Source: Actinomycetospora sp. TBRC 11914 (GTDB taxonomy: Bacteria; Actinomycetota; Actinomycetes; Mycobacteriales; Pseudonocardiaceae). Taken from it: a DNA stretch of 64,000 bases. Location: positions 1 to 64,000 of the forward strand of contig NZ_JABBND010000016.1 of NCBI RefSeq assembly GCF_012933465.1, given 5' to 3'. The position numbers and the translations under genes were made by a program. A model generated the notes under the pieces. It had not been told where the DNA came from, did no database searches, and saw only the letters and a list, made by a program, of their open reading frames with translations. Below are positions 1 through 64,000 of the stretch, in pieces (the stretch's first letter is position 1; every line of letters begins with the position of its first letter).

Positions 1-2
1 CC

Positions 3-1250
3 GAGCTGGCCGCGCTGCTCGCCCGCCTCGGTGAGCTCGCCGACAGCGTCGATGCGGTGCCGGATCCGGTACGGATCGATCGGATCGCGCTGCTCGAACA
101 GACCCGGGCGGCGCTGGCCGCCGCGCAGCACACCGAGATGGTCGCCTTCGCCGGTTCCCAGGTCGCCGCGCATGAGGCCGAGATCGCCGCGGGCCGGCTG
201 GACCCGCGCAAGCTCGGCACCGGGATCGCCGACCAGATCGCGCTGGCCGCGCACGTGTCGCCGTGGCAGGGATCGCGGCGGCTGAGCATCGCCCGCGCCC
301 TGGCCACCGACCTCCCCCAGACCCGGCGGCTGCTGGCCTCGGGGCGGATCAGCGAGGCGCTGGCCGAGAAGGTGGTCTCCGAGACCAGCCACCTCGACGC
401 CGACGCCCGGCGACTGGTCGACAAGCAGCTCGCCGACGCCGGCCTGGACGAACAAGGGCTGCGCGAGGCCGAGGCAACGGTGAAAAGGACCGCCTACGAG
501 GTGGACCGGGCCGGCTACACCCACCGCGGCCGCACCGCCCGGAAAGACCGCCGGGTCACGCTGCGCCCCGCCCCCGACACCATGGCAGTGCTCTCCGGGT
601 TGCTGCCGGTCGAACAAGGCGTCGCCTGCCTGGCCGCGCTACGCCGCCACGCCGACTCGCTGGTCGCCACCGGCGACACCGACGGTCGCAGCCGCGACCA
701 GGTCATGGCCGACACCCTCGTCGAACGCCTCACCGGACAAGCCCACGCCGAGGATGTGGACGTCGAGGTCGGGATCGTGCTGCCGCTCGACGCGCTGCTC
801 GACCCCGACAGCGCCACCCCCGGCGAGCTGGTCGGGCACGGGCCCCTGCCGGCCGGGATCGTGCGCGACCTGCTGCGCGCCACCGGCGGGAAAAGGTGGT
901 GGCGGCGGCTGTTCGCCCACCCCGCCCACGGCGGCCTGCTCGGCGGTGACCCCCAGAAGCGGCGCTTCGACGGGTTCCTCGCCCGGCTGATCGACCTCCG
1001 CGACGGCGGCCGCTGCCGCGACCCCTACTGCGACGCCCCGATACGGCACCACGACCACATCGTCCAGTCCCGCGCCGGCGGCCCCGCCAGCCTCGCCAAC
1101 GGCCGCGGGGTCTGCGCCCGCGGCAACTACGTCCGCGAGATGCCCGGCTGGGACGTCGAGACCGTCCACGACGGGCACGGCGAGCACCCCCACACCGTGC
1201 GCACCACCACCCCGACCGGCCACACCTACACCAGCCGAGCCGGACCCTGA
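3..1250 (+). CDS. DUF222 / HNH endonuclease domain protein, 5' end missing
   Basis: The reading frame is open from the first bases of the window, so the true start lies upstream. The visible part (about 415 residues) has the helical DUF222 (13E12-repeat) region followed by a C-terminal HNH-like nuclease motif: RDGGRCRDPYCDAP, then the HHDHIV histidines and a SLANGRGVC segment. Family members are abundant, often paralogous, in Pseudonocardiales and mycobacteria; their biological role is unsettled and nuclease activity is inferred from the HNH fold. The next gene starts 32 bases downstream from its own promoter, so they are probably not co-transcribed. Partial at the 5' edge only; no frameshift seen. 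Confidence 0.88.
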   Translation, partial: ELAALLARLGELADSVDAVPDPVRIDRIALLEQTRAALAAAQHTEMVAFAGSQVAAHEAEIAAGRLDPRKLGTGIADQIALAAHVSPWQGSRRLSIARALATDLPQTRRLLASGRISEALAEKVVSETSHLDADARRLVDKQLADAGLDEQGLREAEATVKRTAYEVDRAGYTHRGRTARKDRRVTLRPAPDTMAVLSGLLPVEQGVACLAALRRHADSLVATGDTDGRSRDQVMADTLVERLTGQAHAEDVDVEVGIVLPLDALLDPDSATPGELVGHGPLPAGIVRDLLRATGGKRWWRRLFAHPAHGGLLGGDPQKRRFDGFLARLIDLRDGGRCRDPYCDAPIRHHDHIVQSRAGGPASLANGRGVCARGNYVREMPGWDVETVHDGHGEHPHTVRTTTPTGHTYTSRAGP

Positions 1251-1268
1251 GAGATCGATCCCCGCGAG

Positions 1269-1274
1269 TACGCT
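1269..1274 (+). promoter_or_regulatory. -10 box of a leaderless promoter for the racemase gene
   Basis: TACGCT followed by exactly 7 bases and then the GTG start at 1282. There is no Shine-Dalgarno sequence. The same box and spacing recur before other genes in the window (2439, 23014, 62474), so transcription probably starts at or next to the start codon. Confidence 0.55.
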
Positions 1275-1281
1275 CGCTGCC

Positions 1282-2133
1282 GTGCCTGCGAGCGGGACAC
1301 GGATCGCGCTGATCGACTCCGGCCTCGGCATGCTGCCGACCGCGGGCTGGCTGCGGTACCTGCGCCCCGACGTGCACCTCGACCTGTTCATGGACCCCGC
1401 CGGGATGCCGTGGGGGGCCCGGGCGGGCGAGTGGATCGTCGACCGCGTGCTCGGCGCGGCCCGCCTGGCCATCGCCCGGGGCGCGGACGCGGTCGTCGTC
1501 CCCTGCAACACCGCGAGCGTCACCGCGCTGGTGCCGCTCCGGGCGGAGCTGGAGCCGGACCGACCCGTCGTCGGGACCGTGCCCGCGGTCAAGCCGGCCG
1601 CATCCGGCGGCGAGCCCTTCGGCATCTGGGCCACCGAGCGCACCAGCGCGAGCGCGTACCAGGCCGACCTCGTCGCGCTCTTCGCGACGCCGGGCCAGGC
1701 GACCGCGGTGCCCTGCCCCGGCCTCGCCGACGCCGTCGAGGCCGCGGACGCCGGGGCCGTCGCCGCGGCGGTCGGGGTCGGGGCGTCGCGTACTCCGGCC
1801 GACGCCCGCGGGATCGTGCTCGGCTGCACCCACTACCCGCTGGTCTCCGACGCCATCGCCGCCGCCCTCCCCGGCGTGCGGCTCTACGACAGCTCCCGCG
1901 CGGTGGCGGGCCAGGCGCTGCGGCGGCTCGGCCTCGACCCGGCCCCCGACGCCGACCCGGCCGGGCTCTCGGTCCTGCTCTCCGGGGACGAGGGGGACCT
2001 GCCGGCGACGGCCCGCGCGTACCCGGTCGGAGCGGCGCTCGCGACCGCCGGTCCGGTCGACGTCGCGCTGCTGCCGCCTCCCGTCCGTGACGACGCCCTG
2101 GCGGAGGCGGGCTCGTCCGTCCCCGGACTGTGA
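1282..2133 (+). CDS. Aspartate/glutamate racemase family protein (MurI-like)
   Basis: 283 residues, the usual length for MurI. It carries the three family signatures: IDSGLG near the N-terminus (catalytic-base region), VPCNTAS at about residue 75 (first catalytic cysteine) and LGCTHYP at about residue 180 (second cysteine). MurI interconverts L- and D-glutamate for peptidoglycan in the cytoplasm. The second glycine of the usual DSGxGG is replaced (DSGLGM), so it may be a paralogue rather than the housekeeping MurI; I therefore give no symbol. GTG start chosen from the leaderless -10 box 7 bases upstream and because the conserved strand begins five residues later. Confidence 0.85.
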   Translation: MPASGTRIALIDSGLGMLPTAGWLRYLRPDVHLDLFMDPAGMPWGARAGEWIVDRVLGAARLAIARGADAVVVPCNTASVTALVPLRAELEPDRPVVGTVPAVKPAASGGEPFGIWATERTSASAYQADLVALFATPGQATAVPCPGLADAVEAADAGAVAAAVGVGASRTPADARGIVLGCTHYPLVSDAIAAALPGVRLYDSSRAVAGQALRRLGLDPAPDADPAGLSVLLSGDEGDLPATARAYPVGAALATAGPVDVALLPPPVRDDALAEAGSSVPGL

Positions 2134-2155
2134 GGTCGTCGGCGACCGCTGGTGC

Positions 2156-2174
2156 AGACCTCCGTCGGAGGTCT
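2156..2174. terminator. Perfect 8-bp hairpin after the racemase gene
   Basis: AGACCTCC-GTC-GGAGGTCT is a perfect inverted repeat 22 bases after the racemase stop and 12 bases before the next ATG. It could end the racemase transcript or act as an operator for the small downstream gene. There is no U-tract. Confidence 0.4.
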
Positions 2175-2186
2175 TGGATTCGATCC

Positions 2187-2408
2187 ATGACCGAGGGTTC
2201 GACCGCCACCGCCCCGTCGGACGACCACGCCGTGCGCACGGAGACCGAGGAGCGCCTCGTCGCGCGCTACACCGAGCACGGCGTCGCTCCCGACACGGTG
2301 CGCGGCGCGGTCAGGGAGGCGTGGGACCGGTTGGCCGGGGCCCGCGTCCGGACCTTCGTCCCGATCCTCGTCGAGCGCTCGGTGCGCCTGCGGCTCTCCG
2401 GCGCCTGA
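2187..2408 (+). CDS. Three-helix bundle dimerization domain protein
   Basis: 73 residues. The core (EERLVARY, then a PDTVRGAVREAWDRLAGARVRTFVPILVERSVR helical stretch) fits the small actinobacterial three-helix-bundle dimerization family, in which a charged helix, an AV..AW helix and a V..FVP.LVER helix follow one another. No catalytic residues are evident; function unknown, dimerization inferred from the family name. ATG at 2187 preferred over the upstream in-frame start at 2130, which would extend into the hairpin with non-conserved sequence. It sits between the racemase and a lipoprotein gene with its own promoter. Confidence 0.72.
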   Translation: MTEGSTATAPSDDHAVRTETEERLVARYTEHGVAPDTVRGAVREAWDRLAGARVRTFVPILVERSVRLRLSGA

Positions 2409-2438
2409 GACCACGCCCGGCGTTCATCGCCGGCTCCG

Positions 2439-2444
2439 TACGCT
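2439..2444 (+). promoter_or_regulatory. -10 box of a leaderless promoter for the lipoprotein gene
   Basis: TACGCT, 7-base spacer, then GTG at 2452; identical geometry to the racemase promoter at 1269. No ribosome-binding site is present upstream of the GTG. Confidence 0.55.
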
Positions 2445-2451
2445 CGGGTGG

Positions 2452-3255
2452 GTGAGGCCTCCCCGCCGGGTGTCCCGGGTGCTCGTCGCCGCGGTCCTGC
2501 TCGTGGCGGCCCTGCTGCTCGCCGCGTGCGCCACCACCGGCGGCACCGGCCGCTCTCCCGGGGGCGCCTCCTCCGGCCCGACCGGCGACGGCGTGCTGTG
2601 GCGGTCGGGCTCCGCGGCCGCCACGCTGCTCGATACCTACCGCGACACGCCCTGGAACACCGAGGACGCCGACGACCCGAGAGTGGTCGACAGTCCGGAC
2701 GTGCCGGGCCGCTCCGCCGTCGCGTACACCGTCCCCTCCGGGGGCACCCGCTCGGAGCTCGAGCCGGCCTACCGCAGCTTCCGCGAGGGCGACGAGTACT
2801 GGTTCGGGCTCGCGCTGTACCTCCCGGAGGACTTCCCCACCGACACCTCGGACTGGCAGGTCGTCGCGCAGTGGAAGAACTCGGGCGAGGGCAGCCCGCC
2901 GCTCTCGATCCAGGTCCACGACGGCCGGTTCGTGCTCGAGGGCGGGGACGGCATCGGGGAGCACTGGCAGACCGACCTCGGGTCGGCGAAGGCCGGAGCA
3001 CGCACCGACCTCGTCCTGCGCGTCCACTTCTCGTCCGACCCCGACTCCGGCGCCGTCGACGTCGAGCAGGACGGGCACCAGGTGCTCTCGGACTACCACC
3101 CGCGCAGCGGCACCCTCTACCCGGACGACAAGTCGTACCTCAAGACCGGGCTGTACCGGTCCTCGGACATCGACCAGGACGGCACCGTGTACTACGACGA
3201 CGTGGTCATCGCCTCCGACCGCGACGCCGCCGCCTCGCTCGCCAGCGCCTCCTGA
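2452..3255 (+). CDS. Heparin-lyase-I-like (polysaccharide lyase fold) lipoprotein
   Basis: 267 residues. The N-terminus is a lipoprotein signal: basic MRPPRR, a hydrophobic VLVAAVLLVAALLL stretch and the lipobox LAAC (Cys at about 25), so the protein is probably membrane-anchored outside the cell. The mature part has features of the heparin lyase I-like/PL jelly-roll family: GTRSELEP (substrate-facing Arg/Glu), EGDEYWFGLALYLPEDF, VVAQWKNS and the late YLKTGLYR and YYDDVVIA strands. Family members cleave acidic polysaccharides by beta-elimination; the actual substrate cannot be told from sequence. It ends 8 bases before the stop of the convergent exporter gene. Confidence 0.75.
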   Translation: MRPPRRVSRVLVAAVLLVAALLLAACATTGGTGRSPGGASSGPTGDGVLWRSGSAAATLLDTYRDTPWNTEDADDPRVVDSPDVPGRSAVAYTVPSGGTRSELEPAYRSFREGDEYWFGLALYLPEDFPTDTSDWQVVAQWKNSGEGSPPLSIQVHDGRFVLEGGDGIGEHWQTDLGSAKAGARTDLVLRVHFSSDPDSGAVDVEQDGHQVLSDYHPRSGTLYPDDKSYLKTGLYRSSDIDQDGTVYYDDVVIASDRDAAASLASAS

Positions 3256-3262
3256 CGAGGCG

Positions 3263-3859
3263 TCAGCGGGTCAGGAACGCTTCGACCGCCAGCCAGATCC
3301 CGAAGGCGAAGAACAGCACGGCGGCACCGATCCGGACGGCCCGCTCCGGGAGACTGCGGCCGAGCAGGCGGCCCGCGAGGATCGCGAGCCCGTCGGCGAC
3401 CACCATCCCGACCGTCGAACCGGCCCACACACCGACGACGCCGCCCCAGCCGTGGTACTGCGTGGCGAGGGTGATCGTCGCGAGCATCGTCTTGTCGCCC
3501 AGCTCGGCCAGGAAGAAGGCGACCGACGCGGCGAGGACCGCCGAGCTGCCCGTGCGCTGCGCCTTCTCCTGCTCGGCGGCGGTGAGGTCGTCCCCGCGCA
3601 GGGTCCACAGCCCGAACCCGAGGAACGCCACGGCCGCCGCGAGGCTGATCCAGAAGGTGGGGAGGGCGGCGCCGAGCAGGTAGCCGACCCCGACCGACAC
3701 CGCGTGCACCACGGCCGTGGCGATCGAGATCCCGAGGAGGACCGGCAGCGCGCGGAAGCGCGTCGCGAAGGTCAGGGCCATCAGCTGGCTCTTGTCCCCG
3801 AGCTCCGCGACGAAGATGACGCCGAAGCTGACGGCCAGTGCGACCAGGAAGACGCCCAC
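3263..3859 (-). CDS. GDT1/TMEM165 (UPF0016) family manganese exporter
   Basis: 198 residues with six predicted membrane segments and the duplicated family signature ELGDK, seen as FVAELGDKSQLMAL in the first half and FFLAELGDKTMLATITL in the second. Bacterial members (MneA type) export Mn2+ or act as Ca2+/Mn2+-proton antiporters in the inner membrane. GTG start at 3859 chosen because GAAGGGAC precedes it at good spacing and the first membrane helix begins at once; the frame is open further upstream, but that DNA forms a riboswitch. Control by the Mn2+-sensing yybP-ykoY element agrees with a manganese exporter. Confidence 0.9.
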   Translation of the reverse strand: MGVFLVALAVSFGVIFVAELGDKSQLMALTFATRFRALPVLLGISIATAVVHAVSVGVGYLLGAALPTFWISLAAAVAFLGFGLWTLRGDDLTAAEQEKAQRTGSSAVLAASVAFFLAELGDKTMLATITLATQYHGWGGVVGVWAGSTVGMVVADGLAILAGRLLGRSLPERAVRIGAAVLFFAFGIWLAVEAFLTR

Positions 3860-3935
3860 GAAGGTCCCTTCGCTCCCGCGGGCCGGCCGGTGAGGGCGGA
3901 CGCCTCCCGGTGCGGCCCGCAAATGCTGCGGATCG

Positions 3936-4060
3936 GCACCGAAGGTCTCGCCCGCCACCGAACACCTCGGGTGGCCGCCGCGACCGGAGCACCACCCGGT
4001 CACCGGGCGGCGATCAGTGTGTCGACCGCGGCGTTGGGAGCTACTCCCCTTCGCTCTGGA
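3936..4060 (-). ncRNA. yybP-ykoY manganese riboswitch
   Basis: Read on the minus strand, the 5' side contains CGAAGGGGAGTAGC (4040-4053) and the 3' side GGCGAGACCTTCG (about 3941-3953). These match the conserved GGGGAGUAGC and CAAGACCUU/GAGACCUU parts of the yybP-ykoY aptamer, and CGAAGG pairs with CCUUCG to close the P1 stem. Between them lie GGUCGACA and a GC-rich hairpin, as expected for the second arm. A -10 box TACGGT (4064-4069) would start the RNA just before the aptamer. The element lies 77-200 bases ahead of the GDT1-type exporter. Known members bind Mn2+ and switch on efflux genes. Confidence 0.88.
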
Positions 4061-4360
4061 TCGACCGTAGCACGGGCGCCACCGGCCCCCGGCGCGGCGT
4101 GGATCACGTCGCTGCGCCGCTCGCCGAGCCGTCACGGCGTGTCCCCGCGACGACATGCCGCCACCCTCTCGGGCGATCTCGCCCCGGGCACCGGTCACCG
4201 AGCGGCCACGATCGGGCTACCCGTTGCGCTGGCGACGTGAGCCAGCACACGCCATGATCTGCCGCCACCGCCTCGATCGGAGCAATCGTTCGTCGGTCGG
4301 CGGCCGAACGGGGTACCTCGTGCCCTCGCACGACGGAGTGGACGCCCGAGAGGAGGCGTG
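4061..4360. other. Intergenic region between riboswitch promoter and esterase
   Basis: About 300 bases between divergent transcription units. The minus-strand -10 box TACGGT (4064-4069) for the riboswitch transcript lies at its left end. Near the right end GAGAGGAGG (4348-4356) is the ribosome-binding site of the esterase. The open frames running through it in both strands have no recognisable protein. Nothing else was seen. Confidence 0.5.
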
Positions 4361-5482
4361 ATGCCGGGACCGACGACGCGTCCGGCGGCACGCACCGCCG
4401 CACCCACCACACCTCCCGCGCCCCCCGCGCCTGACGCCCCACCCGCGCCGGCCGGGCCCACCGAGGTCGGCGCCCACGGCCACGTCCCCGACGGCCCGCC
4501 CGCCGGACCGATCGCGATCGACGTGCGCACGCGGGTGTTCACCTGGATCACCGACCGCATGGGCGCCATCGCGATCAGCCGGATGAGCGCCGAGGACCTC
4601 GCCCGCGCGCGCAGCCGGCGGCTCTCCCACAACGTGGTGACCTCGCGGGTCTTCGGCCCGATGCCCGGGAACGTGTCGCTCACCGACCTGCGCATCGCCA
4701 CCGACGGCGGCCCGCTGACGCTGCGCCTCTACCGGCCGCACCCCCCGCTGCCGGGCGCCCGCACGGACGACGACCGGCTCCCGATCGTGCTCAACTTCCA
4801 CGGCGGCGGCGGGTCGCTCGGCAACCTGGACCAGTCCGACTGGCTCTGCGCCCACGTGGCGTCCCGGGTGGGCGCCCTCGTCGTCTCCGTGGACTACCGC
4901 CTCGCCCCGGAGCACCCGTACCCCGCCGCCCGCGACGACGGGTACGCCGCGCTGTGCTGGGCGGTGCGCCACGCCGACGCCCTCGGGGGCCGCGCCGACC
5001 GGGTCGCCGTCATGGGCGACAGCGCCGGCGGCAACCTCGCGGCGGTGCTCTGCCTGCTCGCGCGGGAGGGCGGGCCGGCCATCGACGCCCAGGTGCTGCT
5101 CTACCCCGTCGTCGACCTCGGGCTCGCCGCGCCGTCGACGACGGCGTACGAGCGGGGCCCCCTGCTCACCCGTGCCGACATGGACGTCTTCCGCGCGAAC
5201 TACCTCGGCGCGGACGGCGACCCGAGCGACCCGTTCTGCTCCCCGCTGCTCGCTCCCGACCACCGCGACCTGCCTCCGGCACTGGTGATCACCGCCGGGG
5301 TCGACCCGCTGCACGACGACGGGGTGGCCTACGCCGGGCGCCTCCGCGACGCGGGTGTCCCGACGCGGCACTCCGACCACGCCCGGGCCGTGCACGGCTT
5401 CATCTGCTTCCCCGGCATGTGCCGGGCCGCCGGCGAGGCGCTCGAGGAGATCTGCGACGAGCTCTCGACGCGCCTCGCCTGA
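4361..5482 (+). CDS. Alpha/beta hydrolase, hormone-sensitive-lipase type
   Basis: 373 residues. After a Pro/Ala-rich leader of about 45 residues it shows the HSL-family oxyanion motif HGGGGSLG (about residue 148), the nucleophile elbow GDSAGGNLAAVL, the acid in DPLHDDG and the catalytic histidine in VHGFI. These enzymes hydrolyse short- to medium-chain esters in the cytoplasm. The ATG at 4361 is preferred to the GTG at 4358 because AGGAGG at 4351-4356 leaves a four-base gap to the ATG but only one base to the GTG. It ends 28 bases before the convergent phaB stop. Natural substrate unknown. Confidence 0.9.
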   Translation: MPGPTTRPAARTAAPTTPPAPPAPDAPPAPAGPTEVGAHGHVPDGPPAGPIAIDVRTRVFTWITDRMGAIAISRMSAEDLARARSRRLSHNVVTSRVFGPMPGNVSLTDLRIATDGGPLTLRLYRPHPPLPGARTDDDRLPIVLNFHGGGGSLGNLDQSDWLCAHVASRVGALVVSVDYRLAPEHPYPAARDDGYAALCWAVRHADALGGRADRVAVMGDSAGGNLAAVLCLLAREGGPAIDAQVLLYPVVDLGLAAPSTTAYERGPLLTRADMDVFRANYLGADGDPSDPFCSPLLAPDHRDLPPALVITAGVDPLHDDGVAYAGRLRDAGVPTRHSDHARAVHGFICFPGMCRAAGEALEEICDELSTRLA

Positions 5483-5492
5483 CGGCCCGCCG

Positions 5493-5524
5493 CCTCAGGC
5501 CGACATGACCTCAGGCCGACATGA
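5493..5524. repeat. Perfect 16-bp tandem duplication at the phaB 3' end
   Basis: CCTCAGGCCGACATGA occurs twice in immediate succession (5493-5508 and 5509-5524). The right copy contains the final codons and stop of phaB; the left copy repeats them just beyond the stop, probably a replication-slippage duplication. Confidence 0.85.
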
Positions 5525-6251
5525 AGAGCCCGCCGTTGACCGAGTACACCTGCCCGGTGATATAGCCGGAGTCCGGGTCGGCGAGGAACTCGACGACCCG
5601 CGCCACCTCGTCCGGCTGGCCCAGCCGGCCGACCGGGACCTGGCCGACGATCTTCTCGAGCGCCGACTCCGGCACGCCCGCGACCATGTCGGTCTCGATG
5701 TAGCCCGGCGCCACGCAGTTCGCGGTGATGCCCTTCTTGGCCCCCTCCATCGCCAGCGACATCGTGAGCCCGAACAGGCCCGACTTCGTCGCCGCGTAGT
5801 TCGCCTGCCCGGCGTTGCCGCGCTCGCCGATCACCGAGGAGATCGAGACGATGCGCCCGCTCTGGCGCTCGCGCATGTGGTTGAACACCAGGTGGGACAT
5901 GTAGAAGGTGCCGGAGAGGTTGACCTGGATGACCTTGTCCCAGTCCTCGACCTCCATCTTGTGGAGCATCTTGTCGGCGGTGATCCCCGCGTTGTTGACC
6001 AGGATGTCGATGCGCCCGTGCTGGTCGTAGACCTCCTGGACCACGCGCTCGCAGTCCTCGCGGCTGCCGATGTTGCCCTGGTGGATCGTCATGCCCGGGT
6101 ACTTCTCGGCGAGCTCGGCGGCGCTGTCGCGACCGTTGGCGTACCCGACGGCGACCTTCGCGCCCCGGTTCGCGAGCCGCTCCGAGATCGCCTTCCCGAT
6201 CCCGCGGGCCCCGCCCGTCACCACCGCCACCTGTCCGGTCATGTCCGCCAT
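5511..6251 (-). CDS. phaB: Acetoacetyl-CoA / 3-oxoacyl reductase (PhaB/FabG type SDR)
   Basis: 246 residues, the standard PhaB length. Classical SDR signatures: NADP-binding TGGARGIG (about residues 12-19), NNAG, catalytic Ser in SISSVIGERGNAGQ, YAATK (Tyr/Lys pair) and the PGYIETDMV segment; it ends with GYITGQVYSVNGGLFM. The expected reaction is NADPH reduction of acetoacetyl-CoA to (R)-3-hydroxybutyryl-CoA. ATG at 6251 has GGGAGG nine bases upstream. It is divergent from the PhaC-like gene and near a thiolase, supporting PHA metabolism over a general FabG role, though FabG cannot be excluded by sequence. Confidence 0.85.
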   Translation of the reverse strand: MADMTGQVAVVTGGARGIGKAISERLANRGAKVAVGYANGRDSAAELAEKYPGMTIHQGNIGSREDCERVVQEVYDQHGRIDILVNNAGITADKMLHKMEVEDWDKVIQVNLSGTFYMSHLVFNHMRERQSGRIVSISSVIGERGNAGQANYAATKSGLFGLTMSLAMEGAKKGITANCVAPGYIETDMVAGVPESALEKIVGQVPVGRLGQPDEVARVVEFLADPDSGYITGQVYSVNGGLFMSA

Positions 6252-6417
6252 CGCCGGCCTCCCGTCGCTGTCGTGCGTCCGCTGGTCCACGGCTCTCCGT
6301 GCCGGTCCAGCGTGCCCACCGGTGGCAGGCATCACACCACTTCCGGCGACCTGCGACTCATCCGTGACGGAATCCGTCCAGATGGAGGGGCGCACGTCCC
6401 CGACGGGGCCACCCTCG

Positions 6418-6446
6418 TTGCGAACGATGCCAAGCAGACCTAGCGT
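6418..6446 (+). promoter_or_regulatory. Sigma-70 type promoter for the PhaC-like gene
   Basis: TTGCGA (6418-6423), a 17-base spacer and TAGCGT (6441-6446), 83 bases ahead of the start codon at 6529. It lies in the 277-base region between divergent phaB and the PhaC-like gene. Confidence 0.55.
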
Positions 6447-6528
6447 TCGTCTCGCAGCCGGCGACGTCGCCGGGGCCCGGTCCCGGGCTCCCGGGCCCCG
6501 CAGCGCCGGGCTGCGCGAGGAGGGACCC

Positions 6529-7800
6529 ATGACGGCCGAGGCACCCGCGCCCCACGCCGAGCAGGACGAGCACGACCCCGCAGGCACCCCCGAGGCGCCG
6601 AGCCTGGACCCGGTCGACCCCGCGGCCTACCTGCGCTCGTTCCGCGGCGAGACGCTGCGGAAGGCGGCGACCGCGCTCGCCGAGGGCGGCGCCTACGTCA
6701 CCACCCGGGCACTCGCGCAGGCCGCGACCCCGCACCGCACCGTGTGGGACGCGACCCGCTGGTGGCGCCACGTCCTCGGGCGGCGCCGCCCGTCGTGGTC
6801 GACCGAGCACCGGGTGGTCTGGGAGACCCCGATCGCGCGGCTGCGCGACTTCACCGCCGGCGCCACCGACGACGTGGTGCCGACCCTCGTGCTGCCGCCC
6901 CAGGCGGGGCACGACTCGTGCATCGTCGACTTCGGGCCCACCCAGTCGCAGATGCAGGTCATCCGGGCCGCGGGCCTGACGCGGGCCCTCACCCTCGACT
7001 GGGTCGGCGCCACGCAGGCCACGAAGGGCACGACGGTCGAGGACTACGTGGCCGTGGTCGACCGCGCCGTCGACACCGCCCTCGAGGGCACCGCCCACAC
7101 CACCGTCAACCTCGTCGGGGACTGCCAGGGCGGCTGGCTCTCGGCGATCTACGCGGCGCTGCACCCGGAGCGTGTCAACACGCTGACCCTTGCCGGGGCG
7201 CCCATCGACTTCCACGCCGGCGACACCGCCATCGGGGCGTCGTCGCGGGTGACCTCGCGCCGCTACGGGACCGTGCCCTACCGGGCCATGGTCGCCATGG
7301 GCCGGGGCAACATGCCCGGGCAGTTCGTGCTCAACGGCTTCATCGCGATGAGCCCGGACGCCGAGATCGCCAAGCACGTCGACCTGCTGCGCCACCTCGA
7401 CGACCCGGCCGCCATCGCGCGCTACCAGGCGTTCGAGGACTGGTTCAAGCACACCCAGAACGTGCCGGGCACCTTCTACCTGTGGCTGGTCGAGCACCTC
7501 TTCGCCGGCAACGAGCTCATCACCGGTGACCTCGAGGTCGGTGGCCGCCGGGTGGACCTCGGCGCCCTGGAGTGCCCGCTCTTCCTGCTCGGCGGGGCGA
7601 CCGACCACATCACGCCGCCGGTCCAGGTCTTCCGGGCCGCGGACGCCGTGTCGACCCCGGCGGAGCAGGTGTGGACCCGCACCGCGCCGGGCGGCCACCT
7701 CGGGCTGTTCATGGGCAACCAGGCCCTCCGCGAGGAGTGGCCGCCGATCATGGCCGAGGTCGCGCGCTTCTCCGGGGTCGCCGCGCAGGACGCCGCCTGA
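6529..7800 (+). CDS. PhaC-like alpha/beta hydrolase with cysteine nucleophile
   Basis: 423 residues. The nucleophile elbow is VGDCQGGW with Cys at about 199, a G-x-C-x-G-G lipase-like box characteristic of PHA synthases (class III PhaC have GxCQGG) rather than a serine hydrolase. A later GGATDHITPP supplies the acid and PGGHLGLFMG the histidine. Synthases polymerise hydroxyacyl-CoA on the granule surface; some intracellular depolymerases also use Cys. Flanking phaB and phaA favour a PHA role. The N-terminal 90 residues are helical and not clearly conserved. ATG at 6529 follows GAGGAGGG. Synthase versus depolymerase is unresolved. Confidence 0.75.
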   Translation: MTAEAPAPHAEQDEHDPAGTPEAPSLDPVDPAAYLRSFRGETLRKAATALAEGGAYVTTRALAQAATPHRTVWDATRWWRHVLGRRRPSWSTEHRVVWETPIARLRDFTAGATDDVVPTLVLPPQAGHDSCIVDFGPTQSQMQVIRAAGLTRALTLDWVGATQATKGTTVEDYVAVVDRAVDTALEGTAHTTVNLVGDCQGGWLSAIYAALHPERVNTLTLAGAPIDFHAGDTAIGASSRVTSRRYGTVPYRAMVAMGRGNMPGQFVLNGFIAMSPDAEIAKHVDLLRHLDDPAAIARYQAFEDWFKHTQNVPGTFYLWLVEHLFAGNELITGDLEVGGRRVDLGALECPLFLLGGATDHITPPVQVFRAADAVSTPAEQVWTRTAPGGHLGLFMGNQALREEWPPIMAEVARFSGVAAQDAA

Positions 7801-7871
7801 CACCGGGACGGCCGGGTCTTCTGAACCGATCCGCGTGACCCGCACTGCAGGACGGGTGCTGGCGCGAACCC

Positions 7872-7900
7872 TTCGGTGGGCACCCTCACACGGGTAGGTT
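7872..7900 (+). promoter_or_regulatory. Possible promoter of phaA
   Basis: TTCGGT (7872-7877), 17-base spacer, TAGGTT (7895-7900), in the 211-base gap before phaA. The -35 is a weak match. Confidence 0.35.
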
Positions 7901-8011
7901 CGGGAGTCCGGCGTCCCCGGGACGCGCGGCGGGATCCAGCCGCGGCCCGCCCACATCGAGCACGGCCCGCCGTCGTGCCACGTTCGAGTCACGATCGCCC
8001 AGGAGGTCCAC

Positions 8012-9190
8012 ATGCCCGGCTCCGTCATCGTCTCCGGCGCCCGCACGCCGATCGGCAAGCTCTCCGGGGCCTATGCCGACCTCTCCGCGCAGCAGCTCGG
8101 GAGCACCGCGATCACGAAGGCCCTGGAGCAGGCCGGCATCTCCGGCGACCAGGTCGAGTACCTGATCATGGGCCAGGTCATCCAGGCCGGCGCCGGCCAG
8201 AACCCGGCCCGCAAGGCGGGTACCGACGCCGGCATCCCGATGTCGACGCCCTCGTTCACACTCAACAAGGTCTGCCTGTCCGGGCTCGACGCGATCGCGC
8301 TCGCCGACCAGATGATCCAGGCCGGCGACTACGACATCGTCGTCGCGGGCGGCATGGAGTCCATGACGGCGGCGCCCTACCTGCTGCCGAAGGCCCGCCG
8401 CGGCTACAAGTACGGCGGCGGCCAGATCATCGACGCCACCGAGCACGACGCCCTCACCGACGTCTACGACCACGAGTCCATGGGCGCCTCCACCGAGCGC
8501 TACTCCAAGGCGATCGGCCTGACCCGCCAGGCGATGGACGAGTTCGCCGCCCTCTCGCACCAGCGCGCCGCGGACGCGGCCAAGAACGGCCGGTTCGACG
8601 CCGAGCTCGCGCCGGTGTCCGTGCCGCAGCGCAAGGGCGACCCCGTCGTCGTCACCGAGGACGAGGGCGTCCGCGGCGACACCACCGCCGAGGGCCTCGG
8701 CAAGCTCCGCCCGGCGTTCGACAAGGACGGTGCCATCACCGCGGGCACGGCGTCGCAGATCTCCGACGGCGCCGCGGCCACCGTGGTGATGTCGGAGAAG
8801 AAGGCGAAGGAGCTGGGCCTCGAGGTGCTCGCCCGCATCGGGAACCACGGCTGGGTGGCCGGCCCCGACAACTCGCTGCTCTCGCAGCCGTCGCGGTCGA
8901 TCCTCAAGGCGCTCGAGCGGGAGGGCCTCGACGCCAAGCAGCTCGACCTCATCGAGATCAACGAGGCGTTCGCGGCGGTCGCGCTGCAGTCGATGAACGA
9001 GCTCGGCGTCGACTCCGACCTCGTCAACGTCGACGGCGGCGCCATCTCGCTGGGCCACCCGGTCGGCGCGTCCGGCGCCCGCATCGCGATCCACCTGGCC
9101 CACGAGCTCAAGCGCCGCGGCGGCGGCGTCGGCGCGGCCGGCCTCTGCGGCGGCGGCGGCCAGGGCTCGGCACTGATCCTGCACGTCTGA
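8012..9190 (+). CDS. phaA: Acetyl-CoA acetyltransferase (thiolase)
   Basis: 392 residues, full thiolase length. The acyl-enzyme cysteine is C88 in NKVCLSG; the second-half motifs NEAFAAVALQ, GGAISLGHPVGASGAR (His) and GLCGGGGQG (second Cys) are all present. It condenses two acetyl-CoA to acetoacetyl-CoA, the first step towards 3-hydroxybutyrate, or runs in reverse in degradation. AGGAGG lies seven bases ahead of the ATG. It lies downstream of the PhaC-like gene on the same strand, 211 bases away, with a possible promoter of its own. Symbol from neighbourhood; the same enzyme could be called atoB/fadA. Confidence 0.92.
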   Translation: MPGSVIVSGARTPIGKLSGAYADLSAQQLGSTAITKALEQAGISGDQVEYLIMGQVIQAGAGQNPARKAGTDAGIPMSTPSFTLNKVCLSGLDAIALADQMIQAGDYDIVVAGGMESMTAAPYLLPKARRGYKYGGGQIIDATEHDALTDVYDHESMGASTERYSKAIGLTRQAMDEFAALSHQRAADAAKNGRFDAELAPVSVPQRKGDPVVVTEDEGVRGDTTAEGLGKLRPAFDKDGAITAGTASQISDGAAATVVMSEKKAKELGLEVLARIGNHGWVAGPDNSLLSQPSRSILKALEREGLDAKQLDLIEINEAFAAVALQSMNELGVDSDLVNVDGGAISLGHPVGASGARIAIHLAHELKRRGGGVGAAGLCGGGGQGSALILHV

Positions 9191-9243
9191 GCGTCAGCGG
9201 TGTCGCACCGCAGACACTGAACGTCCGGAAAGCCACACCGTCA

Positions 9244-9278
9244 CACGGGCGGCCATCCCCTCGGGGTGGCCGCCCGTG
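9244..9278. terminator. GC-rich hairpin terminator after phaA
   Basis: CACGGGCGGCCA and TGGCCGCCCGTG form a perfect 12-bp stem with a further CCCC/GGGG pairing in the loop, 53 bases after the thiolase stop. No U-tract follows, as is common in actinobacteria. Confidence 0.7.
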
Positions 9279-9385
9279 GGCGTTCCGGGGTCCGGATCTC
9301 GCGGCCGCTGGGTTGCGTAGTGGCGTGGGACACGTGGAATCCTGCGCATGGGCGCACGGAACACGACACGTACGGGAGGGCGAAG

Positions 9386-10474
9386 ATGCCACAGGAAGTC
9401 CGGGGCGTGGTGTCCCGGGAGAAGGGCAAGCCGGTCACCGTCGAGACGATCGTGATCCCCGACCCGGGGCCGGGCGAGGCCGTGGTCGACATCCAGGCCT
9501 GCGGGGTCTGCCACACCGATCTGCACTACCGCGAGGGCAACATCGAGGACGCCTACCCCTTCCTGCTCGGCCACGAGGCCGCGGGGAAGGTCGAGGCGCT
9601 CGGTGAGGGGGTCGAGGGCCTCGAGGTCGGCGACTTCGTGATCCTCAACTGGCGCGCCGTCTGCGGGGTGTGTCGCGCCTGTCGCAAGGGCAAGCACCAC
9701 CTCTGCTTCGACACGCACAACGCCGCACAGCCCATGACGCTCAAGGAGACCGGCGAGGAGCTCAAGCCGGCCCTGGGCATCGGCGCGTTCGCCGAGAAGA
9801 CGCTCGTCCACTCCGGGCAGTGCACCAAGGTGAACCCCGACGTCGACCCGGCCGAGGCCGGGCTCATCGGCTGCGGCGTCATGGCGGGCACCGGCGCCGC
9901 GATCAACACCGGCAAGGTGGCGCGCGGCGAGACGGTCGCGGTGATCGGCTGCGGCGGCGTCGGTGACGCCGCCATCGCCGGCGCGGCCCTGGCCGGCGCG
10001 ACGACGATCATCGCCGTCGACACCGAGGACCGGAAGCTGGAGTGGGCCAAGGGCTTCGGCGCCACCCACGGGATCAACGCCAAGAACACCGACCCGGTCC
10101 AGGGCATCCGCGACCTCACCGACGGCTTCGGCGCCGACGTCGTCATCGACGCCGTCGGCATCCCGGCCACCTGGAAGCAGGCCTTCGAGGCCCGCGACCT
10201 CGCCGGCCGCCTCGTGCTGGTGGGCGTGCCCTCGCCGGACATGAAGCTCGAGGCCGACTTCCAGCCGTTCTTCTCCCACGGCGGGTCGCTGTCCTCGTCC
10301 TGGTACGGCGACTGCCTGCCCAGCCGCGACTTCCCGATGCTCGTGGACCTCGCGCTGCAGGGACGGTTCCCGCTCGACAAGTTCGTCACCGAGCGGATCG
10401 CCCTCGACGGCGTCGAGCAGGCCTTCGACAAGATGCACCAGGGCGACGTCCTGCGTTCGGTGGTGGTCTTCTGA
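9386..10474 (+). CDS. mscR: S-(hydroxymethyl)mycothiol dehydrogenase
   Basis: 362 residues, zinc-dependent MDR alcohol dehydrogenase class III type. Catalytic zinc ligands [10 protein letters not shown] and GHEAAG are present; the structural-zinc loop shows [15 protein letters not shown]; the NAD-binding site is [11 protein letters not shown]. The overall sequence, including NWRAVCGVC and [14 protein letters not shown], is that of the actinobacterial MscR/AdhE2 enzyme, which oxidises the formaldehyde-mycothiol adduct to S-formylmycothiol. ATG at 9386 follows GGGAGGG. The stop overlaps the ATG of the next gene (TGATG), so the two are translationally coupled, as in mycobacteria. Confidence 0.93.
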
Positions 10475-11109
10475 TGGCGGACGACGGTCCGATCGAGAAC
10501 GTCGTCACGTCGGGCAAGTTCGAGCTCGACGGCGGGTCGTGGGACGTCGACAACAACGTCTGGCTCCTCGGGGACTCCGACGAGGTCGTCGTCATCGACG
10601 CGGCGCACGACGCGCAGGCGATCCGCAAGGCCGTGGGTGACCGCAACGTCACCGCGATCCTGTGCACGCACTCGCACAACGACCACGTCAACGCGGCGCC
10701 CGCGCTCTCGGACGCCCTCGACGCGCCGATCCTGCTGCACCCCGACGACCGCGTGGTCTGGGACCTCACCCACTCCGACCGGGAGCCGGACGGGCAGCTC
10801 GAGGACGGCGAGACGTTCACCATCGCCGGGATCGACCTCACGCTGATCCACACCCCGGGCCACTCGCCGGGGTCGGTGTGCTTCTACGCGCCGGACCTCG
10901 GCACGGTCTTCACCGGCGACACGCTGTTCAACGGCGGGCCGGGGGCGACCGGGCGGTCGTACTCCGACTACGGCGTCATCCTCGACTCGATCGCGGCGAA
11001 GCTGTTCACGCTGCCCGACGAGACGGTGGTGCGGACCGGGCACGGCGACGGCACCAAGATCGGCGACGAGGCCCCGCACCTCGAGGAGTGGAAGGCGGCC
11101 AAGGAGTAG
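10474..11109 (+). CDS. MBL-fold hydrolase partner of MscR
   Basis: 211 residues with a full metallo-beta-lactamase metal site: THSHNDHVN (HxHxDH), a histidine in HTPGHSPGS, the bridging Asp in FTGDTLF and a final histidine in RTGHGDG. Proteins of this group are encoded directly after mscR in mycobacteria (Rv2259/Rv2260 arrangement) and are thought to hydrolyse S-formylmycothiol to formate or otherwise complete formaldehyde removal; that activity is inference from context. Start codon shares one base with the mscR stop. Cytoplasmic, no signal peptide. Confidence 0.9.
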   Translation: MADDGPIENVVTSGKFELDGGSWDVDNNVWLLGDSDEVVVIDAAHDAQAIRKAVGDRNVTAILCTHSHNDHVNAAPALSDALDAPILLHPDDRVVWDLTHSDREPDGQLEDGETFTIAGIDLTLIHTPGHSPGSVCFYAPDLGTVFTGDTLFNGGPGATGRSYSDYGVILDSIAAKLFTLPDETVVRTGHGDGTKIGDEAPHLEEWKAAKE

Positions 11110-12251
11110 ACGAGGCCCGCCCGGACCAGGACTTCCCGGCCGACCCGTACCCCGGGATCGCGCCGGGGTGGTCCTTCGTCCACGACGACGCGACCGCCCG
11201 CCGGCTGACCCCCGACCCGGGGGCGGCCGGCGGCTGGCGTGTCGGGGGCAGGGCGCACGAGGGCAGGGCGCTCGACGCCTGGCTCGCCGCGCGGGGCGCA
11301 CCGCCGCTGGCCCGGCGCGTGCCGGTGCTCGCCTTCGGCTCCAACCGGTGCCCGTCGAAGATCACCTGGCTGCGCCGCGAGCTCGGGCTGGCCGGTCCCG
11401 TGGTGGTGCTGCGGGCCGCGGTGAGCGGGGTCGCGGCGGTCTGGGCCGCGGGCCGGCGGGCCCGGGACGGCGCGCGGCCGGCGACGCTCGCGGTCGTGCC
11501 CCCCGACGAGCCGCCCGAGGTCCACGGGGTGTGGCTCGCGACCCCGGAGCAGGTGGCGGTCCTCGACGTCTGCGAGGGCCGCGGCCGGCGCTACGCCCTG
11601 GCCCGGGTGCACGCCGCGCGGGTCCGCGGCACCGACGACGGCGTCGCGCTCGACCCGGTGCTCGCCTACTGGCCGGCCGACGCGATCCGCGCGCCGCTGC
11701 TCGTCGACGGCGCTCCCGTCCGCTGCCGGGACGTGGCGCAGGAGCGGGCGATCACGCTCGAGGGGGTGCCGGGCGACGTCGCCGACGGCGCCGCCACGGT
11801 GATCCCGTCCGGGAGCCCGGATCCCCGCGCGTGGCCGGCGCGCGTGTTCGTCTACGGCACCCTGCAGCCCGGGGCCTCCGCGTGGTGGCGGCTCGCCCCG
11901 GCCGCCCGGGAGACGTGGCCGGCCGTCGCGGCGGGACGGGTGCACGACACCGGGCGCGGCTACCCGGCGCTCGTCCGCGACGCCGGCGTGGGCGACGCCC
12001 TCGCGCCGGGCCACGTCGTCGAGCTCGCCGACCCGGTCGCCGCGCTCCCCGCGCTCGACGCCTACGAGGGGCCGGGCTACCGGCGCGAGCGCGTCGCCGT
12101 GTACCGGGCCGCGAACGCGGCCGACCGCTCGGCGGCCGCCCCGGCGACGGCGGCGTCGGGATCGTCGTCAGAGGCCGAGCTCTGCTGGGCGTGGATCTGG
12201 GACGGCCCGGCCGGCGACTGGCCCGTCGTCCACGGGTCGTGGCGGGGCTGA
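11088..12251 (+). CDS. Protein with two gamma-glutamylcyclotransferase-like domains
   Basis: About 387 residues. The first half has VPVLAFGSNRCP, the GGCT/AIG2 opening motif, and ends near VCEGRGRRYALARVH; the second half starts again with ARVFVYGTLQPGASAWW and contains YPALV and LDAYEGPGYRRERVAVY, where the Glu of the EGPxYRR motif is the usual catalytic acid. GGCT-family proteins release 5-oxoproline from gamma-glutamyl compounds. The start is uncertain: GTG 11088 overlaps the upstream gene by 22 bases and keeps a DFPADPYPG leader; GTG 11319 would begin at the first domain. The last 175 bases are antisense to a convergent membrane protein gene. Confidence 0.72.
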   Translation: MEGGQGVDEARPDQDFPADPYPGIAPGWSFVHDDATARRLTPDPGAAGGWRVGGRAHEGRALDAWLAARGAPPLARRVPVLAFGSNRCPSKITWLRRELGLAGPVVVLRAAVSGVAAVWAAGRRARDGARPATLAVVPPDEPPEVHGVWLATPEQVAVLDVCEGRGRRYALARVHAARVRGTDDGVALDPVLAYWPADAIRAPLLVDGAPVRCRDVAQERAITLEGVPGDVADGAATVIPSGSPDPRAWPARVFVYGTLQPGASAWWRLAPAARETWPAVAAGRVHDTGRGYPALVRDAGVGDALAPGHVVELADPVAALPALDAYEGPGYRRERVAVYRAANAADRSAAAPATAASGSSSEAELCWAWIWDGPAGDWPVVHGSWRG

Positions 12252-12685
12252 CGCGCCACCTCCACCAGCGCGTGCCGCGGTCCCGTCGCCGACGCCGCCG
12301 CCGACACCGTGATCCGCCCGCCGACGGGCACGAGCTCGATGTGCTCGCGCCGCGGACGGGGCTCGGTGACGCTCTCGTCGGCCGTCGGCTCCCCGTCGTG
12401 GTCCGCGGCCGGGCGCGGCGAGGGCACGACCCGCGCCACCAGGGCGCCCCGCCGCGGACCCACCGGGCGCCCGGCGGGACCGGCGGGACCGGCGAGGGCC
12501 GCCCGCCGGCCGAGCGACGTGGCCCGGACCAGGAGCGCCACCCCGGCGACGAGCGCGATCACCGCGATCCCGAACGCCACCACCGCGAGCAGCGGCGAGT
12601 GCAGCGGCGGAGCCTGCGAGAGCGCGATCGGCGTCGCGGCGACGAGCAGCGCCACCGTGACCACGAGGACGACCAGCAGCCGCAC
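12077..12685 (-). CDS. Small membrane protein of unknown function
   Basis: 202 residues. Two hydrophobic segments at the N-terminus (LLVVLVVTVALLVAAT and LLAVVAFGIAVIALVAGVALLV) are followed by a charged, Pro/Arg-rich cytoplasmic-type tail. Codons end in G or C almost throughout, including the part antisense to the GGCT-domain gene, so both frames look coding. GTG start at 12685 with a G-rich stretch upstream. I do not recognise a family. The C-terminal region beyond 12252 is the less certain part because it overlaps convergent coding sequence by 175 bases. Confidence 0.6.
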   Translation of the reverse strand: MRLLVVLVVTVALLVAATPIALSQAPPLHSPLLAVVAFGIAVIALVAGVALLVRATSLGRRAALAGPAGPAGRPVGPRRGALVARVVPSPRPAADHDGEPTADESVTEPRPRREHIELVPVGGRITVSAAASATGPRHALVEVARQPRHDPWTTGQSPAGPSQIHAQQSSASDDDPDAAVAGAAAERSAAFAARYTATRSRR

Positions 12686-12736
12686 CGCGTCCCACCCCCC
12701 ATGCGCCCCTGGCCGGCGCGATCACCGGCACATGCT

Positions 12737-12762
12737 GCTCCGTCCGGCCGTGCCGGCGGAGC
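12737..12762. terminator. Strong hairpin between membrane protein and acyl-CoA synthetase genes
   Basis: GCTCCG-T-CCGGC-CGT-GCCGG-CGGAGC folds into an 11-bp stem with one bulge. It lies about 150 bases after the synthetase stop, on the path of minus-strand transcription, and may end the SDR/synthetase transcript. Confidence 0.4.
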
Positions 12763-12911
12763 GTCCGTTCGGGGACGGTCACGTCACGATCGGGTGGCGC
12801 CGTCCCTCATGGACACGACGCCTCCGGGGCGGGCGAGTGACGCCGCTCGTCCGAGATCGCGATCCGTGGTCGCCGACGCCCGGAGCGTGATCACCCCGGG
12901 CCGCGGCGACC

Positions 12912-14471
12912 TCAGCTCTCGACCAGCTGGGAGCGGACGTCCGCCTTGAGCACCTTCCCGACGGTGGAGCGGGGCAGGTCGTCCCAGAACCAGACCTGCT
13001 TGGGAGCCTTGACGCTGCCGATCCGCTCCTTGGTGAACGCGATGAGGTCGTCGGGATCGGCGGAGGCGCCCGGCCGGAGCTGGACCGCGGCCACCACCCG
13101 CTCGCCCCACTTCTCGTCGGGCAGGCCGACCACGGCGCAGTCGGCGACCGCGTCGTGGGCCATCAGCGCCTGCTCGACCTCGGCCGAGTACACGTTGAAC
13201 CCGCCGGTGATGACCATGTCCTTGGCGCGGTCGACGATGAACAGCCAGCCGTCGTCGTCGAGGTAGCCGACGTCGCCGGTGTGGTGCCACCCGTGGGCCG
13301 AGACCTCGGCGGTCGCCTCCGGGTCCTCGTGGTACCCGGCCATGACCAGCGAGCTGCGGATGACGATCTCGCCGCGCTCGCCCCGGCCGAGCAGGCTCCC
13401 GTCCTGCGCCATGATGGCCACGGTGACCAGCGGCGACGGGCGGCCCGCGGACGCGAACCGCTCGGTGGCGAGCGACCCGTCGGCGTGCCGGTGCTCGGCC
13501 GGGCCCATCGTCGAGATCATCATCGGTGCCTCGGACTGCCCGAACAGCTGCGCCATCGGCCCGATCCGCTCGCAGGCGTCCGCCAGCCGCGCCGTCGACA
13601 TCGGGGCGGCGCCGTACCAGAAGCACTGCAGCGAGCGGAGGTCCGTCGTCGCCAGGTCGGGGTGGTCGAGGACCATGTAGATCAGCGTCGGCGGCAGGAA
13701 CGTGTGGGTCACGCGGTGCCGTGCGACCAGCCCGAGGAACCCCCCGACGTCGGGCGCGGCCATGACGACGATCTCCCCGCCCTGGGCGAGGATCGGGAAG
13801 CAGAGCACCCCGGCCGCGTGCGTCAGCGGCGCGAGCGCGAGGTACACCGGCCGGCGCTCGAGCGGGTAGGCCATGAGCGTGACCGCGGTCATCGTCTCGA
13901 GGTTGCGGTCGGTCAGCTGCACGCCCTTGGGCCGGCCCGTGGTGCCGCCGGTGCCCACGAGCGCGACGACCTCGTCCCCGGCCCGGCCCTCGTCGACGAC
14001 CACGTCGGACCAGGCGGGGTCCTCGGCGGCGGCCGCGAGCCACGCCTCGAGGCCCACGGCGCCCTCGACGGCCGGCTCGGGGTCGTCGAGGCACACCAGC
14101 GTGGTGAGCGCGGGCAGCTGCGGGGCGATCTCGGCGACGAGCGGGGCGAAGCTCGCCTGGAAGAGCAGCGCGGTGCAGCCGAAGAGCGCCAGCAGCTCCC
14201 GGTTCTCGCCGGCCGCGTTGCGGGGGTTGATCGGGCACCACACCGCCCCGGCGCGCGCGATCCCGAAGACGCAGGTGAACGACGTCGGGTGGTTCGCCGA
14301 GAGGATGCCGACCGGGTCCCCGGCGCCGACCCCGCCCCGGCGCAGCGCCCGCGCCACGTCGCGGGAGAGCGCGACGACCTCGTCGTAGGTCCGGGTCTCG
14401 CCGTCGAGGGTCAGACAGGGGGCGTCGCCGCCGAGCGACGCCCCCTTGTCCAGGTAGGACGCCAGGGACAT
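12912..14471 (-). CDS. Class I adenylate-forming acyl-CoA synthetase
   Basis: 519 residues. AMP-binding signature VGTGGTTGRPKGVQLT, then FGQSEAP (A4), TGDVGYLDDDGW (A7), VDRAKDMVITGGFNVY (A8) and the C-terminal lysine in PRSTVGKVLK (A10). The enzyme activates a carboxylate to an acyl adenylate and then a CoA thioester; the FGQSEAP substrate region does not identify the acid. Its ATG directly abuts the stop of the SDR gene, so the pair forms an operon driven from the promoter at 15319-15348. A fatty-acid or alicyclic/aromatic acid catabolic role under TetR control is plausible. Confidence 0.9.
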   Translation of the reverse strand: MSLASYLDKGASLGGDAPCLTLDGETRTYDEVVALSRDVARALRRGGVGAGDPVGILSANHPTSFTCVFGIARAGAVWCPINPRNAAGENRELLALFGCTALLFQASFAPLVAEIAPQLPALTTLVCLDDPEPAVEGAVGLEAWLAAAAEDPAWSDVVVDEGRAGDEVVALVGTGGTTGRPKGVQLTDRNLETMTAVTLMAYPLERRPVYLALAPLTHAAGVLCFPILAQGGEIVVMAAPDVGGFLGLVARHRVTHTFLPPTLIYMVLDHPDLATTDLRSLQCFWYGAAPMSTARLADACERIGPMAQLFGQSEAPMMISTMGPAEHRHADGSLATERFASAGRPSPLVTVAIMAQDGSLLGRGERGEIVIRSSLVMAGYHEDPEATAEVSAHGWHHTGDVGYLDDDGWLFIVDRAKDMVITGGFNVYSAEVEQALMAHDAVADCAVVGLPDEKWGERVVAAVQLRPGASADPDDLIAFTKERIGSVKAPKQVWFWDDLPRSTVGKVLKADVRSQLVES

Positions 14472-15260
14472 CTACATCCCCATGCCGCCGTCGACGGGCA
14501 GGCCGGCCCCGTTGACGAAGCGGGAGGCGTCGGAGGCGAGGAAGACCACGGCGTCGGCGATGTCGGAGACCTCGCCGAGGCGTCCCGAGGGCGTCAGCTC
14601 GACGACGGCGCCCACGGCCTCCTCGGGGCTGCCGAACAGCCCCAGGCCGGCGGTCTCGACGGCGAGCTTCTGGCCCATCGCGGTGGGGATGAGGCCGGGG
14701 TAGACGCAGTTGACGCGCACGCCGTAGCCGAGCTTGCCGGACTCGGCCGCCGCGATCCGGGTGAGCCGGTCGACGCCGGACTTGGTCGCCGAGTAGGCGC
14801 CGATGGAGGGGAAGGCGATGGTCGCCGCGACCGAGGAGACGTTGATGACGGCGCCGCCCCCGCCCGCCGGGCCGCCCGGGCGCATCGCGCGGAACGCGTG
14901 CTTGATGCCGAGCATGGTGCCGATGAGGTTGACCTCGAGCAGCCGCCGGACGTCGTCGGGCTCGGTGTCGACGAGCAGCTGGGTCACCTCGAGGCCGGCG
15001 TTGTTGACCACGACGTCGAGGCCGCCGAGCTCGCTGATCACCTGGCCGATCGCGGTCTCCCAGCCGGCGTCGTCGGTGACATCGAGGGCGACGAAACCGG
15101 CCCCCACCGAGGCCGCCGTCTGCTCGCCGAGGTCCTTCGCGACGTCGGCGATGACCACCGAGGCGCCGGCCGCGGTCAGCGCGCGGGCCATGCCCTCGCC
15201 CAGCCCCTGGGCCCCGCCGGTGACCAGCACCTTCCGTCCGGTCAGATCGAACGCACCCAC
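14472..15260 (-). CDS. SDR family oxidoreductase
   Basis: 262 residues. TGGAQGLGEGMA is the Rossmann glycine motif, followed by ADVAKD (NAD-preferring Asp after strand 2), NNAGLEV, SSVAATIAFPSIGAYSATKSG (Ser-Tyr-Lys) and PGLIPTAMG. It resembles 3-hydroxyacyl-CoA or alcohol dehydrogenases of beta-oxidation-like operons; substrate unknown. GTG at 15260 has GGGGAGGAG eight bases upstream. First gene of a two-gene operon with the acyl-CoA synthetase (no gap), divergent from the TetR regulator. Confidence 0.88.
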   Translation of the reverse strand: MGAFDLTGRKVLVTGGAQGLGEGMARALTAAGASVVIADVAKDLGEQTAASVGAGFVALDVTDDAGWETAIGQVISELGGLDVVVNNAGLEVTQLLVDTEPDDVRRLLEVNLIGTMLGIKHAFRAMRPGGPAGGGGAVINVSSVAATIAFPSIGAYSATKSGVDRLTRIAAAESGKLGYGVRVNCVYPGLIPTAMGQKLAVETAGLGLFGSPEEAVGAVVELTPSGRLGEVSDIADAVVFLASDASRFVNGAGLPVDGGMGM

Positions 15261-15318
15261 CCTCGCTCCTCCCCGCCGGACCCTCGCCGGGCCGGCACCT
15301 CGTCGTGCGACGCGGATC

Positions 15319-15348
15319 ACAGTAGGGAGGGTCTTGGACAGTCGTCAA
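15319..15348 (-). promoter_or_regulatory. Promoter of the SDR / acyl-CoA synthetase operon
   Basis: On the minus strand: TTGACG (15348-15343), 18-base spacer, TACTGT (15324-15319). The -35 lies inside operator-like palindrome B, so a bound TetR protein would block RNA polymerase. Confidence 0.6.
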
Positions 15349-15371
15349 GAAAAACCCTGACGGGTGTCAAG
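15333..15371. promoter_or_regulatory. Two TetR-type operator palindromes
   Basis: Two related imperfect palindromes with a CTTGAC-N4-GTC core are read on the minus strand. Site A at 15371-15357 is CTTGAC-ACCC-GTCAG; site B at 15349-15333 is CTTGAC-GACT-GTCCAAG. Their left ends are 22 bases apart, about two helical turns. They sit in the 162-base gap between the regulator and the operon. Confidence 0.55.
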
Positions 15372-15422
15372 GGATCCGGGTTAGCATCGTCGTCGTCTCG
15401 GCAGCCCTCGGGAGACCACCAC

Positions 15423-16037
15423 GTGACCAGCACCGATGCGCGCGGACGCCGCCGGCCGGCCGACAAGTTCGAGGACCGGCGGCGCGAGCTCGCGGACGCC
15501 GCCCTCCAGACGCTCGCCACCCTCGGCTACGCCCGCACGAGCCTGCGGGAGATCGCGCAGAACTCCGACTTCAGCCACGGCGTGCTGCACTACTACTTCC
15601 GCGACAAGGTCGAGCTGATCACCTACTGCGTGCAGCGGTTCAAGACGCAGTGCGTCGAGCGCTACGACGCCGTCGCCACCCACGCGACGGCGGCCGACGC
15701 GCTCGCCCGCGACGCCGGGGACGGGCTCGCGGCGACGCTGGAGAGCGACGCGCTCATGCACCGGCTCTGGTACGACCTGCGGTCGCAATCGATGTTCGAG
15801 GAGTCGTTCCGGCTCGACGTGGGCGAGATCGACGCCGGGCTCGAGCGGATGATCTGGCGGATCGTCACCACCTACGCGCACCTGTCCGGCCGAGAGCCGG
15901 CGTGCACCAGCGCCACCGCCTACGCGGCCTTCGACGGCCTCTTCCAGCAGGCCCTGCTCCGCCACCTCGCCGCCGACCCGGAGGCCCTGGACGACCTGCG
16001 GGCCGGCACCCGGCTCCTGCTCGAGCGCCTGGTGTAG
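15423..16037 (+). CDS. TetR family transcriptional regulator
   Basis: 204 residues. N-terminal helix-turn-helix region: RRRELADAALQTLATLGYARTSLREIAQNSDFSHGVLHYYFRDKVELITYCV, with the family-typical LHYYFRDK recognition end. The C-terminal 140 residues form the variable ligand-binding helical domain. GTG at 15423 follows CGGGAG. It is divergent from the SDR/synthetase operon, and the two palindromes between them make it the probable local repressor, with an acyl-CoA or related compound as likely inducer (inference). Confidence 0.88.
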   Translation: MTSTDARGRRRPADKFEDRRRELADAALQTLATLGYARTSLREIAQNSDFSHGVLHYYFRDKVELITYCVQRFKTQCVERYDAVATHATAADALARDAGDGLAATLESDALMHRLWYDLRSQSMFEESFRLDVGEIDAGLERMIWRIVTTYAHLSGREPACTSATAYAAFDGLFQQALLRHLAADPEALDDLRAGTRLLLERLV

Positions 16038-16049
16038 GCCTTCGGCCAT

Positions 16050-16166
16050 GTGAATGGATTTCGTCGTGGGAGCGACGAAATCCACTCACAAGCCGCCAGG
16101 TCAGGGCCGCGGCGGGACCTGCTGGTGTGAATGGATTTCGTCGCTCCCACGACGAAATCCATTCAC
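16050..16166. repeat. Twin inverted hairpins at a convergent gene junction
   Basis: Hairpin 1 (16050-16089) has 17-bp arms with one mismatch and the loop TGGGAG; hairpin 2 (16127-16166) has perfect 17-bp arms and the loop CTCCCA, the reverse complement of loop 1. Arms read GTGAATGGATTTCGTCG. The second hairpin contains the photolyase stop codon. They lie between the TetR and photolyase gene ends and probably act as a two-way terminator. The GGATTTCGTCGCTC part is also found in the palindromic element at 17613-17665. Confidence 0.88.
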
Positions 16167-17605
16167 AAGCGCTCGAACCGGCGCAGCGCCTCCTGGCGCT
16201 CGGCCTTGTGGTCGACCATCGGGGCCGGGTAGTCCTCGGGCGGGTTCTCCAGCTTCCAGGGCTGGTGGACCTTCTTGCCCTCGAGCCCCTCGACGTCGGC
16301 GAGCTCGGGCACCCACCGGCGGACGTAGTCGCCCTGCGGGTCGAACCGCTCCCCCTGGGTCACGGGGTTGAACACGCGGAAGTACGGCGCGGCGTCGGTC
16401 CCGGTGCCCGCGGCCCACTGCCAGCCGTGCTGGTTGGAGGAGAGCTCGCCGTCGACGAGCAGGTCCATGAAGTGCCGCGCGCCCCACCACCACGGCAGGT
16501 GCAGGTCCTTGACGAGGAACGACGCGACGGCCATCCGCATCCGGTTGTGCATCCAGGCCTCGCCCCGCAACTGGCGCATCGCGGCGTCGATCGCCGGGAA
16601 GCCGGTCCGGCCCTCCTGCCACCGCGCGAACTTCTCGTCGGCCTGCTTCCCGGTGTCGAGCTCCATGCGGTCGAACTTCGGGTCGAAGTTCTCGCGGGCC
16701 GAGCGGGGCCAGTGCCAGAGCACGTGGGCGTAGAAGTCGCGGAAGCACAGCTCGTTGCGGAACGACGTCGCGCCCTTGCCGTCGCCGCGGGCGTCGGCGA
16801 GCAGCGTGCGGGGGTGCACGGTGCCGTACTTCAGGTGCACCGACATGCGCGAGGTGGCCGGTCGGTCGGGCCGGTTGCGCAGCTCGTCGTAGTCCTCGAG
16901 GTACTCGTCGACGAACGCGCCCCACTGGTCGTGGGCGGCCTGCTCGCCGGCCTCGGGGAGCTCGGCGTCGACCGCCTCGTCGTCGGGGATCTTCACCGCC
17001 CGGGGCCCGCCGTCCTTGTCCGACGGGTCCATCCAGGTCACGGTCTCCGCGTCGGTGTCGACGGGGGCCGCGTCGGCGACGCGCTTCGTCCACTCCCGGG
17101 AGAACGGGGTGAACACCTTGTAGGGCTCGCCGTCGGACTTGCTGATCGAGCCCGGCTCGGTGAGCCAGGGCGAGCCGGAGCGGACGAGCTCGACGCCCTT
17201 GTCGCCGAGCGCCTTCTCGACGGCCTCGTCGCGGCCCCGGCCGTAGGGGTTGTAGTCCGCGGCGGTGTGGACGCTCGAGGCCTTGACGGCCGCGGCGATG
17301 CGCGGCACGACGTCGGCCGGGTCGCCCCTGACCACCAGCAGCCTCCCCCCGAGCGACTCGTCGAGCGCGCGCAGGCAGCGGTAGAGGAACGTCCGGCGAC
17401 GCGACCCGGAGGGACCGAGCAGCGCCGGGTCGAGCACGAACAGCGCGAGCGCGCGGTCGGCCCGGGCCGCGGCGTCACGCAGGATCGGTTGGTCGTGCAC
17501 GCGCAGGTCGCGGCGGAACCAGACGACGGCGGTGGAGTCGGGTCGGGTGGAGTCCGCACCGGAGGCCATGCCCAGCAGGTACCCGCGCCCGCCGTCGTCA
17601 CCCAT
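16163..17605 (-). CDS. phr: Deoxyribodipyrimidine photolyase
   Basis: 480 residues. Starts the photolyase fold with TAVVWFRRDLRVHDQPIL; the FAD-binding C-terminal domain carries FRNELCFRDFYAHVLW, HNRMRMAVASFLVKDL and WQWAAGTGTDAAPYFRVFNPVTQGERFDPQGDYVR, all typical of class I CPD photolyases. It repairs UV pyrimidine dimers using blue light. The start is ambiguous between ATG 17605 and ATG 17569; the shorter form begins 12 residues before the conserved strand, and neither has a good Shine-Dalgarno. A palindromic element (17613-17665) abuts the 5' end. Confidence 0.92.
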   Translation of the reverse strand: MGDDGGRGYLLGMASGADSTRPDSTAVVWFRRDLRVHDQPILRDAAARADRALALFVLDPALLGPSGSRRRTFLYRCLRALDESLGGRLLVVRGDPADVVPRIAAAVKASSVHTAADYNPYGRGRDEAVEKALGDKGVELVRSGSPWLTEPGSISKSDGEPYKVFTPFSREWTKRVADAAPVDTDAETVTWMDPSDKDGGPRAVKIPDDEAVDAELPEAGEQAAHDQWGAFVDEYLEDYDELRNRPDRPATSRMSVHLKYGTVHPRTLLADARGDGKGATSFRNELCFRDFYAHVLWHWPRSARENFDPKFDRMELDTGKQADEKFARWQEGRTGFPAIDAAMRQLRGEAWMHNRMRMAVASFLVKDLHLPWWWGARHFMDLLVDGELSSNQHGWQWAAGTGTDAAPYFRVFNPVTQGERFDPQGDYVRRWVPELADVEGLEGKKVHQPWKLENPPEDYPAPMVDHKAERQEALRRFERL

Positions 17606-17612
17606 CCCGGAC

Positions 17613-17665
17613 CGCGCGAGGGGACCCCTCGGCCGTGTAGAGCGACGAAATCCTCCCCTCGCGCG
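17613..17665. repeat. Palindromic element, copy A (12-bp arms, 29-nt loop)
   Basis: CGCGCGAGGGGA at 17613-17624 and TCCCCTCGCGCG at 17654-17665 enclose exactly 29 bases. In reverse complement the loop matches the loops of copies B and C and shares GGATTTCGTCGCTC with the hairpins at 16050-16166. It lies immediately upstream of phr. Confidence 0.85.
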
Positions 17666-17679
17666 CCGGCGACGGCGGC

Positions 17680-17728
17680 CGCGAGGGGAGGATCCGGTCG
17701 TTCTAGACGCACGAGGGTTCCCCTCGCG
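17680..17728. repeat. Palindromic element, copy B (10-bp arms, 29-nt loop)
   Basis: CGCGAGGGGA (17680-17689) and TCCCCTCGCG (17719-17728) enclose 29 bases. It is in inverted orientation relative to copy A, 14 bases away. A run of nine G follows at 17731-17739 before the gltA stop, so the element may also terminate gltA transcription. Confidence 0.85.
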
Positions 17729-17744
17729 CCGGGGGGGGGTGGTG

Positions 17745-19049
<1,305 letters not shown>

Positions 19050-19277
19050 GTCGTGCATCCCTCTTCACGCATCTCGTGCGGGAGGGCCACTCGGAGCGGG
19101 GGGAGGCGCCCGACCGGTCCCCGGCGGACGGTCGGTCACCCGGGATCGGGAGCGGCGTCCCCCCGAGGCGGAACTCCCGCGGGTGTGGGGCGTCGTACGC
19201 AGGGCGAACCGTAGCGCCCGGCGCTCGATCACCGCAGCACGGAGACCGGACACCGACGGAGTGGTCCCCGTCACGAT

Positions 19278-20219
19278 TCAGCCCGACGCGCCCTCGCCGT
19301 CGAGCTCGGCCCGCGTCGGCGGCTCGGCACCGGCCCGCGAGACGGTCCAGCTCGCCACCCGGGCCGCGAACCCCAGGGCCGCCCGCCAGCCGTCGTCGTC
19401 GAGGGCGGCGAGGCGGTCGGCGGCGAGGAGGTCGTGGGCGTGCAGGTGCGCGAGCAGCGCGGAGTGCACCGAGTCGCCCGCCCCGATGGTGTCGACGACC
19501 GGTCGCGAGGTGTCGGCGGCGACGGCCACCGCGCCGCGGCGGGTGTGCGCGACGAGCCCCTCGGCGCCGCGGGTCACGACGACCGCGCCGGCGCCCGCCG
19601 CGATCAGGTCGGCCGGGGAGCGGCCCCACCAGGCGGCGTCCTCATCGGAGAGCTTGACCAGGCCCGCGCGGGCGGCGATCGCGTCCAGGCGGGCACGGAC
19701 CACGTCGGGGTCGTCGACGAGCGCGGGCCGAATATTGGGGTCGAGGCTGACGAACACGCCGGCGTCCGCGGCCCGGCGGGCGAGCCCGGTGTACACCGAG
19801 GCGCCCGGCTCCAGCAGCAGCGACAGGGTCCCGACGGCGAGGGCGGCGGTGTCCGCCGGCAGCTCGCCCGGGTCGGCGACGAGGCGGTCCGCCGCGCCCG
19901 CCACGTGGAACGAGTACCGGGCGGCGCCCGAGCCGTCCAGCGTGACGACGGCGAGCGTGGAGGGCTCGTCCCCGCGCTGCACGAGCGCGACGTCGACGGC
20001 CGAGTCGCGGAGCCGGTCGAGCAGCGCGTCGCCGAACGCGTCGCGGGAGAGCCGGGTGAGCATCCTCGCGGGCGTCCCCAGCCGACCCAGGCCGATCGCG
20101 ACGTTGTAGGGGCCGCCGCCCAGCCGCGGCGCGAGCGGCGCGAGCGGGCCCTGGTCGACCGGCACCAGGTCGACGAGGGCCTCGCCGCCCACCACGACCC
20201 GCCGGCGCGAGGCGGTCAC
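19278..20219 (-). CDS. PfkB family carbohydrate kinase (fructokinase-like)
   Basis: 313 residues. Starts with VVVGGEALVDLVP and has LGGGPYNVAIGLGRLG (PfkB signature 1 region) and DTIGAGDSVHSALLAHL (signature 2, catalytic Asp of the GAGD motif). ATP-dependent sugar phosphorylation in the cytoplasm; fructokinase or ribokinase-like specificity is likely but not fixed. GTG 20219 overlaps the upstream epimerase stop in GTGA, so the two are co-translated, which suggests a small sugar-use operon. Confidence 0.88.
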   Translation of the reverse strand: MTASRRRVVVGGEALVDLVPVDQGPLAPLAPRLGGGPYNVAIGLGRLGTPARMLTRLSRDAFGDALLDRLRDSAVDVALVQRGDEPSTLAVVTLDGSGAARYSFHVAGAADRLVADPGELPADTAALAVGTLSLLLEPGASVYTGLARRAADAGVFVSLDPNIRPALVDDPDVVRARLDAIAARAGLVKLSDEDAAWWGRSPADLIAAGAGAVVVTRGAEGLVAHTRRGAVAVAADTSRPVVDTIGAGDSVHSALLAHLHAHDLLAADRLAALDDDGWRAALGFAARVASWTVSRAGAEPPTRAELDGEGASG

Positions 20220-21133
20220 AGCGCCTCCAGCCCCCACCGCACGGTCCACGTCGCCCCGGGCTGGAGCACGACGAGGTCGGTCCCCGAGTTCAGCGCGTCG
20301 GGCGGGCACGTCATCGGCTCGACCGCGACCGCCTTCCCGGGCCGGCCGAACGGGCTCTGCGGGGTGAAGGCCTGCACCCAGGCGACGTTGCGGTCGCCCC
20401 AGAGCCGGGTGCCGGTGCCGTCGGGGGCACGCAGCTCGGCGAGCACCCCCGCGACGCCGCCGCTCACCCCGAAGCAGGTGTCGAGGTCGAGCTCGGCCAC
20501 CGGCCGGCCGCGGCGCAGCGACTCCGCCGGGGTGACCTCGCGGGCGGGGCCGGTCGGCACGAGGGCGTCGTCGACGTCGAGCACCGTCGCGGTGGCGACC
20601 GTGAGCGTGCACTCGTCGGAGGGGTGGTCCCCGGCGCGCAGGTAGGGGTGGGTGCCGACGCCGGCCGGGACGTCGCCGTCGCCGGTGTTCGTGACCGAGT
20701 GGGACACGGTGAGCGACCCGCGCTCGCCGTCCACCGCGTAGGTGGTCTCGACGTGCAGCGGCTGCGGCCAGCCGTGGGCGTCGGCGTCGGCCCCGCCGGG
20801 GACCTCGACCGTGAGGGTGACCGCGGCGTCGTCGTGGACGGTGACGGTCCACGGCCGGTGCCGCACCAGCCCGTGGATCGCGTGCCCCCGGGCCGGCTCG
20901 GTCACCTCGAGGTCGTGGGTCGCGCCGCGCCAGGTGAACCGGGCGCCCGCGGTGCGGTTCGGCCACGGCAGGAGCACGCAGCCCGCGCCCATCGGCGGGG
21001 AGGCGTCCTCGGCGTAGGTCTCGACGTGCTCGGCCCCGTCGACGGTGAAGGCGCGCAGCCCCGCCCCGACCTCGGTGACGACGGCGTGCGCCCGCCCCGA
21101 ACGGATCTCGTACTGCTGCCCGGTGGGCGCCAT
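20216..21133 (-). CDS. Aldose 1-epimerase family protein
   Basis: 305 residues. The galactose mutarotase-like fold is indicated by LLPWPNRTAGARFTW, the histidine segment RGHAIHGLVRHRPW, VGTHPYLRAG and the late VQAFTPQSPFGRPGKAVAVEPMTC with its Glu. It equilibrates alpha and beta anomers of aldoses. ATG 21133 is chosen as the first Met before the conserved QYEIRSG strand. First gene of a two-gene unit with the PfkB kinase (4-base overlap); it begins 26 bases beyond the stop of the ABC exporter gene transcribed in the same direction. Confidence 0.86.
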   Translation of the reverse strand: MAPTGQQYEIRSGRAHAVVTEVGAGLRAFTVDGAEHVETYAEDASPPMGAGCVLLPWPNRTAGARFTWRGATHDLEVTEPARGHAIHGLVRHRPWTVTVHDDAAVTLTVEVPGGADADAHGWPQPLHVETTYAVDGERGSLTVSHSVTNTGDGDVPAGVGTHPYLRAGDHPSDECTLTVATATVLDVDDALVPTGPAREVTPAESLRRGRPVAELDLDTCFGVSGGVAGVLAELRAPDGTGTRLWGDRNVAWVQAFTPQSPFGRPGKAVAVEPMTCPPDALNSGTDLVVLQPGATWTVRWGLEAL

Positions 21134-21159
21134 GACCGCCGACCGTAGTACGCGCTTGC

Positions 21160-22938
21160 CTACGCGGCCGTCAGGGCCGCGTACCGACCGTCGGAGGACA
21201 CCAGGTCGGCGTGGGTGCCGGACTCCACGACGCGGCCGTGGTCGAGCACCGCGATCCGGTCGGCCTCGCGGACCGTGGAGAGCCGGTGGGCGATCGTGAT
21301 CGTGGTGCGGCCGTGGGCCAGCGTGTCGAAGGCCTCCTGGACGGCCCGCTCCGTGGCGGTGTCCAGGGCGCTCGTGGCCTCGTCGAGCACGAGGACCCGC
21401 GGGTCGCGCAGCAGGGTGCGCGCGATCGCGAGCCGCTGCCGCTCGCCGCCGGAGAACCGGTGCCCGCGGGGGCCCACGACGGTGTCGTACCCCTCGGGCA
21501 GGTCGGCGATCACGTGGTGGATCTGCGCGCCGCGGGCGGCCGCCTCGATCTCCGCGTCGGTCGCGTCCGGCTTGGCGTAGCGCAGGTTGTCGCGCACCGA
21601 GGCGTGCAGCAGGTAGGTGTCCTGGCTGACGACGCCGACGATGCGCGCGAGGTCGGCCAGCCGCAGGTCGCGCAGGTCGACGTCGTCGACGGTGATGCGC
21701 CCGGCGTCGGGGTCGTGCAGCCGCGCGACGAGCGAGCCCAGGGTCGACTTGCCCGAGCCGGTCTCGCCGACGACCGCGAGCGTCGAGCCCGCGGGGACGG
21801 TGAGGTCGACGTCGTGCAGCGCCTCCCGGTCGGCGCCGGGGTAGGCGAACGTCACGTGCGAGATCCGCAGGTCGCCCCGCGGGGCCGGGAGGTCGACCGG
21901 GTGCTCCGGCTCCTCGACGTCGATCGCGGTGTCCTGGTACTCGAAGATCCGCGCGAACAGCGCCAGCGACGCGGAGATCGACACCCCGACGTCGAGCAGC
22001 GAGGACAGCGGCCGGAACACCCCCGCCTGCAGCGAGGTGAACGCGACGAGCGTCCCGATCGACAGCGCGCCCGCCGTCCACGGCAGGCCGGCCCCCAGGT
22101 AGATCAGGGCGGGGATCGCGGCGAAGACGATGCTCATCGTCGCCATCCACCAGCGCCCGGCGAGCTGGCTGCGCAGCTCGAGGTCGGTCAGGCGCAGCGA
22201 CGAGTCGGTGAACCGGGACACGAGCGCGTCGCCGGTCCCGAGGGTGCGGGCCAGCGTCACGCCGTCGATCGAGAGGCCCTCCTCGATGGTGACGTTCAGG
22301 TCGGCGAGCTCGCGCTGGCGCTCGGCGGTGAGCCGCCGGCGCACGCGCGCGACGCGGCGCGAGAGCAGGACCGAGGGCGGCAGCACGACCAGTGTGACCA
22401 GCGAGAGCTGCCAGGACAGCGCCACCATCGCGACGGCGCTCGCGACGACGGTGGTGACGTTCGCCGCGATCGAGGTCGCGGTCGAGGTGACGACGGTCTG
22501 CATGCCGCCGATGTCGTTGGTGATCCGCGACTGCACCTCGCCGGTGCGGGTGCGGGTGAAGAACCCCAGCGAGAGGCGCTGGAGGTGGGCGAACACGTCG
22601 GTGCGCAGCCGGTGCATGACGAGCTGGCCGACGCGGGTGGAGATCCAGGTCTGGACGACGCCGAACGCGGCCGTCACCGCGGCGACGGCGACCATGCCGG
22701 CCGCCAGCCAGACGAGCAGGCGGACGTCGCGGTGGGGCAGCGCGTCGTCGATGACGGCGCGGAGCAGGAACGGCGAGGCCATGCCGACGACGGACGACGC
22801 GACGATCACGGCGACGACGACGGCGAGGGAGTGGCGGTGGGGCGCGAAGAGGCGCGCGATCCGGCGCAGCGAGACCTGCTTGGCCTGCTCGCGGTTCCGG
22901 GCGCGCTCCTCGCGGCTGACTTCCGGAGTGCGGGGCAA
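21160..22938 (-). CDS. ABC exporter, fused permease and ATPase
   Basis: 592 residues in ABC half-transporter order: six membrane helices over residues 30-300, then an ATPase with Walker [11 protein letters not shown]-loop [10 protein letters not shown], signature [13 protein letters not shown], Walker [13 protein letters not shown] and the switch histidine in TIAHRLST. It works as a dimer exporting lipid-like or drug substrates. The start is TTG 22938: AGGAGG at 22945-22950 lies six bases ahead of it, whereas the longer GTG 22956 frame would place the ribosome-binding site inside the gene. Divergent from a marR gene with a palindromic operator between. Confidence 0.92.
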
Positions 22939-22965
22939 GGGGCGCCTCCTGGGCACGTGGTGACG

Positions 22966-22994
22966 GAGGTTGCTGAGGCAACCTCATGATGAGG
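22966..22994. promoter_or_regulatory. Overlapping palindromic operator between ABC exporter and marR
   Basis: GAGGTTGC-TGAG-GCAACCTC (22966-22985) is a perfect 8-bp inverted repeat, overlapped at its right edge by CCTCAT-G-ATGAGG (22982-22994), a second perfect palindrome. They occupy the 87-base divergent gap; MarR proteins usually bind such sites and repress both sides. Confidence 0.7.
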
Positions 22995-23013
22995 CTACAA
23001 CACGAGTTCGCGC

Positions 23014-23019
23014 TACGCT
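23014..23019 (+). promoter_or_regulatory. -10 box of leaderless marR promoter
   Basis: TACGCT, six-base spacer, GTG at 23026; no ribosome-binding site. Confidence 0.55.
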
Positions 23020-23025
23020 GTTCCC

Positions 23026-23514
23026 GTGGAGCACGACGAGCCTGCCTCGGTGAGCGACCTGTTCTGGGCGGTCGCCCGGCGGCTGCGCCACGCCTCGCGG
23101 GAGTCGCTCGCGCCGTGGGAGGTCACGCCGTCCCAGCTGCGGGCACTCGGCACGCTGATGCGCCACGGCCCGGTCCGGCCGGGCACGCTCGCGGGCCACC
23201 TCGGCATCGCGCCGCGCTCGGCCACCGAGGTGGTCGACGCGCTCTCCGAGCGCGGGCTGGTCCGCCGGGAGACCGACCCCGACGACCGCCGGGCCACGCT
23301 CGTCGTCGTCACCGACCACGGCACCGAGGTGGCGCGGGCGATCCGGGGGGCCCGGGCCGCGGAGGCCGACCGCCTCTTCGCCGGGCTCGACGACGCCGAC
23401 CGCGCCGAGCTCGAGCGCCTGCTCCGCCTGCTGCTGGCCGAGCCCGCGCCGGATCAGGACCGGCCGACCGACGCGTCCGCCTCGGCGTCCTCCCCCGCCA
23501 CCGGCGCGCGGTAG
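23026..23514 (+). CDS. MarR family transcriptional regulator
   Basis: 162 residues. Winged-helix core: VTPSQLRALGTLMRHGPVRPGTLAGHLGIAPRSATEVVDALSERGLVRRETDPDDRRATLVVVTDHG, with the DxRR wing motif typical of MarR. Expected to sense a small aromatic or drug-like ligand and control the divergent ABC exporter through the palindromes at 22966-22994. GTG start from the leaderless -10 box. Its last 61 bases overlap the end of the convergent MFS gene. Confidence 0.9.
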   Translation: MEHDEPASVSDLFWAVARRLRHASRESLAPWEVTPSQLRALGTLMRHGPVRPGTLAGHLGIAPRSATEVVDALSERGLVRRETDPDDRRATLVVVTDHGTEVARAIRGARAAEADRLFAGLDDADRAELERLLRLLLAEPAPDQDRPTDASASASSPATGAR

Positions 23515-24764
23515 CGCCAGAACGCGGGGAAGGCGAGCACCACGACGACCATCCCGACGATCACGGCGAGGCCCCCGAGGGTCGTCGTGGGTCCCGTCCC
23601 GATCGCGTCCGCGGCCCAGCCGTGCCAGAGGTCCGCGACCCGGGGACCGCCCGCGACGACCACCACGAAGACGCCCTGCATCCGGCCGCGCATCTCGTCG
23701 GTGGCGACGGTCTGGAGCATCGTCGAGCGGAACACCGAGCTGACCAGGTCCGCCGCGCCGGCCGCGGCGAGCAGCAGGACGGCCAGCCAGAGGACCGATG
23801 TCAGCCCGGACAGCGCGACCCCGAGGCCCCACAGGCCCACGGCGATCGTCACCGCCACGCCCTGGCGCGCGATGCCGTGCAACCGCCCGGAGAGCAGGCC
23901 GCCCAGCGCCGCCCCGCCCGCGATCGCCGCCGAGAGCAGGCCGTAGGCCGGGCCGCCGCCGTAGGTCTCGACCGCGGCCTGGGGGAACACCGCGCGGGGC
24001 ATGCCGAAGCCCATCGCCACGAGGTCGGCGAGGAAGCTGACCAGCAGCACCTTCGACATGGCGGCGTAGCGGAAGCCGTCGACCACCGAGCGGAGCCCGG
24101 CGCTGCGCCGGATCGCGCGCGCCACCCCCCGGAACCCGCCCGGGTCGTCGTCGCCCACCGGGAGCCTCGGCAGCCGGTAGGCGGCCCAGATCGACGCGAA
24201 GAGGCAGACCGTGTCGACGAAGTAGAGGGCCCCGACGTCGACGAAGGCCAGCGCGACCCCGCCCACCAGCGGCCCGGCGAAGGCGCCGAGCTGCTGCACG
24301 GTGAACCACAGCGTGTTCGCCGCCGGGAGCTGGTCGACCGGCAGGATGCGCGGCAGGACGGCGGAGCGGGTCGGCTGGTTGACCGCGAGGCAGGCGGTCT
24401 GGACGGCGAAGATGACCAGGACGGTCCACGGGCCGCCGAGGTGCGTGACCGCCGTGATGCCGAGCAGCGCCGAGGTCACGGCGATCCCGACGCCCGAGAC
24501 CACGAGCAGCATCCGCCGGTCGACCGCGTCGGCGATCGCCCCGCCCCAGAGCCCGAACACGATCAGCGGGACCAGCCCGAACAGCCCCGTCAGGCCGACC
24601 CAGGCCGACGACCCGGTGAGCTCGTAGAGCTGGAAGGGCACGGCGACGACCGTCAGCTGCGCGCCCACGACGGTGACCACGCCCGCCGTCCAGAGCCGCC
24701 GGAACGGCGGGGTCCGCAGCGGGGTCGTGTCGGCGAAGAGGCCGCGGCGCGATCGTTCGCTCAC
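23454..24764 (-). CDS. MFS transporter (EntS/DHA3-like exporter)
   Basis: 436 residues with about 12 membrane helices. Helix 1 begins at residue 25 (RRLWTAGVVTVVGAQLTVVAVPF); the helix 2-3 loop reads GAIADAVDRRMLL, the degenerate G-x-x-x-D-R-x-x-R motif of MFS, and NQPTRSAVLPRILP is characteristic of the DHA3/enterobactin-exporter-like subgroup. Probably a proton-driven drug or metabolite exporter. GTG 24764 is chosen by a TACGAT box six bases upstream (leaderless). It overlaps the marR 3' end by 61 bases and belongs to the same efflux-type neighbourhood. Confidence 0.88.
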   Translation of the reverse strand: MSERSRRGLFADTTPLRTPPFRRLWTAGVVTVVGAQLTVVAVPFQLYELTGSSAWVGLTGLFGLVPLIVFGLWGGAIADAVDRRMLLVVSGVGIAVTSALLGITAVTHLGGPWTVLVIFAVQTACLAVNQPTRSAVLPRILPVDQLPAANTLWFTVQQLGAFAGPLVGGVALAFVDVGALYFVDTVCLFASIWAAYRLPRLPVGDDDPGGFRGVARAIRRSAGLRSVVDGFRYAAMSKVLLVSFLADLVAMGFGMPRAVFPQAAVETYGGGPAYGLLSAAIAGGAALGGLLSGRLHGIARQGVAVTIAVGLWGLGVALSGLTSVLWLAVLLLAAAGAADLVSSVFRSTMLQTVATDEMRGRMQGVFVVVVAGGPRVADLWHGWAADAIGTGPTTTLGGLAVIVGMVVVVLAFPAFWRYRAPVAGEDAEADASVGRS

Positions 24765-24770
24765 CCAAGG

Positions 24771-24776
24771 ATCGTA
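24771..24776 (-). promoter_or_regulatory. -10 box of leaderless MFS promoter
   Basis: TACGAT on the minus strand, six bases before the GTG at 24764. Confidence 0.5.
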
Positions 24777-24828
24777 GGCGCGGCGCGGGGGTGACCTCCG
24801 CGTGAGCCTTCCCTCGTCGTGGTCGCGC

Positions 24829-25503
24829 TCAGGGGGCCAGCCGCTCCACGACCCACGCCCCCCGGCGCTCGTCGAACCGGAAGCGCAGCCGGTCGTGCAG
24901 CCGCGAGGTGCGGCCCTGCCAGAACTCGACGTGGGTGGGGCGCACCCGCCAGCCGCCCCAGTGCGGCGGGGGCGGGATCTCCTCCTCGTCGGCGAACCGG
25001 GCCTCGGTGGCGGCGTAGAGGTCCTCCAGGGCGGTGCGGTCGCGCACCGTCGCCGACTGCGGCGACGCCCACGCCCCGAGCTGCGAGGTGCGCGGCCGGG
25101 TCCGCCAGTACTCCGCGGTCGCGTCGGCACCGAGCAGCTCGACCGGCCCGACGATCGTCGCCTGCCGCTGCAGCGCGTACCAGGGGAAGGTCAGCGAGGC
25201 CTGGCGGGTCTGACGCAGCTGGTGGGACTTCTCCGAGGTGTAGTTGGTGAAGAAGGTGACCCCGCGCTCGTCGATGTCCTTCGCGAGGACGGTGCGGGTG
25301 GTCACCCGGTGCTCGTCGTCGGAGGTCGCGAGCACCATCGCGTTCGGGTCGGGCAGCTCGGCCTCGCGGGCGTGCCGCAACCACGCGACGAGCTGCTCGT
25401 GCCAGGTCGGGGCCAGGTCGGCGACGTCGAGCTCGCCCGCCCGGTAGTCGACCCGCATGCCCGCCAGGTCGGCGTGCCCGCCCGGGACCGTCACTGGGTT
25501 CAC
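24829..25503 (-). CDS. pdxH: Pyridoxamine 5'-phosphate oxidase
   Basis: 224 residues. FMN/PLP-binding signatures RTVLAKDIDERGVTFFTNYTSEKSHQL, SLTFPWYALQRQATIVGPVELL and the C-terminal FWQGRTSRLHDRLRFR, which matches the PROSITE-type PdxH signature. It oxidises PNP/PMP to pyridoxal phosphate with FMN. GTG at 25503 has CGAGGAGAAC five bases upstream. Divergent from serC, itself a PLP enzyme, across a 153-base gap. Confidence 0.94.
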   Translation of the reverse strand: MNPVTVPGGHADLAGMRVDYRAGELDVADLAPTWHEQLVAWLRHAREAELPDPNAMVLATSDDEHRVTTRTVLAKDIDERGVTFFTNYTSEKSHQLRQTRQASLTFPWYALQRQATIVGPVELLGADATAEYWRTRPRTSQLGAWASPQSATVRDRTALEDLYAATEARFADEEEIPPPPHWGGWRVRPTHVEFWQGRTSRLHDRLRFRFDERRGAWVVERLAP

Positions 25504-25611
25504 CCGCTGTTCTCCTCGGTGTCCGGTGTGCGACAGAGCGCCACCGTAGGTACCGCGGGGGCGGATCGGACACCCCGTGACCCACGACACCCTCCGGATC
25601 GTCGAGGGTGA

Positions 25612-26787
<1,176 letters not shown>

Positions 26788-26950
26788 GGGGCGGGCGGCG
26801 TCCCCGCACGGGTGGGCGCTCACGTGGGGTCAGCCACCTCCCGGCGCGCCTCCCTCTTCCGGGGTGGCCGCTCGCCTAGCGTCGTCGTGCGAGGCGGCGC
26901 GCCCGGGCAGGGCCGCGGCGCCGAGCAGCGCGGCGACGGGGAGGCCGACC

Positions 26951-28147
26951 ATGCGAGAGCTCCGGGTGGTGGGCCTCGGCGAAGAGACGTCGACGGTGGT
27001 CCTCGAGGACCCGATCCGTCACGAGCGCTTCGTCGTGCCCTCCGACGAGCGGCTGCGGGCCGCGGCGAGGGGCGACGTGCGCCGGCTGGGCCAGATGGAG
27101 ATCGCGACGACGAGCCCGCTGCGCCCGCGCGACATCCAGGCGCGGATCCGGGCCGGGGAGTCGGTCGCCGACGTGGCCGCCGGGGCGGGGGTCCCGGCGG
27201 CCCACGTCGAGCGGTTCGCCTACCCGGTGCTGCTCGAGCGGTCCCGGGTGGCCGAGATGGCCGGGCGGGGCCACCCGCTCGGCGAGGGCGGCGCGCCCGA
27301 CCCCCGCTCGCTCCTCGAGATCCTCACGGTGACCTTCGCCGGCCGCGGACAGGACCTCGGCGACGGCTCCTGGGACGCCTGGAAGGGCGAGGACGGCGCC
27401 TGGATCGTGTCGCTCGCGTGGCGCACGGGCCACTCCGACCACCTCGCGCACTGGACCTTCACGCCCGGGTCGTCGGGTGGTGCCGTCGCCCCGCGCGACG
27501 AGCCGGCGCGCGAACTGCTGGGCCTCGAGCCGGCCTCCGGCCCGCGGCGGGCCGACGGCTCGGCCGCCCGCCCCGCCGCGCCCGACGAGGCGCCGGCGGC
27601 CCCGGAGGAGGACGAGGAGCTCGGCCAGGGCGCACTGGCGGTCGGCGGCGGCACCGCGCGGCCCCGGTCGGGCGGCGCGCGGTCGGGCGGCGCCCCGCGG
27701 GGCGGCCGCGGCGCGCACACGGTCCCGGACCCACGCACGCCCGACCAGCACGCCTCCGGCGACCGCGCCGGGGCCGCCCGGGACAGCGACCGGCCCGCCG
27801 GCGCCGAGAAGCGTCCGGACAAGCGGCCGACCGAGCCGCGCCGCACCGAGGCACGGGCGCCGGAGCGGCGGGCCCGCGACACCGGACGCGCCACGGCCCC
27901 GCGGCACCGCGGCGAAGCGACCCGCCCGGAGCCCACGCGGCCGGAGTCGTCCCGCTCCGAGTCGTCCCGCTCCGAATCGTCCCGCTCCGAATCGTCGCGC
28001 TCCGAGTCCGCGCGCCCCGACCCCGGCCGCGACGACGGCGGCGGGGACGACCCGGACCGCGCCCGGACCAAGGGCCGCGGCCGCAACCACCCGATCGTCC
28101 CGTCCTGGGAGGACGTCCTGCTCGGGGTGCGCTCGCCCCGCTCCTGA
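26951..28147 (+). CDS. sepH: Septation protein SepH (DUF3071)
   Basis: 398 residues. The conserved N-terminal domain (MRELRVVGLGEETSTVVLEDP, then RPRDIQARIRAGESVADVAAGAGVPAAHVERFAYPVLLER, a helix-turn-helix) and the C-terminal PSWEDVLLGVRS motif define SepH, which binds and stimulates FtsZ assembly in Streptomyces and mycobacteria. Between them is a long disordered linker rich in Arg, Pro and Glu, including four 15-bp repeats coding ESSRS at 27944-28003. Start ATG 26951 fits the conserved N-terminus. Terminates before a repeat-bearing convergent gap. Confidence 0.92.
   Translation: MRELRVVGLGEETSTVVLEDPIRHERFVVPSDERLRAAARGDVRRLGQMEIATTSPLRPRDIQARIRAGESVADVAAGAGVPAAHVERFAYPVLLERSRVAEMAGRGHPLGEGGAPDPRSLLEILTVTFAGRGQDLGDGSWDAWKGEDGAWIVSLAWRTGHSDHLAHWTFTPGSSGGAVAPRDEPARELLGLEPASGPRRADGSAARPAAPDEAPAAPEEDEELGQGALAVGGGTARPRSGGARSGGAPRGGRGAHTVPDPRTPDQHASGDRAGAARDSDRPAGAEKRPDKRPTEPRRTEARAPERRARDTGRATAPRHRGEATRPEPTRPESSRSESSRSESSRSESSRSESARPDPGRDDGGGDDPDRARTKGRGRNHPIVPSWEDVLLGVRSPRS
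27944..28003 (+). repeat. 15-bp coding tandem repeat in the sepH linker
   Basis: Four consecutive units of the form GA(A/G)TCGTC(C/G)CGCTCC encode ESSRS each, within the disordered linker (residues about 332-351). Length variation between strains is likely. Confidence 0.8.
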
Positions 28148-28165
28148 GCGCCGCACCGCCTGAGC

Positions 28166-28286
28166 GAACGGCGCCTTCCTGGCGTCACACGCGAGGAATG
28201 TGCCATTGCTGCCAGGTGGCGAGCCCGGCCGCGATGGGTGAACGGCGCCGTCCTCGCGTCCGACGCCAGGAATGTGCCATTGCTGC
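28166..28286. repeat. Two 49-bp direct repeats between sepH and DUF2537 gene
   Basis: Copy 1 starts at GAACGGCGCC (28165-28174 region) and copy 2 at about 28239; both end in AGGAATGTGCCATTGCTGCC(A). They differ at about five positions. Each contains imperfect inverted arms: TCCTGGCGT/ACGCGAGGA in copy 1 and TCCTCGCGT/ACGCCAGGA in copy 2, where the perfect partners lie in the other copy. Located between two convergent genes, probably a transcript-end structure. Confidence 0.85.
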
Positions 28287-28303
28287 CACGGACCGGCCGG
28301 CGC

Positions 28304-28981
28304 CTACCCCGCCGGCACCCCCCGCACGGCCACCACGAGCAGCGGCAGCACCGCCACGCCCATCCCGGCGAAGGCGCCCCACACCGCCCACCGCCACGTC
28401 GGCACCCGGCGGTTCAGCCACAGGGCGGGCACCAGCCCGGCGACCACCACGAGGTCGATCAGCAGGCCCACGAGGCCCAGGCCGGCCACCATCGGCAGCG
28501 CCAGCGTGAGGTTCAGCAGGAGCACCAGGCCCGCGACGAGGGCGGCCAGCGTCAGGCCCGTCGCCCACGGCGTGGGCTCGCCGAAGACGGTGGAGGCCCG
28601 CCCGCGCCCACGCCGCCCCCGGCGGGGCAGCGTGACCTCCGGCACCCGGGTGACCGCGCTGACCGCCCGCAGCGGGATGCGGAACCCGGTGACCGGGTCG
28701 CAGTAGTCCACGGAGCGCCCCAGGGCCACCGAGACCCGCGCCGCGAGGTGCCGGCCGGTGCGGCTCACCCGCACCGCCTCGCCCGCGCGCGGTCCGGCCC
28801 CCGAGCGCGCGACGGCCTCCGCCGCGCGGGCCCACTCGTCGAGCAGCTCGACGAGCTCCACCGGCAGGTCGGCGCCGGGCGCGTAGGCACCCCAGCCGAC
28901 GTCGGCCCCGTCGTCGTGCCCCACGGCGTGGCCGCCGACCAGCGCCCGCCCCCGCTGCGCCGCGACCTCGAGGACCGTCAC
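28304..28981 (-). CDS. DUF2537 family membrane protein
   Basis: 225 residues. A soluble N-terminal half (GWGAYAPGADLPVELVELLDEW, SVDYCDPVTGFRIPLRAVSAV) precedes three or four membrane helices in the C-terminal third (TGLTLAALVAGLVLLLNLTLALPMV, LVGLLIDLVVVAGLVPALWL, AVWGAFAGMGVAVLPLLVVAV). This fits DUF2537 proteins that sit beside trmH and sepH in mycobacteria (Rv0882-like). Function unknown. GTG 28981 overlaps the upstream methyltransferase stop in GTGA, implying co-translation. Confidence 0.8.
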   Translation of the reverse strand: MTVLEVAAQRGRALVGGHAVGHDDGADVGWGAYAPGADLPVELVELLDEWARAAEAVARSGAGPRAGEAVRVSRTGRHLAARVSVALGRSVDYCDPVTGFRIPLRAVSAVTRVPEVTLPRRGRRGRGRASTVFGEPTPWATGLTLAALVAGLVLLLNLTLALPMVAGLGLVGLLIDLVVVAGLVPALWLNRRVPTWRWAVWGAFAGMGVAVLPLLVVAVRGVPAG

Positions 28982-29805
28982 GGGGCCCCACCGGGGCCGA
29001 CGGCGTGGAAGGCGACGGCGGCCGCCGTCGCGACGTTGAGCGAGTCCACCCCCGGGGCCATCGGGATGCCGACGCGGTGGTGGGCGAGCGCGAGGGCCTC
29101 GTCGGTCAGGCCGGGCCCCTCGGCGCCGAGCAGCAGGGCCACCCGCGGCGTGCCCGCGAGCGCCTGCGGGGGCGCCTCCCCGGCGGGGGTGAGGGCCGCG
29201 AGCACGAACCCGGCCCGCCGCAGCGCGCCGACGAGCGCGGGCCACGTGCCGCCCGCGAACGGCACGCGCAGCACGTGCCCCATCGACACGCGCACGCTGC
29301 GCCGGTAGAGCGGGTCGGCGCACCCCGGAGCGAGCAGGACCGCGTCGACGCCGAGCGCGGCCGCGTTGCGGAAGAGCGCGCCCAGGTTCTCGTGGTCGTT
29401 GACGGCCTCGAGGACCGCCACCCGGCGGGCGTGCGCGAGCAGGGGGTCGAGGTCGGGGGCCGGGGTCCGGTCGGCGCTGGCGAGGACCCCGCGGTTGAGG
29501 TGGAAGCCGACGACCGACGCCATGGTCCCGGCGTCGGTGACGAACGCCGGGACGTCGAGGCCCGCGAGCTCACCGGCGAGCTCGTCGATGCGCCGGGCGA
29601 CGCCGAGGAGGGCCCGCGGCGGGTAGGGGGAGTCGAGCAGGCGCCGCACCACGACGGTGCCCTCGGCCAGGACGAGCCCGCGGCCGCCGGGCCGGTCCGG
29701 GCGGCGGTCGGCGCGCGCGAGGTCGCGGAAGTCCTCCAGGCGGGCCCGGTCGGCTCCCCCGGCGGCCGGCCCGGCCAGCTCGACGATCCGCACCACGCTC
29801 CGCAT
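28978..29805 (-). CDS. TrmH/SpoU family RNA 2'-O-methyltransferase
   Basis: 275 residues. Substrate-binding N-terminal domain followed by the SPOUT knot: VLEAVNDHENLGALFRNAAALGVDAVLL (motif 1 with the catalytic Arg), LLLGAEGPGLTDEAL (motif 2) and GIPMAPGVDSLNVATAAAVAFHA (motif 3). It methylates a ribose 2'-OH in tRNA or rRNA with SAM; the target base is not predictable. ATG 29805 lacks a clear ribosome-binding site. Translationally coupled to the DUF2537 gene. Confidence 0.91.
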   Translation of the reverse strand: MRSVVRIVELAGPAAGGADRARLEDFRDLARADRRPDRPGGRGLVLAEGTVVVRRLLDSPYPPRALLGVARRIDELAGELAGLDVPAFVTDAGTMASVVGFHLNRGVLASADRTPAPDLDPLLAHARRVAVLEAVNDHENLGALFRNAAALGVDAVLLAPGCADPLYRRSVRVSMGHVLRVPFAGGTWPALVGALRRAGFVLAALTPAGEAPPQALAGTPRVALLLGAEGPGLTDEALALAHHRVGIPMAPGVDSLNVATAAAVAFHAVGPGGAP

Positions 29806-30046
29806 CGTTCCAGACCCGATCCCGCCGGCCGGGCGACACCGGGACGTGCGGGTCGACGACGACGGGTGTGCCGGGGGCGCGCGGGGGGCATGCCCTGCGG
29901 ACGAGCACCGCCGGGGCGCGGTGCGCGGGGTGTGCGACGGCGACCCGGCAGCGTCGGGCCCTGACGACACGGGCACCGGCTGCCAGGATGGGGTCGCGGA
30001 GCCCGACCGACGGACGGGTGCAGCCGCGGGGCACGGGAGGACAGAC

Positions 30047-30577
30047 GTGAGCGAGATGCGGGTGGTCGGCGTTCTGGCCGTCGACGACGCGGCAACGCAA
30101 CCGGCGTCGGAGACGAACCGGCACCCCGTGGTGCTCCTGCAGGAGACCCAGGGCAAGCGCTGCCTGCAGATCTGGATCGGGCTGGCCGAGGCCGAGGCCA
30201 TCGCGCTGGAGCAGCAGGGCCGCCTCCCGGAGCGCCCCCTGACCCACGTCCTCATCGCGGACGTCGTGTCCGCCCTCGGGCGGACCCTCGAGCGCATCGA
30301 GATCACCGAGGTGCGCGGCGGCACGTTCTACGCCGACCTGGTCTTCGACCGGGGCCTGCGGGTGTCGGCGCGGCCCAGCGACTCGATCGCGATCGCGCTG
30401 CACGTCGACGTGCCGATCCACGCGACCGAGGCGGTCCTCGCCGAGGCCGGGGTCCTGGTCGACGACGACGAGTCGGGCGAGGAGGGCTCGGCGAGCGTGC
30501 CCGACGAGGAGGAGGTCGACCGGTTCCGGGCGTTCCTCGACAACGTCTCGCCGGAGGACTTCGGCCGGGGCGCCTGA
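30047..30577 (+). CDS. Bifunctional nuclease (BFN/DUF151) family protein
   Basis: 176 residues. The single DUF151 domain runs over residues 4-135: MRVVGVLAV, HPVVLLQET, LQIWIGLAEAEAIAL, RPLTHVLIADVVSALG, GGTFYADLVF, SARPSDSIAIALHVDVPIHATEAVL. The family includes plant wound-induced nucleases and a Thermotoga structure; nuclease activity in bacteria is unproven. The tail is acidic (VDDDESGEEG). GTG 30047 has GGGAGG six bases upstream and is preferred to ATG 30056. Stands alone, followed by a 384-base gap. Confidence 0.87.
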   Translation: MSEMRVVGVLAVDDAATQPASETNRHPVVLLQETQGKRCLQIWIGLAEAEAIALEQQGRLPERPLTHVLIADVVSALGRTLERIEITEVRGGTFYADLVFDRGLRVSARPSDSIAIALHVDVPIHATEAVLAEAGVLVDDDESGEEGSASVPDEEEVDRFRAFLDNVSPEDFGRGA

Positions 30578-30961
30578 CCCGGCCCGCGACGGTTCCGACG
30601 CCCGTCACGTGCGACCACTGCGTCTGCACATGCGCCCAGCGGTCGGCTTGATCAACTGGCTCCGCTGAACGGACGCTATGACGAGGCGAACGGTCGTCGC
30701 CCCTGGTGTGTGACACACGGCTGTGTCACCGTGAACCAGGTCGTCGGGGGTAACTGAACGCGTCCCCGCCCTACGGCGTTCCGCCGTCAGGTGCGGGTCG
30801 AGGAGAGGGAGCCGGGCACTGATGGGTCCGACCGCCGTACCGACCAGCTCGGCGCACGTTCCGGACGATCCGTCGGGCCTGCGGCCCGAGGGCGGCGCGG
30901 CCTTCCTCGTCGGCAGCCCACCCTGTCCCCGCCGGAGCTCGGGGGGCGGGAACCGGCTCTG
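30578..30961. other. Intergenic region with a perfect palindrome
   Basis: 384 bases between the BFN gene and the GCS2 ligase. It holds the palindrome at 30710-30729 and no convincing gene; in-frame sequence upstream of the ligase ATG (from 30791) is Arg/Gly-rich and not conserved-looking. No other signal seen. Confidence 0.5.
30710..30729. promoter_or_regulatory. Operator-like palindrome upstream of the GCS2 ligase
   Basis: GTGACACA-CGGC-TGTGTCAC, a perfect 8-bp inverted repeat in otherwise unstructured intergenic DNA, 232 bases before the ligase ATG. Could be a regulator site or the BFN-gene terminator. Confidence 0.45.
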
Positions 30962-32479
30962 ATGGGCCGGGTCGTCTCCCGCACCGACCTCTCCGCTCGC
31001 GAGCCGTACCGCACCAAGGTCCACCGCAACCTCGAGGCCCTGCGGCGGATGGTCGCGGAGGGCCGGTTCGCCGCCGACGAGCTGCGCACCGGGGTGGAGC
31101 TCGAGCTGGCCCTCGTCGACGAGGGCATGGAGCCGGCGATGCTCAACCACGCCGTGCTCGACCGCTCCGCCTCGGACCTGCTCACCACGGAGCTGGGCCG
31201 CTGGAACCTCGAGATCAACCTGCCGCCGCGCACGCTGCCCGGGACGGCCGCCTGCCGCCTCGAGGACGACGTCGTCTCCTCCATCGCGTGCGCGCGCCGC
31301 TCGGCGGCCGTCGTCGGGGCCACCCCGGTGACCATCGGCATCCTGCCCACCCTCGGCGCCGAGCACCTCGCCTCCGACAAGCTCACCGACGACCCCCGCT
31401 ACGACCTGCTCAACCGGCAGATGGTCGACGCGCGCGGGGAGCCGTTCCGGCTCGACATCGCCGCCCCGAGCGGCTCGCGTGACGAGCGCCTCGTCCTCGA
31501 CGTCGACTCCATCGCCCCCGAGGCGGCCTGCACCTCGCTGCAGCTGCACCTGCAGCTCACCCCGGAGACGTTCCCGGCGCACTGGAACGCCGCGCAGGCG
31601 ATCGCGGGGGCGCAGGTGGCGCTCGCCGCGAACTCGCCGTTCCTGCTCGGCCACCGGCTCTGGGCCGAGACCCGGGTGCCGCTGTTCGAGCAGGCCGTCG
31701 ACGTGCGCCCCGTGGAGCTGCGCAACCAGGGCGTCCGCCCGCGGGTGTGGTTCGGCGACCGGTGGGCGTCCTCGGTCACCGACCTGTTCGAGGAGAACGT
31801 CCGCTACTTCCCGGCCCTGCTGCCGATGGTCGACGAGGAGGATCCCCTCGCCGAGCTCGAGGCCGGGTCGGCCCCGCAGCTGCACGAGCTGCGGCTGCAC
31901 TCCGGCACGGTCTGGCGCTGGAACCGTCCGGTGTACGACGTGGCCGACGGCGTGGCGCACCTCCGCCTGGAGAACCGCGTGCTCCCCGCCGGCCCGAGCG
32001 CGATCGACGCCGTCGCCAACGCGCTCTTCTTCTACGGCCTGGTCCGCGCGCTCGTCACCCTCGAGCACCCGCCCTGGCGCTCGATGACCTTCGACGCCGC
32101 GTACGGCAACTTCGTGGCGGGGGCCCAGCACGGGATGGACGCCCAGCTCTTCTGGCCGGGGATGGGCACCGTCGGGGTCGACCGGCTCGTGCTCGACCGG
32201 CTCCTCCCCCTCGCCCGCGAGGGCCTGCGGGCGTGGGACGTCGAGCCGTCGGTCGCCGAGCGCTACCTCTCGGTCATCGAGGCCCGGTGCCGCACCGGGT
32301 GCACCGGCGCGTCGTGGCAGACCCAGACCGTGGCGGCCCTGGAGAAGGACGGCTGCCCCCGGCCGGTCGCGCTGCGCCGGATGCTGGACCGCTACATCTC
32401 CCACATGGCCGGCAACCAGCCGGTGCACTCGTGGCCGGTGACCTCGGACGCCGCGGGGGTGACCGCCGTCGGGGCGTGA
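30962..32479 (+). CDS. GCS2-type glutamate-cysteine ligase family protein
   Basis: 505 residues. GVELELALVD opens the GCS2 ATP-grasp-like fold, followed by LGRWNLEINLPPR, CTSLQLHLQL, LAANSPFLLGHRLWAETR and LHSGTVWRWNRPVYD. Members form gamma-glutamyl peptide bonds; the group includes YbdK-type carboxylate-amine ligases and EgtA-like enzymes. Because actinobacteria use mycothiol, true glutathione synthesis is unlikely and the acceptor is uncertain. ATG 30962 is preferred to 30791 since conservation begins with SREPYRTKVHRNLEAL-like sequence just after it. Ends 37 bases from the convergent MFS stop. Confidence 0.85.
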   Translation: MGRVVSRTDLSAREPYRTKVHRNLEALRRMVAEGRFAADELRTGVELELALVDEGMEPAMLNHAVLDRSASDLLTTELGRWNLEINLPPRTLPGTAACRLEDDVVSSIACARRSAAVVGATPVTIGILPTLGAEHLASDKLTDDPRYDLLNRQMVDARGEPFRLDIAAPSGSRDERLVLDVDSIAPEAACTSLQLHLQLTPETFPAHWNAAQAIAGAQVALAANSPFLLGHRLWAETRVPLFEQAVDVRPVELRNQGVRPRVWFGDRWASSVTDLFEENVRYFPALLPMVDEEDPLAELEAGSAPQLHELRLHSGTVWRWNRPVYDVADGVAHLRLENRVLPAGPSAIDAVANALFFYGLVRALVTLEHPPWRSMTFDAAYGNFVAGAQHGMDAQLFWPGMGTVGVDRLVLDRLLPLAREGLRAWDVEPSVAERYLSVIEARCRTGCTGASWQTQTVAALEKDGCPRPVALRRMLDRYISHMAGNQPVHSWPVTSDAAGVTAVGA

Positions 32480-32515
32480 CCGACGCCCACCGGCCGGGAG
32501 GTCGGGCGGGAAGGG

Positions 32516-33754
32516 TCAGGCGGCGGCCGCGGGCGCGCGGCGGCGCGCCTGCCACGCGAGCAGGCCACCGGCCACGGCGACCGTCGCCGCGGTGGCGATG
32601 CCCCCGATGACCAGCGGGGCACGCCCGCCGAGGACCTCCGCGAGCCAGCCCAGCACCGGCCCGCCGAGCGGGGTCCCGCCGAGCAGCACGAGCATGTAGA
32701 TGCCCATGACGCGCCCGCGCATGTTCTCGCCGACGCCGAGCTGCACGGCCGCGTTGGCCGCCGTCGTGAACACCAGCTGCCCCAGGCCCGTCGGCACGAG
32801 CAGGATCGCGGTGAGCAGGTAGGTCGGCATGAGGCCGGTGAAGAGCTCGGCCACGCCGAAGAACAGCCCCGCGAGCAGGACCGTCCGCAGCCGCGGCCGC
32901 CCGACCCGGCGCGCCGCCACGAAGGTCCCGGCCAGGCAGCCCACCGCGAGCGCGGAGGTGAGCAGCCCGTAGGACTCGGCGCCGCGCCCGAAGACGCTGC
33001 GCGCGGTGATGGCGAGCGTCATGAAGAAGTTGATGCCGAAGGTGGACACGAAGAAGACCACTGTGAGCAGCAGGATGAGGTCGGGGCGGTGGCGGACCTC
33101 GCGCAGGCCCTCGAGCACGGCGCCGAGCGCCCGCCCGGGGCGCTTCTCGTAGGCGAACATGTCGGCCGGGCGCATGAGCGCGAGCCCGGTCAGGACCGCC
33201 ACGAACGTCGCGGCGTTGACCAGGAACACCCAGCCGGTGCCGATCGCCGCGATCATCAGCCCGGCGACGGCGGGCCCGACGATGCGGGCGGTGTTGAACG
33301 TCATCGAGTTCAGCGCCACGGCGTTGGTGAGCGCGCCCGGCCCCACCATCTCGCCGGCGAAGGACTGCCGCACCGGGGCGTCGACGGCCGAGAAGCAGCC
33401 GTTGAGGAAGCACAGCACGTAGACGATCGCGAGCGTCGCGGTGCCGGTGACGTCGAGCAGGCCGAGGGTGAGCGCGCAGAGGCCCATCCCGATCTGCACC
33501 ACGATGAGCAGGCGGCGCTTGTCGTAGCGGTCGGCGAAGGCGCCGCCGAAGAGCGAGAGCAGCAGGGTCGGCCCGAACTGCAGGGCCGCCGCCACGCCGA
33601 GCGCGACCGGGCTGCCGCCGGAGAGGTTGAGGACCAGCCAGTCCTGCGCCACCCGCTGCATCCAGGTGCCCACGAGGGACACGACCTGCCCGGCGGCGAA
33701 GAGCCGGTAGTTGCGGATGCGCAACGAGGCGAACATCGCGGTCCCGACGGTCAC
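32516..33754 (-). CDS. MFS transporter, DHA3-type
   Basis: 412 residues, about 12 membrane helices. LFAAGQVVSLVGTWMQRVAQDWLVLNL is the typical first helix of this subgroup; GGAFADRYDKRRLL is the loop 2-3 motif; VDAPVRQSFAGEMVG matches the DAPxRQSF motif of DHA3 exporters. Probable drug or metabolite exporter. The frame is open to a TTG at 33784, but GTG 33754 has GAGGACGAG just before it and ATG 33736 directly precedes the conserved FASLRIRNYR; I choose the GTG. Confidence 0.88.
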   Translation of the reverse strand: MTVGTAMFASLRIRNYRLFAAGQVVSLVGTWMQRVAQDWLVLNLSGGSPVALGVAAALQFGPTLLLSLFGGAFADRYDKRRLLIVVQIGMGLCALTLGLLDVTGTATLAIVYVLCFLNGCFSAVDAPVRQSFAGEMVGPGALTNAVALNSMTFNTARIVGPAVAGLMIAAIGTGWVFLVNAATFVAVLTGLALMRPADMFAYEKRPGRALGAVLEGLREVRHRPDLILLLTVVFFVSTFGINFFMTLAITARSVFGRGAESYGLLTSALAVGCLAGTFVAARRVGRPRLRTVLLAGLFFGVAELFTGLMPTYLLTAILLVPTGLGQLVFTTAANAAVQLGVGENMRGRVMGIYMLVLLGGTPLGGPVLGWLAEVLGGRAPLVIGGIATAATVAVAGGLLAWQARRRAPAAAA

Positions 33755-33850
33755 CTCGTCCTCACATGAATTGAGCTTACCCAACTATCTCCCGGGAGGG
33801 TCGGCCACGGCGGGGCGCGACCCGCGCCGCCGCCGGGCACCCGCGTCACC

Positions 33851-34069
33851 TCACGGCTTGGTGTCCTCGAGCGCGAACCCGACCTTGAGCGTGACCTGGT
33901 AGTGGCCGATCTCGCCGTTCTCCACGTGCCCGCGGATCTCGGAGACCTCGAACCACCCGATCTGGCGCAGCGTCGCGGCGGCCCGCTTGATGGCTCCCTG
34001 GATCGCGTCGTCCACGCTGGTCTCGGACGTGCCGACGATCTCGGTCTTCCGGTAGATGTTGTCCGCCAC
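33851..34069 (-). CDS. Dodecin family flavin-binding protein
   Basis: 72 residues, full dodecin length. YRKTEIVGTSETSVDDAIQGAIKRAAATLRQIGWFEVSEIRGHVENGEIGHYQVTLKVGFAL contains the conserved Trp (IGWFEV) that stacks on the flavin and the GxI.HYQVTLKVGF strand. Dodecamers store riboflavin, FMN or CoA. GTG 34069 with GAGGAGG seven bases upstream. Divergent from the cytochrome b/molybdoenzyme gene. Confidence 0.95.
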   Translation of the reverse strand: MADNIYRKTEIVGTSETSVDDAIQGAIKRAAATLRQIGWFEVSEIRGHVENGEIGHYQVTLKVGFALEDTKP

Positions 34070-34215
34070 TGGGCCTCCTCGCTCCGGTGCGCACGCGGCT
34101 GCGTGCTCCTGCCGAACCGGTACCCGTTGGCCCCCGGACATCCACACGGGCACCGTGACGACGACCGCCGTCACACGGGCGCGGCGCTGCCGTCCCGAGC
34201 CGGGAAGGAGGAACC

Positions 34216-35571
34216 GTGCCGGAATCCGTCGACGACGAGGCGTCCCCGCGGCGCCCCGATCCCGCCCAGGGGTTCCCGCGGCCGCTCTGGCGCGCCCTCG
34301 ACCGCATCCCGGTCCCGCCGCCGTTCAGTGCACGGACCTGGCGCAGCCCGCTGCGGGGCCCGTGGCTGACCTCGGTGTTCGGCGCCGTGCTGCTCGTGGG
34401 CATGACCGTCGTCATCGTCACCGGGCTGATGTCCTTCGACACCTACGCGCCCTGGTTCGGGCAGGCGGCCCCGGCCGACGTCGGGCCGTTCCACCTCCCC
34501 TACTACGACCAGCCGACCTCGCCGTCGTGGCTCTACCGCCTCACGCAGGGGCTGCACGTCGGCGGCGGGCTGGTGCTGGTCCCGGTGGTGCTGGCGAAGT
34601 TGTGGTCGGTGGTGCCCAAGCTGTTCGCCTGGCCGCCGGTGCGCTCGCTCGCCCAGCTGCTCGAGCGCGTCTCGCTGCTCGCCCTGGTGGGCGGGGTGCT
34701 GTTCGAGATGGTCACCGGCGTCATGAACATCCAGTACGACTACGGGTTCGGCTTCAGCTTCTACACCGGGCACTACTGGGGCGCCTGGGTGTTCATCGCG
34801 GGCTTCGTCGTGCACGTACTGCTGAAGTTCCCGACGATGCTGCGGGCGCTGCGCGCGGGAGCCGTCGGGCGGTGGCTGCACGACTCGGCGGCGCAGACCC
34901 GGCCCGAGACCGACGACCACGGCACCGGCCTGGTCGCGGTCGCGCCGTCGCCGCCGTCGATGAGCCGCCGGACGCTGGTCGCGGTGGTGGCGGGCGGGTC
35001 CGGGCTCATGGCGCTGCACGCCGTCGGGAACACCGTCGACGCCCTGCGGCCGCTGGCGTTCCTCTCACCCCGCGGGCAGTCGTACGGCAGCCCGGACGGT
35101 GTCGTGGGCCCCACCGACTTCCAGGTCAACCGGACGGCCTTCGGCGCCGGCATCCGTCCCGACATCGCGGACTCCTGGGCGTTGCGGCTCTCCGGCGGCC
35201 GGGCGCCCGTGGTGCTCACCCGGGCCGACCTCGAGGCGATGGGACTGGCGACGGAGACGCTGCCGATCGCGTGCGTGGAGGGCTGGTCGACCACACGGAC
35301 CTGGACCGGGGTGCGGCTGCGCGACCTCGCGGCGCGGGCGGGGGTCCCCTCGCCGTCGACGGCGGTGGTGCAGTCGCTGGAGGCCGCCGGGCCGTTCGCG
35401 CGGGTGGTGCTGCAGGGCTCGCAGGTCCTCGCGCCGCGGTCGCTGCTCGCGCTGCGCGTCGGCGGGGCGGACCTCTCGCTCGACCACGGCTTCCCGGCGC
35501 GCGTGATCGTCCCGGCGCTGCCGGGCGTGCACAACACCAAGTGGGTCGGCGCGATCGAGTTCCGGCGATGA
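34216..35571 (+). CDS. Fused cytochrome b561-like and sulfite-oxidase-fold molybdoenzyme
   Basis: 451 residues in two parts. Residues 45-260 are a di-haem cytochrome b-like membrane domain with helices containing RLTQGLHVGGGLVLVP and FYTGHYWGAWVFIAGFVVHVLLK (candidate haem histidines). After a last helix (MSRRTLVAVVAGGSGLMALHAVG) comes an extracytoplasmic molybdopterin domain, DSWALRLSGGRAPVVLTRADLEAM, with the Mo-ligand Cys at about 353 in LPIACVEGWS and HGFPARVIVPALPGVHNTKWVG at the end. Fusion suggests electron exchange with the quinone pool. AAGGAGG precedes GTG 34216. It overlaps the next gene in ATGA. Substrate unknown. Confidence 0.87.
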   Translation: MPESVDDEASPRRPDPAQGFPRPLWRALDRIPVPPPFSARTWRSPLRGPWLTSVFGAVLLVGMTVVIVTGLMSFDTYAPWFGQAAPADVGPFHLPYYDQPTSPSWLYRLTQGLHVGGGLVLVPVVLAKLWSVVPKLFAWPPVRSLAQLLERVSLLALVGGVLFEMVTGVMNIQYDYGFGFSFYTGHYWGAWVFIAGFVVHVLLKFPTMLRALRAGAVGRWLHDSAAQTRPETDDHGTGLVAVAPSPPSMSRRTLVAVVAGGSGLMALHAVGNTVDALRPLAFLSPRGQSYGSPDGVVGPTDFQVNRTAFGAGIRPDIADSWALRLSGGRAPVVLTRADLEAMGLATETLPIACVEGWSTTRTWTGVRLRDLAARAGVPSPSTAVVQSLEAAGPFARVVLQGSQVLAPRSLLALRVGGADLSLDHGFPARVIVPALPGVHNTKWVGAIEFRR

Positions 35572-36107
35572 CGCGGGCCTGGCGGGCGTTCACCCGCTCC
35601 TACGGCGCGAACCCGCTGCACCTGCTCGCGCTGCTGGGGTCGTTCGCGCTGGTCGGCGGGGTGCTCTACCACGTCGTGGACGACCCGGACGCCGAGCTCA
35701 TCGGGATCTGGTTCCTCGGCGCGGTGATCGCGCACGACCTCGTGCTCTACCCGCTCTACGCGCTGGCCGACCGGGGCCTCGCCGCCGGCCGGTGGGCCCG
35801 GCGCCGGGTGACCGGGCGGCCGCCGCGGGTGCCGGGCACCAACCACGTCCGGATCCCGGCCATGGGCTCGTTGCTGCTGCTCGGCGTGTTCTGGCCGACC
35901 GTCGGCGGGGCCGCCGAGCCCGTGCTCCGCTTCGCCGCGGGGCTGGACACCGCCCCGTTCCTCGACCGTTGGCTGCTCGCGACGGCGGCGCTCTTCCTCG
36001 GCTCGGCCGTGGTCTACGCGGTCCGGCTGGGCCGGGCGGCGCGCCGGCCCGTGGGCACGGACCCGCCACCCGGGACGGATCCGCACCCACGCACCGAGGG
36101 CTCCTAG
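35568..36107 (+). CDS. Membrane protein partner of the molybdoenzyme
   Basis: 179 residues with four predicted helices (LLALLGSFALVGGVLYHVV, IGIWFLGAVIAHDLVLYPLYALA, IPAMGSLLLLGVFWPTV, WLLATAALFLGSAVVYAVRL). ATG overlaps the stop of the molybdoenzyme by four bases, so they are produced together and it may be an accessory subunit or maturation factor. Histidines in GGVLYHVV and GAVIAHDLVLY could bind haem (speculative). I do not recognise a named family. The 3' end overlaps sfnG by four bases. Confidence 0.75.
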   Translation: MTRAWRAFTRSYGANPLHLLALLGSFALVGGVLYHVVDDPDAELIGIWFLGAVIAHDLVLYPLYALADRGLAAGRWARRRVTGRPPRVPGTNHVRIPAMGSLLLLGVFWPTVGGAAEPVLRFAAGLDTAPFLDRWLLATAALFLGSAVVYAVRLGRAARRPVGTDPPPGTDPHPRTEGS

Positions 36108-37222
36108 GCCTGCGCCAGCTCGCGCTCCGGCAGCGCCGCCTCCATCTCGCGCACGAGCGGCAGGACCTCGCGACCGAACTGCTCGATGTCCTCCTTGACG
36201 TGCAGGAAGCACAGCAGGGAGAGGTCGACGCCGAGCTTCTTGTACTCGATCAGCCGCTCGGCGATCTGCTCCGGCGTGCCGATCAGCTTGGTCTTGAAGC
36301 CGTCGTTGTACTGGACGAGGTCCTCCCACGAGGACTCCGCCCACATGCCCTTGCCGTCGGACGCCGAGGCGCCGGCCTGCTGGACGGCCTGGCGGAAGCC
36401 CTCGACCTGCTCGACGTTCGCCTTGTCGACGATCTCGCGCAGGACGTCCTGGGCCTCCTTCTCGGTGTCACGGATGATCATGAAGCCGTTCAGGCCGAAC
36501 TTCACCGAGCGGTCGTTCTCCTTGGCCGACGCGTTGACGTCGGCCAGCTGCTCGACGACGCCGTCGTAGTCCTTGCCGTTGGAGAAGTAGAAGTCCGACA
36601 CCCGGCCGGCCATCTGCCGGGCCGCGGTCGAGTTGCCGCCCTGAAAGATCTCCGGGTGGGGGCGCTCCGGGGTGTTCAGCGGCTTGGGCTTCAGCGTGTA
36701 GTCGTGGAAGCGGTAGAAGTCGCCGAGGAACGTGAAGTCGTCGGACTCCCAGATCCCCTTCAGGCACCGGATGAACTCCTCGGTGCGCCGGTAGCGCTCG
36801 TCGTGCTCGAGCCACGGCTCGCCGAAGGCCTGGAACTCGCCCTTGAACCAGCCGGAGACGACGTTCGTCGCGAACCGGCCGTTCGTGAGGTGGTCGGCGG
36901 TGGCGCCGAAGTTGGCGAACACCCCGGGGTGCCACATGCCGGGGTGCACCGCGGCCATGACCTTGAGCCGCTCGGTCGCCATCATGATCGCGAGGGAGAG
37001 CGACGTGGACTCGTGCTGGTACTCGGCCGAGTAGCTCGCCATGTACCGAACCTGCGACAAGGCGTACTCGAAGCCGTTGTTCTCGGCCGCGATCGCGGTC
37101 TCGCGGTTGTAGTCCCAGTTCCAGTCGGTGCGCTGCTCGATGCCGCTGGTCACCAGGCCCCCGGAGACGTTGGGGACCCAGTAGGCGAACTTCAGGGGGT
37201 CGGAGGGGGTGCCGACGGACAC
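36104..37222 (-). CDS. sfnG: FMN-dependent dimethylsulfone monooxygenase SfnG-type
   Basis: 372 residues, luciferase-like monooxygenase fold. LKFAYWVPNVSGGLVTSGIEQRTDWNWDYNRETAIAAE at the N-terminus, MMATERLKVMAAVHPGMWHPGVFANFGATADHLTNGRFATNVVSGWFKGEF and GGNSTAARQMAGR are characteristic of SfnG rather than of SsuD. SfnG oxidises dimethyl sulfone to methanesulfinate and formaldehyde with FMNH2. GTG 37222 follows GAGGAGG by seven bases. It is convergent with, and overlaps by four bases, the molybdoenzyme operon, and lies behind a 245-base leader containing a possible TTGACA (37422-37417). Confidence 0.9.
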   Translation of the reverse strand: MSVGTPSDPLKFAYWVPNVSGGLVTSGIEQRTDWNWDYNRETAIAAENNGFEYALSQVRYMASYSAEYQHESTSLSLAIMMATERLKVMAAVHPGMWHPGVFANFGATADHLTNGRFATNVVSGWFKGEFQAFGEPWLEHDERYRRTEEFIRCLKGIWESDDFTFLGDFYRFHDYTLKPKPLNTPERPHPEIFQGGNSTAARQMAGRVSDFYFSNGKDYDGVVEQLADVNASAKENDRSVKFGLNGFMIIRDTEKEAQDVLREIVDKANVEQVEGFRQAVQQAGASASDGKGMWAESSWEDLVQYNDGFKTKLIGTPEQIAERLIEYKKLGVDLSLLCFLHVKEDIEQFGREVLPLVREMEAALPERELAQA

Positions 37223-37467
37223 GGTGGGGCCTCCTCGAGGCAGGGGTGGGCCGCGCCCGGCGGACAGGCCGGGGCGGAGCGGGCTGGCGGAGTGGGGGCG
37301 TGGGTCAGGGCCGACACGCCTGGGTCGCGAGACGTCCGAAGTCGACGTGCCTGCGGCGCGTCAGCGGAATCCCGGCGAAACCCATCGGGCGCAACCGTTG
37401 TGGGCGCCCCCGCGCGTGTCAACCGGTGCGCCGGTCCGCTCACACCCGGGTTTGGGCGGCTCGGGGC

Positions 37468-38904
37468 TCATCCCCCGAGCGCGGCCCGCAGCGGCCCGAC
37501 CGCGAAGTACGCGAGGAACGCGACCGCGACGACCCACATCAGGGGGTGGATCGTGCGCGCCCGCCCGGTCGCCGAGTGCAGCACCACCCAGGTGATGAAC
37601 CCGGCCCCGATCCCGTTGGCGATCGAGTACGTGAACGGCATGACGACGACGGTCAGGAACACCGGCAGCGCGACCGGGAAGTCCGACCACTCGATCTCCG
37701 AGATGCCGCCCATCATCAGCGCACCGACGACGACGAGCGCCGGCGCGGCCGCCTCGACCGGCACCACCTGGTAGAGCGGCGTGAAGAACATCGCGGCCAG
37801 GAACAGGACGCCGGTGACGACGTTCGCGAGCCCGGTGCGCGCGCCCGAGGCGATCCCCGACGCCGACTCGACGAAGACCGTGTTCGAGCTCGACGACGCC
37901 GCGCCCCCGGCCACCGCGCCGACGCCCTCGACCACCAGCGCCCGCCCGATGTTCGGCAGCCGGCTGCGCTCGTCGAGCAGGCCCGCCTGCCGCCCGAGCC
38001 CGGTCATCGTGCCCATCGCGTCGAAGAAATTGGCGAGCACGAGGGTGAACACCAGCAGCGTCACCGCGATCGCGGGGAGCCGGGTGAAGGCGCCGAACGA
38101 GACGTCGCCGACCAGGGAGAGGTCGGGCAGCGACACGATCGACGACGGCAGGCCCGGGTAGCCGAGGTCCCAGCCGCGCGGGTTGGTCCCGTTCGACGGC
38201 CCGGCGTGCACGATCGCCTCGACGACGACCGCGATCACCGTGGTCGCGACGACGCCGATGAGGATGCCGGCCCGCGTCCCGCGGGCGACGAGGACGCCGG
38301 TGATCAGCAGGCCGACGCAGAACACCGCGGTCGGCCAGCTCGCGATCGAGCCGTCGATGCCCAGCCCCACCGGCACCGTCGTGTTCGCCGCGTCGGGGAT
38401 GCGGCGCACGAACCCGGCGTCGACGAGCCCGATGAGCGCGATGAACGCCCCGATCCCCGCCGCGATCGCGATCTTGAGCGGGTCCGGGATCGCGGCGAAG
38501 ACCGCGGTCCGGAACCCGGTGAGCCCGAGCACCACGATGATCAGACCCTCGACGACGACGAGGCCCATCGCCTCCGGCCAGCTCATCTGCGGGGCGAGCG
38601 TGACCGCGACCAGGGTGTTGATGCCCAGGCCGGTGGCCAGCGCGAAGGGGAAGTTCGCGACGAGCCCGAAGAGGATCGTCATCACCCCGGCGACCAGCGC
38701 GGTGACGGCCGCGACCTGCGGCACCGACAGCGTCGCCCCGAGCACGTCGCGCTTGGCCGCCGGGCCCGCGCCGTCCATGCTGCCGAGGATCAGCGGGTTG
38801 AGCACGACGATGTAGGCCATCGTCACGAACGTGACGACGCCGCCGCGCACCTCGCTGCCCACGGTGGTGCCGCGCTCGTCGAGTCGGAAGAATCGCCGGA
38901 ACAC
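37468..38904 (-). CDS. NCS2 family purine permease (AzgA-like)
   Basis: 478 residues with 12-14 membrane helices. MAYIVVLNPLIL, NFPFALATGLGINTLVAV, GIGAFIALIGLVDAGFV, NFFDAMGTMTGLGRQAGLLD and SSSNTVFVESASGIASGARTGLANVVTG are hallmark segments of the AzgA/PbuG hypoxanthine-guanine-adenine permeases. Proton-coupled uptake of a purine is expected. GTG 38904 is preceded by TACCCT and seven bases (leaderless). Divergent from the small DUF2530 gene, 63 bases away. Confidence 0.92.
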   Translation of the reverse strand: MFRRFFRLDERGTTVGSEVRGGVVTFVTMAYIVVLNPLILGSMDGAGPAAKRDVLGATLSVPQVAAVTALVAGVMTILFGLVANFPFALATGLGINTLVAVTLAPQMSWPEAMGLVVVEGLIIVVLGLTGFRTAVFAAIPDPLKIAIAAGIGAFIALIGLVDAGFVRRIPDAANTTVPVGLGIDGSIASWPTAVFCVGLLITGVLVARGTRAGILIGVVATTVIAVVVEAIVHAGPSNGTNPRGWDLGYPGLPSSIVSLPDLSLVGDVSFGAFTRLPAIAVTLLVFTLVLANFFDAMGTMTGLGRQAGLLDERSRLPNIGRALVVEGVGAVAGGAASSSSNTVFVESASGIASGARTGLANVVTGVLFLAAMFFTPLYQVVPVEAAAPALVVVGALMMGGISEIEWSDFPVALPVFLTVVVMPFTYSIANGIGAGFITWVVLHSATGRARTIHPLMWVVAVAFLAYFAVGPLRAALGG

Positions 38905-38911
38905 GGCGCGG

Positions 38912-38961
38912 AGGGTAGGGATGCGACGCTCCGCGCGCGCGGTGGGCGGGATCGTTAGGGT
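38912..38961. promoter_or_regulatory. Divergent leaderless promoters, permease and DUF2530 gene
   Basis: Minus strand TACCCT (38917-38912), seven bases before GTG 38904; plus strand TAGGGT (38956-38961), six bases before GTG 38968. Both genes lack Shine-Dalgarno sequences. Confidence 0.5.
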
Positions 38962-38967
38962 CCCGGC

Positions 38968-39237
38968 GTGTCCCTCCCCGACCCCGACGACGGGTGGCAG
39001 CCGCCGCCGCTGCCCCGCCGGCTCACCGACGCGGTGCCGGTGATCCTCACCGGCTCGGCGGTGTGGCTCGTGGCGCTCGTCGTGCTCGGCGTGCTCGCGC
39101 TGACCGGAACGCGGCCGGCGGACGTGTGGCTCTGGGCCTGCGTGGTCGGTGTCGGGCTCGGCGCGCTCGGCCTGGGGGTCCTCGCGCTGCAACGCCGGGC
39201 CGTCGCCCGGGGCGCCCGTGGCGCCCAGAAGCTTTAG
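38968..39237 (+). CDS. Small two-helix membrane protein, DUF2530-like
   Basis: 89 residues. A short polar N-terminus (PDPDDGWQPPPLPRRLTDAVPVI) leads into two membrane helices, GSAVWLVALVVLGVLALTG and WLWACVVGVGLGALGLGVLALQR, matching the actinobacterial DUF2530 pattern. Function unknown. GTG start by leaderless -10 box. Its last four bases overlap the end of the convergent sacsin-like gene. Confidence 0.8.
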   Translation: MSLPDPDDGWQPPPLPRRLTDAVPVILTGSAVWLVALVVLGVLALTGTRPADVWLWACVVGVGLGALGLGVLALQRRAVARGARGAQKL

Positions 39238-42200
39238 GGGGCCCGGAAGCTCTGGGGAGCCAGCGCCCAGGCGGCCAGCAGGCCGCGCACCGGGTCGTCG
39301 GTGTGCACCCCGGCGTCGTCCACCCACACCCCGGGGAAGACCACGCGGGGCGGGGCGGTGCGGTCGTCGTCGGCCACCGCCACCCGGAGGCGCTCGTGCA
39401 CCACGACCTGCCCCGCCGGCAGCGCCCGCCCGACCGCGGCCGCCCAGGCCGCGGCGGCGGGCAGGTCGGCCCACGCGGTCACGACACCGGGTGAGCGGAC
39501 CTCGCCGTGGTGCCCGGCGGCCGTCGTGGGCAGGTCGAGCAGGTCGGCGAGGGCCGGGGCGCCGCCCACGGCCACGGGGACCACGTCCTCGGGGTCCAGG
39601 GCGGCGAGCAGCCACGGCCGGTCGAGCACGGCGGGCGCGGCGCCGCGGTCGGGGTCGGCGTCCACCACGCGCCCGCGGGCCGTGCGCACCCGCGTCGGCG
39701 GCTCGACGTCGGCGACCACCACCCGGCGCGCGTCGACCGCCTCGGCGAGCGCGGTGTGCGCGGCGAGCACCCCCGCCGCCGGCACCGGGCGCGCGGGGTC
39801 GGCGAGCCGGGCGAGCAGGTCGGTGGCGTCCCGGGCGTCGGCCACCCGCAGGTCGGTGCGGACCCCGACCGCGGCCAGGAACCCCGCGTCGAGCGCCGCG
39901 GCGGGCGCCGGGTCGAAGAGCGCGGCGAGGGCGGCCGCGGCACCGGGGTCCTCGTCGGCGGTCTTCGGGAGGCCGGCGTCTTCGGGCAGCCGCCAGTGCC
40001 CGGGCTCGTGCCCGGCGAGGCGCCCGTGGTGCGCGAGCCACCACGCCGTGTACGGGACCGGTTCGCCGGGCAGGGCGACCAGCGCCGAGCGCACCGCCCG
40101 GTCGCCGGCCAGCAGCGTCCACGCGGCGTCCCACCGGTCGTCCGCGACGAGGTCGAGGTCCCGGACGGCGACCATCGCGCTCGGCGGCCCGGCCGGTTCG
40201 TCGTGCCCCGGGCCCCAGCCCGCGGCCGGGTCGACCTCCTCGGCCCACCACGTCTCCTCGTCGTCGAGGTCGTGGTCGGGACCGGCGGGCGAGTCGTCGC
40301 GGACCAGGCCGAACCCGTCGAGCACCCCGGCCGCCAGCACCGCGGCGCGCCCGTGCTCGGCGACGGCGGCCTCGGCGAGCACCCCGACCGGCGAGTCGTC
40401 GCCCAGCACCGCCCGCAGCGCCCCGTCGGGCAGCACCAGCTCGTCGGCGCGGCGGTGACCACCCTCGGCGTCGGGCAGCGCGAGCGCCCCCCACTCCGGG
40501 CCGGCCTCCTCCCCCACCTCGGCGAGCAGGCGCAGCACGAGCCGGGCGAGCCCGTCGACGTCGAGCCCGGCCTCGGCGTCGTCGACCGAGCGGGCCACGC
40601 CCTCGACGAGATCCGGTTCCGCGAGCAGGGTCGCGGCGTCGGCCCGCCGGGCGCCGAGGGTCTCCAGCAGCGGGTGCACCGCGGCCGGGTCGACGAGCCG
40701 GACCCCGGGGAGCGCGTCGGTGGCCACGGCGTCTCCGAGGTCGGGTTCGGGCAGCAGCGTCCCGCGGGGTCCCGGCACGAGCCGGCCGTCGGCGAGCGGC
40801 ACCGGGAGCGCCGCGAGCTCCTCGCGTGCGGCCGCGACCGACGGGGTCGCGGCCAGCGCCTCGTAGAGCGCGTGCCACCACGACGGCGGGCGGCGCAGCC
40901 CGGCGAGCCGGTCGGCGAGCGCGGCGGGGCCGAGGCGGGTGACGCCCAGCGCGGCGAGCGCCGGCGCGTCCCGCGGCCCCCCGACGACGGCGGCCGCGAG
41001 GTCCCCCACCGCCCCGGCCAGCGCCGCGAGCAGGGCGTCGGCCGGGTCGGCGCCGGTGTCGAGGACGACGGCGTGCGCGGGGACGAGGTCGGGTCCCTCG
41101 ACGGCGGGCAGCCACGGCTCCCGGCGCAGCGCCTCGGTGACCGCGTCGCGCAGGAGCGCGTCGACCTCGGAGGCGGGGAGCGCCGCGGCGGGGACCAGGG
41201 CGGTGCGCCTGTCCGGCGGCAGCGCCGCGACGAGGGCGGGGTAGGCCGCGGCGGCGGCGCGGAGCACGTGGGTACTCACGGCACCGGCGCGGACGCGCCG
41301 CCGGTCGGGGTCCAGGGGGACGGTGACGACGAGGCGCGCCGGCAGCGTCGTCGTCTCCTCGGTCGGGGTCGGCGCGTGCAGGACGTCGGCCCGGGCGGGT
41401 CCGGTGGGCCGGGCGGGTCCGGTGGGCTGGGCGGGGACGAGCCACAGCCCGGACCAGCGGGTGCGCGTCCGGTCCTCGACGGCGAGGCCGGGCCGCCCGT
41501 CGTCGTCGAGGATCTCCGGCGGCAGCTCGCCGCCGATCGGCAGCGTCGTCCAGGTCGCCGTGGTCCCGCCCGGCCCCCGCAGCGTGACGGTCGTCGTGCC
41601 GCCCGGGCCCGTCTCCGTCCCGCGCCGCACCGTCTCGCCGGCCACGTCCACGCCCGCCAGCCACGGCAGCGCGAGCAGCAGGTCGGGGGCGTCGGCGAGC
41701 GCCCGGTCGAGCAGCTCGCTGGCCGGTCGGTCCACCGCGACCCGCACCTCGGTGTCGACGCCGTCGGGCAGCGGGTCGGCCAGGTCGGCGGGGTCGGCCG
41801 GCCACACCAGCCGCAGCGCGGGGACCTCGCCGCCGCGGCGCGCCAGCTCCGCGGCGACCGGACCGCCGAGCGCCGTCACCGCCTCGCGGGTCCGCGGGCG
41901 GGAGAACGCGACCCCGGCCAGGCCGCCGTCGGCGTCCCGCGTGACGAGCCGGGGCGCGTCACCGAGGGCGAGCACCGCCGCGAACCCCACCCCGAAGCGC
42001 CCGACGGTGCCCCCGTCGCGCTTCGCGGAGGCGCGCAGCGAGGCGAGCGCGGCGACCCCGTCGGGGTCCAGCGGGGCGCCCCCGTTCCCGACCCGCAGCT
42101 CCGCCGTCCCGTCGGGCCCGGTCACCACCCGCAGCCGCAGGACGGTCGGGCGGCCGGCGCGGGCCGCGGCGTCGGCGGCGTTCTGGGCGAGCTCGACGAG

Positions 42201-42335
42201 CCACCGGTCGCGGTAGCCGCCGCGGGTCAGGTCCTCCTCGGCGTTCGCGTCCTCGCGGAACCGGGCGGGCGAGGCCGCCCAGGCGTCGAGGACCGCCTCG
42301 CGGATCACCGCGGTGCGGAACGGGTCCTGGGGCAC
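39234..42335 (-). CDS. Large protein with sacsin N-terminal-type GHKL ATPase domain
   Basis: 1033 residues. The N-terminal 250 residues are an HSP90/sacsin-type ATPase: YRDRWLVELAQNAADAAARAG (N-box, with catalytic Glu and Mg-binding Asn), VGNGGAPLDPDGVAALASLRASAKR (the D of the usual DNG is Val-Gly-Asn here) and GRFGVGFAAVLALG (G2 box). The remaining 780 residues are Ala/Leu/Asp-rich with repeated LPVPLADGRLVPGP and L..LGV-like segments and no known domain that I can name. A chaperone-like role is inferred. GTG 42335, 31 bases after the DUF3027 stop, so the two probably form an operon. Confidence 0.85.
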   Translation of the reverse strand: MPQDPFRTAVIREAVLDAWAASPARFREDANAEEDLTRGGYRDRWLVELAQNAADAAARAGRPTVLRLRVVTGPDGTAELRVGNGGAPLDPDGVAALASLRASAKRDGGTVGRFGVGFAAVLALGDAPRLVTRDADGGLAGVAFSRPRTREAVTALGGPVAAELARRGGEVPALRLVWPADPADLADPLPDGVDTEVRVAVDRPASELLDRALADAPDLLLALPWLAGVDVAGETVRRGTETGPGGTTTVTLRGPGGTTATWTTLPIGGELPPEILDDDGRPGLAVEDRTRTRWSGLWLVPAQPTGPARPTGPARADVLHAPTPTEETTTLPARLVVTVPLDPDRRRVRAGAVSTHVLRAAAAAYPALVAALPPDRRTALVPAAALPASEVDALLRDAVTEALRREPWLPAVEGPDLVPAHAVVLDTGADPADALLAALAGAVGDLAAAVVGGPRDAPALAALGVTRLGPAALADRLAGLRRPPSWWHALYEALAATPSVAAAREELAALPVPLADGRLVPGPRGTLLPEPDLGDAVATDALPGVRLVDPAAVHPLLETLGARRADAATLLAEPDLVEGVARSVDDAEAGLDVDGLARLVLRLLAEVGEEAGPEWGALALPDAEGGHRRADELVLPDGALRAVLGDDSPVGVLAEAAVAEHGRAAVLAAGVLDGFGLVRDDSPAGPDHDLDDEETWWAEEVDPAAGWGPGHDEPAGPPSAMVAVRDLDLVADDRWDAAWTLLAGDRAVRSALVALPGEPVPYTAWWLAHHGRLAGHEPGHWRLPEDAGLPKTADEDPGAAAALAALFDPAPAAALDAGFLAAVGVRTDLRVADARDATDLLARLADPARPVPAAGVLAAHTALAEAVDARRVVVADVEPPTRVRTARGRVVDADPDRGAAPAVLDRPWLLAALDPEDVVPVAVGGAPALADLLDLPTTAAGHHGEVRSPGVVTAWADLPAAAAWAAAVGRALPAGQVVVHERLRVAVADDDRTAPPRVVFPGVWVDDAGVHTDDPVRGLLAAWALAPQSFRAP

Positions 42336-42366
42336 GGTCGTCCCGTCCCGCGCGGCGTCGGGCGGC

Positions 42367-43260
42367 TCAGGACCCGTCGGGGTCCGCGCCCACCGCGACC
42401 GGCTCCGCCGGGGCGTCCATGTCCACGCCGTCGTCGTAGACGAGCTCCGCGACCGTGACGACCGACCCGGTGTCGATCTGCAGCTCGGAGTGCCCGCCGC
42501 ACCCGTACTCGGCGTGCACCACGTGCCCGTCGGCCGGGACGTTGCCGTTGCCGCAGACGCCGAAGGCACCGCGCAGCGACCCGGCCAGCGAGAGGTAGAA
42601 GCCGCAGGTGCCGCAGTGCGCCGACGCGGCCCGGGCCATCTCGGCGGTGGGGCCGAAGTCGCCGTCGGACCAGCGGGCGGCCGCGTCGAACCGGCCCTCC
42701 GGGCTCATGACGCGGGGGCGCCCGAAGCCGAGCTCGTCGGCGACGCCGCGGACCTGCTCGGGGTCCTCGGCCTCGTCCACCGGGTCGACGTCGTCGTCGA
42801 GCGCGGCGTGGGCCGGGACGAGCCGGTCGTCGTCGGAGTCGACGGGCAGCAGGTCGCCCGGCGCGAGGTCCTCGGCGCGGACGCGCTCGTTCCACGGGAC
42901 CCACTCGGGGGCGACGACGGCGCCCGCGCCCGGCAGCAGCGCGACCTCCCCGACGGTGACGGGGGCCTCCGGGTCCTCGTCCGCGGTCATCACGGTGACC
43001 GCCCACGTCCAGCCGCGGTAGCCGGGCTTGGCGGCCGCGAGGTAGTGGGTGGCCGCGGTGACGGGGGCGTCGCCCACGGCGTCCCCGCCGTCCTCGGCGT
43101 GGACGGTGAGCGCCTCGCCGACCTGGTCGGCCTCGCCGTCGGCGGCCTCGACCGCCGCGGCGCGCGCGACGTCCACCGCCGCGGCGAGGCGCGGCGGGAC
43201 GGGCCGTTCGCTGTCGTGCTGCAGGTCGGGGCCGGTGGTGGGTTCGGCGAGGTCGTGCAC
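42367..43260 (-). CDS. DUF3027 family protein
   Basis: 297 residues. The central region (HYLAAAKPGYRGWTWAVTVMTADEDPEAPVTVGEVALLPGAGAVVAPEWVPWNERVRAEDLAPGDLLP) is the DUF3027 hallmark; the C-terminal part has four cysteines, CGTCGFYL, GVCGNG and YGCGGHSE, that look like a zinc site. Function unknown; conserved across Actinobacteria. GTG 43260 follows CACAAT and seven bases (leaderless type). Upstream lies the repeat island. Confidence 0.87.
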   Translation of the reverse strand: MHDLAEPTTGPDLQHDSERPVPPRLAAAVDVARAAAVEAADGEADQVGEALTVHAEDGGDAVGDAPVTAATHYLAAAKPGYRGWTWAVTVMTADEDPEAPVTVGEVALLPGAGAVVAPEWVPWNERVRAEDLAPGDLLPVDSDDDRLVPAHAALDDDVDPVDEAEDPEQVRGVADELGFGRPRVMSPEGRFDAAARWSDGDFGPTAEMARAASAHCGTCGFYLSLAGSLRGAFGVCGNGNVPADGHVVHAEYGCGGHSELQIDTGSVVTVAELVYDDGVDMDAPAEPVAVGADPDGS

Positions 43261-43364
43261 GGGCCCGATTGTGCCGGACGCCGCGCGGTGCCCCCAGGGC
43301 CCGGGCGCGCAGGGGTCGCCCCGGGGCGCCGAGCGGGTCCGGGCGTGCCGCTGTGGCCGGCCGG

Positions 43365-43500
43365 ACCGACGCGTGACGCACACACCCCACCGGCGCCGAC
43401 ATCATCCGCACTCCGGCCAACCGACGCGCCACGCACACACCCCGCCGACGCGGTCATCCGCGCTCTGGCGAACCGACGCGGCACGCACACACCCCGCCCA
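43365..43500 (-). repeat. Left repeat set of the island, three units
   Basis: ACCGACGCG...CGCACACACCCC starts at 43365, 43420 and 43472 (spacings 55 and 52). On the minus strand the units read GGGGTGTGTGCG followed by CGCGTCGGT, clearly related to but diverged from the right set and in opposite orientation. Confidence 0.85.
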
Positions 43501-43571
43501 CGCCGACCCCGTGTCGTGGGCGGTCGGGCGGATCAGGGCACGTCCGGGCGAGCCGGGCACGGGGCAGCGCG

Positions 43572-43635
43572 AAGATCACGGAGCCCCTGCACGTCGATCG
43601 GATCTCCCGATGGAGTGCAGCGACTCCTTGATCTT
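43572..43635. repeat. Central 64-base imperfect hairpin of the island
   Basis: AAGATCA (43572-43578) pairs with TGATCTT (43629-43635); further in, GGAG/CTCC and TGCAC/GTGCA pair, and ATCGG/CCGAT closes the tip. It separates the oppositely oriented repeat sets. Confidence 0.75.
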
Positions 43636-43673
43636 GCCCGCTCGGTGCGCGCACCGACCGCGGCAGGCGCCCC

Positions 43674-44080
43674 GAGTGCGTCGGGCGCAGGTCCCTCCGC
43701 AGCCCTGCCCCTCGCGCCGAGTGTGTGCGCCACGCGCAGGTCCGTGCCGGACCGTCGACCCGTCCGGCTCGCTGTGTGCGCCACGCGCCGGTCCCTGCCG
43801 AACCGTCATTGCCGAGCCTTCGGCGCCCTGCGTCCTGTTCGTGTGCGCCACGCGCAGGTCGGTGCCGGACCGTCGACCCGTCCGGCCCCGTGTGTGCGCC
43901 ACGCGCAGGTCCGTGCGGAACCGTCGGCGCCTCGCCCGCGAGTGTGTGCGCCCCGCGCAGGTCGGTGCCGAACCCGTCACCCCGTCCGGCCCTGTGTGTG
44001 CACCGCGCGCAGGTCCCCGGAACCGTCACCGCGTCCCGGCCGTCCGTGTGCGCCACGCGTCGACCTCACGGACACGCGTG
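43674..44080 (+). repeat. Right repeat set of the island, about eight units of ~51 bp
   Basis: The core GTGTGCGCCACGCGCAGGTC begins at 43723, 43774, 43841, 43892, 43944, 43996 and 44046 (spacings 51, 67, 51, 52, 52, 50), with a degenerate unit before 43723. Units at 43723 and 43841 agree over nearly all 51 bases; outer units are more diverged. The core contains the palindrome TGCGC-CAC-GCGCA. Confidence 0.9.
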
Positions 44081-44094
44081 GGAACCTTCGCCGC

Positions 44095-44910
44095 GTGCGG
44101 GCGAGGGCGGTGCTGCTGGCGGTGCTCCTCGTCGCGGCGCTGGGGTCCTGCTCCTGGGAGCCGCTGCCGGCGGCCCCGGTCGGCGCGCTCGCCGACCCCC
44201 CGCCCGGCGTCGCACGGCTGCACGTCCAGGTGCTCGGCACCGTCCCCCACGACCCGGCCGCGTTCACCGAGGGCCTGGAGCTCGACGGCCGCACGCTCTG
44301 GGAGGGCACCGGTCTCACCGGCGCCTCGCAGCTGCGGGCGACCGACCCGGCCACCGGCGCCGTCGAGCGGGCGGTGGACCTGCCGTCGTCGCAGTTCGGC
44401 GAGGGGGTGACCGTCCTGCCCGACCGGATCTGGCAGCTGACCTGGAAGGACGGCGTGGTCTACGAGCGCGACCCCGCGACGCTGGCGGTCCGGCGCACCC
44501 TGCCCTACGACCGCGAGGGCTGGGGCATGTGCCACACCGCGACCGACGTGGTCACCAGCGACGGCGGCCCCGACCTCGTGCTGCGCGACCCGACGACGTT
44601 CGCCGCCCGCCGCACCGTCCCCGTGACCCTCGGCGGGACGCCGCTCGACCAGCTCAACGAGCTCGACTGCGGCGACGGCCGCACGGTCTGGGCCAACGTG
44701 TGGAAGACCGACGACCTCGTCGGGATCGACCTCGCGAGCGGCCGGGTCACCGCGGTGGTCGACGCCGCCGCGCTGCGCCCGCCGTCGACGACGGCCGACC
44801 CCGACGCGGTGCTCAACGGCGTCACCGCGATCCCGGGTGCCCCCGACGAGTTCCTGCTCACCGGCAAGCGCTGGCCGACGACGTTCCGCGTCCGGTTCGT
44901 GGCCGGCTGA
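44095..44910 (+). CDS. Secreted glutaminyl-peptide cyclotransferase (plant-type QC)
   Basis: 271 residues. Lipoprotein signal: ARAVLLAVLLVAALGSC with lipobox L-G-S-C (Cys about 19). The mature protein is a five-bladed beta-propeller of the plant/bacterial QC family: PHDPAAFTEGLELDGRTLWEGTGLTGASQL, GEGVTVLPDRIWQLTWKDG, WGMCHTATDVVTSDG, QLNELDCGDGRTVWANVWKTD and LNGVTAIPG. It converts N-terminal glutamine to pyroglutamate on exported proteins. GTG 44095 begins right after the repeat island. Its stop lies four bases before a palindromic element shared with the convergent gene. Confidence 0.9.
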   Translation: MRARAVLLAVLLVAALGSCSWEPLPAAPVGALADPPPGVARLHVQVLGTVPHDPAAFTEGLELDGRTLWEGTGLTGASQLRATDPATGAVERAVDLPSSQFGEGVTVLPDRIWQLTWKDGVVYERDPATLAVRRTLPYDREGWGMCHTATDVVTSDGGPDLVLRDPTTFAARRTVPVTLGGTPLDQLNELDCGDGRTVWANVWKTDDLVGIDLASGRVTAVVDAAALRPPSTTADPDAVLNGVTAIPGAPDEFLLTGKRWPTTFRVRFVAG

Positions 44911-44914
44911 GACC

Positions 44915-44963
44915 CGCGAGGGGACGATCCGGCCGCTCTATCCGGACGAGGGTTCCCCTCGCG
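44915..44963. repeat. Palindromic element, copy C (10-bp arms, 29-nt loop)
   Basis: CGCGAGGGGA (44915-44924) and TCCCCTCGCG (44954-44963) around a 29-base loop that agrees with copy B at most positions. It lies on the convergent junction and supplies the last codons and stop of the FAD/Fe-S oxidoreductase gene. Likely bidirectional terminator. Confidence 0.85.
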
Positions 44964-47817
44964 CCGGGACCGCGTGCTCGGCCAGCAGTTCGAGCACGTG
45001 CCGGTAGGTCTGCCCCGTCGCGCGGCTCATCCCCATCTCGCAGGTCCGGTTGCAGCTCGCGTACTCCTCGGTGGGGTGCGCCGCGACGTCGGCGGCCTCC
45101 TCGCGGGTGGCCGAGTCGGTCAGCTCGGGGTGCAGCATCCCCCGGTCGCCGGCGTAGCCGCAGCAGCCCCAGCCGGTCGGCACCACCACCTCGTCGGCCA
45201 CCGCCTCGGCCACCGTGCGCAGGTCCTCGTCGAGACCCAGGTGGGTGGTCGAGCAGGTCGGGTGCAGCGTCAGCGACGCCGCCTTCGTCGGCACCGCCAG
45301 CGACGGCAGGATCTCCCGCACGGTGAACGCGACCGCGTCCGAGATCCGCAGCCGGGCGATGCGCTCGTCGTCGGGCAGCAGGTGGGCGAGGCCCTCCAGA
45401 CCGTGGGTGCACGACGACGCGTCGACGACGACGGGCAGCGCCCCCTGCTGGGTCGAGGCCCACAGCGCGTCGACCACCCGCGCGGCCATCGCCGCGCCGC
45501 CCGCGGTGAACCCCTTGGACTCCCAGGGCGTGCCGCAGCAGAGCCCCTCGATGCCCTCGGGCACCGCGACCGCGATGTCGGCGGCCGCACAGAGCCGCAG
45601 GAACGCGTGCGCGGAGCCGGCACCGGACTCGGGCGCGAACACCTGGTGCAGGCACGTCGGGAAGAAGACCACCCGCGGGTCCGGCGGGTAGACCGCCGCG
45701 GGCCGGGTGTCCCCACCGGAGGGCACGTCGCGCGACCAGAGCGGCACCAGGTCCTCGGGCAGCACCCGCCGGGCGGCCGCCGACGCCGCCGCGGCCAGCC
45801 CGGGCACCGTCGCTGCCGCCCGCAGCGCCACGCGTGCCGTCCCCGACACCCCGCCCCAGTGCTCGGCGACCGCCTTCCCCGCCGCCTGCGCCCGCGGGCC
45901 GTGGCGCTCGGCGCGCAGCCGCTTCATGAGGTCGCCGGTGTTGATCCGCACCGGGCAGGCGGTGGCGCACATGCCGTCGGCGGCGCAGGTGTCGACGGCG
46001 TCGTAGGGGTAGTCGGCGGCGATCGCCGCGGCGACCGCCGGGTCCTTCGCGGCGGCGCGGCGCAGCACGATGCGCTGCCGCGGCGTCGTCGTGACGTGCC
46101 GCGAGGGGCACACCGGCTCGCAGTAGCCGCACTCCACGCAGGAGTCGACCTCCGGATCCACCGTGGGCACCGTCTTGAGGTCGCGCAGGTGGGCGTCGGG
46201 CCGGTCGGACAGGATGATCCCCGGGTTGAGCAGGCCCGTCGGGTCGGCGAGCGACTTCAGCTCGCGCATCACGTCGTAGAGCTCGTCGCCGTACTGCCGG
46301 CGCACGAACGGCGTCATGATCCGTCCGGTGCCGTGCTCGGCCTTGAGCGTCCCGTCCTGGCCGAGGACGAGGTCGACCATGTCGTCGGTGAAGCGGCGGT
46401 AGCGCTCGAGCGAGGCCTCGTCGTCGAAGCGCTCGTTGACCAGGAAGTGGACGTTGCCGTCCTTCGCGTGCCCGAAGATCACCGAGCCCTCGTAGCCGTG
46501 CCGGTCGAAGAGGTCGGTGAGCCCGTCGCAGGTCGAGGGCAGCGTGCGCACCGGCACGGACACGTCCTCGAGCAGCGCGGTCGTGCCGGAGGGCCGGGCG
46601 GCGGCGACGGCGGTGTAGAGCCCCTTGCGCAGCGCCCACAGCGACGCCCGGGCCGCCGGCTCGCGGGTCAGCCCGGCGTCGCGGGTCAGCGGGAGCCCGG
46701 CGAGGACCGGCTCGGCCGCGGCCTGCACCTCGTCGAGCTCGGCCGCGGTCGCGGTCTGGAACTCCACGAGGAGCCCGGCGTGCCCGTCGACGTGCAGCGA
46801 GCGCACCGAGTCCGGGGCCCGCGGGTCGGACTGCGCGACGACGAGGGCCCGCGCGTCGAGCAGCTCCAGGGTCTTCGCGCCCGCCTCGAGCAGCGGCGGC
46901 AGCGCGTCGGTGGCGTCGGCGGTGTCCGCGAAGACCAGCATCGCCGTGGCGGCCTGCGGCAGGACCGGCAGCGTCGCGAACACGGCCTCGGCGACGAACC
47001 CCAGCGTCCCCTCCGAGCCCACCAGCAGGTGGGTGAGCAGGTCGATCGGGCGGGTGTGGTCGAGGAAGGAGTTGAGCCCGTAGCCCATGGTGTTCTTCAT
47101 CGAGAACAGGTGGCGCAGCCGCTCGACCGACGCCGGGTTCCCCCGCACCCGCTCGCGCAGCCGGTCCAGACCCTCGTGGAGGGCCGGCTCGCGGTGGCGC
47201 AGCTCGTCGTCGGCGTCGGGCCGGGCGGAGTCGATGACGGTGCCCGAGGGAAGCACGAACGTCATCGACCGGAGCGTCGCGTAGGTGTTGAACTCGGTCC
47301 CGCACGCCATGCCCGACGAGTTGTTCGCGACGACGCCGCCGATGGTGCACGCCGCCGAGCTCGCGGGGTCGGGTCCGATCTTGCGGCCGTACGGGGCGAG
47401 GCGGGCGTTGACCTGCGACACGGCCAGGCCGGGCTGGACCCGCACCGCGGCGCCGTCGTCGAGCACCTCGATCCCGCGGAAGTGCTCGCGGGTGTCGACG
47501 AGCACGCCGTCGGTCACGCCCTGCCCGGACAGCGACGTGCCCCCGGAGCGGAACGTGAGCGCGAGCCGGTCGCGGGTCGCCAGGCGCAGCAGGTTCGCGA
47601 CCTCCCGCGCGTCGGCGGGCAGCACCACGGCCTTCGGGTGGAGCAGGTAGTGCGACGCGTCGTTGGCGTGCGCGGCCAGGTCGATCGGGCGGTGCCGGAC
47701 ACGTCCCGGGTCGGCGACCGCCCCACGGAGCGCCTCGACGAGCCGCGGGTCGGCGGCGACACGCCCGCTGCTCGGGGAGGGCTCGGCGGTGTGGGGGCGG
47801 GGCGTGGTGGCCGTCAC
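44938..47817 (-). CDS. FAD-binding and Fe-S-binding oxidoreductase (D-2-hydroxyacid dehydrogenase type)
   Basis: 959 residues. FAD-binding-4 domain first (LALTFRSGGTSLSGQGVTDGVLVD, NNSSGMACGTEFN), FAD-oxidase C domain (HAKDGNVHFLVN, EHGTGRIMTPFV, NPGIIL), then two 4Fe-4S motifs (CVECGYCEPVCPSR; CAADGMCATACPVRINTGD) and a CCG-type cysteine-rich domain (FFPTCLH, GLCCGTPWESKGF, LHPTCS, GWGCCGYAGDRG). This order is that of D-lactate/D-2-hydroxyglutarate dehydrogenases passing electrons to the membrane. Start GTG 47817 (CAGGCT six bases upstream). Its C-terminal codons lie within palindromic element C. Confidence 0.92.
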   Translation of the reverse strand: MTATTPRPHTAEPSPSSGRVAADPRLVEALRGAVADPGRVRHRPIDLAAHANDASHYLLHPKAVVLPADAREVANLLRLATRDRLALTFRSGGTSLSGQGVTDGVLVDTREHFRGIEVLDDGAAVRVQPGLAVSQVNARLAPYGRKIGPDPASSAACTIGGVVANNSSGMACGTEFNTYATLRSMTFVLPSGTVIDSARPDADDELRHREPALHEGLDRLRERVRGNPASVERLRHLFSMKNTMGYGLNSFLDHTRPIDLLTHLLVGSEGTLGFVAEAVFATLPVLPQAATAMLVFADTADATDALPPLLEAGAKTLELLDARALVVAQSDPRAPDSVRSLHVDGHAGLLVEFQTATAAELDEVQAAAEPVLAGLPLTRDAGLTREPAARASLWALRKGLYTAVAAARPSGTTALLEDVSVPVRTLPSTCDGLTDLFDRHGYEGSVIFGHAKDGNVHFLVNERFDDEASLERYRRFTDDMVDLVLGQDGTLKAEHGTGRIMTPFVRRQYGDELYDVMRELKSLADPTGLLNPGIILSDRPDAHLRDLKTVPTVDPEVDSCVECGYCEPVCPSRHVTTTPRQRIVLRRAAAKDPAVAAAIAADYPYDAVDTCAADGMCATACPVRINTGDLMKRLRAERHGPRAQAAGKAVAEHWGGVSGTARVALRAAATVPGLAAAASAAARRVLPEDLVPLWSRDVPSGGDTRPAAVYPPDPRVVFFPTCLHQVFAPESGAGSAHAFLRLCAAADIAVAVPEGIEGLCCGTPWESKGFTAGGAAMAARVVDALWASTQQGALPVVVDASSCTHGLEGLAHLLPDDERIARLRISDAVAFTVREILPSLAVPTKAASLTLHPTCSTTHLGLDEDLRTVAEAVADEVVVPTGWGCCGYAGDRGMLHPELTDSATREEAADVAAHPTEEYASCNRTCEMGMSRATGQTYRHVLELLAEHAVPARGEPSSG

Positions 47818-47905
47818 CCTGCCAGCCTGACACCTCGGGCGGCCGGCCGACGAGCGTCCGCCCGGTCGGACGGGCCGCTCACACCCGCCGTGAGACGCTG
47901 GGGCC

Positions 47906-49171
47906 ATGCGGCCCCGCACCGGTCCCGACGACCGGCGCTGGTGGGAGGACGGCCCCGACGGCGGGCACGGCCGCCGGGCCGGCCCGCCCGGGCCGCCCGG
48001 CCCGCCGCCCCGATATCCGGCGCGGCCCCTGCAGCCACCGCCGACCCGTGTCGAGCGCGCCGGGCCGCCCGGGTGGCACGTCCCGCCGCAGGGCCCGCCC
48101 GGACGCTCCCCCGGTGCCCCTCCCGGTACGGGGCGCCGCCGCCCGCCGCGTCGCCTGCGCCTGCCGGGCACCGGAGGCGTCATCGGGGCGCTGGTCGTGG
48201 CGGGGATCGCGATCGTCGTGCTCTACCCCGAGGTGCTCGGGCTCGACGACCACGCCCCGTTCGCGCAGGTCGTGGCGGTGCGCCCGCAGCTGGCCGTCCT
48301 CGCCGTCGCCGTCGCCGCGCTCGGCGCCCTCGGGGCGTGGACCCGCCGGTCGGGGCCGGACGCGCTCCTCGTCGCCCTCGCGCTGGGACTGGTGGGGGTC
48401 GTCGCGCTGGTCGACGTCGGGGCGCGGGCGACGGGCTCGGCCCCGGCGGTCGGCTCCGGCACCTCGGATTCCGCCGACGGGGGCAGCCTCGTCGTCCTGT
48501 CGCTGAACACCTACAAGGGCCAGGCCGACCCCGACGCGCTGGCCGACCTCGTGCGGAGCCGCTCGCCCGACCTCGTCGCCCTGCCCGAGGCGCGCGGCGA
48601 CCTGCGCCGCCGGCTCGCGTCCCGTCTCGACGACGACCAGGGCGGGTCGGGCTACCGCTCGTACTCCGCCGACGACGTCGACGACGCCAGCGGCATGACG
48701 GTGTTCGTCCGCTCCTCGCTCGGCCGCCCGACGGTCACCCAGGACCGGTCGGGGACCTACCCCTCGATCGTCGTGGACCTGCCGCGGTCCGCCCCGGGCG
48801 TGGCCTCCGGCCTGCGGTTCGTCGCCGTCCACCCCCGCTCGCCCCGGCCGGGCGGCACCGGGAGCTGGGCCCGGGACGTGTCCGGGCTGTCCCGCTGGTG
48901 CGCGGCCGGGCGCCCGACGGTCGTGGCCGGGGACATGAACTCCACCGAGGACCACCGCGTGTTCGCCGAGGCGACCGCGCGCTGCACGGACGCGGGGTCG
49001 GCCACCGGCGACGGCGTGACCGGGACCTGGCCGTCCTGGCTCCCGGGCATCCTCGGGGCGCAGATCGACCACGTGCTCACCGCCGGCGGCCCGCGCCCCA
49101 CCGCGTTCGAGGTCGTGCCGGCGGCCGGGACCGACCACCGCGCGATCCTCGCCCGGATCGGCGAGGGCTGA
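47906..49171 (+). CDS. Membrane-anchored endonuclease/exonuclease/phosphatase family protein
   Basis: 421 residues. A Pro/Gly/Arg-rich N-terminus of about 85 residues leads to three membrane helices (GVIGALVVAGIAIVVLY, LAVLAVAVAALGALGAW, ALLVALALGLVGVVALV) and an external EEP domain: LSLNTYKGQADPDAL, DLVALPEA (metal Glu), PTVVAGDMNSTEDHRVF (Asp/Asn) and the terminal AGTDHRAILA (SDH-like histidine). Substrate could be nucleic acid, phosphoinositide-like or other phosphodiester. ATG 47906 with GACGCT six bases upstream (leaderless type). Confidence 0.87.
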   Translation: MRPRTGPDDRRWWEDGPDGGHGRRAGPPGPPGPPPRYPARPLQPPPTRVERAGPPGWHVPPQGPPGRSPGAPPGTGRRRPPRRLRLPGTGGVIGALVVAGIAIVVLYPEVLGLDDHAPFAQVVAVRPQLAVLAVAVAALGALGAWTRRSGPDALLVALALGLVGVVALVDVGARATGSAPAVGSGTSDSADGGSLVVLSLNTYKGQADPDALADLVRSRSPDLVALPEARGDLRRRLASRLDDDQGGSGYRSYSADDVDDASGMTVFVRSSLGRPTVTQDRSGTYPSIVVDLPRSAPGVASGLRFVAVHPRSPRPGGTGSWARDVSGLSRWCAAGRPTVVAGDMNSTEDHRVFAEATARCTDAGSATGDGVTGTWPSWLPGILGAQIDHVLTAGGPRPTAFEVVPAAGTDHRAILARIGEG

Positions 49172-49179
49172 GGTCGGGG

Positions 49180-49809
49180 TCAGCGCACCGTGCGCGGCGC
49201 CGGCGTGGCCGGCACCCCGTACGGGCGCGCGGCCGGCGTGACCGACCGGCCCGGGGACGGGTCGGCGACCCGCCCGTTCCGGCCGACGGTCCGCTGCGCG
49301 GGCACCGGACTGTTCGCCGGACGCCGGGCGACCCGCGGCAGGCGGGGCTCGACCTCGGGCTCACGCACCCGCCGCGCGCTCTCCTCGACCGCGTCCCGCG
49401 CCCCGGCACGCACCTGACCGAGGAGGTCGTGCATCGCCAGGGACATCGACCGCGGCAGCAACGGTGACCCGGCCACCCGCGCCAGCGGTTCGAGACCCGA
49501 CGCGGCCTCCCGCAGGAGCGCGCTCACGGCGGCGTCGTCGGTCGGTGGGGCGGCGACGATCTGCGCCCCCAGCACGGTCTGCCACTGGCGGACCCGCTCG
49601 CTGAACGCCCCGGACAGCCGTTCCAGGAGCCGCGCCTCGACGTAGGACCCCATGCCCCCGTCGATGGGCGGCAGCCCGGCGGTGTCCCGGTTCTCCCCGC
49701 GGCGGAACGCCTCGATCCAGGCGACCCACATCGCGTACCCGCCGCGGCTCCCCGCATCGGGCTCCCTGCGTCCGGCGACACCCCTCGCGTCGGTCCGTTC
49801 GCTCTGCAC
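49180..49809 (-). CDS. Hypothetical helical protein
   Basis: 209 residues, not recognised. The N-terminal two thirds look helical (MWVAWIEAFRRGENRD, SYVEARLLERLSGAFSERVRQWQTVLGAQIV, DAAVSALLREAASGLEPLARVAGSPLLP, MSLAMHDLLGQVRAGARDAVEESARRV); the last 60 residues are basic, Pro/Arg-rich and probably disordered. No signal peptide or membrane helix. GTG 49809 is chosen because AGGAGG lies seven bases upstream; GTG 49827 would put that sequence inside the gene. It is convergent with the EEP-family gene, 8 bases apart. Confidence 0.7.
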   Translation of the reverse strand: MQSERTDARGVAGRREPDAGSRGGYAMWVAWIEAFRRGENRDTAGLPPIDGGMGSYVEARLLERLSGAFSERVRQWQTVLGAQIVAAPPTDDAAVSALLREAASGLEPLARVAGSPLLPRSMSLAMHDLLGQVRAGARDAVEESARRVREPEVEPRLPRVARRPANSPVPAQRTVGRNGRVADPSPGRSVTPAARPYGVPATPAPRTVR

Positions 49810-50044
49810 GACCCCACCTCCTGCCACCGGCCCGTCGCCGGCGTCGACACGACGGCTGGGCCACGGCGCCCCGTTCGCTGCCGTGGTCGTCGCTCGGTCG
49901 TCGGTCGTTGTTTCCCTACGGTCGAGTAGGGAGCCCGCCGTACCCCCATCGGACGAGCGTCTCCCCCTTCGGCCCCGGCCCGGTCGGGTGAACGGGCGGG
50001 GCGAGCGCGGGCGACGGAGTGGCCACGCCGCCCGCGCGCCCTCG

Positions 50045-50794
50045 TCAGGCGCGGACGACGAGGGTGTGTGCCGCCATGTCCCCGAGGCGCTGCCTCTTCT
50101 CGGACGTGACCATGATGATGAGCCCGACGAGCCCGGCGGCGATGCCGTCGACGATGAACAGCAGCCAGCGGATCACGTTCTGGCCGAGCGTCGGCTCGCC
50201 GCCGTCCTCCTCGCGGATGATCCGCAGCCCGAGGAACTTCATCCCCGGCGTCTGGCCGCCGTGCGTGGTGGGCCACCACGCGTAGACGACGAACCCGGCG
50301 CCGAGCGCGACGACCCAGGCGAAGAACCACAGGATCGCGCCGACCACCGCGAGCACGCCCGTGTAGTCCACCGCGGTGAGCACCATGGCCAGGACCATGA
50401 GGACGATCAGCGGAACCACGGTGAGGAGCGCGTCGATGATGTACTGCCCCACCCGCGGGCCGACGACGTCGACCGAGCCCGGCTGGTCGGACGCGAGCCG
50501 GGGGGCGGGTGCCGGGGCGTACCCCGGGGCGCCGCCGGGGGGCGGGCCGTACGCGTACGCGCCGCCCGGGGGCGGCGCATACCCCGGCGGCGGCCCGTAG
50601 CCGCCGTGACCCGGCACCGGGCCGGCGCCGAGCGGCGGAGCCGCGTAACCGCCCGTGGCGGCGGCGGGCGCTCCGGCCACCGGACCGGCGGCCGCTGCTG
50701 GCTGCGAGGAGTAGTCGTGCGGCCCCCTGAAGGGTGCCGCTCCCCCCTGTCCGTCCGCCGGCCCGGGGCCGTACGGAGCGTTCTGTCCACTCAT
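50045..50794 (-). CDS. RDD family membrane protein
   Basis: 249 residues. The first 105 are Pro/Gly/Tyr/Ala repeats (GYGPPPGYAPPPGGAYAYGPPPGGAPGYAP), then an RDD domain whose first helix opens with VGPRVGQYIIDALLTVVPLIVLMVLAMVL (the canonical R-D-D is represented by R and D), followed by WFFAWVVALGAGFVVYAWWP, GGQTPGMKFLGLRIIREEDG and WLLFIVDGIAAGLVGLIIMV. RDD proteins are small membrane proteins, some with Na+/H+ antiport activity. ATG 50794 chosen: CATGCT lies seven bases upstream and no Shine-Dalgarno precedes it. Confidence 0.85.
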   Translation of the reverse strand: MSGQNAPYGPGPADGQGGAAPFRGPHDYSSQPAAAAGPVAGAPAAATGGYAAPPLGAGPVPGHGGYGPPPGYAPPPGGAYAYGPPPGGAPGYAPAPAPRLASDQPGSVDVVGPRVGQYIIDALLTVVPLIVLMVLAMVLTAVDYTGVLAVVGAILWFFAWVVALGAGFVVYAWWPTTHGGQTPGMKFLGLRIIREEDGGEPTLGQNVIRWLLFIVDGIAAGLVGLIIMVTSEKRQRLGDMAAHTLVVRA

Positions 50795-50817
50795 GGGCGG
50801 AAGCATGCCAGCAGAGA

Positions 50818-50862
50818 GTGACACGAGGGAGGTCTCTTTCGAGAACAGCGCCTCCGTGTCAC
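50818..50862. promoter_or_regulatory. Inverted repeat 1 upstream of the RDD gene
   Basis: GTGACACG (50818-50825) and CGTGTCAC (50855-50862), perfect 8-bp arms separated by 29 bases, 24 bases from the RDD start codon in a divergent gap. Confidence 0.45.
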
Positions 50863-50896
50863 CCGATCGGCTCTACGACGTGAGCGGACGGCGATG

Positions 50897-50925
50897 ACGT
50901 GGCAACGTCCACCCTGTTGCCACGT
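50897..50925. promoter_or_regulatory. Inverted repeat 2 between the RDD gene and the hypothetical gene
   Basis: ACGTGGCAAC (50897-50906) and GTTGCCACGT (50916-50925), perfect 10-bp arms with a 9-base loop. In the middle of a 273-base divergent gap, so an operator is more likely than a terminator. Confidence 0.5.
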
Positions 50926-51067
50926 CCGGCTCCCCCGGCCGGAGCATGACACCACGCGCTCCCGAACGTTTGAGTGGTCGATGGATGCGCAGCAGGCGAG
51001 CCGGCTCGGGGGTGGAGGCCGGCACGGAGGCGGGTGGGTGACGCCTCAGCCGGAGGGAGGGACGCCC

Positions 51068-51580
51068 GTGCACCGCACTCCGCACTCGGGCGAGCCCGCC
51101 TCGCTGCCCCTGCCCGCCCCCCGGCCGTCCACCGACGGTGCCGCGGGGTCGGGGTGCATCGGCCCGGCGTGGATCGTGCGCGAGGTGACCCACGTGCCCG
51201 GCGTCCTGCGGCTCGCGGCGGGGCGGCTCTGCTTCACCTCCAGCCGCGGCCCGGTCTTCGACCTCGACCTGGGCGCGCTGCGCGACACCTCGGGCGCCGA
51301 CCTCGCGGTCGACCGCCGCCGCGGCTTCCGGGTCACGGTCGGCGGCGAGCGGCTCCACGTGCACGTCGTGCGCCCGCTCGGGGCGGTCGACCCCGGCGCC
51401 GCGTTCGTCGACGCGGTGGCCCGCGCCGCGGACCTCCCCGCCACCCGCGGTGACGCCGCGGCCGCCGACACCTGGCGCACGGCGCTGCTCAGCGGGACGG
51501 ACGACCCCCCGCGTCGGCCGGGGGGACGCTTCGCAGGCCGAGCTCGGCGAGGATCCGCAGGATCAGCGCCACGCACATGA
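51068..51580 (+). CDS. Hypothetical protein
   Basis: 170 residues, not recognised. The middle part looks like a small beta-rich domain: PAWIVREVTHVPGVLRLAAGRLCFTSSRGPVFDLDLGALRDTSGADLAVDRRRGFRVTVGGERLHVHVVRP, reminiscent of PH/GRAM-like folds (the W-I-x-x-E-V-T-x-x-x-G-x-L-x-L-x-x-G-R-L-x-F pattern), but this is only a resemblance. GTG 51068 has GGAGGGAGG just upstream, better than ATG 50981. The last 92 bases overlap the convergent gene below. Confidence 0.65.
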   Translation: MHRTPHSGEPASLPLPAPRPSTDGAAGSGCIGPAWIVREVTHVPGVLRLAAGRLCFTSSRGPVFDLDLGALRDTSGADLAVDRRRGFRVTVGGERLHVHVVRPLGAVDPGAAFVDAVARAADLPATRGDAAAADTWRTALLSGTDDPPRRPGGRFAGRARRGSAGSAPRT

Positions 51581-51911
51581 CGACGTCGGCGGTCTCGGCC
51601 GCCGGCTCCTGACCGGCGGCACCCGCCGCGCAGGCGACCCGCCGGGCCGCCTCGCCCAGCCCGGCCACCAGGTCCGCCGCCGCCCGCAGGACCGTGGCCG
51701 CGTCCTCCGCGGGCGCGGGACCCGGCCGGTCCAGCGCCTCGGCCAGGGCGGTCACGCCCGCGGCGAGCCGTCCGACGGCCTCGGCCGTCGGCGGCTCGGT
51801 CGACCGGCCGGCGCGGCCCCGGGCGCTGCAGGCGAGGGCGAGGACCTCGAGGGCACGACCGGGGAGTGCCTCCCAGGCGCTCCCGTCGACCCCGACCGGT
51901 CCGTCGTCCAC
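51489..51911 (-). CDS. Hypothetical small helical protein
   Basis: 140 residues, Ala-rich, apparently all-helical (GRALEVLALACSARGRAG, EAVGRLAAGVTALAEALDRPG, DAATVLRAAADLVAGLGEAARRVACAAG, TADVVMCVALILRILAELGL). No family recognised. GTG 51911 with GAGGAG three to eight bases upstream. The 3' 92 bases overlap a convergent gene, so its end is less certain. It is separated by 134 bases from the LMW phosphatase stop on the same strand. Confidence 0.62.
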   Translation of the reverse strand: MDDGPVGVDGSAWEALPGRALEVLALACSARGRAGRSTEPPTAEAVGRLAAGVTALAEALDRPGPAPAEDAATVLRAAADLVAGLGEAARRVACAAGAAGQEPAAETADVVMCVALILRILAELGLRSVPPADAGGRPSR

Positions 51912-52045
51912 GGGCTCCTCCGCTCGTCGGCGCGGCGGGCCGCCGCGCACGGTCCCCTCATCGCCCGGGACGGCGCGGATGTTGCACGGCGCCGCGGCCG
52001 CGGGCGGTGACGTGGACGACCTGGACCACCCCGGCGACACGGCGC

Positions 52046-52906
52046 TCAGCTGCCGGAGCCTCCGGGGGCGGACGCCAGGTCGTCGTCGCGCGACGCCCCG
52101 GAGCCGGCGGGAGGGGCACCGCCCGCGGGGTCGTTCTCGGCGCGGGGCGCCGGCGGGCCGCCGGGACCGGTGAACCCCGGACCGGGTGGGCGCGGGGTGC
52201 CGACCGGGGGTGAGGGCGGGCCGGGGGCCGGGCGGGGCCGGGCGGCAGCGGGCCGTCCGGGGCCGGGAGGCGGGAAGGGCGGCCGCACCGGCGGTGGGAC
52301 GAGCAGGTCGAGGAAGGTGCGGACGCACTCGTCGATCACCCGCGCCGTCTCCGCGTGCGCCTCCGGACCGCCGGAGACCGGGTCGGGGACCGCGTCCTCC
52401 TCGACCGACACCGCCGGCACCGTGCCGCGGGTGGCCCGGGCGAGCGCCACGAGGGCCCGCGCCCGCTCCACGGGGGGCCGGGGCAGCGTCATGAGCTGCT
52501 CGGGGTCGGCCGAGCGCAGGAGCCGCGCGAACTCGCGCAGGGTGAACGTGGTCGGCAGCGCCCGGGGGACGTCGCCGAGCACCGTCGACCGGTGCTCCCG
52601 CGTCATCGTGAGGACGAGGTCGGCGAGGAGGACGTCGCGGTCGGGCAGCTGGCGAGCCGCGAACGCGGCGACGTCGGGGTGGTCGCGGCGGGTGCGCAGC
52701 TGCGCGCGCGAGTCCTCGTGCATGCCGTGGCCGCGGACGGCCGAGACCCCGGCGCTGTGCACGGCGAAGGCGTGGGCCCACGGCCCGAGGCGGGCCCCGA
52801 GCAGGAACCGCGTGTGGAACTGCGCGAACGGCGAGCGGCAGATGTTCCCGGTGCACACGTAGAGCAGCCGGAACACCTCCGGCGACCCTCCCGTGCCCAC
52901 GCTCAT
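52046..52906 (-). CDS. Low-molecular-weight protein tyrosine phosphatase
   Basis: 286 residues. The P-loop is at the N-terminus: LLYVCTGNICRSP, with nucleophile C18 and R24 in the C-x5-R motif. The catalytic Asp expected before a Pro in LMW-PTPs is not obvious; DLVLTMTREHRSTV is the typical mid-region strand. The phosphatase part ends near residue 195; the remaining 90 residues are a Pro/Gly-rich tail (PPPVRPPFPPPGPGRP) not usual for the family. Probably dephosphorylates Tyr-kinase or cell-envelope targets. ATG 52906. Confidence 0.86.
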   Translation of the reverse strand: MSVGTGGSPEVFRLLYVCTGNICRSPFAQFHTRFLLGARLGPWAHAFAVHSAGVSAVRGHGMHEDSRAQLRTRRDHPDVAAFAARQLPDRDVLLADLVLTMTREHRSTVLGDVPRALPTTFTLREFARLLRSADPEQLMTLPRPPVERARALVALARATRGTVPAVSVEEDAVPDPVSGGPEAHAETARVIDECVRTFLDLLVPPPVRPPFPPPGPGRPAAARPRPAPGPPSPPVGTPRPPGPGFTGPGGPPAPRAENDPAGGAPPAGSGASRDDDLASAPGGSGS

Positions 52907-52977
52907 ACCCCGATCGTCCCAGCTCCGTGCACCGGATGCGAGTCCGAGCGCCGGAGGTGTGCGCCGCGGGCCGCCGG

Positions 52978-53541
52978 TCAGTCCGTCCGGCCCTCCTGGC
53001 GGGCCCGCTCCATGACCTCGAGGTCGGCGACGACCCCGACCACCCGCAGCGTCGTGGCGACCGAGTCCACCGCCGCCGCGGGACCGTGGCGCTCCTCGGA
53101 GTCGAGGCGCTCGAGCAGCGCCGCGGCGCGCTCCTGCAGCCCCTTCGCGGCCTCGGACGTGGCCTGCAGGACCTCGACGTCGAGGCCCTCGTCCGCCGAC
53201 CACCCGGCCTCCGGCACGCCGTCGGTGGCCCAGGCCGCGATGCGGCACAGCACCTGGTGGGCGTCGTCCTCGCGGTCGCCCTCCACCGTGTCGAGCTCCT
53301 CGGCGAGCGCGTCGACCGCGGCGACGAGGTCCTTCGCCGGGGCGTCGGGGTCGGCGTGCAGCGCGGGAGGGGGCACGACGCCCTCGGCGCTGCGCGGCGC
53401 GGGCACCGACACCGACGGGGGATCGAGACGAGCCCGGGCCTCCCGCACCCGCTCCGCCAGCGCGGCGTGCGGGGCCACGGTGTCGCCCTCGGGCGCCACG
53501 GTGTCGCCCTCGGGCTCGCGGGTGGCCACGTTGCCGGTCAC
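52978..53541 (-). CDS. Hypothetical protein with 21-bp coding tandem repeat
   Basis: 187 residues, soluble, acidic/helical: DAPAKDLVAAVDALAEELDTVEGDREDDAHQVLCRIAAWATDG and VLQATSEAAKGLQERAAALLERLDSEE. No family recognised. The region after the N-terminus has a perfect 21-bp duplication (53474-53515) giving EGDTVAP twice. GTG 53541 follows GAGGAG by five bases. Lies just upstream of the LMW-PTP gene on the same strand (71-base gap), so possibly co-transcribed. Confidence 0.68.
   Translation of the reverse strand: MTGNVATREPEGDTVAPEGDTVAPHAALAERVREARARLDPPSVSVPAPRSAEGVVPPPALHADPDAPAKDLVAAVDALAEELDTVEGDREDDAHQVLCRIAAWATDGVPEAGWSADEGLDVEVLQATSEAAKGLQERAAALLERLDSEERHGPAAAVDSVATTLRVVGVVADLEVMERARQEGRTD
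53474..53515. repeat. Perfect 21-bp tandem duplication inside a coding region
   Basis: GCCACGGTGTCGCCCTCGGG(C) at 53474-53494 is repeated at 53495-53515. It keeps the frame and doubles a seven-residue GDTVAPE unit. Confidence 0.85.
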
Positions 53542-53739
53542 GGACTCTCCTCGTCGACGCGGACGGTGCACGCCGCGCGCGGCGCGGCGACCGGTGCTCC
53601 CCGATCGCGGACGCGCGCACGACGACTGGGCCTCCGCCCCGTCGGACGCCCGTCACCCGAGAGGGTAATGGGCACCACGGACCTCAGCTGTCGCAACACG
53701 GACCAACGCGCTGGTCCGAGTGCAGCACTACTCAGGGGT

Positions 53740-54438
53740 TCAGCGCCGAATCGCCGGGCGCAGCGGCACACCGGCGGGCGGCGAGGCCGGCGCCCGGCCC
53801 GGGCCGGGCGGGTGCGGGGCGTTCCGGGCGTCCTCCGCGCCGCGGGGAGCCGGCGGACCCAGGGGCGGCCGACCGGCCGGCGCGAGGGCCTCCCGGGGGA
53901 GGGGTCCGCTCTGCGCCGGCACCGCACCCTCCGGGGGCGTACGCGGGACCCGGGCGCGGGGGCCGCCCGCCCCGGGTCCCGGCGGCACCGGTGCCGGCTC
54001 CGCATCCGGCGTGGCGGTCCGGCTGCGCTCGCGCTCCCGACGCTCCCGACGCGACTCCGAGACGGTGCCCGCGCCGGTCCGCGTGATGAGGGCGCGGCGG
54101 GTCTGGGCGGTCGTCGGGCCGCGGAGCCGGCTGGCGATCATCGCGATGGCGAAGGCGACGCCGTTGAGCGTCCCGAGGCCGAGCATCCCGACCTCGAGGA
54201 CCTCCTCGCTGGTGACCCGGTTGCTCGGGTCGACCTGCTCGAGCGCGCCGCCGTAGGGCCGGGGTCCGGGGTCGCCGCCGGTCTGGGCCGAGGCCGTCCC
54301 GCCGAGCAGCGCGACGAGCAGCGCCGTCGCGATCGCGAGCACCGCCGCCACCCCGAGCCCGGCGACGACGCGGCCGCCGACCCGCGGACGGCGCACCCCT
54401 CCCGCGCCGGTCCCCGCCATCGCGTCGTGACCGACCAT
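53740..54438 (-). CDS. Hypothetical two-helix membrane protein
   Basis: 232 residues. Helix 1 VVAGLGVAAVLAIATALLVALLGG with ASA after it (could be a signal anchor), an external loop GGDPGPRPYGGALEQVDPSNRVTSEEVLE, helix 2 MLGLGTLNGVAFAIAMIAS, then a long basic and Pro-rich cytoplasmic tail (RREREERS-like then APAPVPPGPG). Not recognised. ATG 54438 follows GGGAGG by eight bases. Divergent from the universal stress protein gene. Confidence 0.7.
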   Translation of the reverse strand: MVGHDAMAGTGAGGVRRPRVGGRVVAGLGVAAVLAIATALLVALLGGTASAQTGGDPGPRPYGGALEQVDPSNRVTSEEVLEVGMLGLGTLNGVAFAIAMIASRLRGPTTAQTRRALITRTGAGTVSESRRERRERERSRTATPDAEPAPVPPGPGAGGPRARVPRTPPEGAVPAQSGPLPREALAPAGRPPLGPPAPRGAEDARNAPHPPGPGRAPASPPAGVPLRPAIRR

Positions 54439-54663
54439 GTCCCCCGCCTCCCGGTTGCCCGATCCCTGCCGGGGGATCGCGCGGGCGCGACACCGTCGTT
54501 ACCTCGTGGCCATCCGCGACACGACATCGTGACCTCATCGTGACCTGGAGCACGGCGGCAGGGCGACGGCGCACCCGGGGTGTCGCATCGGCTGCTCCGG
54601 TCGGGGTCTGGCACAGTTCGGGCGCGAGTGAGGTCGACGTCGAACAGAAGGACGGTGGACGTC

Positions 54664-55122
54664 GTGGGCGACTACAGGACCGTGACCGTCGGGACCGACG
54701 GTTCGTCGTCGGCCCGGAAGGCCGTCGTGCGGGCCGCCGAGGTCGCCGCCGACTCCGGCGCCCGCCTGATGATCATCTGTGCGTACGAGACCCGCGACGC
54801 CACCTCGGACCGCAACCAGGCCGAGGCGGAACGGGCCCTCGGCGACGAGGCGTACAAGATCATCGGCGCGAGCCCGGCCGAGGAGACGCTCCGCGCCGCC
54901 CGCGACGAGGCGATGCGCACCGGCGTCACGCAGGTCGACACGGTCGCCGTCCAGGGCGACCCGACCGACGCGATCCTCGAGAAGTCCCAGCTCTACAAGT
55001 CCGACCTGGTCGTCGTCGGGAACAAGGGCCTCGCGAGCTTCGCCGGACGCCTGCTGGGGTCCGTGCCGCAGGGGGTCTCGCGCCGGTCGAAGTCGGACGT
55101 CCTCATCGTCCACACGGTGTAG
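54664..55122 (+). CDS. Universal stress protein
   Basis: 152 residues, single UspA domain. TVTVGTDGSSSARKAVVRAAEVAADSGARLMIICAYE at the N-terminus and the ATP-binding loop SDLVVVGNKGLASFAGRLLGSVPQGVSRRSKSDVLIVHT (G-x2-G-x9-G-S type) at the C-terminus. Nucleotide-binding stress protein, cytoplasmic. Start ambiguous: GTG 54664 (11 bases after AAGGA) versus GTG 54655 (two bases after it); the former is chosen. Confidence 0.91.
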   Translation: MGDYRTVTVGTDGSSSARKAVVRAAEVAADSGARLMIICAYETRDATSDRNQAEAERALGDEAYKIIGASPAEETLRAARDEAMRTGVTQVDTVAVQGDPTDAILEKSQLYKSDLVVVGNKGLASFAGRLLGSVPQGVSRRSKSDVLIVHTV

Positions 55123-55159
55123 CCGCCCCCGCGTACCCCCGGCCACCGCCGGGAGCGGG

Positions 55160-55897
55160 TCAGCGCGGGGGGACGTCGCAGGCCGGGGCGTCGGGGTGCC
55201 GGGACACGAGGTCCTCGAGGCGCACCGAGGTGAGCTCGACGGCGATCGCGTGCTCGAGGCAGCGCCGCACCGCGCGGTCGCGCGGCCGGGCCCGCGCCTC
55301 GGCGAGCCGGCGGGCGAGGCGTTCCGACCCGGTCAGCAGCGGGGTGATCGTCAGGCGCGCCCGCCCGAGGTCGACGCGGCAGCGCCCCGCGACCGAGTCC
55401 CCCTCGCCGACGACGCGGACGTCGCAGTCGAGGTCGCCCACCCCCGGCCCCGGCTCCTCCCGGCAGACCGCGGCGCGGAACACCGCGTTCGTCACGCGGT
55501 CGCCCGGGGCCGCGACGAGCTGGTCGAGGACGGCGCGCCCGCCGCGGTCGGCGAGCACCGCGTCGAGCGCGCGCACGTCGAACACCAGCCGGCGCACCCG
55601 GAAGTCGCCGGGCCGGGCCACCGTCAGGAGCTCGTCCACGGTGTTCGCGCACGGTCCACCGGGCCGTGCGGCGAGGTGCACCGACGCCACGGCCGGCCCG
55701 CGGTCGTTGCGGGGGTCGATCCCCCGCACCGAGACCTCCGGCGCCTGGGCCTCCCCCTCGCCCGCGCAGCCGTGCTCGAGGAACTCCACGGCCGGGAGGG
55801 TGTCCGGCGCGGGGACCCGCCGAGGCGCGGGCACCCGGTCGGCGGTCGGCACGGAGCCGAACCGGCGGGGTGCGAGGACGGCGAGCGGATTGCGCAT
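55160..55897 (-). CDS. Hypothetical cysteine-containing protein
   Basis: 245 residues, not recognised. Six cysteines are spread through it (HGCAG, GPCANT, AVCREE, DLDCDVR, GRCRVD, RRCLEH, ACDVPPR gives seven). Alternating hydrophobic strands (FRVRRLVFDVRALDAVLAD, DLDCDVRVVGEGDSVAGRCRVDLGRARLTITPLL) suggest a beta-rich domain. No signal peptide or membrane helix is clear. No Shine-Dalgarno or TANNNT box at usual spacing before ATG 55897. Stands between the universal stress protein and a lipoprotein. Confidence 0.62.
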   Translation of the reverse strand: MRNPLAVLAPRRFGSVPTADRVPAPRRVPAPDTLPAVEFLEHGCAGEGEAQAPEVSVRGIDPRNDRGPAVASVHLAARPGGPCANTVDELLTVARPGDFRVRRLVFDVRALDAVLADRGGRAVLDQLVAAPGDRVTNAVFRAAVCREEPGPGVGDLDCDVRVVGEGDSVAGRCRVDLGRARLTITPLLTGSERLARRLAEARARPRDRAVRRCLEHAIAVELTSVRLEDLVSRHPDAPACDVPPR

Positions 55898-55993
55898 GGA
55901 TCACCGGACCTTGGACGTGAGCGGGGTCACGTCAGTCTGCCAGAGTGAGCCTCGTCATGTGGATCGTTCCGGTGACGGATGATCTGCGGGCGG

Positions 55994-57289
55994 TCACCCG
56001 GTGGCCGGCGTGACGACCACGCCGCCCAGCAGCCCGCTCCCGGCGCCCACCCCGAGGTAGGCGTCGACGACGCTCGGCGCCGCCCCGGGCGAGGGGTTGC
56101 GGTCCCGGCCGGTGTGGGCGTCGACCACGACGGGCCCGTTGACGGTCGTGCCGTAGACCGCGCCGTGCCAGGCGGTCGTCACCTGCGGCGCGACCCGTCC
56201 GGCGGCCGGCAGCGACCAGAGGGGCGTGGCCGAGTCGGCGTCCAGGGCGACGGTGCGGTTGGCGCCCGAGCAGACGGTCACGTCGGCCTCGTCCCACACG
56301 CACCGGGGGGCGGTGGAGGCGGTGCCCAGGTCGACGTCCCCGCGCGGGGTCCCGTCCGCCGCGAGCACCGTCAGGAAGGCCTGCGCGTTCCCGGCCCGCC
56401 GGCCCCCGACGGTGACCGCCGAGGGCCCCGCCCGCGTCACGGTGAGCGCGGTGGCACCGTCGTCGGCGACGAAGCGGCGGGCGCCGGTGAGGACGTCCAG
56501 GCCGACCACCGAGGACGGGCTGTAGCCCGAGCCGCCGCCCGCCGGGACCGCGGCGCCGACCACCGTCGCGCCCTGCGACCCGGGCGGCACGACGGCGCCG
56601 GGCAGCGGCTCCCCGTCCGGCGCCCGGCCGTCGAGCACCGCCCCGGCCGCGACGCCGTCGGCCACCCAGAGGACGCGCCGGGTGTCCAGGTCGACGGCCA
56701 GCGAGGCGCGGTGGGTGCTCGTGGTGGCGCTGAGCACGGCGACGCGGTGCCCGTCGCCCGCCGCCGCGACCCCGACGACGGCGGTCTTCACCGACCGCTG
56801 GCCCTCCACCCACGGCAACGGCGCGGCGGCGGTCCAGGCGACCGTGGGGTCCTCGGTCGCGGTGCGGGTGACGGCCAGGAGCTCGAGGGCCAGCCCGGGC
56901 GGGGTGGTGCCCGAGCCGGGCACGGTGGTCGCGGAGGCGGCGAGCACGAGCCCCGCGCCGGGCACGGGTGCGGGCGCGCCGGAGACCCATCGGCCCCGGG
57001 GCAACGGGATCGCGGTGGTCGAGGCCGACGAGTCGGCCCGCTGCACGCCCCCGGAGTCGGCGAGCCAGACGGTGGTGCCGTCCAGCGCGACGGGGAGCTG
57101 GGGCACGGCCCCGTAGACGCCGGTCAGGGTGCTCGACGAGCCGCGCAGCAACGTGCCCGACGGCGGGCCGAACGCCGTCGGGGGGTCGTGGGCCGGCGGT
57201 GGCGCGGGTGCGGCGTCACCGCCGGAGCAGCCGGCGAGCAGCGCGGCGACCACGACGAGGAGGCCGACCACGCGGAACGGGCTCGCCAC
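55994..57289 (-). CDS. Beta-propeller-like lipoprotein
   Basis: 431 residues. Signal peptide with lipobox LLAGC (FRVVGLLVVVAALLAGC, Cys about 21), so membrane-anchored outside. The rest consists of repeated strand pairs of the PQQ/beta-propeller kind: GTTVWLADSGGVQ, HRASLAVDLDTRRVLWVADG, SVVGLDVLTGARRFVADDG, RTVALDADSATPLWSLPAAG and GPVVVDAHTGRD. Probably a binding or scaffold protein; no catalytic residues seen. GTG 57289 with GACGCT six bases upstream (leaderless type). Confidence 0.8.
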   Translation of the reverse strand: MASPFRVVGLLVVVAALLAGCSGGDAAPAPPPAHDPPTAFGPPSGTLLRGSSSTLTGVYGAVPQLPVALDGTTVWLADSGGVQRADSSASTTAIPLPRGRWVSGAPAPVPGAGLVLAASATTVPGSGTTPPGLALELLAVTRTATEDPTVAWTAAAPLPWVEGQRSVKTAVVGVAAAGDGHRVAVLSATTSTHRASLAVDLDTRRVLWVADGVAAGAVLDGRAPDGEPLPGAVVPPGSQGATVVGAAVPAGGGSGYSPSSVVGLDVLTGARRFVADDGATALTVTRAGPSAVTVGGRRAGNAQAFLTVLAADGTPRGDVDLGTASTAPRCVWDEADVTVCSGANRTVALDADSATPLWSLPAAGRVAPQVTTAWHGAVYGTTVNGPVVVDAHTGRDRNPSPGAAPSVVDAYLGVGAGSGLLGGVVVTPATG

Positions 57290-57337
57290 CGGGGCAGCGT
57301 CGCACCCCGCGGTGCGCTCCGGCCGGGTGACCCCGAC

Positions 57338-57538
57338 TCAGCGCTCGGTGATCGTGGACCGCTGCGCGGGCGCCGGGTCGGCGAGCGCGTCGGGCGCGGT
57401 GCGGGGGTCGATGACCGGCAGCGGGCCGGTGGCCTGGGCGAGCCGGCGCTGCGCACGCTGGATGCGGGCGGCGAGCTCGGCGTCCTCCTGCGCGCGCCGA
57501 CGGAGCTGCTTGCGCTCCGTACGGCTCAACCGGGGCAT
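57338..57538 (-). CDS. Small basic helical protein
   Basis: 66 residues: a basic, coiled-coil-like helix (MPRLSRTERKQLRRRAQEDAELAARIQRAQRRLAQATG) and a short Pro-rich tail ending in STITER. Not recognised. ATG 57538 with GAGG six bases upstream. Upstream extension to 57640 is open but not conserved-looking. It lies 48 bases before the lipoprotein gene on the same strand. Confidence 0.55.
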   Translation of the reverse strand: MPRLSRTERKQLRRRAQEDAELAARIQRAQRRLAQATGPLPVIDPRTAPDALADPAPAQRSTITER

Positions 57539-57739
57539 CGCGTCCTCGCGTCTGCCACGTCCCCACAGCGCCACGGCGCCCTCGCTCTCGCCCGTGTTCC
57601 GGGATCCGTCCCGGACCCCGGGGCCGCACCCCCTGATCACGGCCCGTCGCGATTCTGGGCCCGGCGCGCCGAGACCGTGCTGTGATCCACCCCATCGTGT
57701 CGCAACCGTGACCTGACCAGGACGAACCGGACTCCGGCG

Positions 57740-59218
57740 TCACGCCCGCAGCAGATCGGCCGCCCGCTCGCCGAGCATGAGGGCGGTCGCGGCGGGCCCG
57801 CGCCGGGGCACCGTCGGGATCACCGAGGTGTCGACGACGCGCAGCCCCTGGACCCCGTGCACCCGCAGCTGCGGGTCCACCACGGCCGCGGGATCCGTGG
57901 CCGGCCCGATCGCCGCGCTGCCGCAGAGGTGCGAGGAGGTCGAGAGCGCGGCGGCGATCCAGGCGTCGAGCTCGGCGTCGGGGGCGCGCGCCGCCGTGGG
58001 GATCGCGATGCCGCTCGAGCCGAGCAGGTCGCCGGCGAACCGGACCACCGCCCGCATCCGGGCACGGTCCGTGGCGCCCGCGAGGTAGTGATGGCGCAGG
58101 CGGGGGGCCTCGCGGGGATCGGCGCTGCGCAGCACGGCGTCGCCGCGGCTGTCGGGCCGCTGCACCGCGCACATCAGGTGGCGGGCGCCGCCGGGGGCGA
58201 AGGGGCGGGCGAAGAGCAGGACCTCGAGGTCGCCGGCCGGGTCGGCGGGCAGGTCCGGGTCGAGGGTCGCCGCGTCGAGGTGGATCGCGGCCTGCGCCGA
58301 GACCGCCTCGGGGTGCAGCGGCTCGTCGTAGGCGAAGCCGAGGAAGACCGAAGGGTGGTCGCTCCACCCGTGCCCGACCCCGGGCCGGTCGAGCCGCACC
58401 GGGACGCCGACCTCCCGCAGCTCGTCGGCCGGGCCGATCCCGGACAGCGCCAGCAGGTGCGGGCTCGCGATCGCCCCGGCGGCGAGCACGACCTCGCCGG
58501 CCTCGATCCGCTCGCCCGCGAGGGTCTCGACGCCGCACGCGCGCCCGCCGTCGAACAGGATCCGCGCGACGGGCGAGTCCCCGCGGACGCCGAGGTTGCG
58601 CCGGTCGCGGTGGGGCAGCACGTACGCCATCGCGGCGTTGACCCGCACCCCGCGCGAGACGTTGGCGGGCACCAGGCCGACGCCGGGCGGGGCGTCGCCG
58701 TTCTTGTCCGGCTCGGCGGGCACCCCGAGCGCGGCGGCGGCCCGTACCACCCGGGTCGTCAGGCCGGCCAGGAGCTCACCGGCGGGCCGCTCCACCGGGA
58801 CCGGGCCCTCGTGCCCGTGCCCGGGGCCCGGGACGTCGTGGTCGTCCTCGCCGCGTACGTAGGCGGCGAGGACGTCGTCCCAGCACCAGCCGTGCCAGGC
58901 CTCGACGTCGGCCCGGGTGGCCCGGAGGTGGTTGGCCCCGTTGATGGCGCTGGAACCGCCCAGCACGCGGCCGCGGGCGGTCCGCGCGCGGCGGGGGGCG
59001 TCGGTCAGCTGCGTGGCGAACGACCAGTTGTAGGGGTGGCCGTCGTCGGCAGCGGCCAGCGAGGAGACGTCGCGCAGCTCGTCGGGGTAGTCGGCGGGCC
59101 GACTCGGCGCCGGGCCGGCCTCGAGGACGAGGACCCGGCGTCCGGGGTCCTCGGAGAGCCGCCCCGCCAGCGCGCAGCCGGCGGAGCCACCTCCGACGAC
59201 CACGACGTCGTGCTCCAC
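57740..59218 (-). CDS. GMC family FAD oxidoreductase
   Basis: 492 residues. FAD Rossmann motif DVVVVGGGSAGCALAGRLSEDPGRRVLVLEAGP, GMC signature 1 region RGRVLGGSSAINGANHLRATRADVEAW, signature 2 AGEVVLAAGAIASPHLLALSGIG, and the C-terminal STSSHLCGSAAIGP with catalytic His followed by QGLRVVDTSVIPTVPRRGPAATALMLGERAADLL. Oxidises an alcohol; it resembles mycofactocin-linked MftG, but no mft genes are in the window. The usual second His/Asn near the C-terminus (N-x-P-x-x-T) reads RRGPAAT. GTG 59218 with CACACT six bases upstream. Confidence 0.89.
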   Translation of the reverse strand: MEHDVVVVGGGSAGCALAGRLSEDPGRRVLVLEAGPAPSRPADYPDELRDVSSLAAADDGHPYNWSFATQLTDAPRRARTARGRVLGGSSAINGANHLRATRADVEAWHGWCWDDVLAAYVRGEDDHDVPGPGHGHEGPVPVERPAGELLAGLTTRVVRAAAALGVPAEPDKNGDAPPGVGLVPANVSRGVRVNAAMAYVLPHRDRRNLGVRGDSPVARILFDGGRACGVETLAGERIEAGEVVLAAGAIASPHLLALSGIGPADELREVGVPVRLDRPGVGHGWSDHPSVFLGFAYDEPLHPEAVSAQAAIHLDAATLDPDLPADPAGDLEVLLFARPFAPGGARHLMCAVQRPDSRGDAVLRSADPREAPRLRHHYLAGATDRARMRAVVRFAGDLLGSSGIAIPTAARAPDAELDAWIAAALSTSSHLCGSAAIGPATDPAAVVDPQLRVHGVQGLRVVDTSVIPTVPRRGPAATALMLGERAADLLRA

Positions 59219-59252
59219 CTCCGCAGTGTGGGCCGCCGACCCGTCCCCGCGC

Positions 59253-60320
59253 TCAGCGCGGGGTGTCGGAGAGCCGGGAGTTCGGCCGGGCGTCCGCCCA
59301 CTGCGCGACCTTGTCGGTGTTCACCGCGAACCACAGGTCCTGGCCGGCCTGCCGGTCGAGGTACACCACCGACTGGGAGCCCTCCGTCCCCGTCCCGGTG
59401 GTCGGCACCGTCAGGTAGGCGATGTTCTGCCCGCGCAGGTCGCGCAGGCCGTAGACCAGCTCGGCGAGGCCGGTGTTGGTCAGCGAGTCGTCGACCCCGA
59501 CGTGCTGGGTCACCGTGTTGACCAGGTCGTAGGCCCGGGTGGGGCTGGACAGCGTCCCGGACGAGAGCGCCCGGCTGACCAGGGCGCGCAGCGCGTTCTG
59601 CTCGCGCCGCACCCGGTCGAAGTCGCCGCCGGGCAGGCTCTTGCGCTCGCGGACGTAGACCAGGGCCTGGGCCCCGTTCAGGTGCTGCGGTCCGGCGGGG
59701 ACGACGACGCCGTCGCGCTCGGTCGCGGTGCCGACGTTGACGTCGATCCCGCCCGCCGCGTCGGTCATCTGCTGGAAGCCCGCGAAGTCGATCACCGCGA
59801 AGTGGTCGATGCGCACCTTGGTGAGCTGCTCGACCGTCTGGATCGCCAGCGACGGCCCGCCGAAGGAGAACGCGGCGTTGATCTTGTTCATGCCGTGCCC
59901 GGGGATGTCGACCCAGGAGTCGCGCGGGATGGAGACGACGCTCGCGCTCTTCCCGTCGTCGGCGATCGTCACGACCATCATCACGTCGCTGCGCTGGGCC
60001 CCGAACACGAAGTCCGGCGCGGACGCGTCGCTGCCGGTGGTCGGCGCGGTCGAGCGGGAGTCGGTCCCGACGAGCAGGAAGGTCTGCCCGGCCTTGCCCG
60101 CGGGGCGGGTCGACTGGTCGATCCCCGCGAAGACCGAGGGGTAGCGCCCGACCTGGTCACCGAGGTGGTTGGTCACCAGGACGATGCCCGCCGCGGCGAG
60201 CAGCACGAGGATCACGACCGCGACGAGCACGTAGAGCAGGGCGCGCAGCCCCCGACGGCGGCGCGCGGAGGGCGGCTCGGGCGGCTGGTCGTCGGTGTGC
60301 AGCAGGTGGTCGACGCTCAT
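59253..60320 (-). CDS. LytR-CpsA-Psr (LCP) family cell-wall glycopolymer ligase
   Basis: 355 residues. Short cytoplasmic tail, one membrane helix (ALLYVLVAVVILVLLAAAGIVLV), then an external LCP domain: FLLVGTDSRS, RSDVMMVVTI, VSIPRDSWVDIPGHGMNKINAAFSFGGPSLAIQTVEQL and VYVRERKSLPGGDFDRVRREQNALRAL carry the Asp/Arg residues that bind the polyprenyl pyrophosphate substrate. It transfers arabinogalactan or similar glycopolymers to peptidoglycan. ATG 60320 begins 26 residues before the helix; the frame upstream is not conserved-looking. Confidence 0.92.
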   Translation of the reverse strand: MSVDHLLHTDDQPPEPPSARRRRGLRALLYVLVAVVILVLLAAAGIVLVTNHLGDQVGRYPSVFAGIDQSTRPAGKAGQTFLLVGTDSRSTAPTTGSDASAPDFVFGAQRSDVMMVVTIADDGKSASVVSIPRDSWVDIPGHGMNKINAAFSFGGPSLAIQTVEQLTKVRIDHFAVIDFAGFQQMTDAAGGIDVNVGTATERDGVVVPAGPQHLNGAQALVYVRERKSLPGGDFDRVRREQNALRALVSRALSSGTLSSPTRAYDLVNTVTQHVGVDDSLTNTGLAELVYGLRDLRGQNIAYLTVPTTGTGTEGSQSVVYLDRQAGQDLWFAVNTDKVAQWADARPNSRLSDTPR

Positions 60321-60536
60321 CTCGTGGTTCCCCGCCCGTCCATCTCCCCCGGCTCCCCGGCGAGTGCCGGGTTCGTGACCGCGTGTCGTGCTCGGCGCGG
60401 CCGTCGTTACCACACATGACCCGTCCGGCCCACGCTGATCGGGCCAGAGCATGCCGCCGACCGCCGCGCGTGACCAGGCCGTTGCTCCGCGTCGCCCGGA
60501 CCGCGACCCCGCTGACCAGGCGGTTCACCCTGCTCC

Positions 60537-60542
60537 TACCCT
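60537..60542 (+). promoter_or_regulatory. -10 box of a leaderless promoter
   Basis: TACCCT, seven-base spacer, GTG at 60550. Confidence 0.45.
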
Positions 60543-60549
60543 CGACCGG

Positions 60550-60798
60550 GTGACGACACCCCGGCACGCCGACGAGGCCTCCCCCGCGGAGATCGGCGTC
60601 CCGGAGGCCCTCGGCGTGGTCATCCCGGTCCCGGCCGCACCGGACCGCGAGATGCTCGGCCGCGTCCTCGACGGACTCCGGGAGCTCCCCGAACGACCCA
60701 CCGCCCGCCCGCCCGCGGCGCCCGCCCCGGACCCGACGGCCGCCGTGCCGCTGCCGCGGCGGAGCCGGACCGAGCGAAGGGCACCGTCGCTCGAGTAG
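60550..60798 (+). CDS. Small hypothetical protein
   Basis: 82 residues: acidic start (HADEASPAEIGVPEALGVVIPVPAAPD), one helix (REMLGRVLDGLRELPER) and a Pro/Ala/Arg-rich tail. Not recognised. GTG 60550 supported by a TACCCT box seven bases upstream; the frame is open to 60451, but that DNA lies in the promoter region of the divergent LCP gene. Confidence 0.5.
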   Translation: MTTPRHADEASPAEIGVPEALGVVIPVPAAPDREMLGRVLDGLRELPERPTARPPAAPAPDPTAAVPLPRRSRTERRAPSLE

Positions 60799-60986
60799 AC
60801 CGGCCGTGGGCGCCCACCGTCGGAATCCGCCGTGGCCGCCGGCCGGTCGACGGCAGCTCGACAACGCGGCTTTCCTGCCACTGGGTGCAAGCAACGACGC
60901 TTCGCTGGCATCCCACCCTCGGCGCCGGTGGCACCCGACGGCCCGCGCGGGGACAGTGGGGCGCACCCGTCCGTGAGGAGGACGCC

Positions 60987-61376
60987 GTGACGATCCCGCC
61001 GTCCACGCCCGGCCGCCGACCCACCTCCGGCCTCGACCCGATGCCGCCCCGCCATCCGCTGCCGCCGCTGCCCGGCGACCCGCCGGACGACCGGCCCGCC
61101 CACGAGCTGCCCGACGACGTCCCGGACCCCACCGCGCCGGGCATGCCGTCGCGGCGGCCCGAGGTCCCGACGCCGGGCCGCACGACGCTCGTGGCCGCCG
61201 GCCGCGACGACCGGTACCGCCACGTCGTCGAGGTCGCCTGGGGCGACGCGGTCGACCCGCAGGGCCTGCGCGCCTGGTGCGGTGCCGCCGTCGAGGCGGT
61301 CGTCCCCGGCCTGGGGGCGGACCAGGCGGACTGCCCCGACTGCCGCGGCCGGCTGGTCACGGCTGCGCGGCCGTGA
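60987..61376 (+). CDS. Small hypothetical protein with Cys pair
   Basis: 129 residues. Pro-rich first half (PPRHPLPPLPGDPPDDRP), then a compact domain RTTLVAAGRDDRYRHVVEVAWGDAVDPQGLRAWCGAAVEAVVPG and a terminal CPDC motif, so three cysteines could hold a metal. Similar short proteins occur in Pseudonocardiales but I cannot name a family. GTG 60987 with GAGGAGG five bases upstream. It ends 4 bases before the stop of the convergent channel gene. Confidence 0.68.
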   Translation: MTIPPSTPGRRPTSGLDPMPPRHPLPPLPGDPPDDRPAHELPDDVPDPTAPGMPSRRPEVPTPGRTTLVAAGRDDRYRHVVEVAWGDAVDPQGLRAWCGAAVEAVVPGLGADQADCPDCRGRLVTAARP

Positions 61377-61380
61377 TCCG

Positions 61381-62466
61381 TCAGCCGGGGGACGGGCTGC
61401 CGACCCGCTTGACGAACAGCAGCCGGTCCCCGCGCTCGAGGGCGTCCACGGCCGGCGCGTCGATCTGGTGCACCTGACCGGCCCGGACGACGGCGAGCAC
61501 GATGTCGCGCAGGTGCCGCGGCGAGCCCCCGATCTCGGACTCGGTGACCTCGCGCTCGGAGAGGCTCATGCCCGCGTCGGGGGTGAGCAGGTCCTCGACG
61601 ACGGCGACGACGTTGGGGGTGGTCGTCGCGACCCCCAGCAGCCGGCCGGCGGTCTCGGCGGACACGACGACGGAGTCGGCGCCGGACTGGCGCAGCAGGT
61701 GCACGTTCTCGGTCTCGCGCACCGCGGCGGTGATCGTGATGCGGGGGGCGAGCTCGCGCGCGGTCAGGGTGACCAGCACCGCGGTGTCGTCCCGGTTCAC
61801 CGCGACCACCAGCGAGGAGGCGTGGACCAGGCCGGCGGTGCGCAGGACGGAGGACTGGGTCGCGTCCCCGCGGACGGTCACCAGACCCATCGCCGACGCG
61901 GCGTCGAGCCGGCCGCGGTCGGTGTCGACCACGACGATGCGCTCCGGGACGGCAGCGAAGTCCGAGTCCCCGAGGAGGGTGTCGACCGCGGCCTTGCCCT
62001 TCGTGCCGAAGCCGACCACCACGACGTGGTCTCGCACGCGGGACCTCCAACTCCGGACGCGGAACGCCTGGCGGGAGCGTTCGGTGAGCAGCTCGACCGT
62101 GGTACCGACCAGGACGATGAGGAAGAGCACGCGCAGCGGGGTGATCACGAGGATCGTCCACAGCCGCGCGGACTCGGTGACCGGGACGATGTCCCCGTAC
62201 CCGGTGGTGGAGAGGGACACCGTCGCGTAGTACAGCGCGTCGACGAAGCCGAGCGGCGTGCCGTTGGAGTCACGGTAGGCGTCGCGCTGGACGTAGACGA
62301 GCAGCCCGGCCGCGACGAGCGCGCCGAGGGCGACCATCGCCCGGCGGACCAGGGCGACGAGCGGGCCGATGCGCCGGTCGGGCATCACGACGATCGCCCC
62401 GGCGCCGTCGGACGGATCGCGCCCCGCGTCGGGTCCTCGGGGCCCGGGGCCCCTGGTCCGCTCCAC
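61381..62466 (-). CDS. TrkA-N type potassium channel
   Basis: 361 residues. Two membrane helices flank the pore: MVALGALVAAGLLVYV, pore loop FVDALYYATVSLSTTGYGD (selectivity filter TTGYGD) and LWTILVITPLRVLFLIVLVGTTVELL; then an RCK/TrkA-N domain (DHVVVVGFGTKGKAAVDTL, VVDTDRGRLDAA, GDATQSSVLRTAGL) and a TrkA-C-like domain. K+ channel gated by a nucleotide or ion. GTG 62466 is chosen from the TACGCT box seven bases upstream; ATG 62523 and ATG 62385 are alternatives. Confidence 0.9.
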   Translation of the reverse strand: MERTRGPGPRGPDAGRDPSDGAGAIVVMPDRRIGPLVALVRRAMVALGALVAAGLLVYVQRDAYRDSNGTPLGFVDALYYATVSLSTTGYGDIVPVTESARLWTILVITPLRVLFLIVLVGTTVELLTERSRQAFRVRSWRSRVRDHVVVVGFGTKGKAAVDTLLGDSDFAAVPERIVVVDTDRGRLDAASAMGLVTVRGDATQSSVLRTAGLVHASSLVVAVNRDDTAVLVTLTARELAPRITITAAVRETENVHLLRQSGADSVVVSAETAGRLLGVATTTPNVVAVVEDLLTPDAGMSLSEREVTESEIGGSPRHLRDIVLAVVRAGQVHQIDAPAVDALERGDRLLFVKRVGSPSPG

Positions 62467-62473
62467 GGGCGGC

Positions 62474-62479
62474 AGCGTA
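62474..62479 (-). promoter_or_regulatory. -10 box of leaderless channel promoter
   Basis: TACGCT on the minus strand, seven bases before the GTG at 62466. Confidence 0.5.
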
Positions 62480-62667
62480 TCGGCGGTGGGCCGCCCCACC
62501 CCGGACCCCGGGGCGTCCCGCATTCGAGTGAACTTTCAACGGTCCATGTCAGGAGTCCTGGGTATCCCTCTCACAGCAGGTGACGGACGTGGGCGACGCC
62601 CCCCTTCTGGGCACGGAGGGTCAGGCCGCCGGTCACGGAGAGCAGTACGAGAGGAGCGTGGACCGTC

Positions 62668-63000
62668 ATGGGTGATCGGTTCGCCTGCCACACCGTGGCC
62701 GGGTCGGGGATCGAGGGCTGCTCGGTGCGGCCCGAGCCGGGTTCTCCCGACGACGGGGCGGGGCACGACTGGGTCGACACGGTCGCCGCGCTGGACGACT
62801 GCGACGGCTACGTCGTGCTCATGGTCGACCCGCAGACCGCCGAGGTCGACGCGCACGGCCCCTTCGGCGGGCCCGACGCCGCGGTGGCCGCCGAGGGCCT
62901 GCGCGCCTCGCTCGACGCCGAGGGCCTCGACGACGTCGCGGTTCGCATCGTCCGCCTGCACCTGCCGACCGATCGGCCGACGGGCCCCGCTGTCGCCTGA
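62668..63000 (+). CDS. Small hypothetical acidic protein
   Basis: 110 residues. GHDWVDTVAALDDCDGYVVLMVDPQTAEVDAHGPFGGPDAAVAAEGLRASLDAEGLDDVAVRIVRLHLP looks like a small alpha/beta domain; three cysteines; no signal peptide. I do not recognise it. ATG 62668 with GAGAGGAG 11 bases upstream. Stands alone between the channel gene and a possible mini-gene. Confidence 0.7.
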   Translation: MGDRFACHTVAGSGIEGCSVRPEPGSPDDGAGHDWVDTVAALDDCDGYVVLMVDPQTAEVDAHGPFGGPDAAVAAEGLRASLDAEGLDDVAVRIVRLHLPTDRPTGPAVA

Positions 63001-63100
63001 GCCGGGACCACGGGCCCCTCCGGACCAACGCCGACCACCGGTCGGGCGTAGCCGGTGCGGCGGTGGAAACGTTCCGGGCGCGCCGGACGACGAGCCGGGC

Positions 63101-63256
63101 ATGGGTGACCACGAGCGACACCACCTGCCCCTGCAGGTCGACCGGGACCTCGCCGGCGAGCAGCGGCTCGAGGCGGCCGCCCGGGTGCGCCACCTCGTGG
63201 CGGCCCTCGTCCCGGTCCAGCGGTGCGCGCCGACCGACCTGCCCCGTCCCCGCTGA
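63101..63256 (+). CDS. Possible mini-gene, 51 residues
   Basis: MGDHERHHLPLQVDRDLAGEQRLEAAARVRHLVAALVPVQRCAPTDLPRPR-type sequence forms one amphipathic helix. No good ribosome-binding site precedes the ATG. GC-ending codons make it plausible, but a chance frame cannot be excluded. Confidence 0.3.
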   Translation: MGDHERHHLPLQVDRDLAGEQRLEAAARVRHLVAALVPVQRCAPTDLPRPR

Positions 63257-63433
63257 GACCGGGACCTCCCGACACAAGCCGCCGTGACCCGGCCCACCCC
63301 TCGGTGTCGACCGGACGAGCGGGATCCGGCCCCGTGAGTGCCGTCGTCCTTCCCCACCGCCCGCCGCCCGGGTAGAACGGCTGATCGTCGGATCCCGGTC
63401 CGACGACGGCGGAGCAGGGTGGAGGAACCGCGG

Positions 63434-64000
63434 ATGACCGCGACGGGGCGCTGGCGCGCCCATCTCGACGGTGCCCGGCGTGCGCGCGGGGCACGAGGGA
63501 CGGACCACGCGCTCGACGCGGCGGAGCCGCCCCGCCTGAGCGAGGTCGACCTCGCCGGCCTGGGGGTCCACCCGCCCCTCCCCGCGCCCGCCTTCGAGCG
63601 CGACGCCGACCACCGCGTCGAGGCCGCCGTCGGCGGCGACGACCCCGTGGTGATCGTCGCGGGCCCGCGGCTCGGCGGCGCCACCCACGCGCTCGCGCGG
63701 GCCGCCCGCCTCCTGCTCGGCGACCACCGCGTCGTCCGCCCCGACCCGGCCGCGCTCGGCGGGGCCGACCCGCTGGGCTCCCCCGCCGACCCCGCCCTCG
63801 TCGCCGCCCTCTCCGGCACCGGCGCCGGCCCGGAGCCCGGCGTGGTCGTCTGGCTGGACGCGGTCGGTCCCGGTCTGCTGGCGGCGCTGCGCCGGGCCCG
63901 GCCGCCCGCCGGGGTCCGGGTCCTCGCGACCGTCGACGCGGCCCTGCTGCACCCCGACGTGACCCCGGGCGAGGTGGACCGGGACGTCACGGTCGTGCGC
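63434..64000 (+). CDS. Unknown protein, 3' end beyond the window
   Basis: 189 residues visible. After a basic N-terminus comes RLSEVDLAGLGVHPPLPAPAFERDADHRVEAAV and then a strand-loop-helix DPVVIVAGPRLGGATHALARAARLLLGDHRVVRPD, which resembles a degenerate P-loop (AGPRLGGAT instead of GxxxxGKT), as in some actinobacterial multi-domain NTPase-like proteins. GVVVWLDAVGPGLLAALRRARPPAGVRVLATVDAAL would then correspond to a Walker B-like strand (VVVWLD). ATG 63434 with GGAGGA upstream. Function cannot be assigned from this fragment. Confidence 0.7.
   Translation, partial: MTATGRWRAHLDGARRARGARGTDHALDAAEPPRLSEVDLAGLGVHPPLPAPAFERDADHRVEAAVGGDDPVVIVAGPRLGGATHALARAARLLLGDHRVVRPDPAALGGADPLGSPADPALVAALSGTGAGPEPGVVVWLDAVGPGLLAALRRARPPAGVRVLATVDAALLHPDVTPGEVDRDVTVVR

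Follow-up and report, generated by a model that had tools for sequence, protein, structure and literature searches.

Outward-facing repeat arrays of two nearly exclusive unit types in a dispersed family of intergenic islands of Actinomycetospora

The repeat island between the DUF3027 and glutaminyl cyclase genes of Actinomycetospora sp. TBRC 11914 belongs to a dispersed family of islands, in which two opposed arrays of one unit run outward from a core. The genomes of this genus are close to exclusive for one of two unit types, and the type changes between species at shared island positions. The apparent use of one repeat version per species throughout the genome suggests that the units are recognized by a putative protein. 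The window referred to below is the whole stretch of DNA analysed, namely the first 64,000 nucleotides of contig NZ_JABBND010000016.1.

As can be seen in Table 1, the 20-bp core of the unit is present in the window island in three copies on the minus strand and in seven copies on the plus strand, with a palindrome placed between the arms. The 20-mer GTGTGCGCCACGCGCAGGTC is exact in three of the seven plus-strand cores and differs by one mismatch in two of them and by two mismatches in one. The distances between neighbouring units are 51, 67, 51, 52, 52 and 50 bp in the right arm and 55 and 52 bp in the left arm. An earlier note on this DNA had described the repeat, and all of the core positions were recovered: the three minus-strand starts it gave (43365, 43420 and 43472) are the low ends of the cores to within a base, and its seven plus-strand starts, from 43723 to 44046, agree with ours. 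The sequence which these seven units were said to share is shared approximately, with 0–4 mismatches, and the eighth plus-strand unit of that description corresponds to a degenerate copy at 43674 (4 mismatches, by eye). The island is situated between divergent genes, the start codons of which are separated by 834 bp. Two short tandem repeats were also found in the window by TRF (a 15-bp repeat of 4.3 copies at 27944–28008 and an 18-bp repeat of 2.5 copies at 41391–41435).

Table 1. Features of the window island and its two neighbouring genes (positions in the window).
Feature	Positions	Strand	Remark
Island	43334..44077	.	limits approximate (by eye); lacking in the syntenic DUF3027–glutaminyl cyclase intergenic region of relatives
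Type I unit core	43364..43383	-	
Type I unit core	43419..43438	-	
Type I unit core	43471..43490	-	innermost left
Central palindrome, "family A"	43572..43635	.	AAGATCA..TGATCTT, 64 bp
Degenerate unit	43674..43693	+	4 mismatches, by eye; part of family D4
Type I unit core	43723..43742	+	exact
Type I unit core	43774..43793	+	1 mismatch
Type I unit core	43841..43860	+	exact
Type I unit core	43892..43911	+	exact
Type I unit core	43944..43963	+	1 mismatch
Type I unit core	43996..44015	+	2 mismatches
Outermost right unit	44046..44065	+	second half degenerate, 4 mismatches (by eye)
DUF3027 gene	42367..43260	-	left neighbour; PF11228, E 6.8e-72
Glutaminyl cyclase gene	44095..44910	+	right neighbour; glutamine cyclotransferase PF05096, E 3.7e-80

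The repeat is real at the scale of the genome: the 20-mer core has 56 matches with at most 2 mismatches in the genome of the window, and the same pattern read backwards has none. By means of a weight matrix, 53 islands comprising 317 units were found in five genomes, namely that of the window, G001 (Actinomycetospora sp. NBRC 106378), G013 (a metagenome bin), G014 (A. chiangmaiensis DSM 45062) and G016 (A. soli SF1). The specificity of the matrix is illustrated by 340 matches scoring at least 10 in 535,760 bases versus 7 in the reversed sequence. An island was defined by at least 2 units, and where units on the two strands overlapped, the better one was kept. The 53 islands include some orthologues of one another; eight loci repeating others and five from outside the genus (three from Streptomyces, one each from Galbitalea and Ignavibacteria) were left out, L019 fell out of the count, and L021 and L025 are single matches inside genes and not islands.

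Units on both strands are present in 51 of the 53 islands, and in 49 of these 51 every minus-strand unit lies to the left and every plus-strand unit to the right of the core. The two exceptions consist of one opposite-strand unit call inside an arm and of one weak outer match. The order is the same for the second unit type described below: 10 of its 19 loci (from G007, G015 and G003) are two-sided, and all ten have the minus-strand units on the left and the plus-strand units on the right. Since the arm order is the same across islands, the outward order is most probably the design of the element and not the record of an old inversion, which was one of two origins considered in the earlier note; the other one, the outward growth of two opposed arrays from a core, with one unit in both, is supported. 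The gap between the arms varies from 13 to 761 bp with a median of 142 bp (five genomes). The spacing is far more regular, with 61 of the 79 neighbour spacings below 120 bp in the window's genome being exactly 52 bp. The pooled figure for the five genomes is 164 of 210, but the islands of the relatives were recruited by patterns requiring a nearby pair of units, so that only the value for the window's genome, the loci of which were chosen by single units, is free of bias.

The distribution of the family is narrow. A scan of 84,980 species (one genome per species, possibly omitting the window's own genome) detected paired units in 37 stretches, of which 32 belong to four Actinomycetospora genomes, G001, G013, G014 and G016, and none to Mycobacterium. 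The window's genome has 66 matches to the pattern of two units at a distance of 52 bp, G014 has 28, G001 26, G016 19 and G013 2, with no match in the other 13 of the 18 genomes of the genus and none for the reversed control in any of the 18. A looser half-site pattern, applied to 297 genomes of the family, revealed arrays also in G007 (129), G015 (17) and G003 (5) and none in G013 and ten further genomes of the genus; outside the genus it gave 1–6 matches in 5 of 279 genomes, with the reversed control matching once in each of four. At L205 in G187, from another genus of the family, a 24-bp tandem array of GTGTGTGCGGCTCGCCCAGCCCCG was noticed, its period being unlike that of the islands.

Two types of unit can be distinguished by the second half of the core and by the period: type I ends in CGCG-NN-GG and recurs with 52 bp, and type II ends in CGCAACG and recurs with 48–51 bp. 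GTGTGCG, CGCG and GG are near-fixed in the core, and positions 8–10 and 15–16 are free (positions 15–16 are CA in 90, TC in 36 and CG in 11 of 164 units, with others in the rest). Exact type I units number 79 in the window's genome, 49 in G001, 32 in G014, 25 in G016 and 2 in G013; among the remaining genomes there are 8 in G003, 8 in G007, none in G015 and 0–4 in each of the other ten, the reversed control giving 0–1 per genome. Exact type II units number 177 in G007, 13 in G003, 7 in G015 and 1 in G010 and are lacking in the other 14 genomes, including all five type I genomes (the control gave 1 match in one genome). The CTG/CTA form accounts for 4 of the 8 type I-like matches in G003 and for 5 of the 8 in G007, and in the one G003 case that was checked (L050) it is the arm of another palindrome. 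A palindrome of the form GTGTGCGCTGCGCGCAGGTGAGC..inner stem..GCTCAC is found near gene ends at L047 (G014), L050 (G003) and L051 (G009); its outer arm resembles the unit core and faces inward, and G009 has it without arrays.

The second half-site in G007, G015 and G003 is CGCAACG, CGCACC or CGCACAC, and G015 has a mixture of the three. The period of type II is 48 bp in G007 (30 of 39 spacings), 50 bp in G015 (16 of 20) and 49 bp in G003 (4 of 6). With a spacing of 52, 50, 49 or 48 bp depending on the species there is no conserved helical phase, and helical phasing by 52 bp was dropped as an explanation because of the 48–51 bp periods of type II. Coding repeats were ruled out as well, since three does not divide the periods of 52, 50 and 49. 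The perfect palindrome GTGTGCG-N3-CGCACAC occurs 31 times in the genus, and 13 of the 17 copies checked are not followed by any further unit on one of their sides. At L183:392 of G003 a perfect palindrome, GTGTGCGNNNCGCACAC, stands without an array between genes that enclose a full island in G016; it is possible that it represents a seed or a remnant.

The position of the window island itself is empty in all six syntenic relatives, where 53–116 bp without any unit separate the two start codons; in G012 the cyclase is present at a non-syntenic locus. Six more islands of the window's genome (L009, L010, L011, L016, L017 and L023) are unit-free in the sister G015, the flanks there being 0–239 bp apart with neither unit type between them. 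Other island positions are kept across species, and at several of them the unit type differs. Site L018 carries type I units in the window's genome, G001, G014 and G016 and seven type II units 48 bp apart in G007, where the right neighbour is unmatched; the corresponding region is 633 bp with one unit by strict patterns in G015 and 241 bp with one weak unit, one neighbour missing, in G003. At L098, compared in six relatives, there are type I units in G001, G014 and G016, nine type II units in G007, one type II unit and a palindrome in G003, and one type I-like unit, one type II unit and a palindrome in G015. Site L016 is of type I in the window's genome, G001, G014 and G016 and has two type II units, in one arm only, in G003; it comprises 77 bp without units in G015, and other genes intervene in G007. 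The hairpin between the arms at this site in G001 and G014 is 88% and 92% identical, respectively, to that of G003 despite the differing arm types. At L027, finally, type I units of the window's genome correspond to palindromic units in G015, and the same neighbours enclose 34 bp in G003 and 77 bp in G016, both unit-free (another gene intervenes in G007, and only one neighbour was matched in G001 and G014).

The unit types do not follow the tree of a single gene. In the tree of a D-lactate dehydrogenase-like protein from 7 genomes, the window's genome and G015 are sisters (100/100), and G003 groups with G001, G014 and G016 (97/97). The placement of G015 and G003 on these well-supported branches means that the unit type requires at least 2 changes.

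Between arrays of one genome the cores are 77–80% and the linkers 43–48% alike, with 29–32% for composition alone (four genomes, G013 with its 2 units being set aside). Within one array the linkers are 75–78% alike, which indicates growth of the arrays by local duplication. The raw contrast of core and linker is inflated, as the units were found by their core. When neighbouring 52-bp steps were chosen by likeness of the linker (at least 18 of 32 positions), the core was 86% alike versus 76% for the linker in 91 pairs, and in the 9 of these pairs with an undetected member the values were 58% and 69%, respectively; this test shrinks the core excess to 7–10 points. The stronger conservation of the core is real, if smaller than it first seemed and derived in part from the way the units were found, and some of the steps have decayed cores.

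The centres of the islands are heterogeneous. A hairpin as the pivot of the orientation change, as described in the earlier note, fits only some members of the family (18 of 49 inter-arm gaps measure 13–58 bp), and the structure of the 27 cores of 100–360 bp does not clearly exceed that of intergenic DNA elsewhere. A strict inverted-repeat finder detected at least 14 pairs in 5 of 30 cores, with a mean of 2.15–2.5 of 30 (maximum 6) in intergenic controls and 0.43 in shuffles. On folding, from which 3 cores longer than 360 bp were dropped, a value of z <= -3 was reached by 3 of 27 cores versus 0 of 27 and 1 of 27 controls, and z <= -2 by 4 cores versus 2 and 3 controls (27 each). Neither method gave a general enrichment, and the central hairpin was rejected as a general pivot. 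The centre of the window island (201 nt) folded alone has z = -2.46 relative to dinucleotide shuffles but is ordinary (z = -0.5) when the cores are compared in windows of 80 nt.

Within 400 kb, the window's genome contains the family A palindrome of this centre twice, each time beside units, and the palindrome is absent from 400 kb of G003 and from 400 kb of G010. A search of the genome gave 9 matches, five of which adjoin units (L019 included) and four of which stand alone. Repeated centres were also seen by eye: four tandem segments of ~160 bp with the family A palindrome lie between the island arms at L018:4850-5450, the core at L024:4790-5200 consists of about four ~105-bp repeats around another palindrome family, GGCCGAGTGGACC...CCCACTCGGC, and at L194:440-930 of G016 there are three tandem ~130-bp hairpin repeats (CAAGATCT..ACAGGATCTTG), at a site with an array island in G001 and G014.

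The best explanation of these observations, which we hold as quite possible rather than probable, is that the units of each array are sites read by a putative lineage-specific DNA-binding protein, which would be sequence-specific and probably dimeric, would be encoded elsewhere, and would have a regulatory function or structure the chromosome. A protein-binding array was among the possible roles listed in the earlier note and is retained here. We infer the protein from the exclusivity of the unit types, their change at shared positions and the core excess, and with it its dimer state and its shift of specificity. The unit would be a dyad-like dimer site, in which a strong, near-fixed GTGTGCG is separated by three free bases from a second half that depends on the lineage, namely CGCG-NN-GG in type I and CGCAACG in type II; the perfect palindrome with CGCACAC occurs mostly at the outer edges. 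Units placed at the species-typical distance and facing outward from the core on both sides may allow the bound protein to form a symmetric coat over roughly 0.15–1.3 kb of intergenic DNA. A change in the specificity of the protein would accompany the change of unit type, and, as a guess, the coated island could lie between transcription units as their barrier or anchor. Several points weaken this explanation: lineage-specific presence speaks equally for a selfish element, type exclusivity is imperfect, the raw core–linker contrast is inflated, the species differ in spacing and so keep no common helical phase, and the tree is that of one gene in seven genomes.

A broader formulation is rather unlikely but worth stating. 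The islands may be genome-wide intergenic nucleoprotein islands whose DNA code has been rewritten as a whole between sister species: the position and sometimes the central hairpin would persist, and the unit sequence and period (52 to 48–50 bp) would change together at unlinked islands, through a trans-acting protein with shifting specificity and active rebuilding of the arrays.

A transposase reading its own ends would fit many of the facts on which the recognition-site explanation is based. The islands would then be non-autonomous foldback-type mobile elements with the arrays as their long inverted ends, the sub-repeats of which would be bound by a transposase encoded at another locus. Islands would arise by insertion, and type changes by transposase takeover. 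We regard this as possible but less likely than a structural or regulatory protein. The inverted arrays around a variable core, the palindromes at outer edges, the window island and the six further islands of its genome whose positions are empty in relatives, and site L027, occupied in the window's genome and G015 and empty in G003 and G016, all are consistent with mobility. However, alignment of 8 occupied/empty pairs revealed no target duplication or clean boundary, their divergence being too high for a decision; among the islands counted, no core was noticed to carry a gene (the largest gap is 761 bp), and the unit number varies freely. The sole near-identical pair of islands, L058 and L059 of G001, shares 93% identity along 276 bp, part of which belongs to the upstream neighbour, and looks like a segmental duplication. 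The likeness of the L016 hairpin between species with differing arm types also argues against insertion of foldback elements, as do the lack of a Y1 transposase, the one family searched for, in the 18 genomes of the genus and the failure of the unit to match plasmids or phages (six stretches of viral contigs have one match each).

With respect to genes, 48 of the 53 islands lie between two genes, four have an uncalled neighbour and one overlaps an ORF call, all according to a home-made gene caller. The flanking genes of these 48 are tandem in 26 cases, convergent in 16 and divergent in 6, the window island being among the six; for the 20 islands of the window's genome alone the numbers are 7, 8 and 5, respectively, and the background of 219 regions longer than 30 bp in 400 kb of this genome comprises 121 tandem, 37 convergent and 61 divergent ones. 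Convergent junctions are favoured, and divergent ones are avoided in the relatives and not in the window's genome. The convergent excess would suit an RNA-level element, the transcribed stem-loops of which would terminate transcription arriving from either side or shield 3' ends, and GTGTGCG-N3-CGCACAC could form a 7-bp stem. Such a role is nevertheless improbable: positions 15–16 vary opposite the nearly fixed T2 and G3, no Rfam family was matched up to E = 1 over 1.9 kb, and the window island is located between divergent genes, as are 5 of the 20 islands of its genome, a share close to the background.

At least as improbable is the neutral amplification of a minisatellite that ectopic recombination has occasionally spread, which would account for the alike linkers within arrays and for that much of the core–linker contrast which stems from finding units by their core, but not for the strict outward order in both unit types, the genome-wide unit type at unlinked islands with type change at shared positions, or the core excess left in linker-chosen pairs. 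The neutral local duplication mentioned in the earlier note is correct insofar as the arrays do grow in this way, and it fails to account for the dispersal of the unit and for its near-uniform type per genome.

Among the known systems, the nearest bacterial kind is REP/BIME, which is likewise dispersed, intergenic, palindrome-bearing, clustered and species-specific (PMC2817692 and PMC3733652). Regularly spaced REPs in BIMEs have alternating orientations and are associated with IS200/IS605-like RAYTs, according to PMC2817692. In contrast, the arms of the islands are sorted by orientation, and RAYT-type Y1 transposase PF01797 was found in none of the 18 genomes of the genus, the control being detected in 5 of 14 named genomes. 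The island linkers, 75–78% alike within an array, are unlike the unrelated spacers of CRISPR. MIRU units are arranged head to tail in one orientation, so the comparison with MIRU-type repeats, made in the earlier note from the unit length, is not supported for islands with two opposed arms, a strict species-typical period and a near-exclusive unit type per genome. Common features are 40–100-bp repeats, actinobacterial intergenic DNA and lineage specificity; the rnc-fpg1 region, for example, bears repeats in the M. tuberculosis complex and is a few bp long in other mycobacteria (PMC2734929).

The arms of the islands, being regular direct repeats with a conserved core and a variable spacer, resemble the arrays of iterons or operators bound by replication or partition proteins, which are regular direct repeats of ~20 bp of the same construction. 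The units of the islands, however, are present in tens of copies over the genome, and no cognate gene was recognized beside them in an unsystematic look. Foldback elements, such as the eukaryotic Galileo and Tm1, have long inverted arms, in some cases made of sub-repeats, and a variable middle, and the inverted terminal arrays of the islands around a variable middle are similar to them. In the open-access literature, no counterpart was recognized among bacterial foldback elements, and nothing on Actinomycetospora repeats, divergent or opposed arrays, foldback, REP/BIME or MIRU was recognized as this island family.

The best-studied small bacterial repeats, REP/BIME, go with RAYTs, and here a large ordered family exists in a genus in which none was found. 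Two nearly exclusive unit types at shared positions constitute a natural experiment on the genome-wide rewriting of arrays. They also provide two defined baits of about 17–20 bp with which to search for a protein that may recognize the units.
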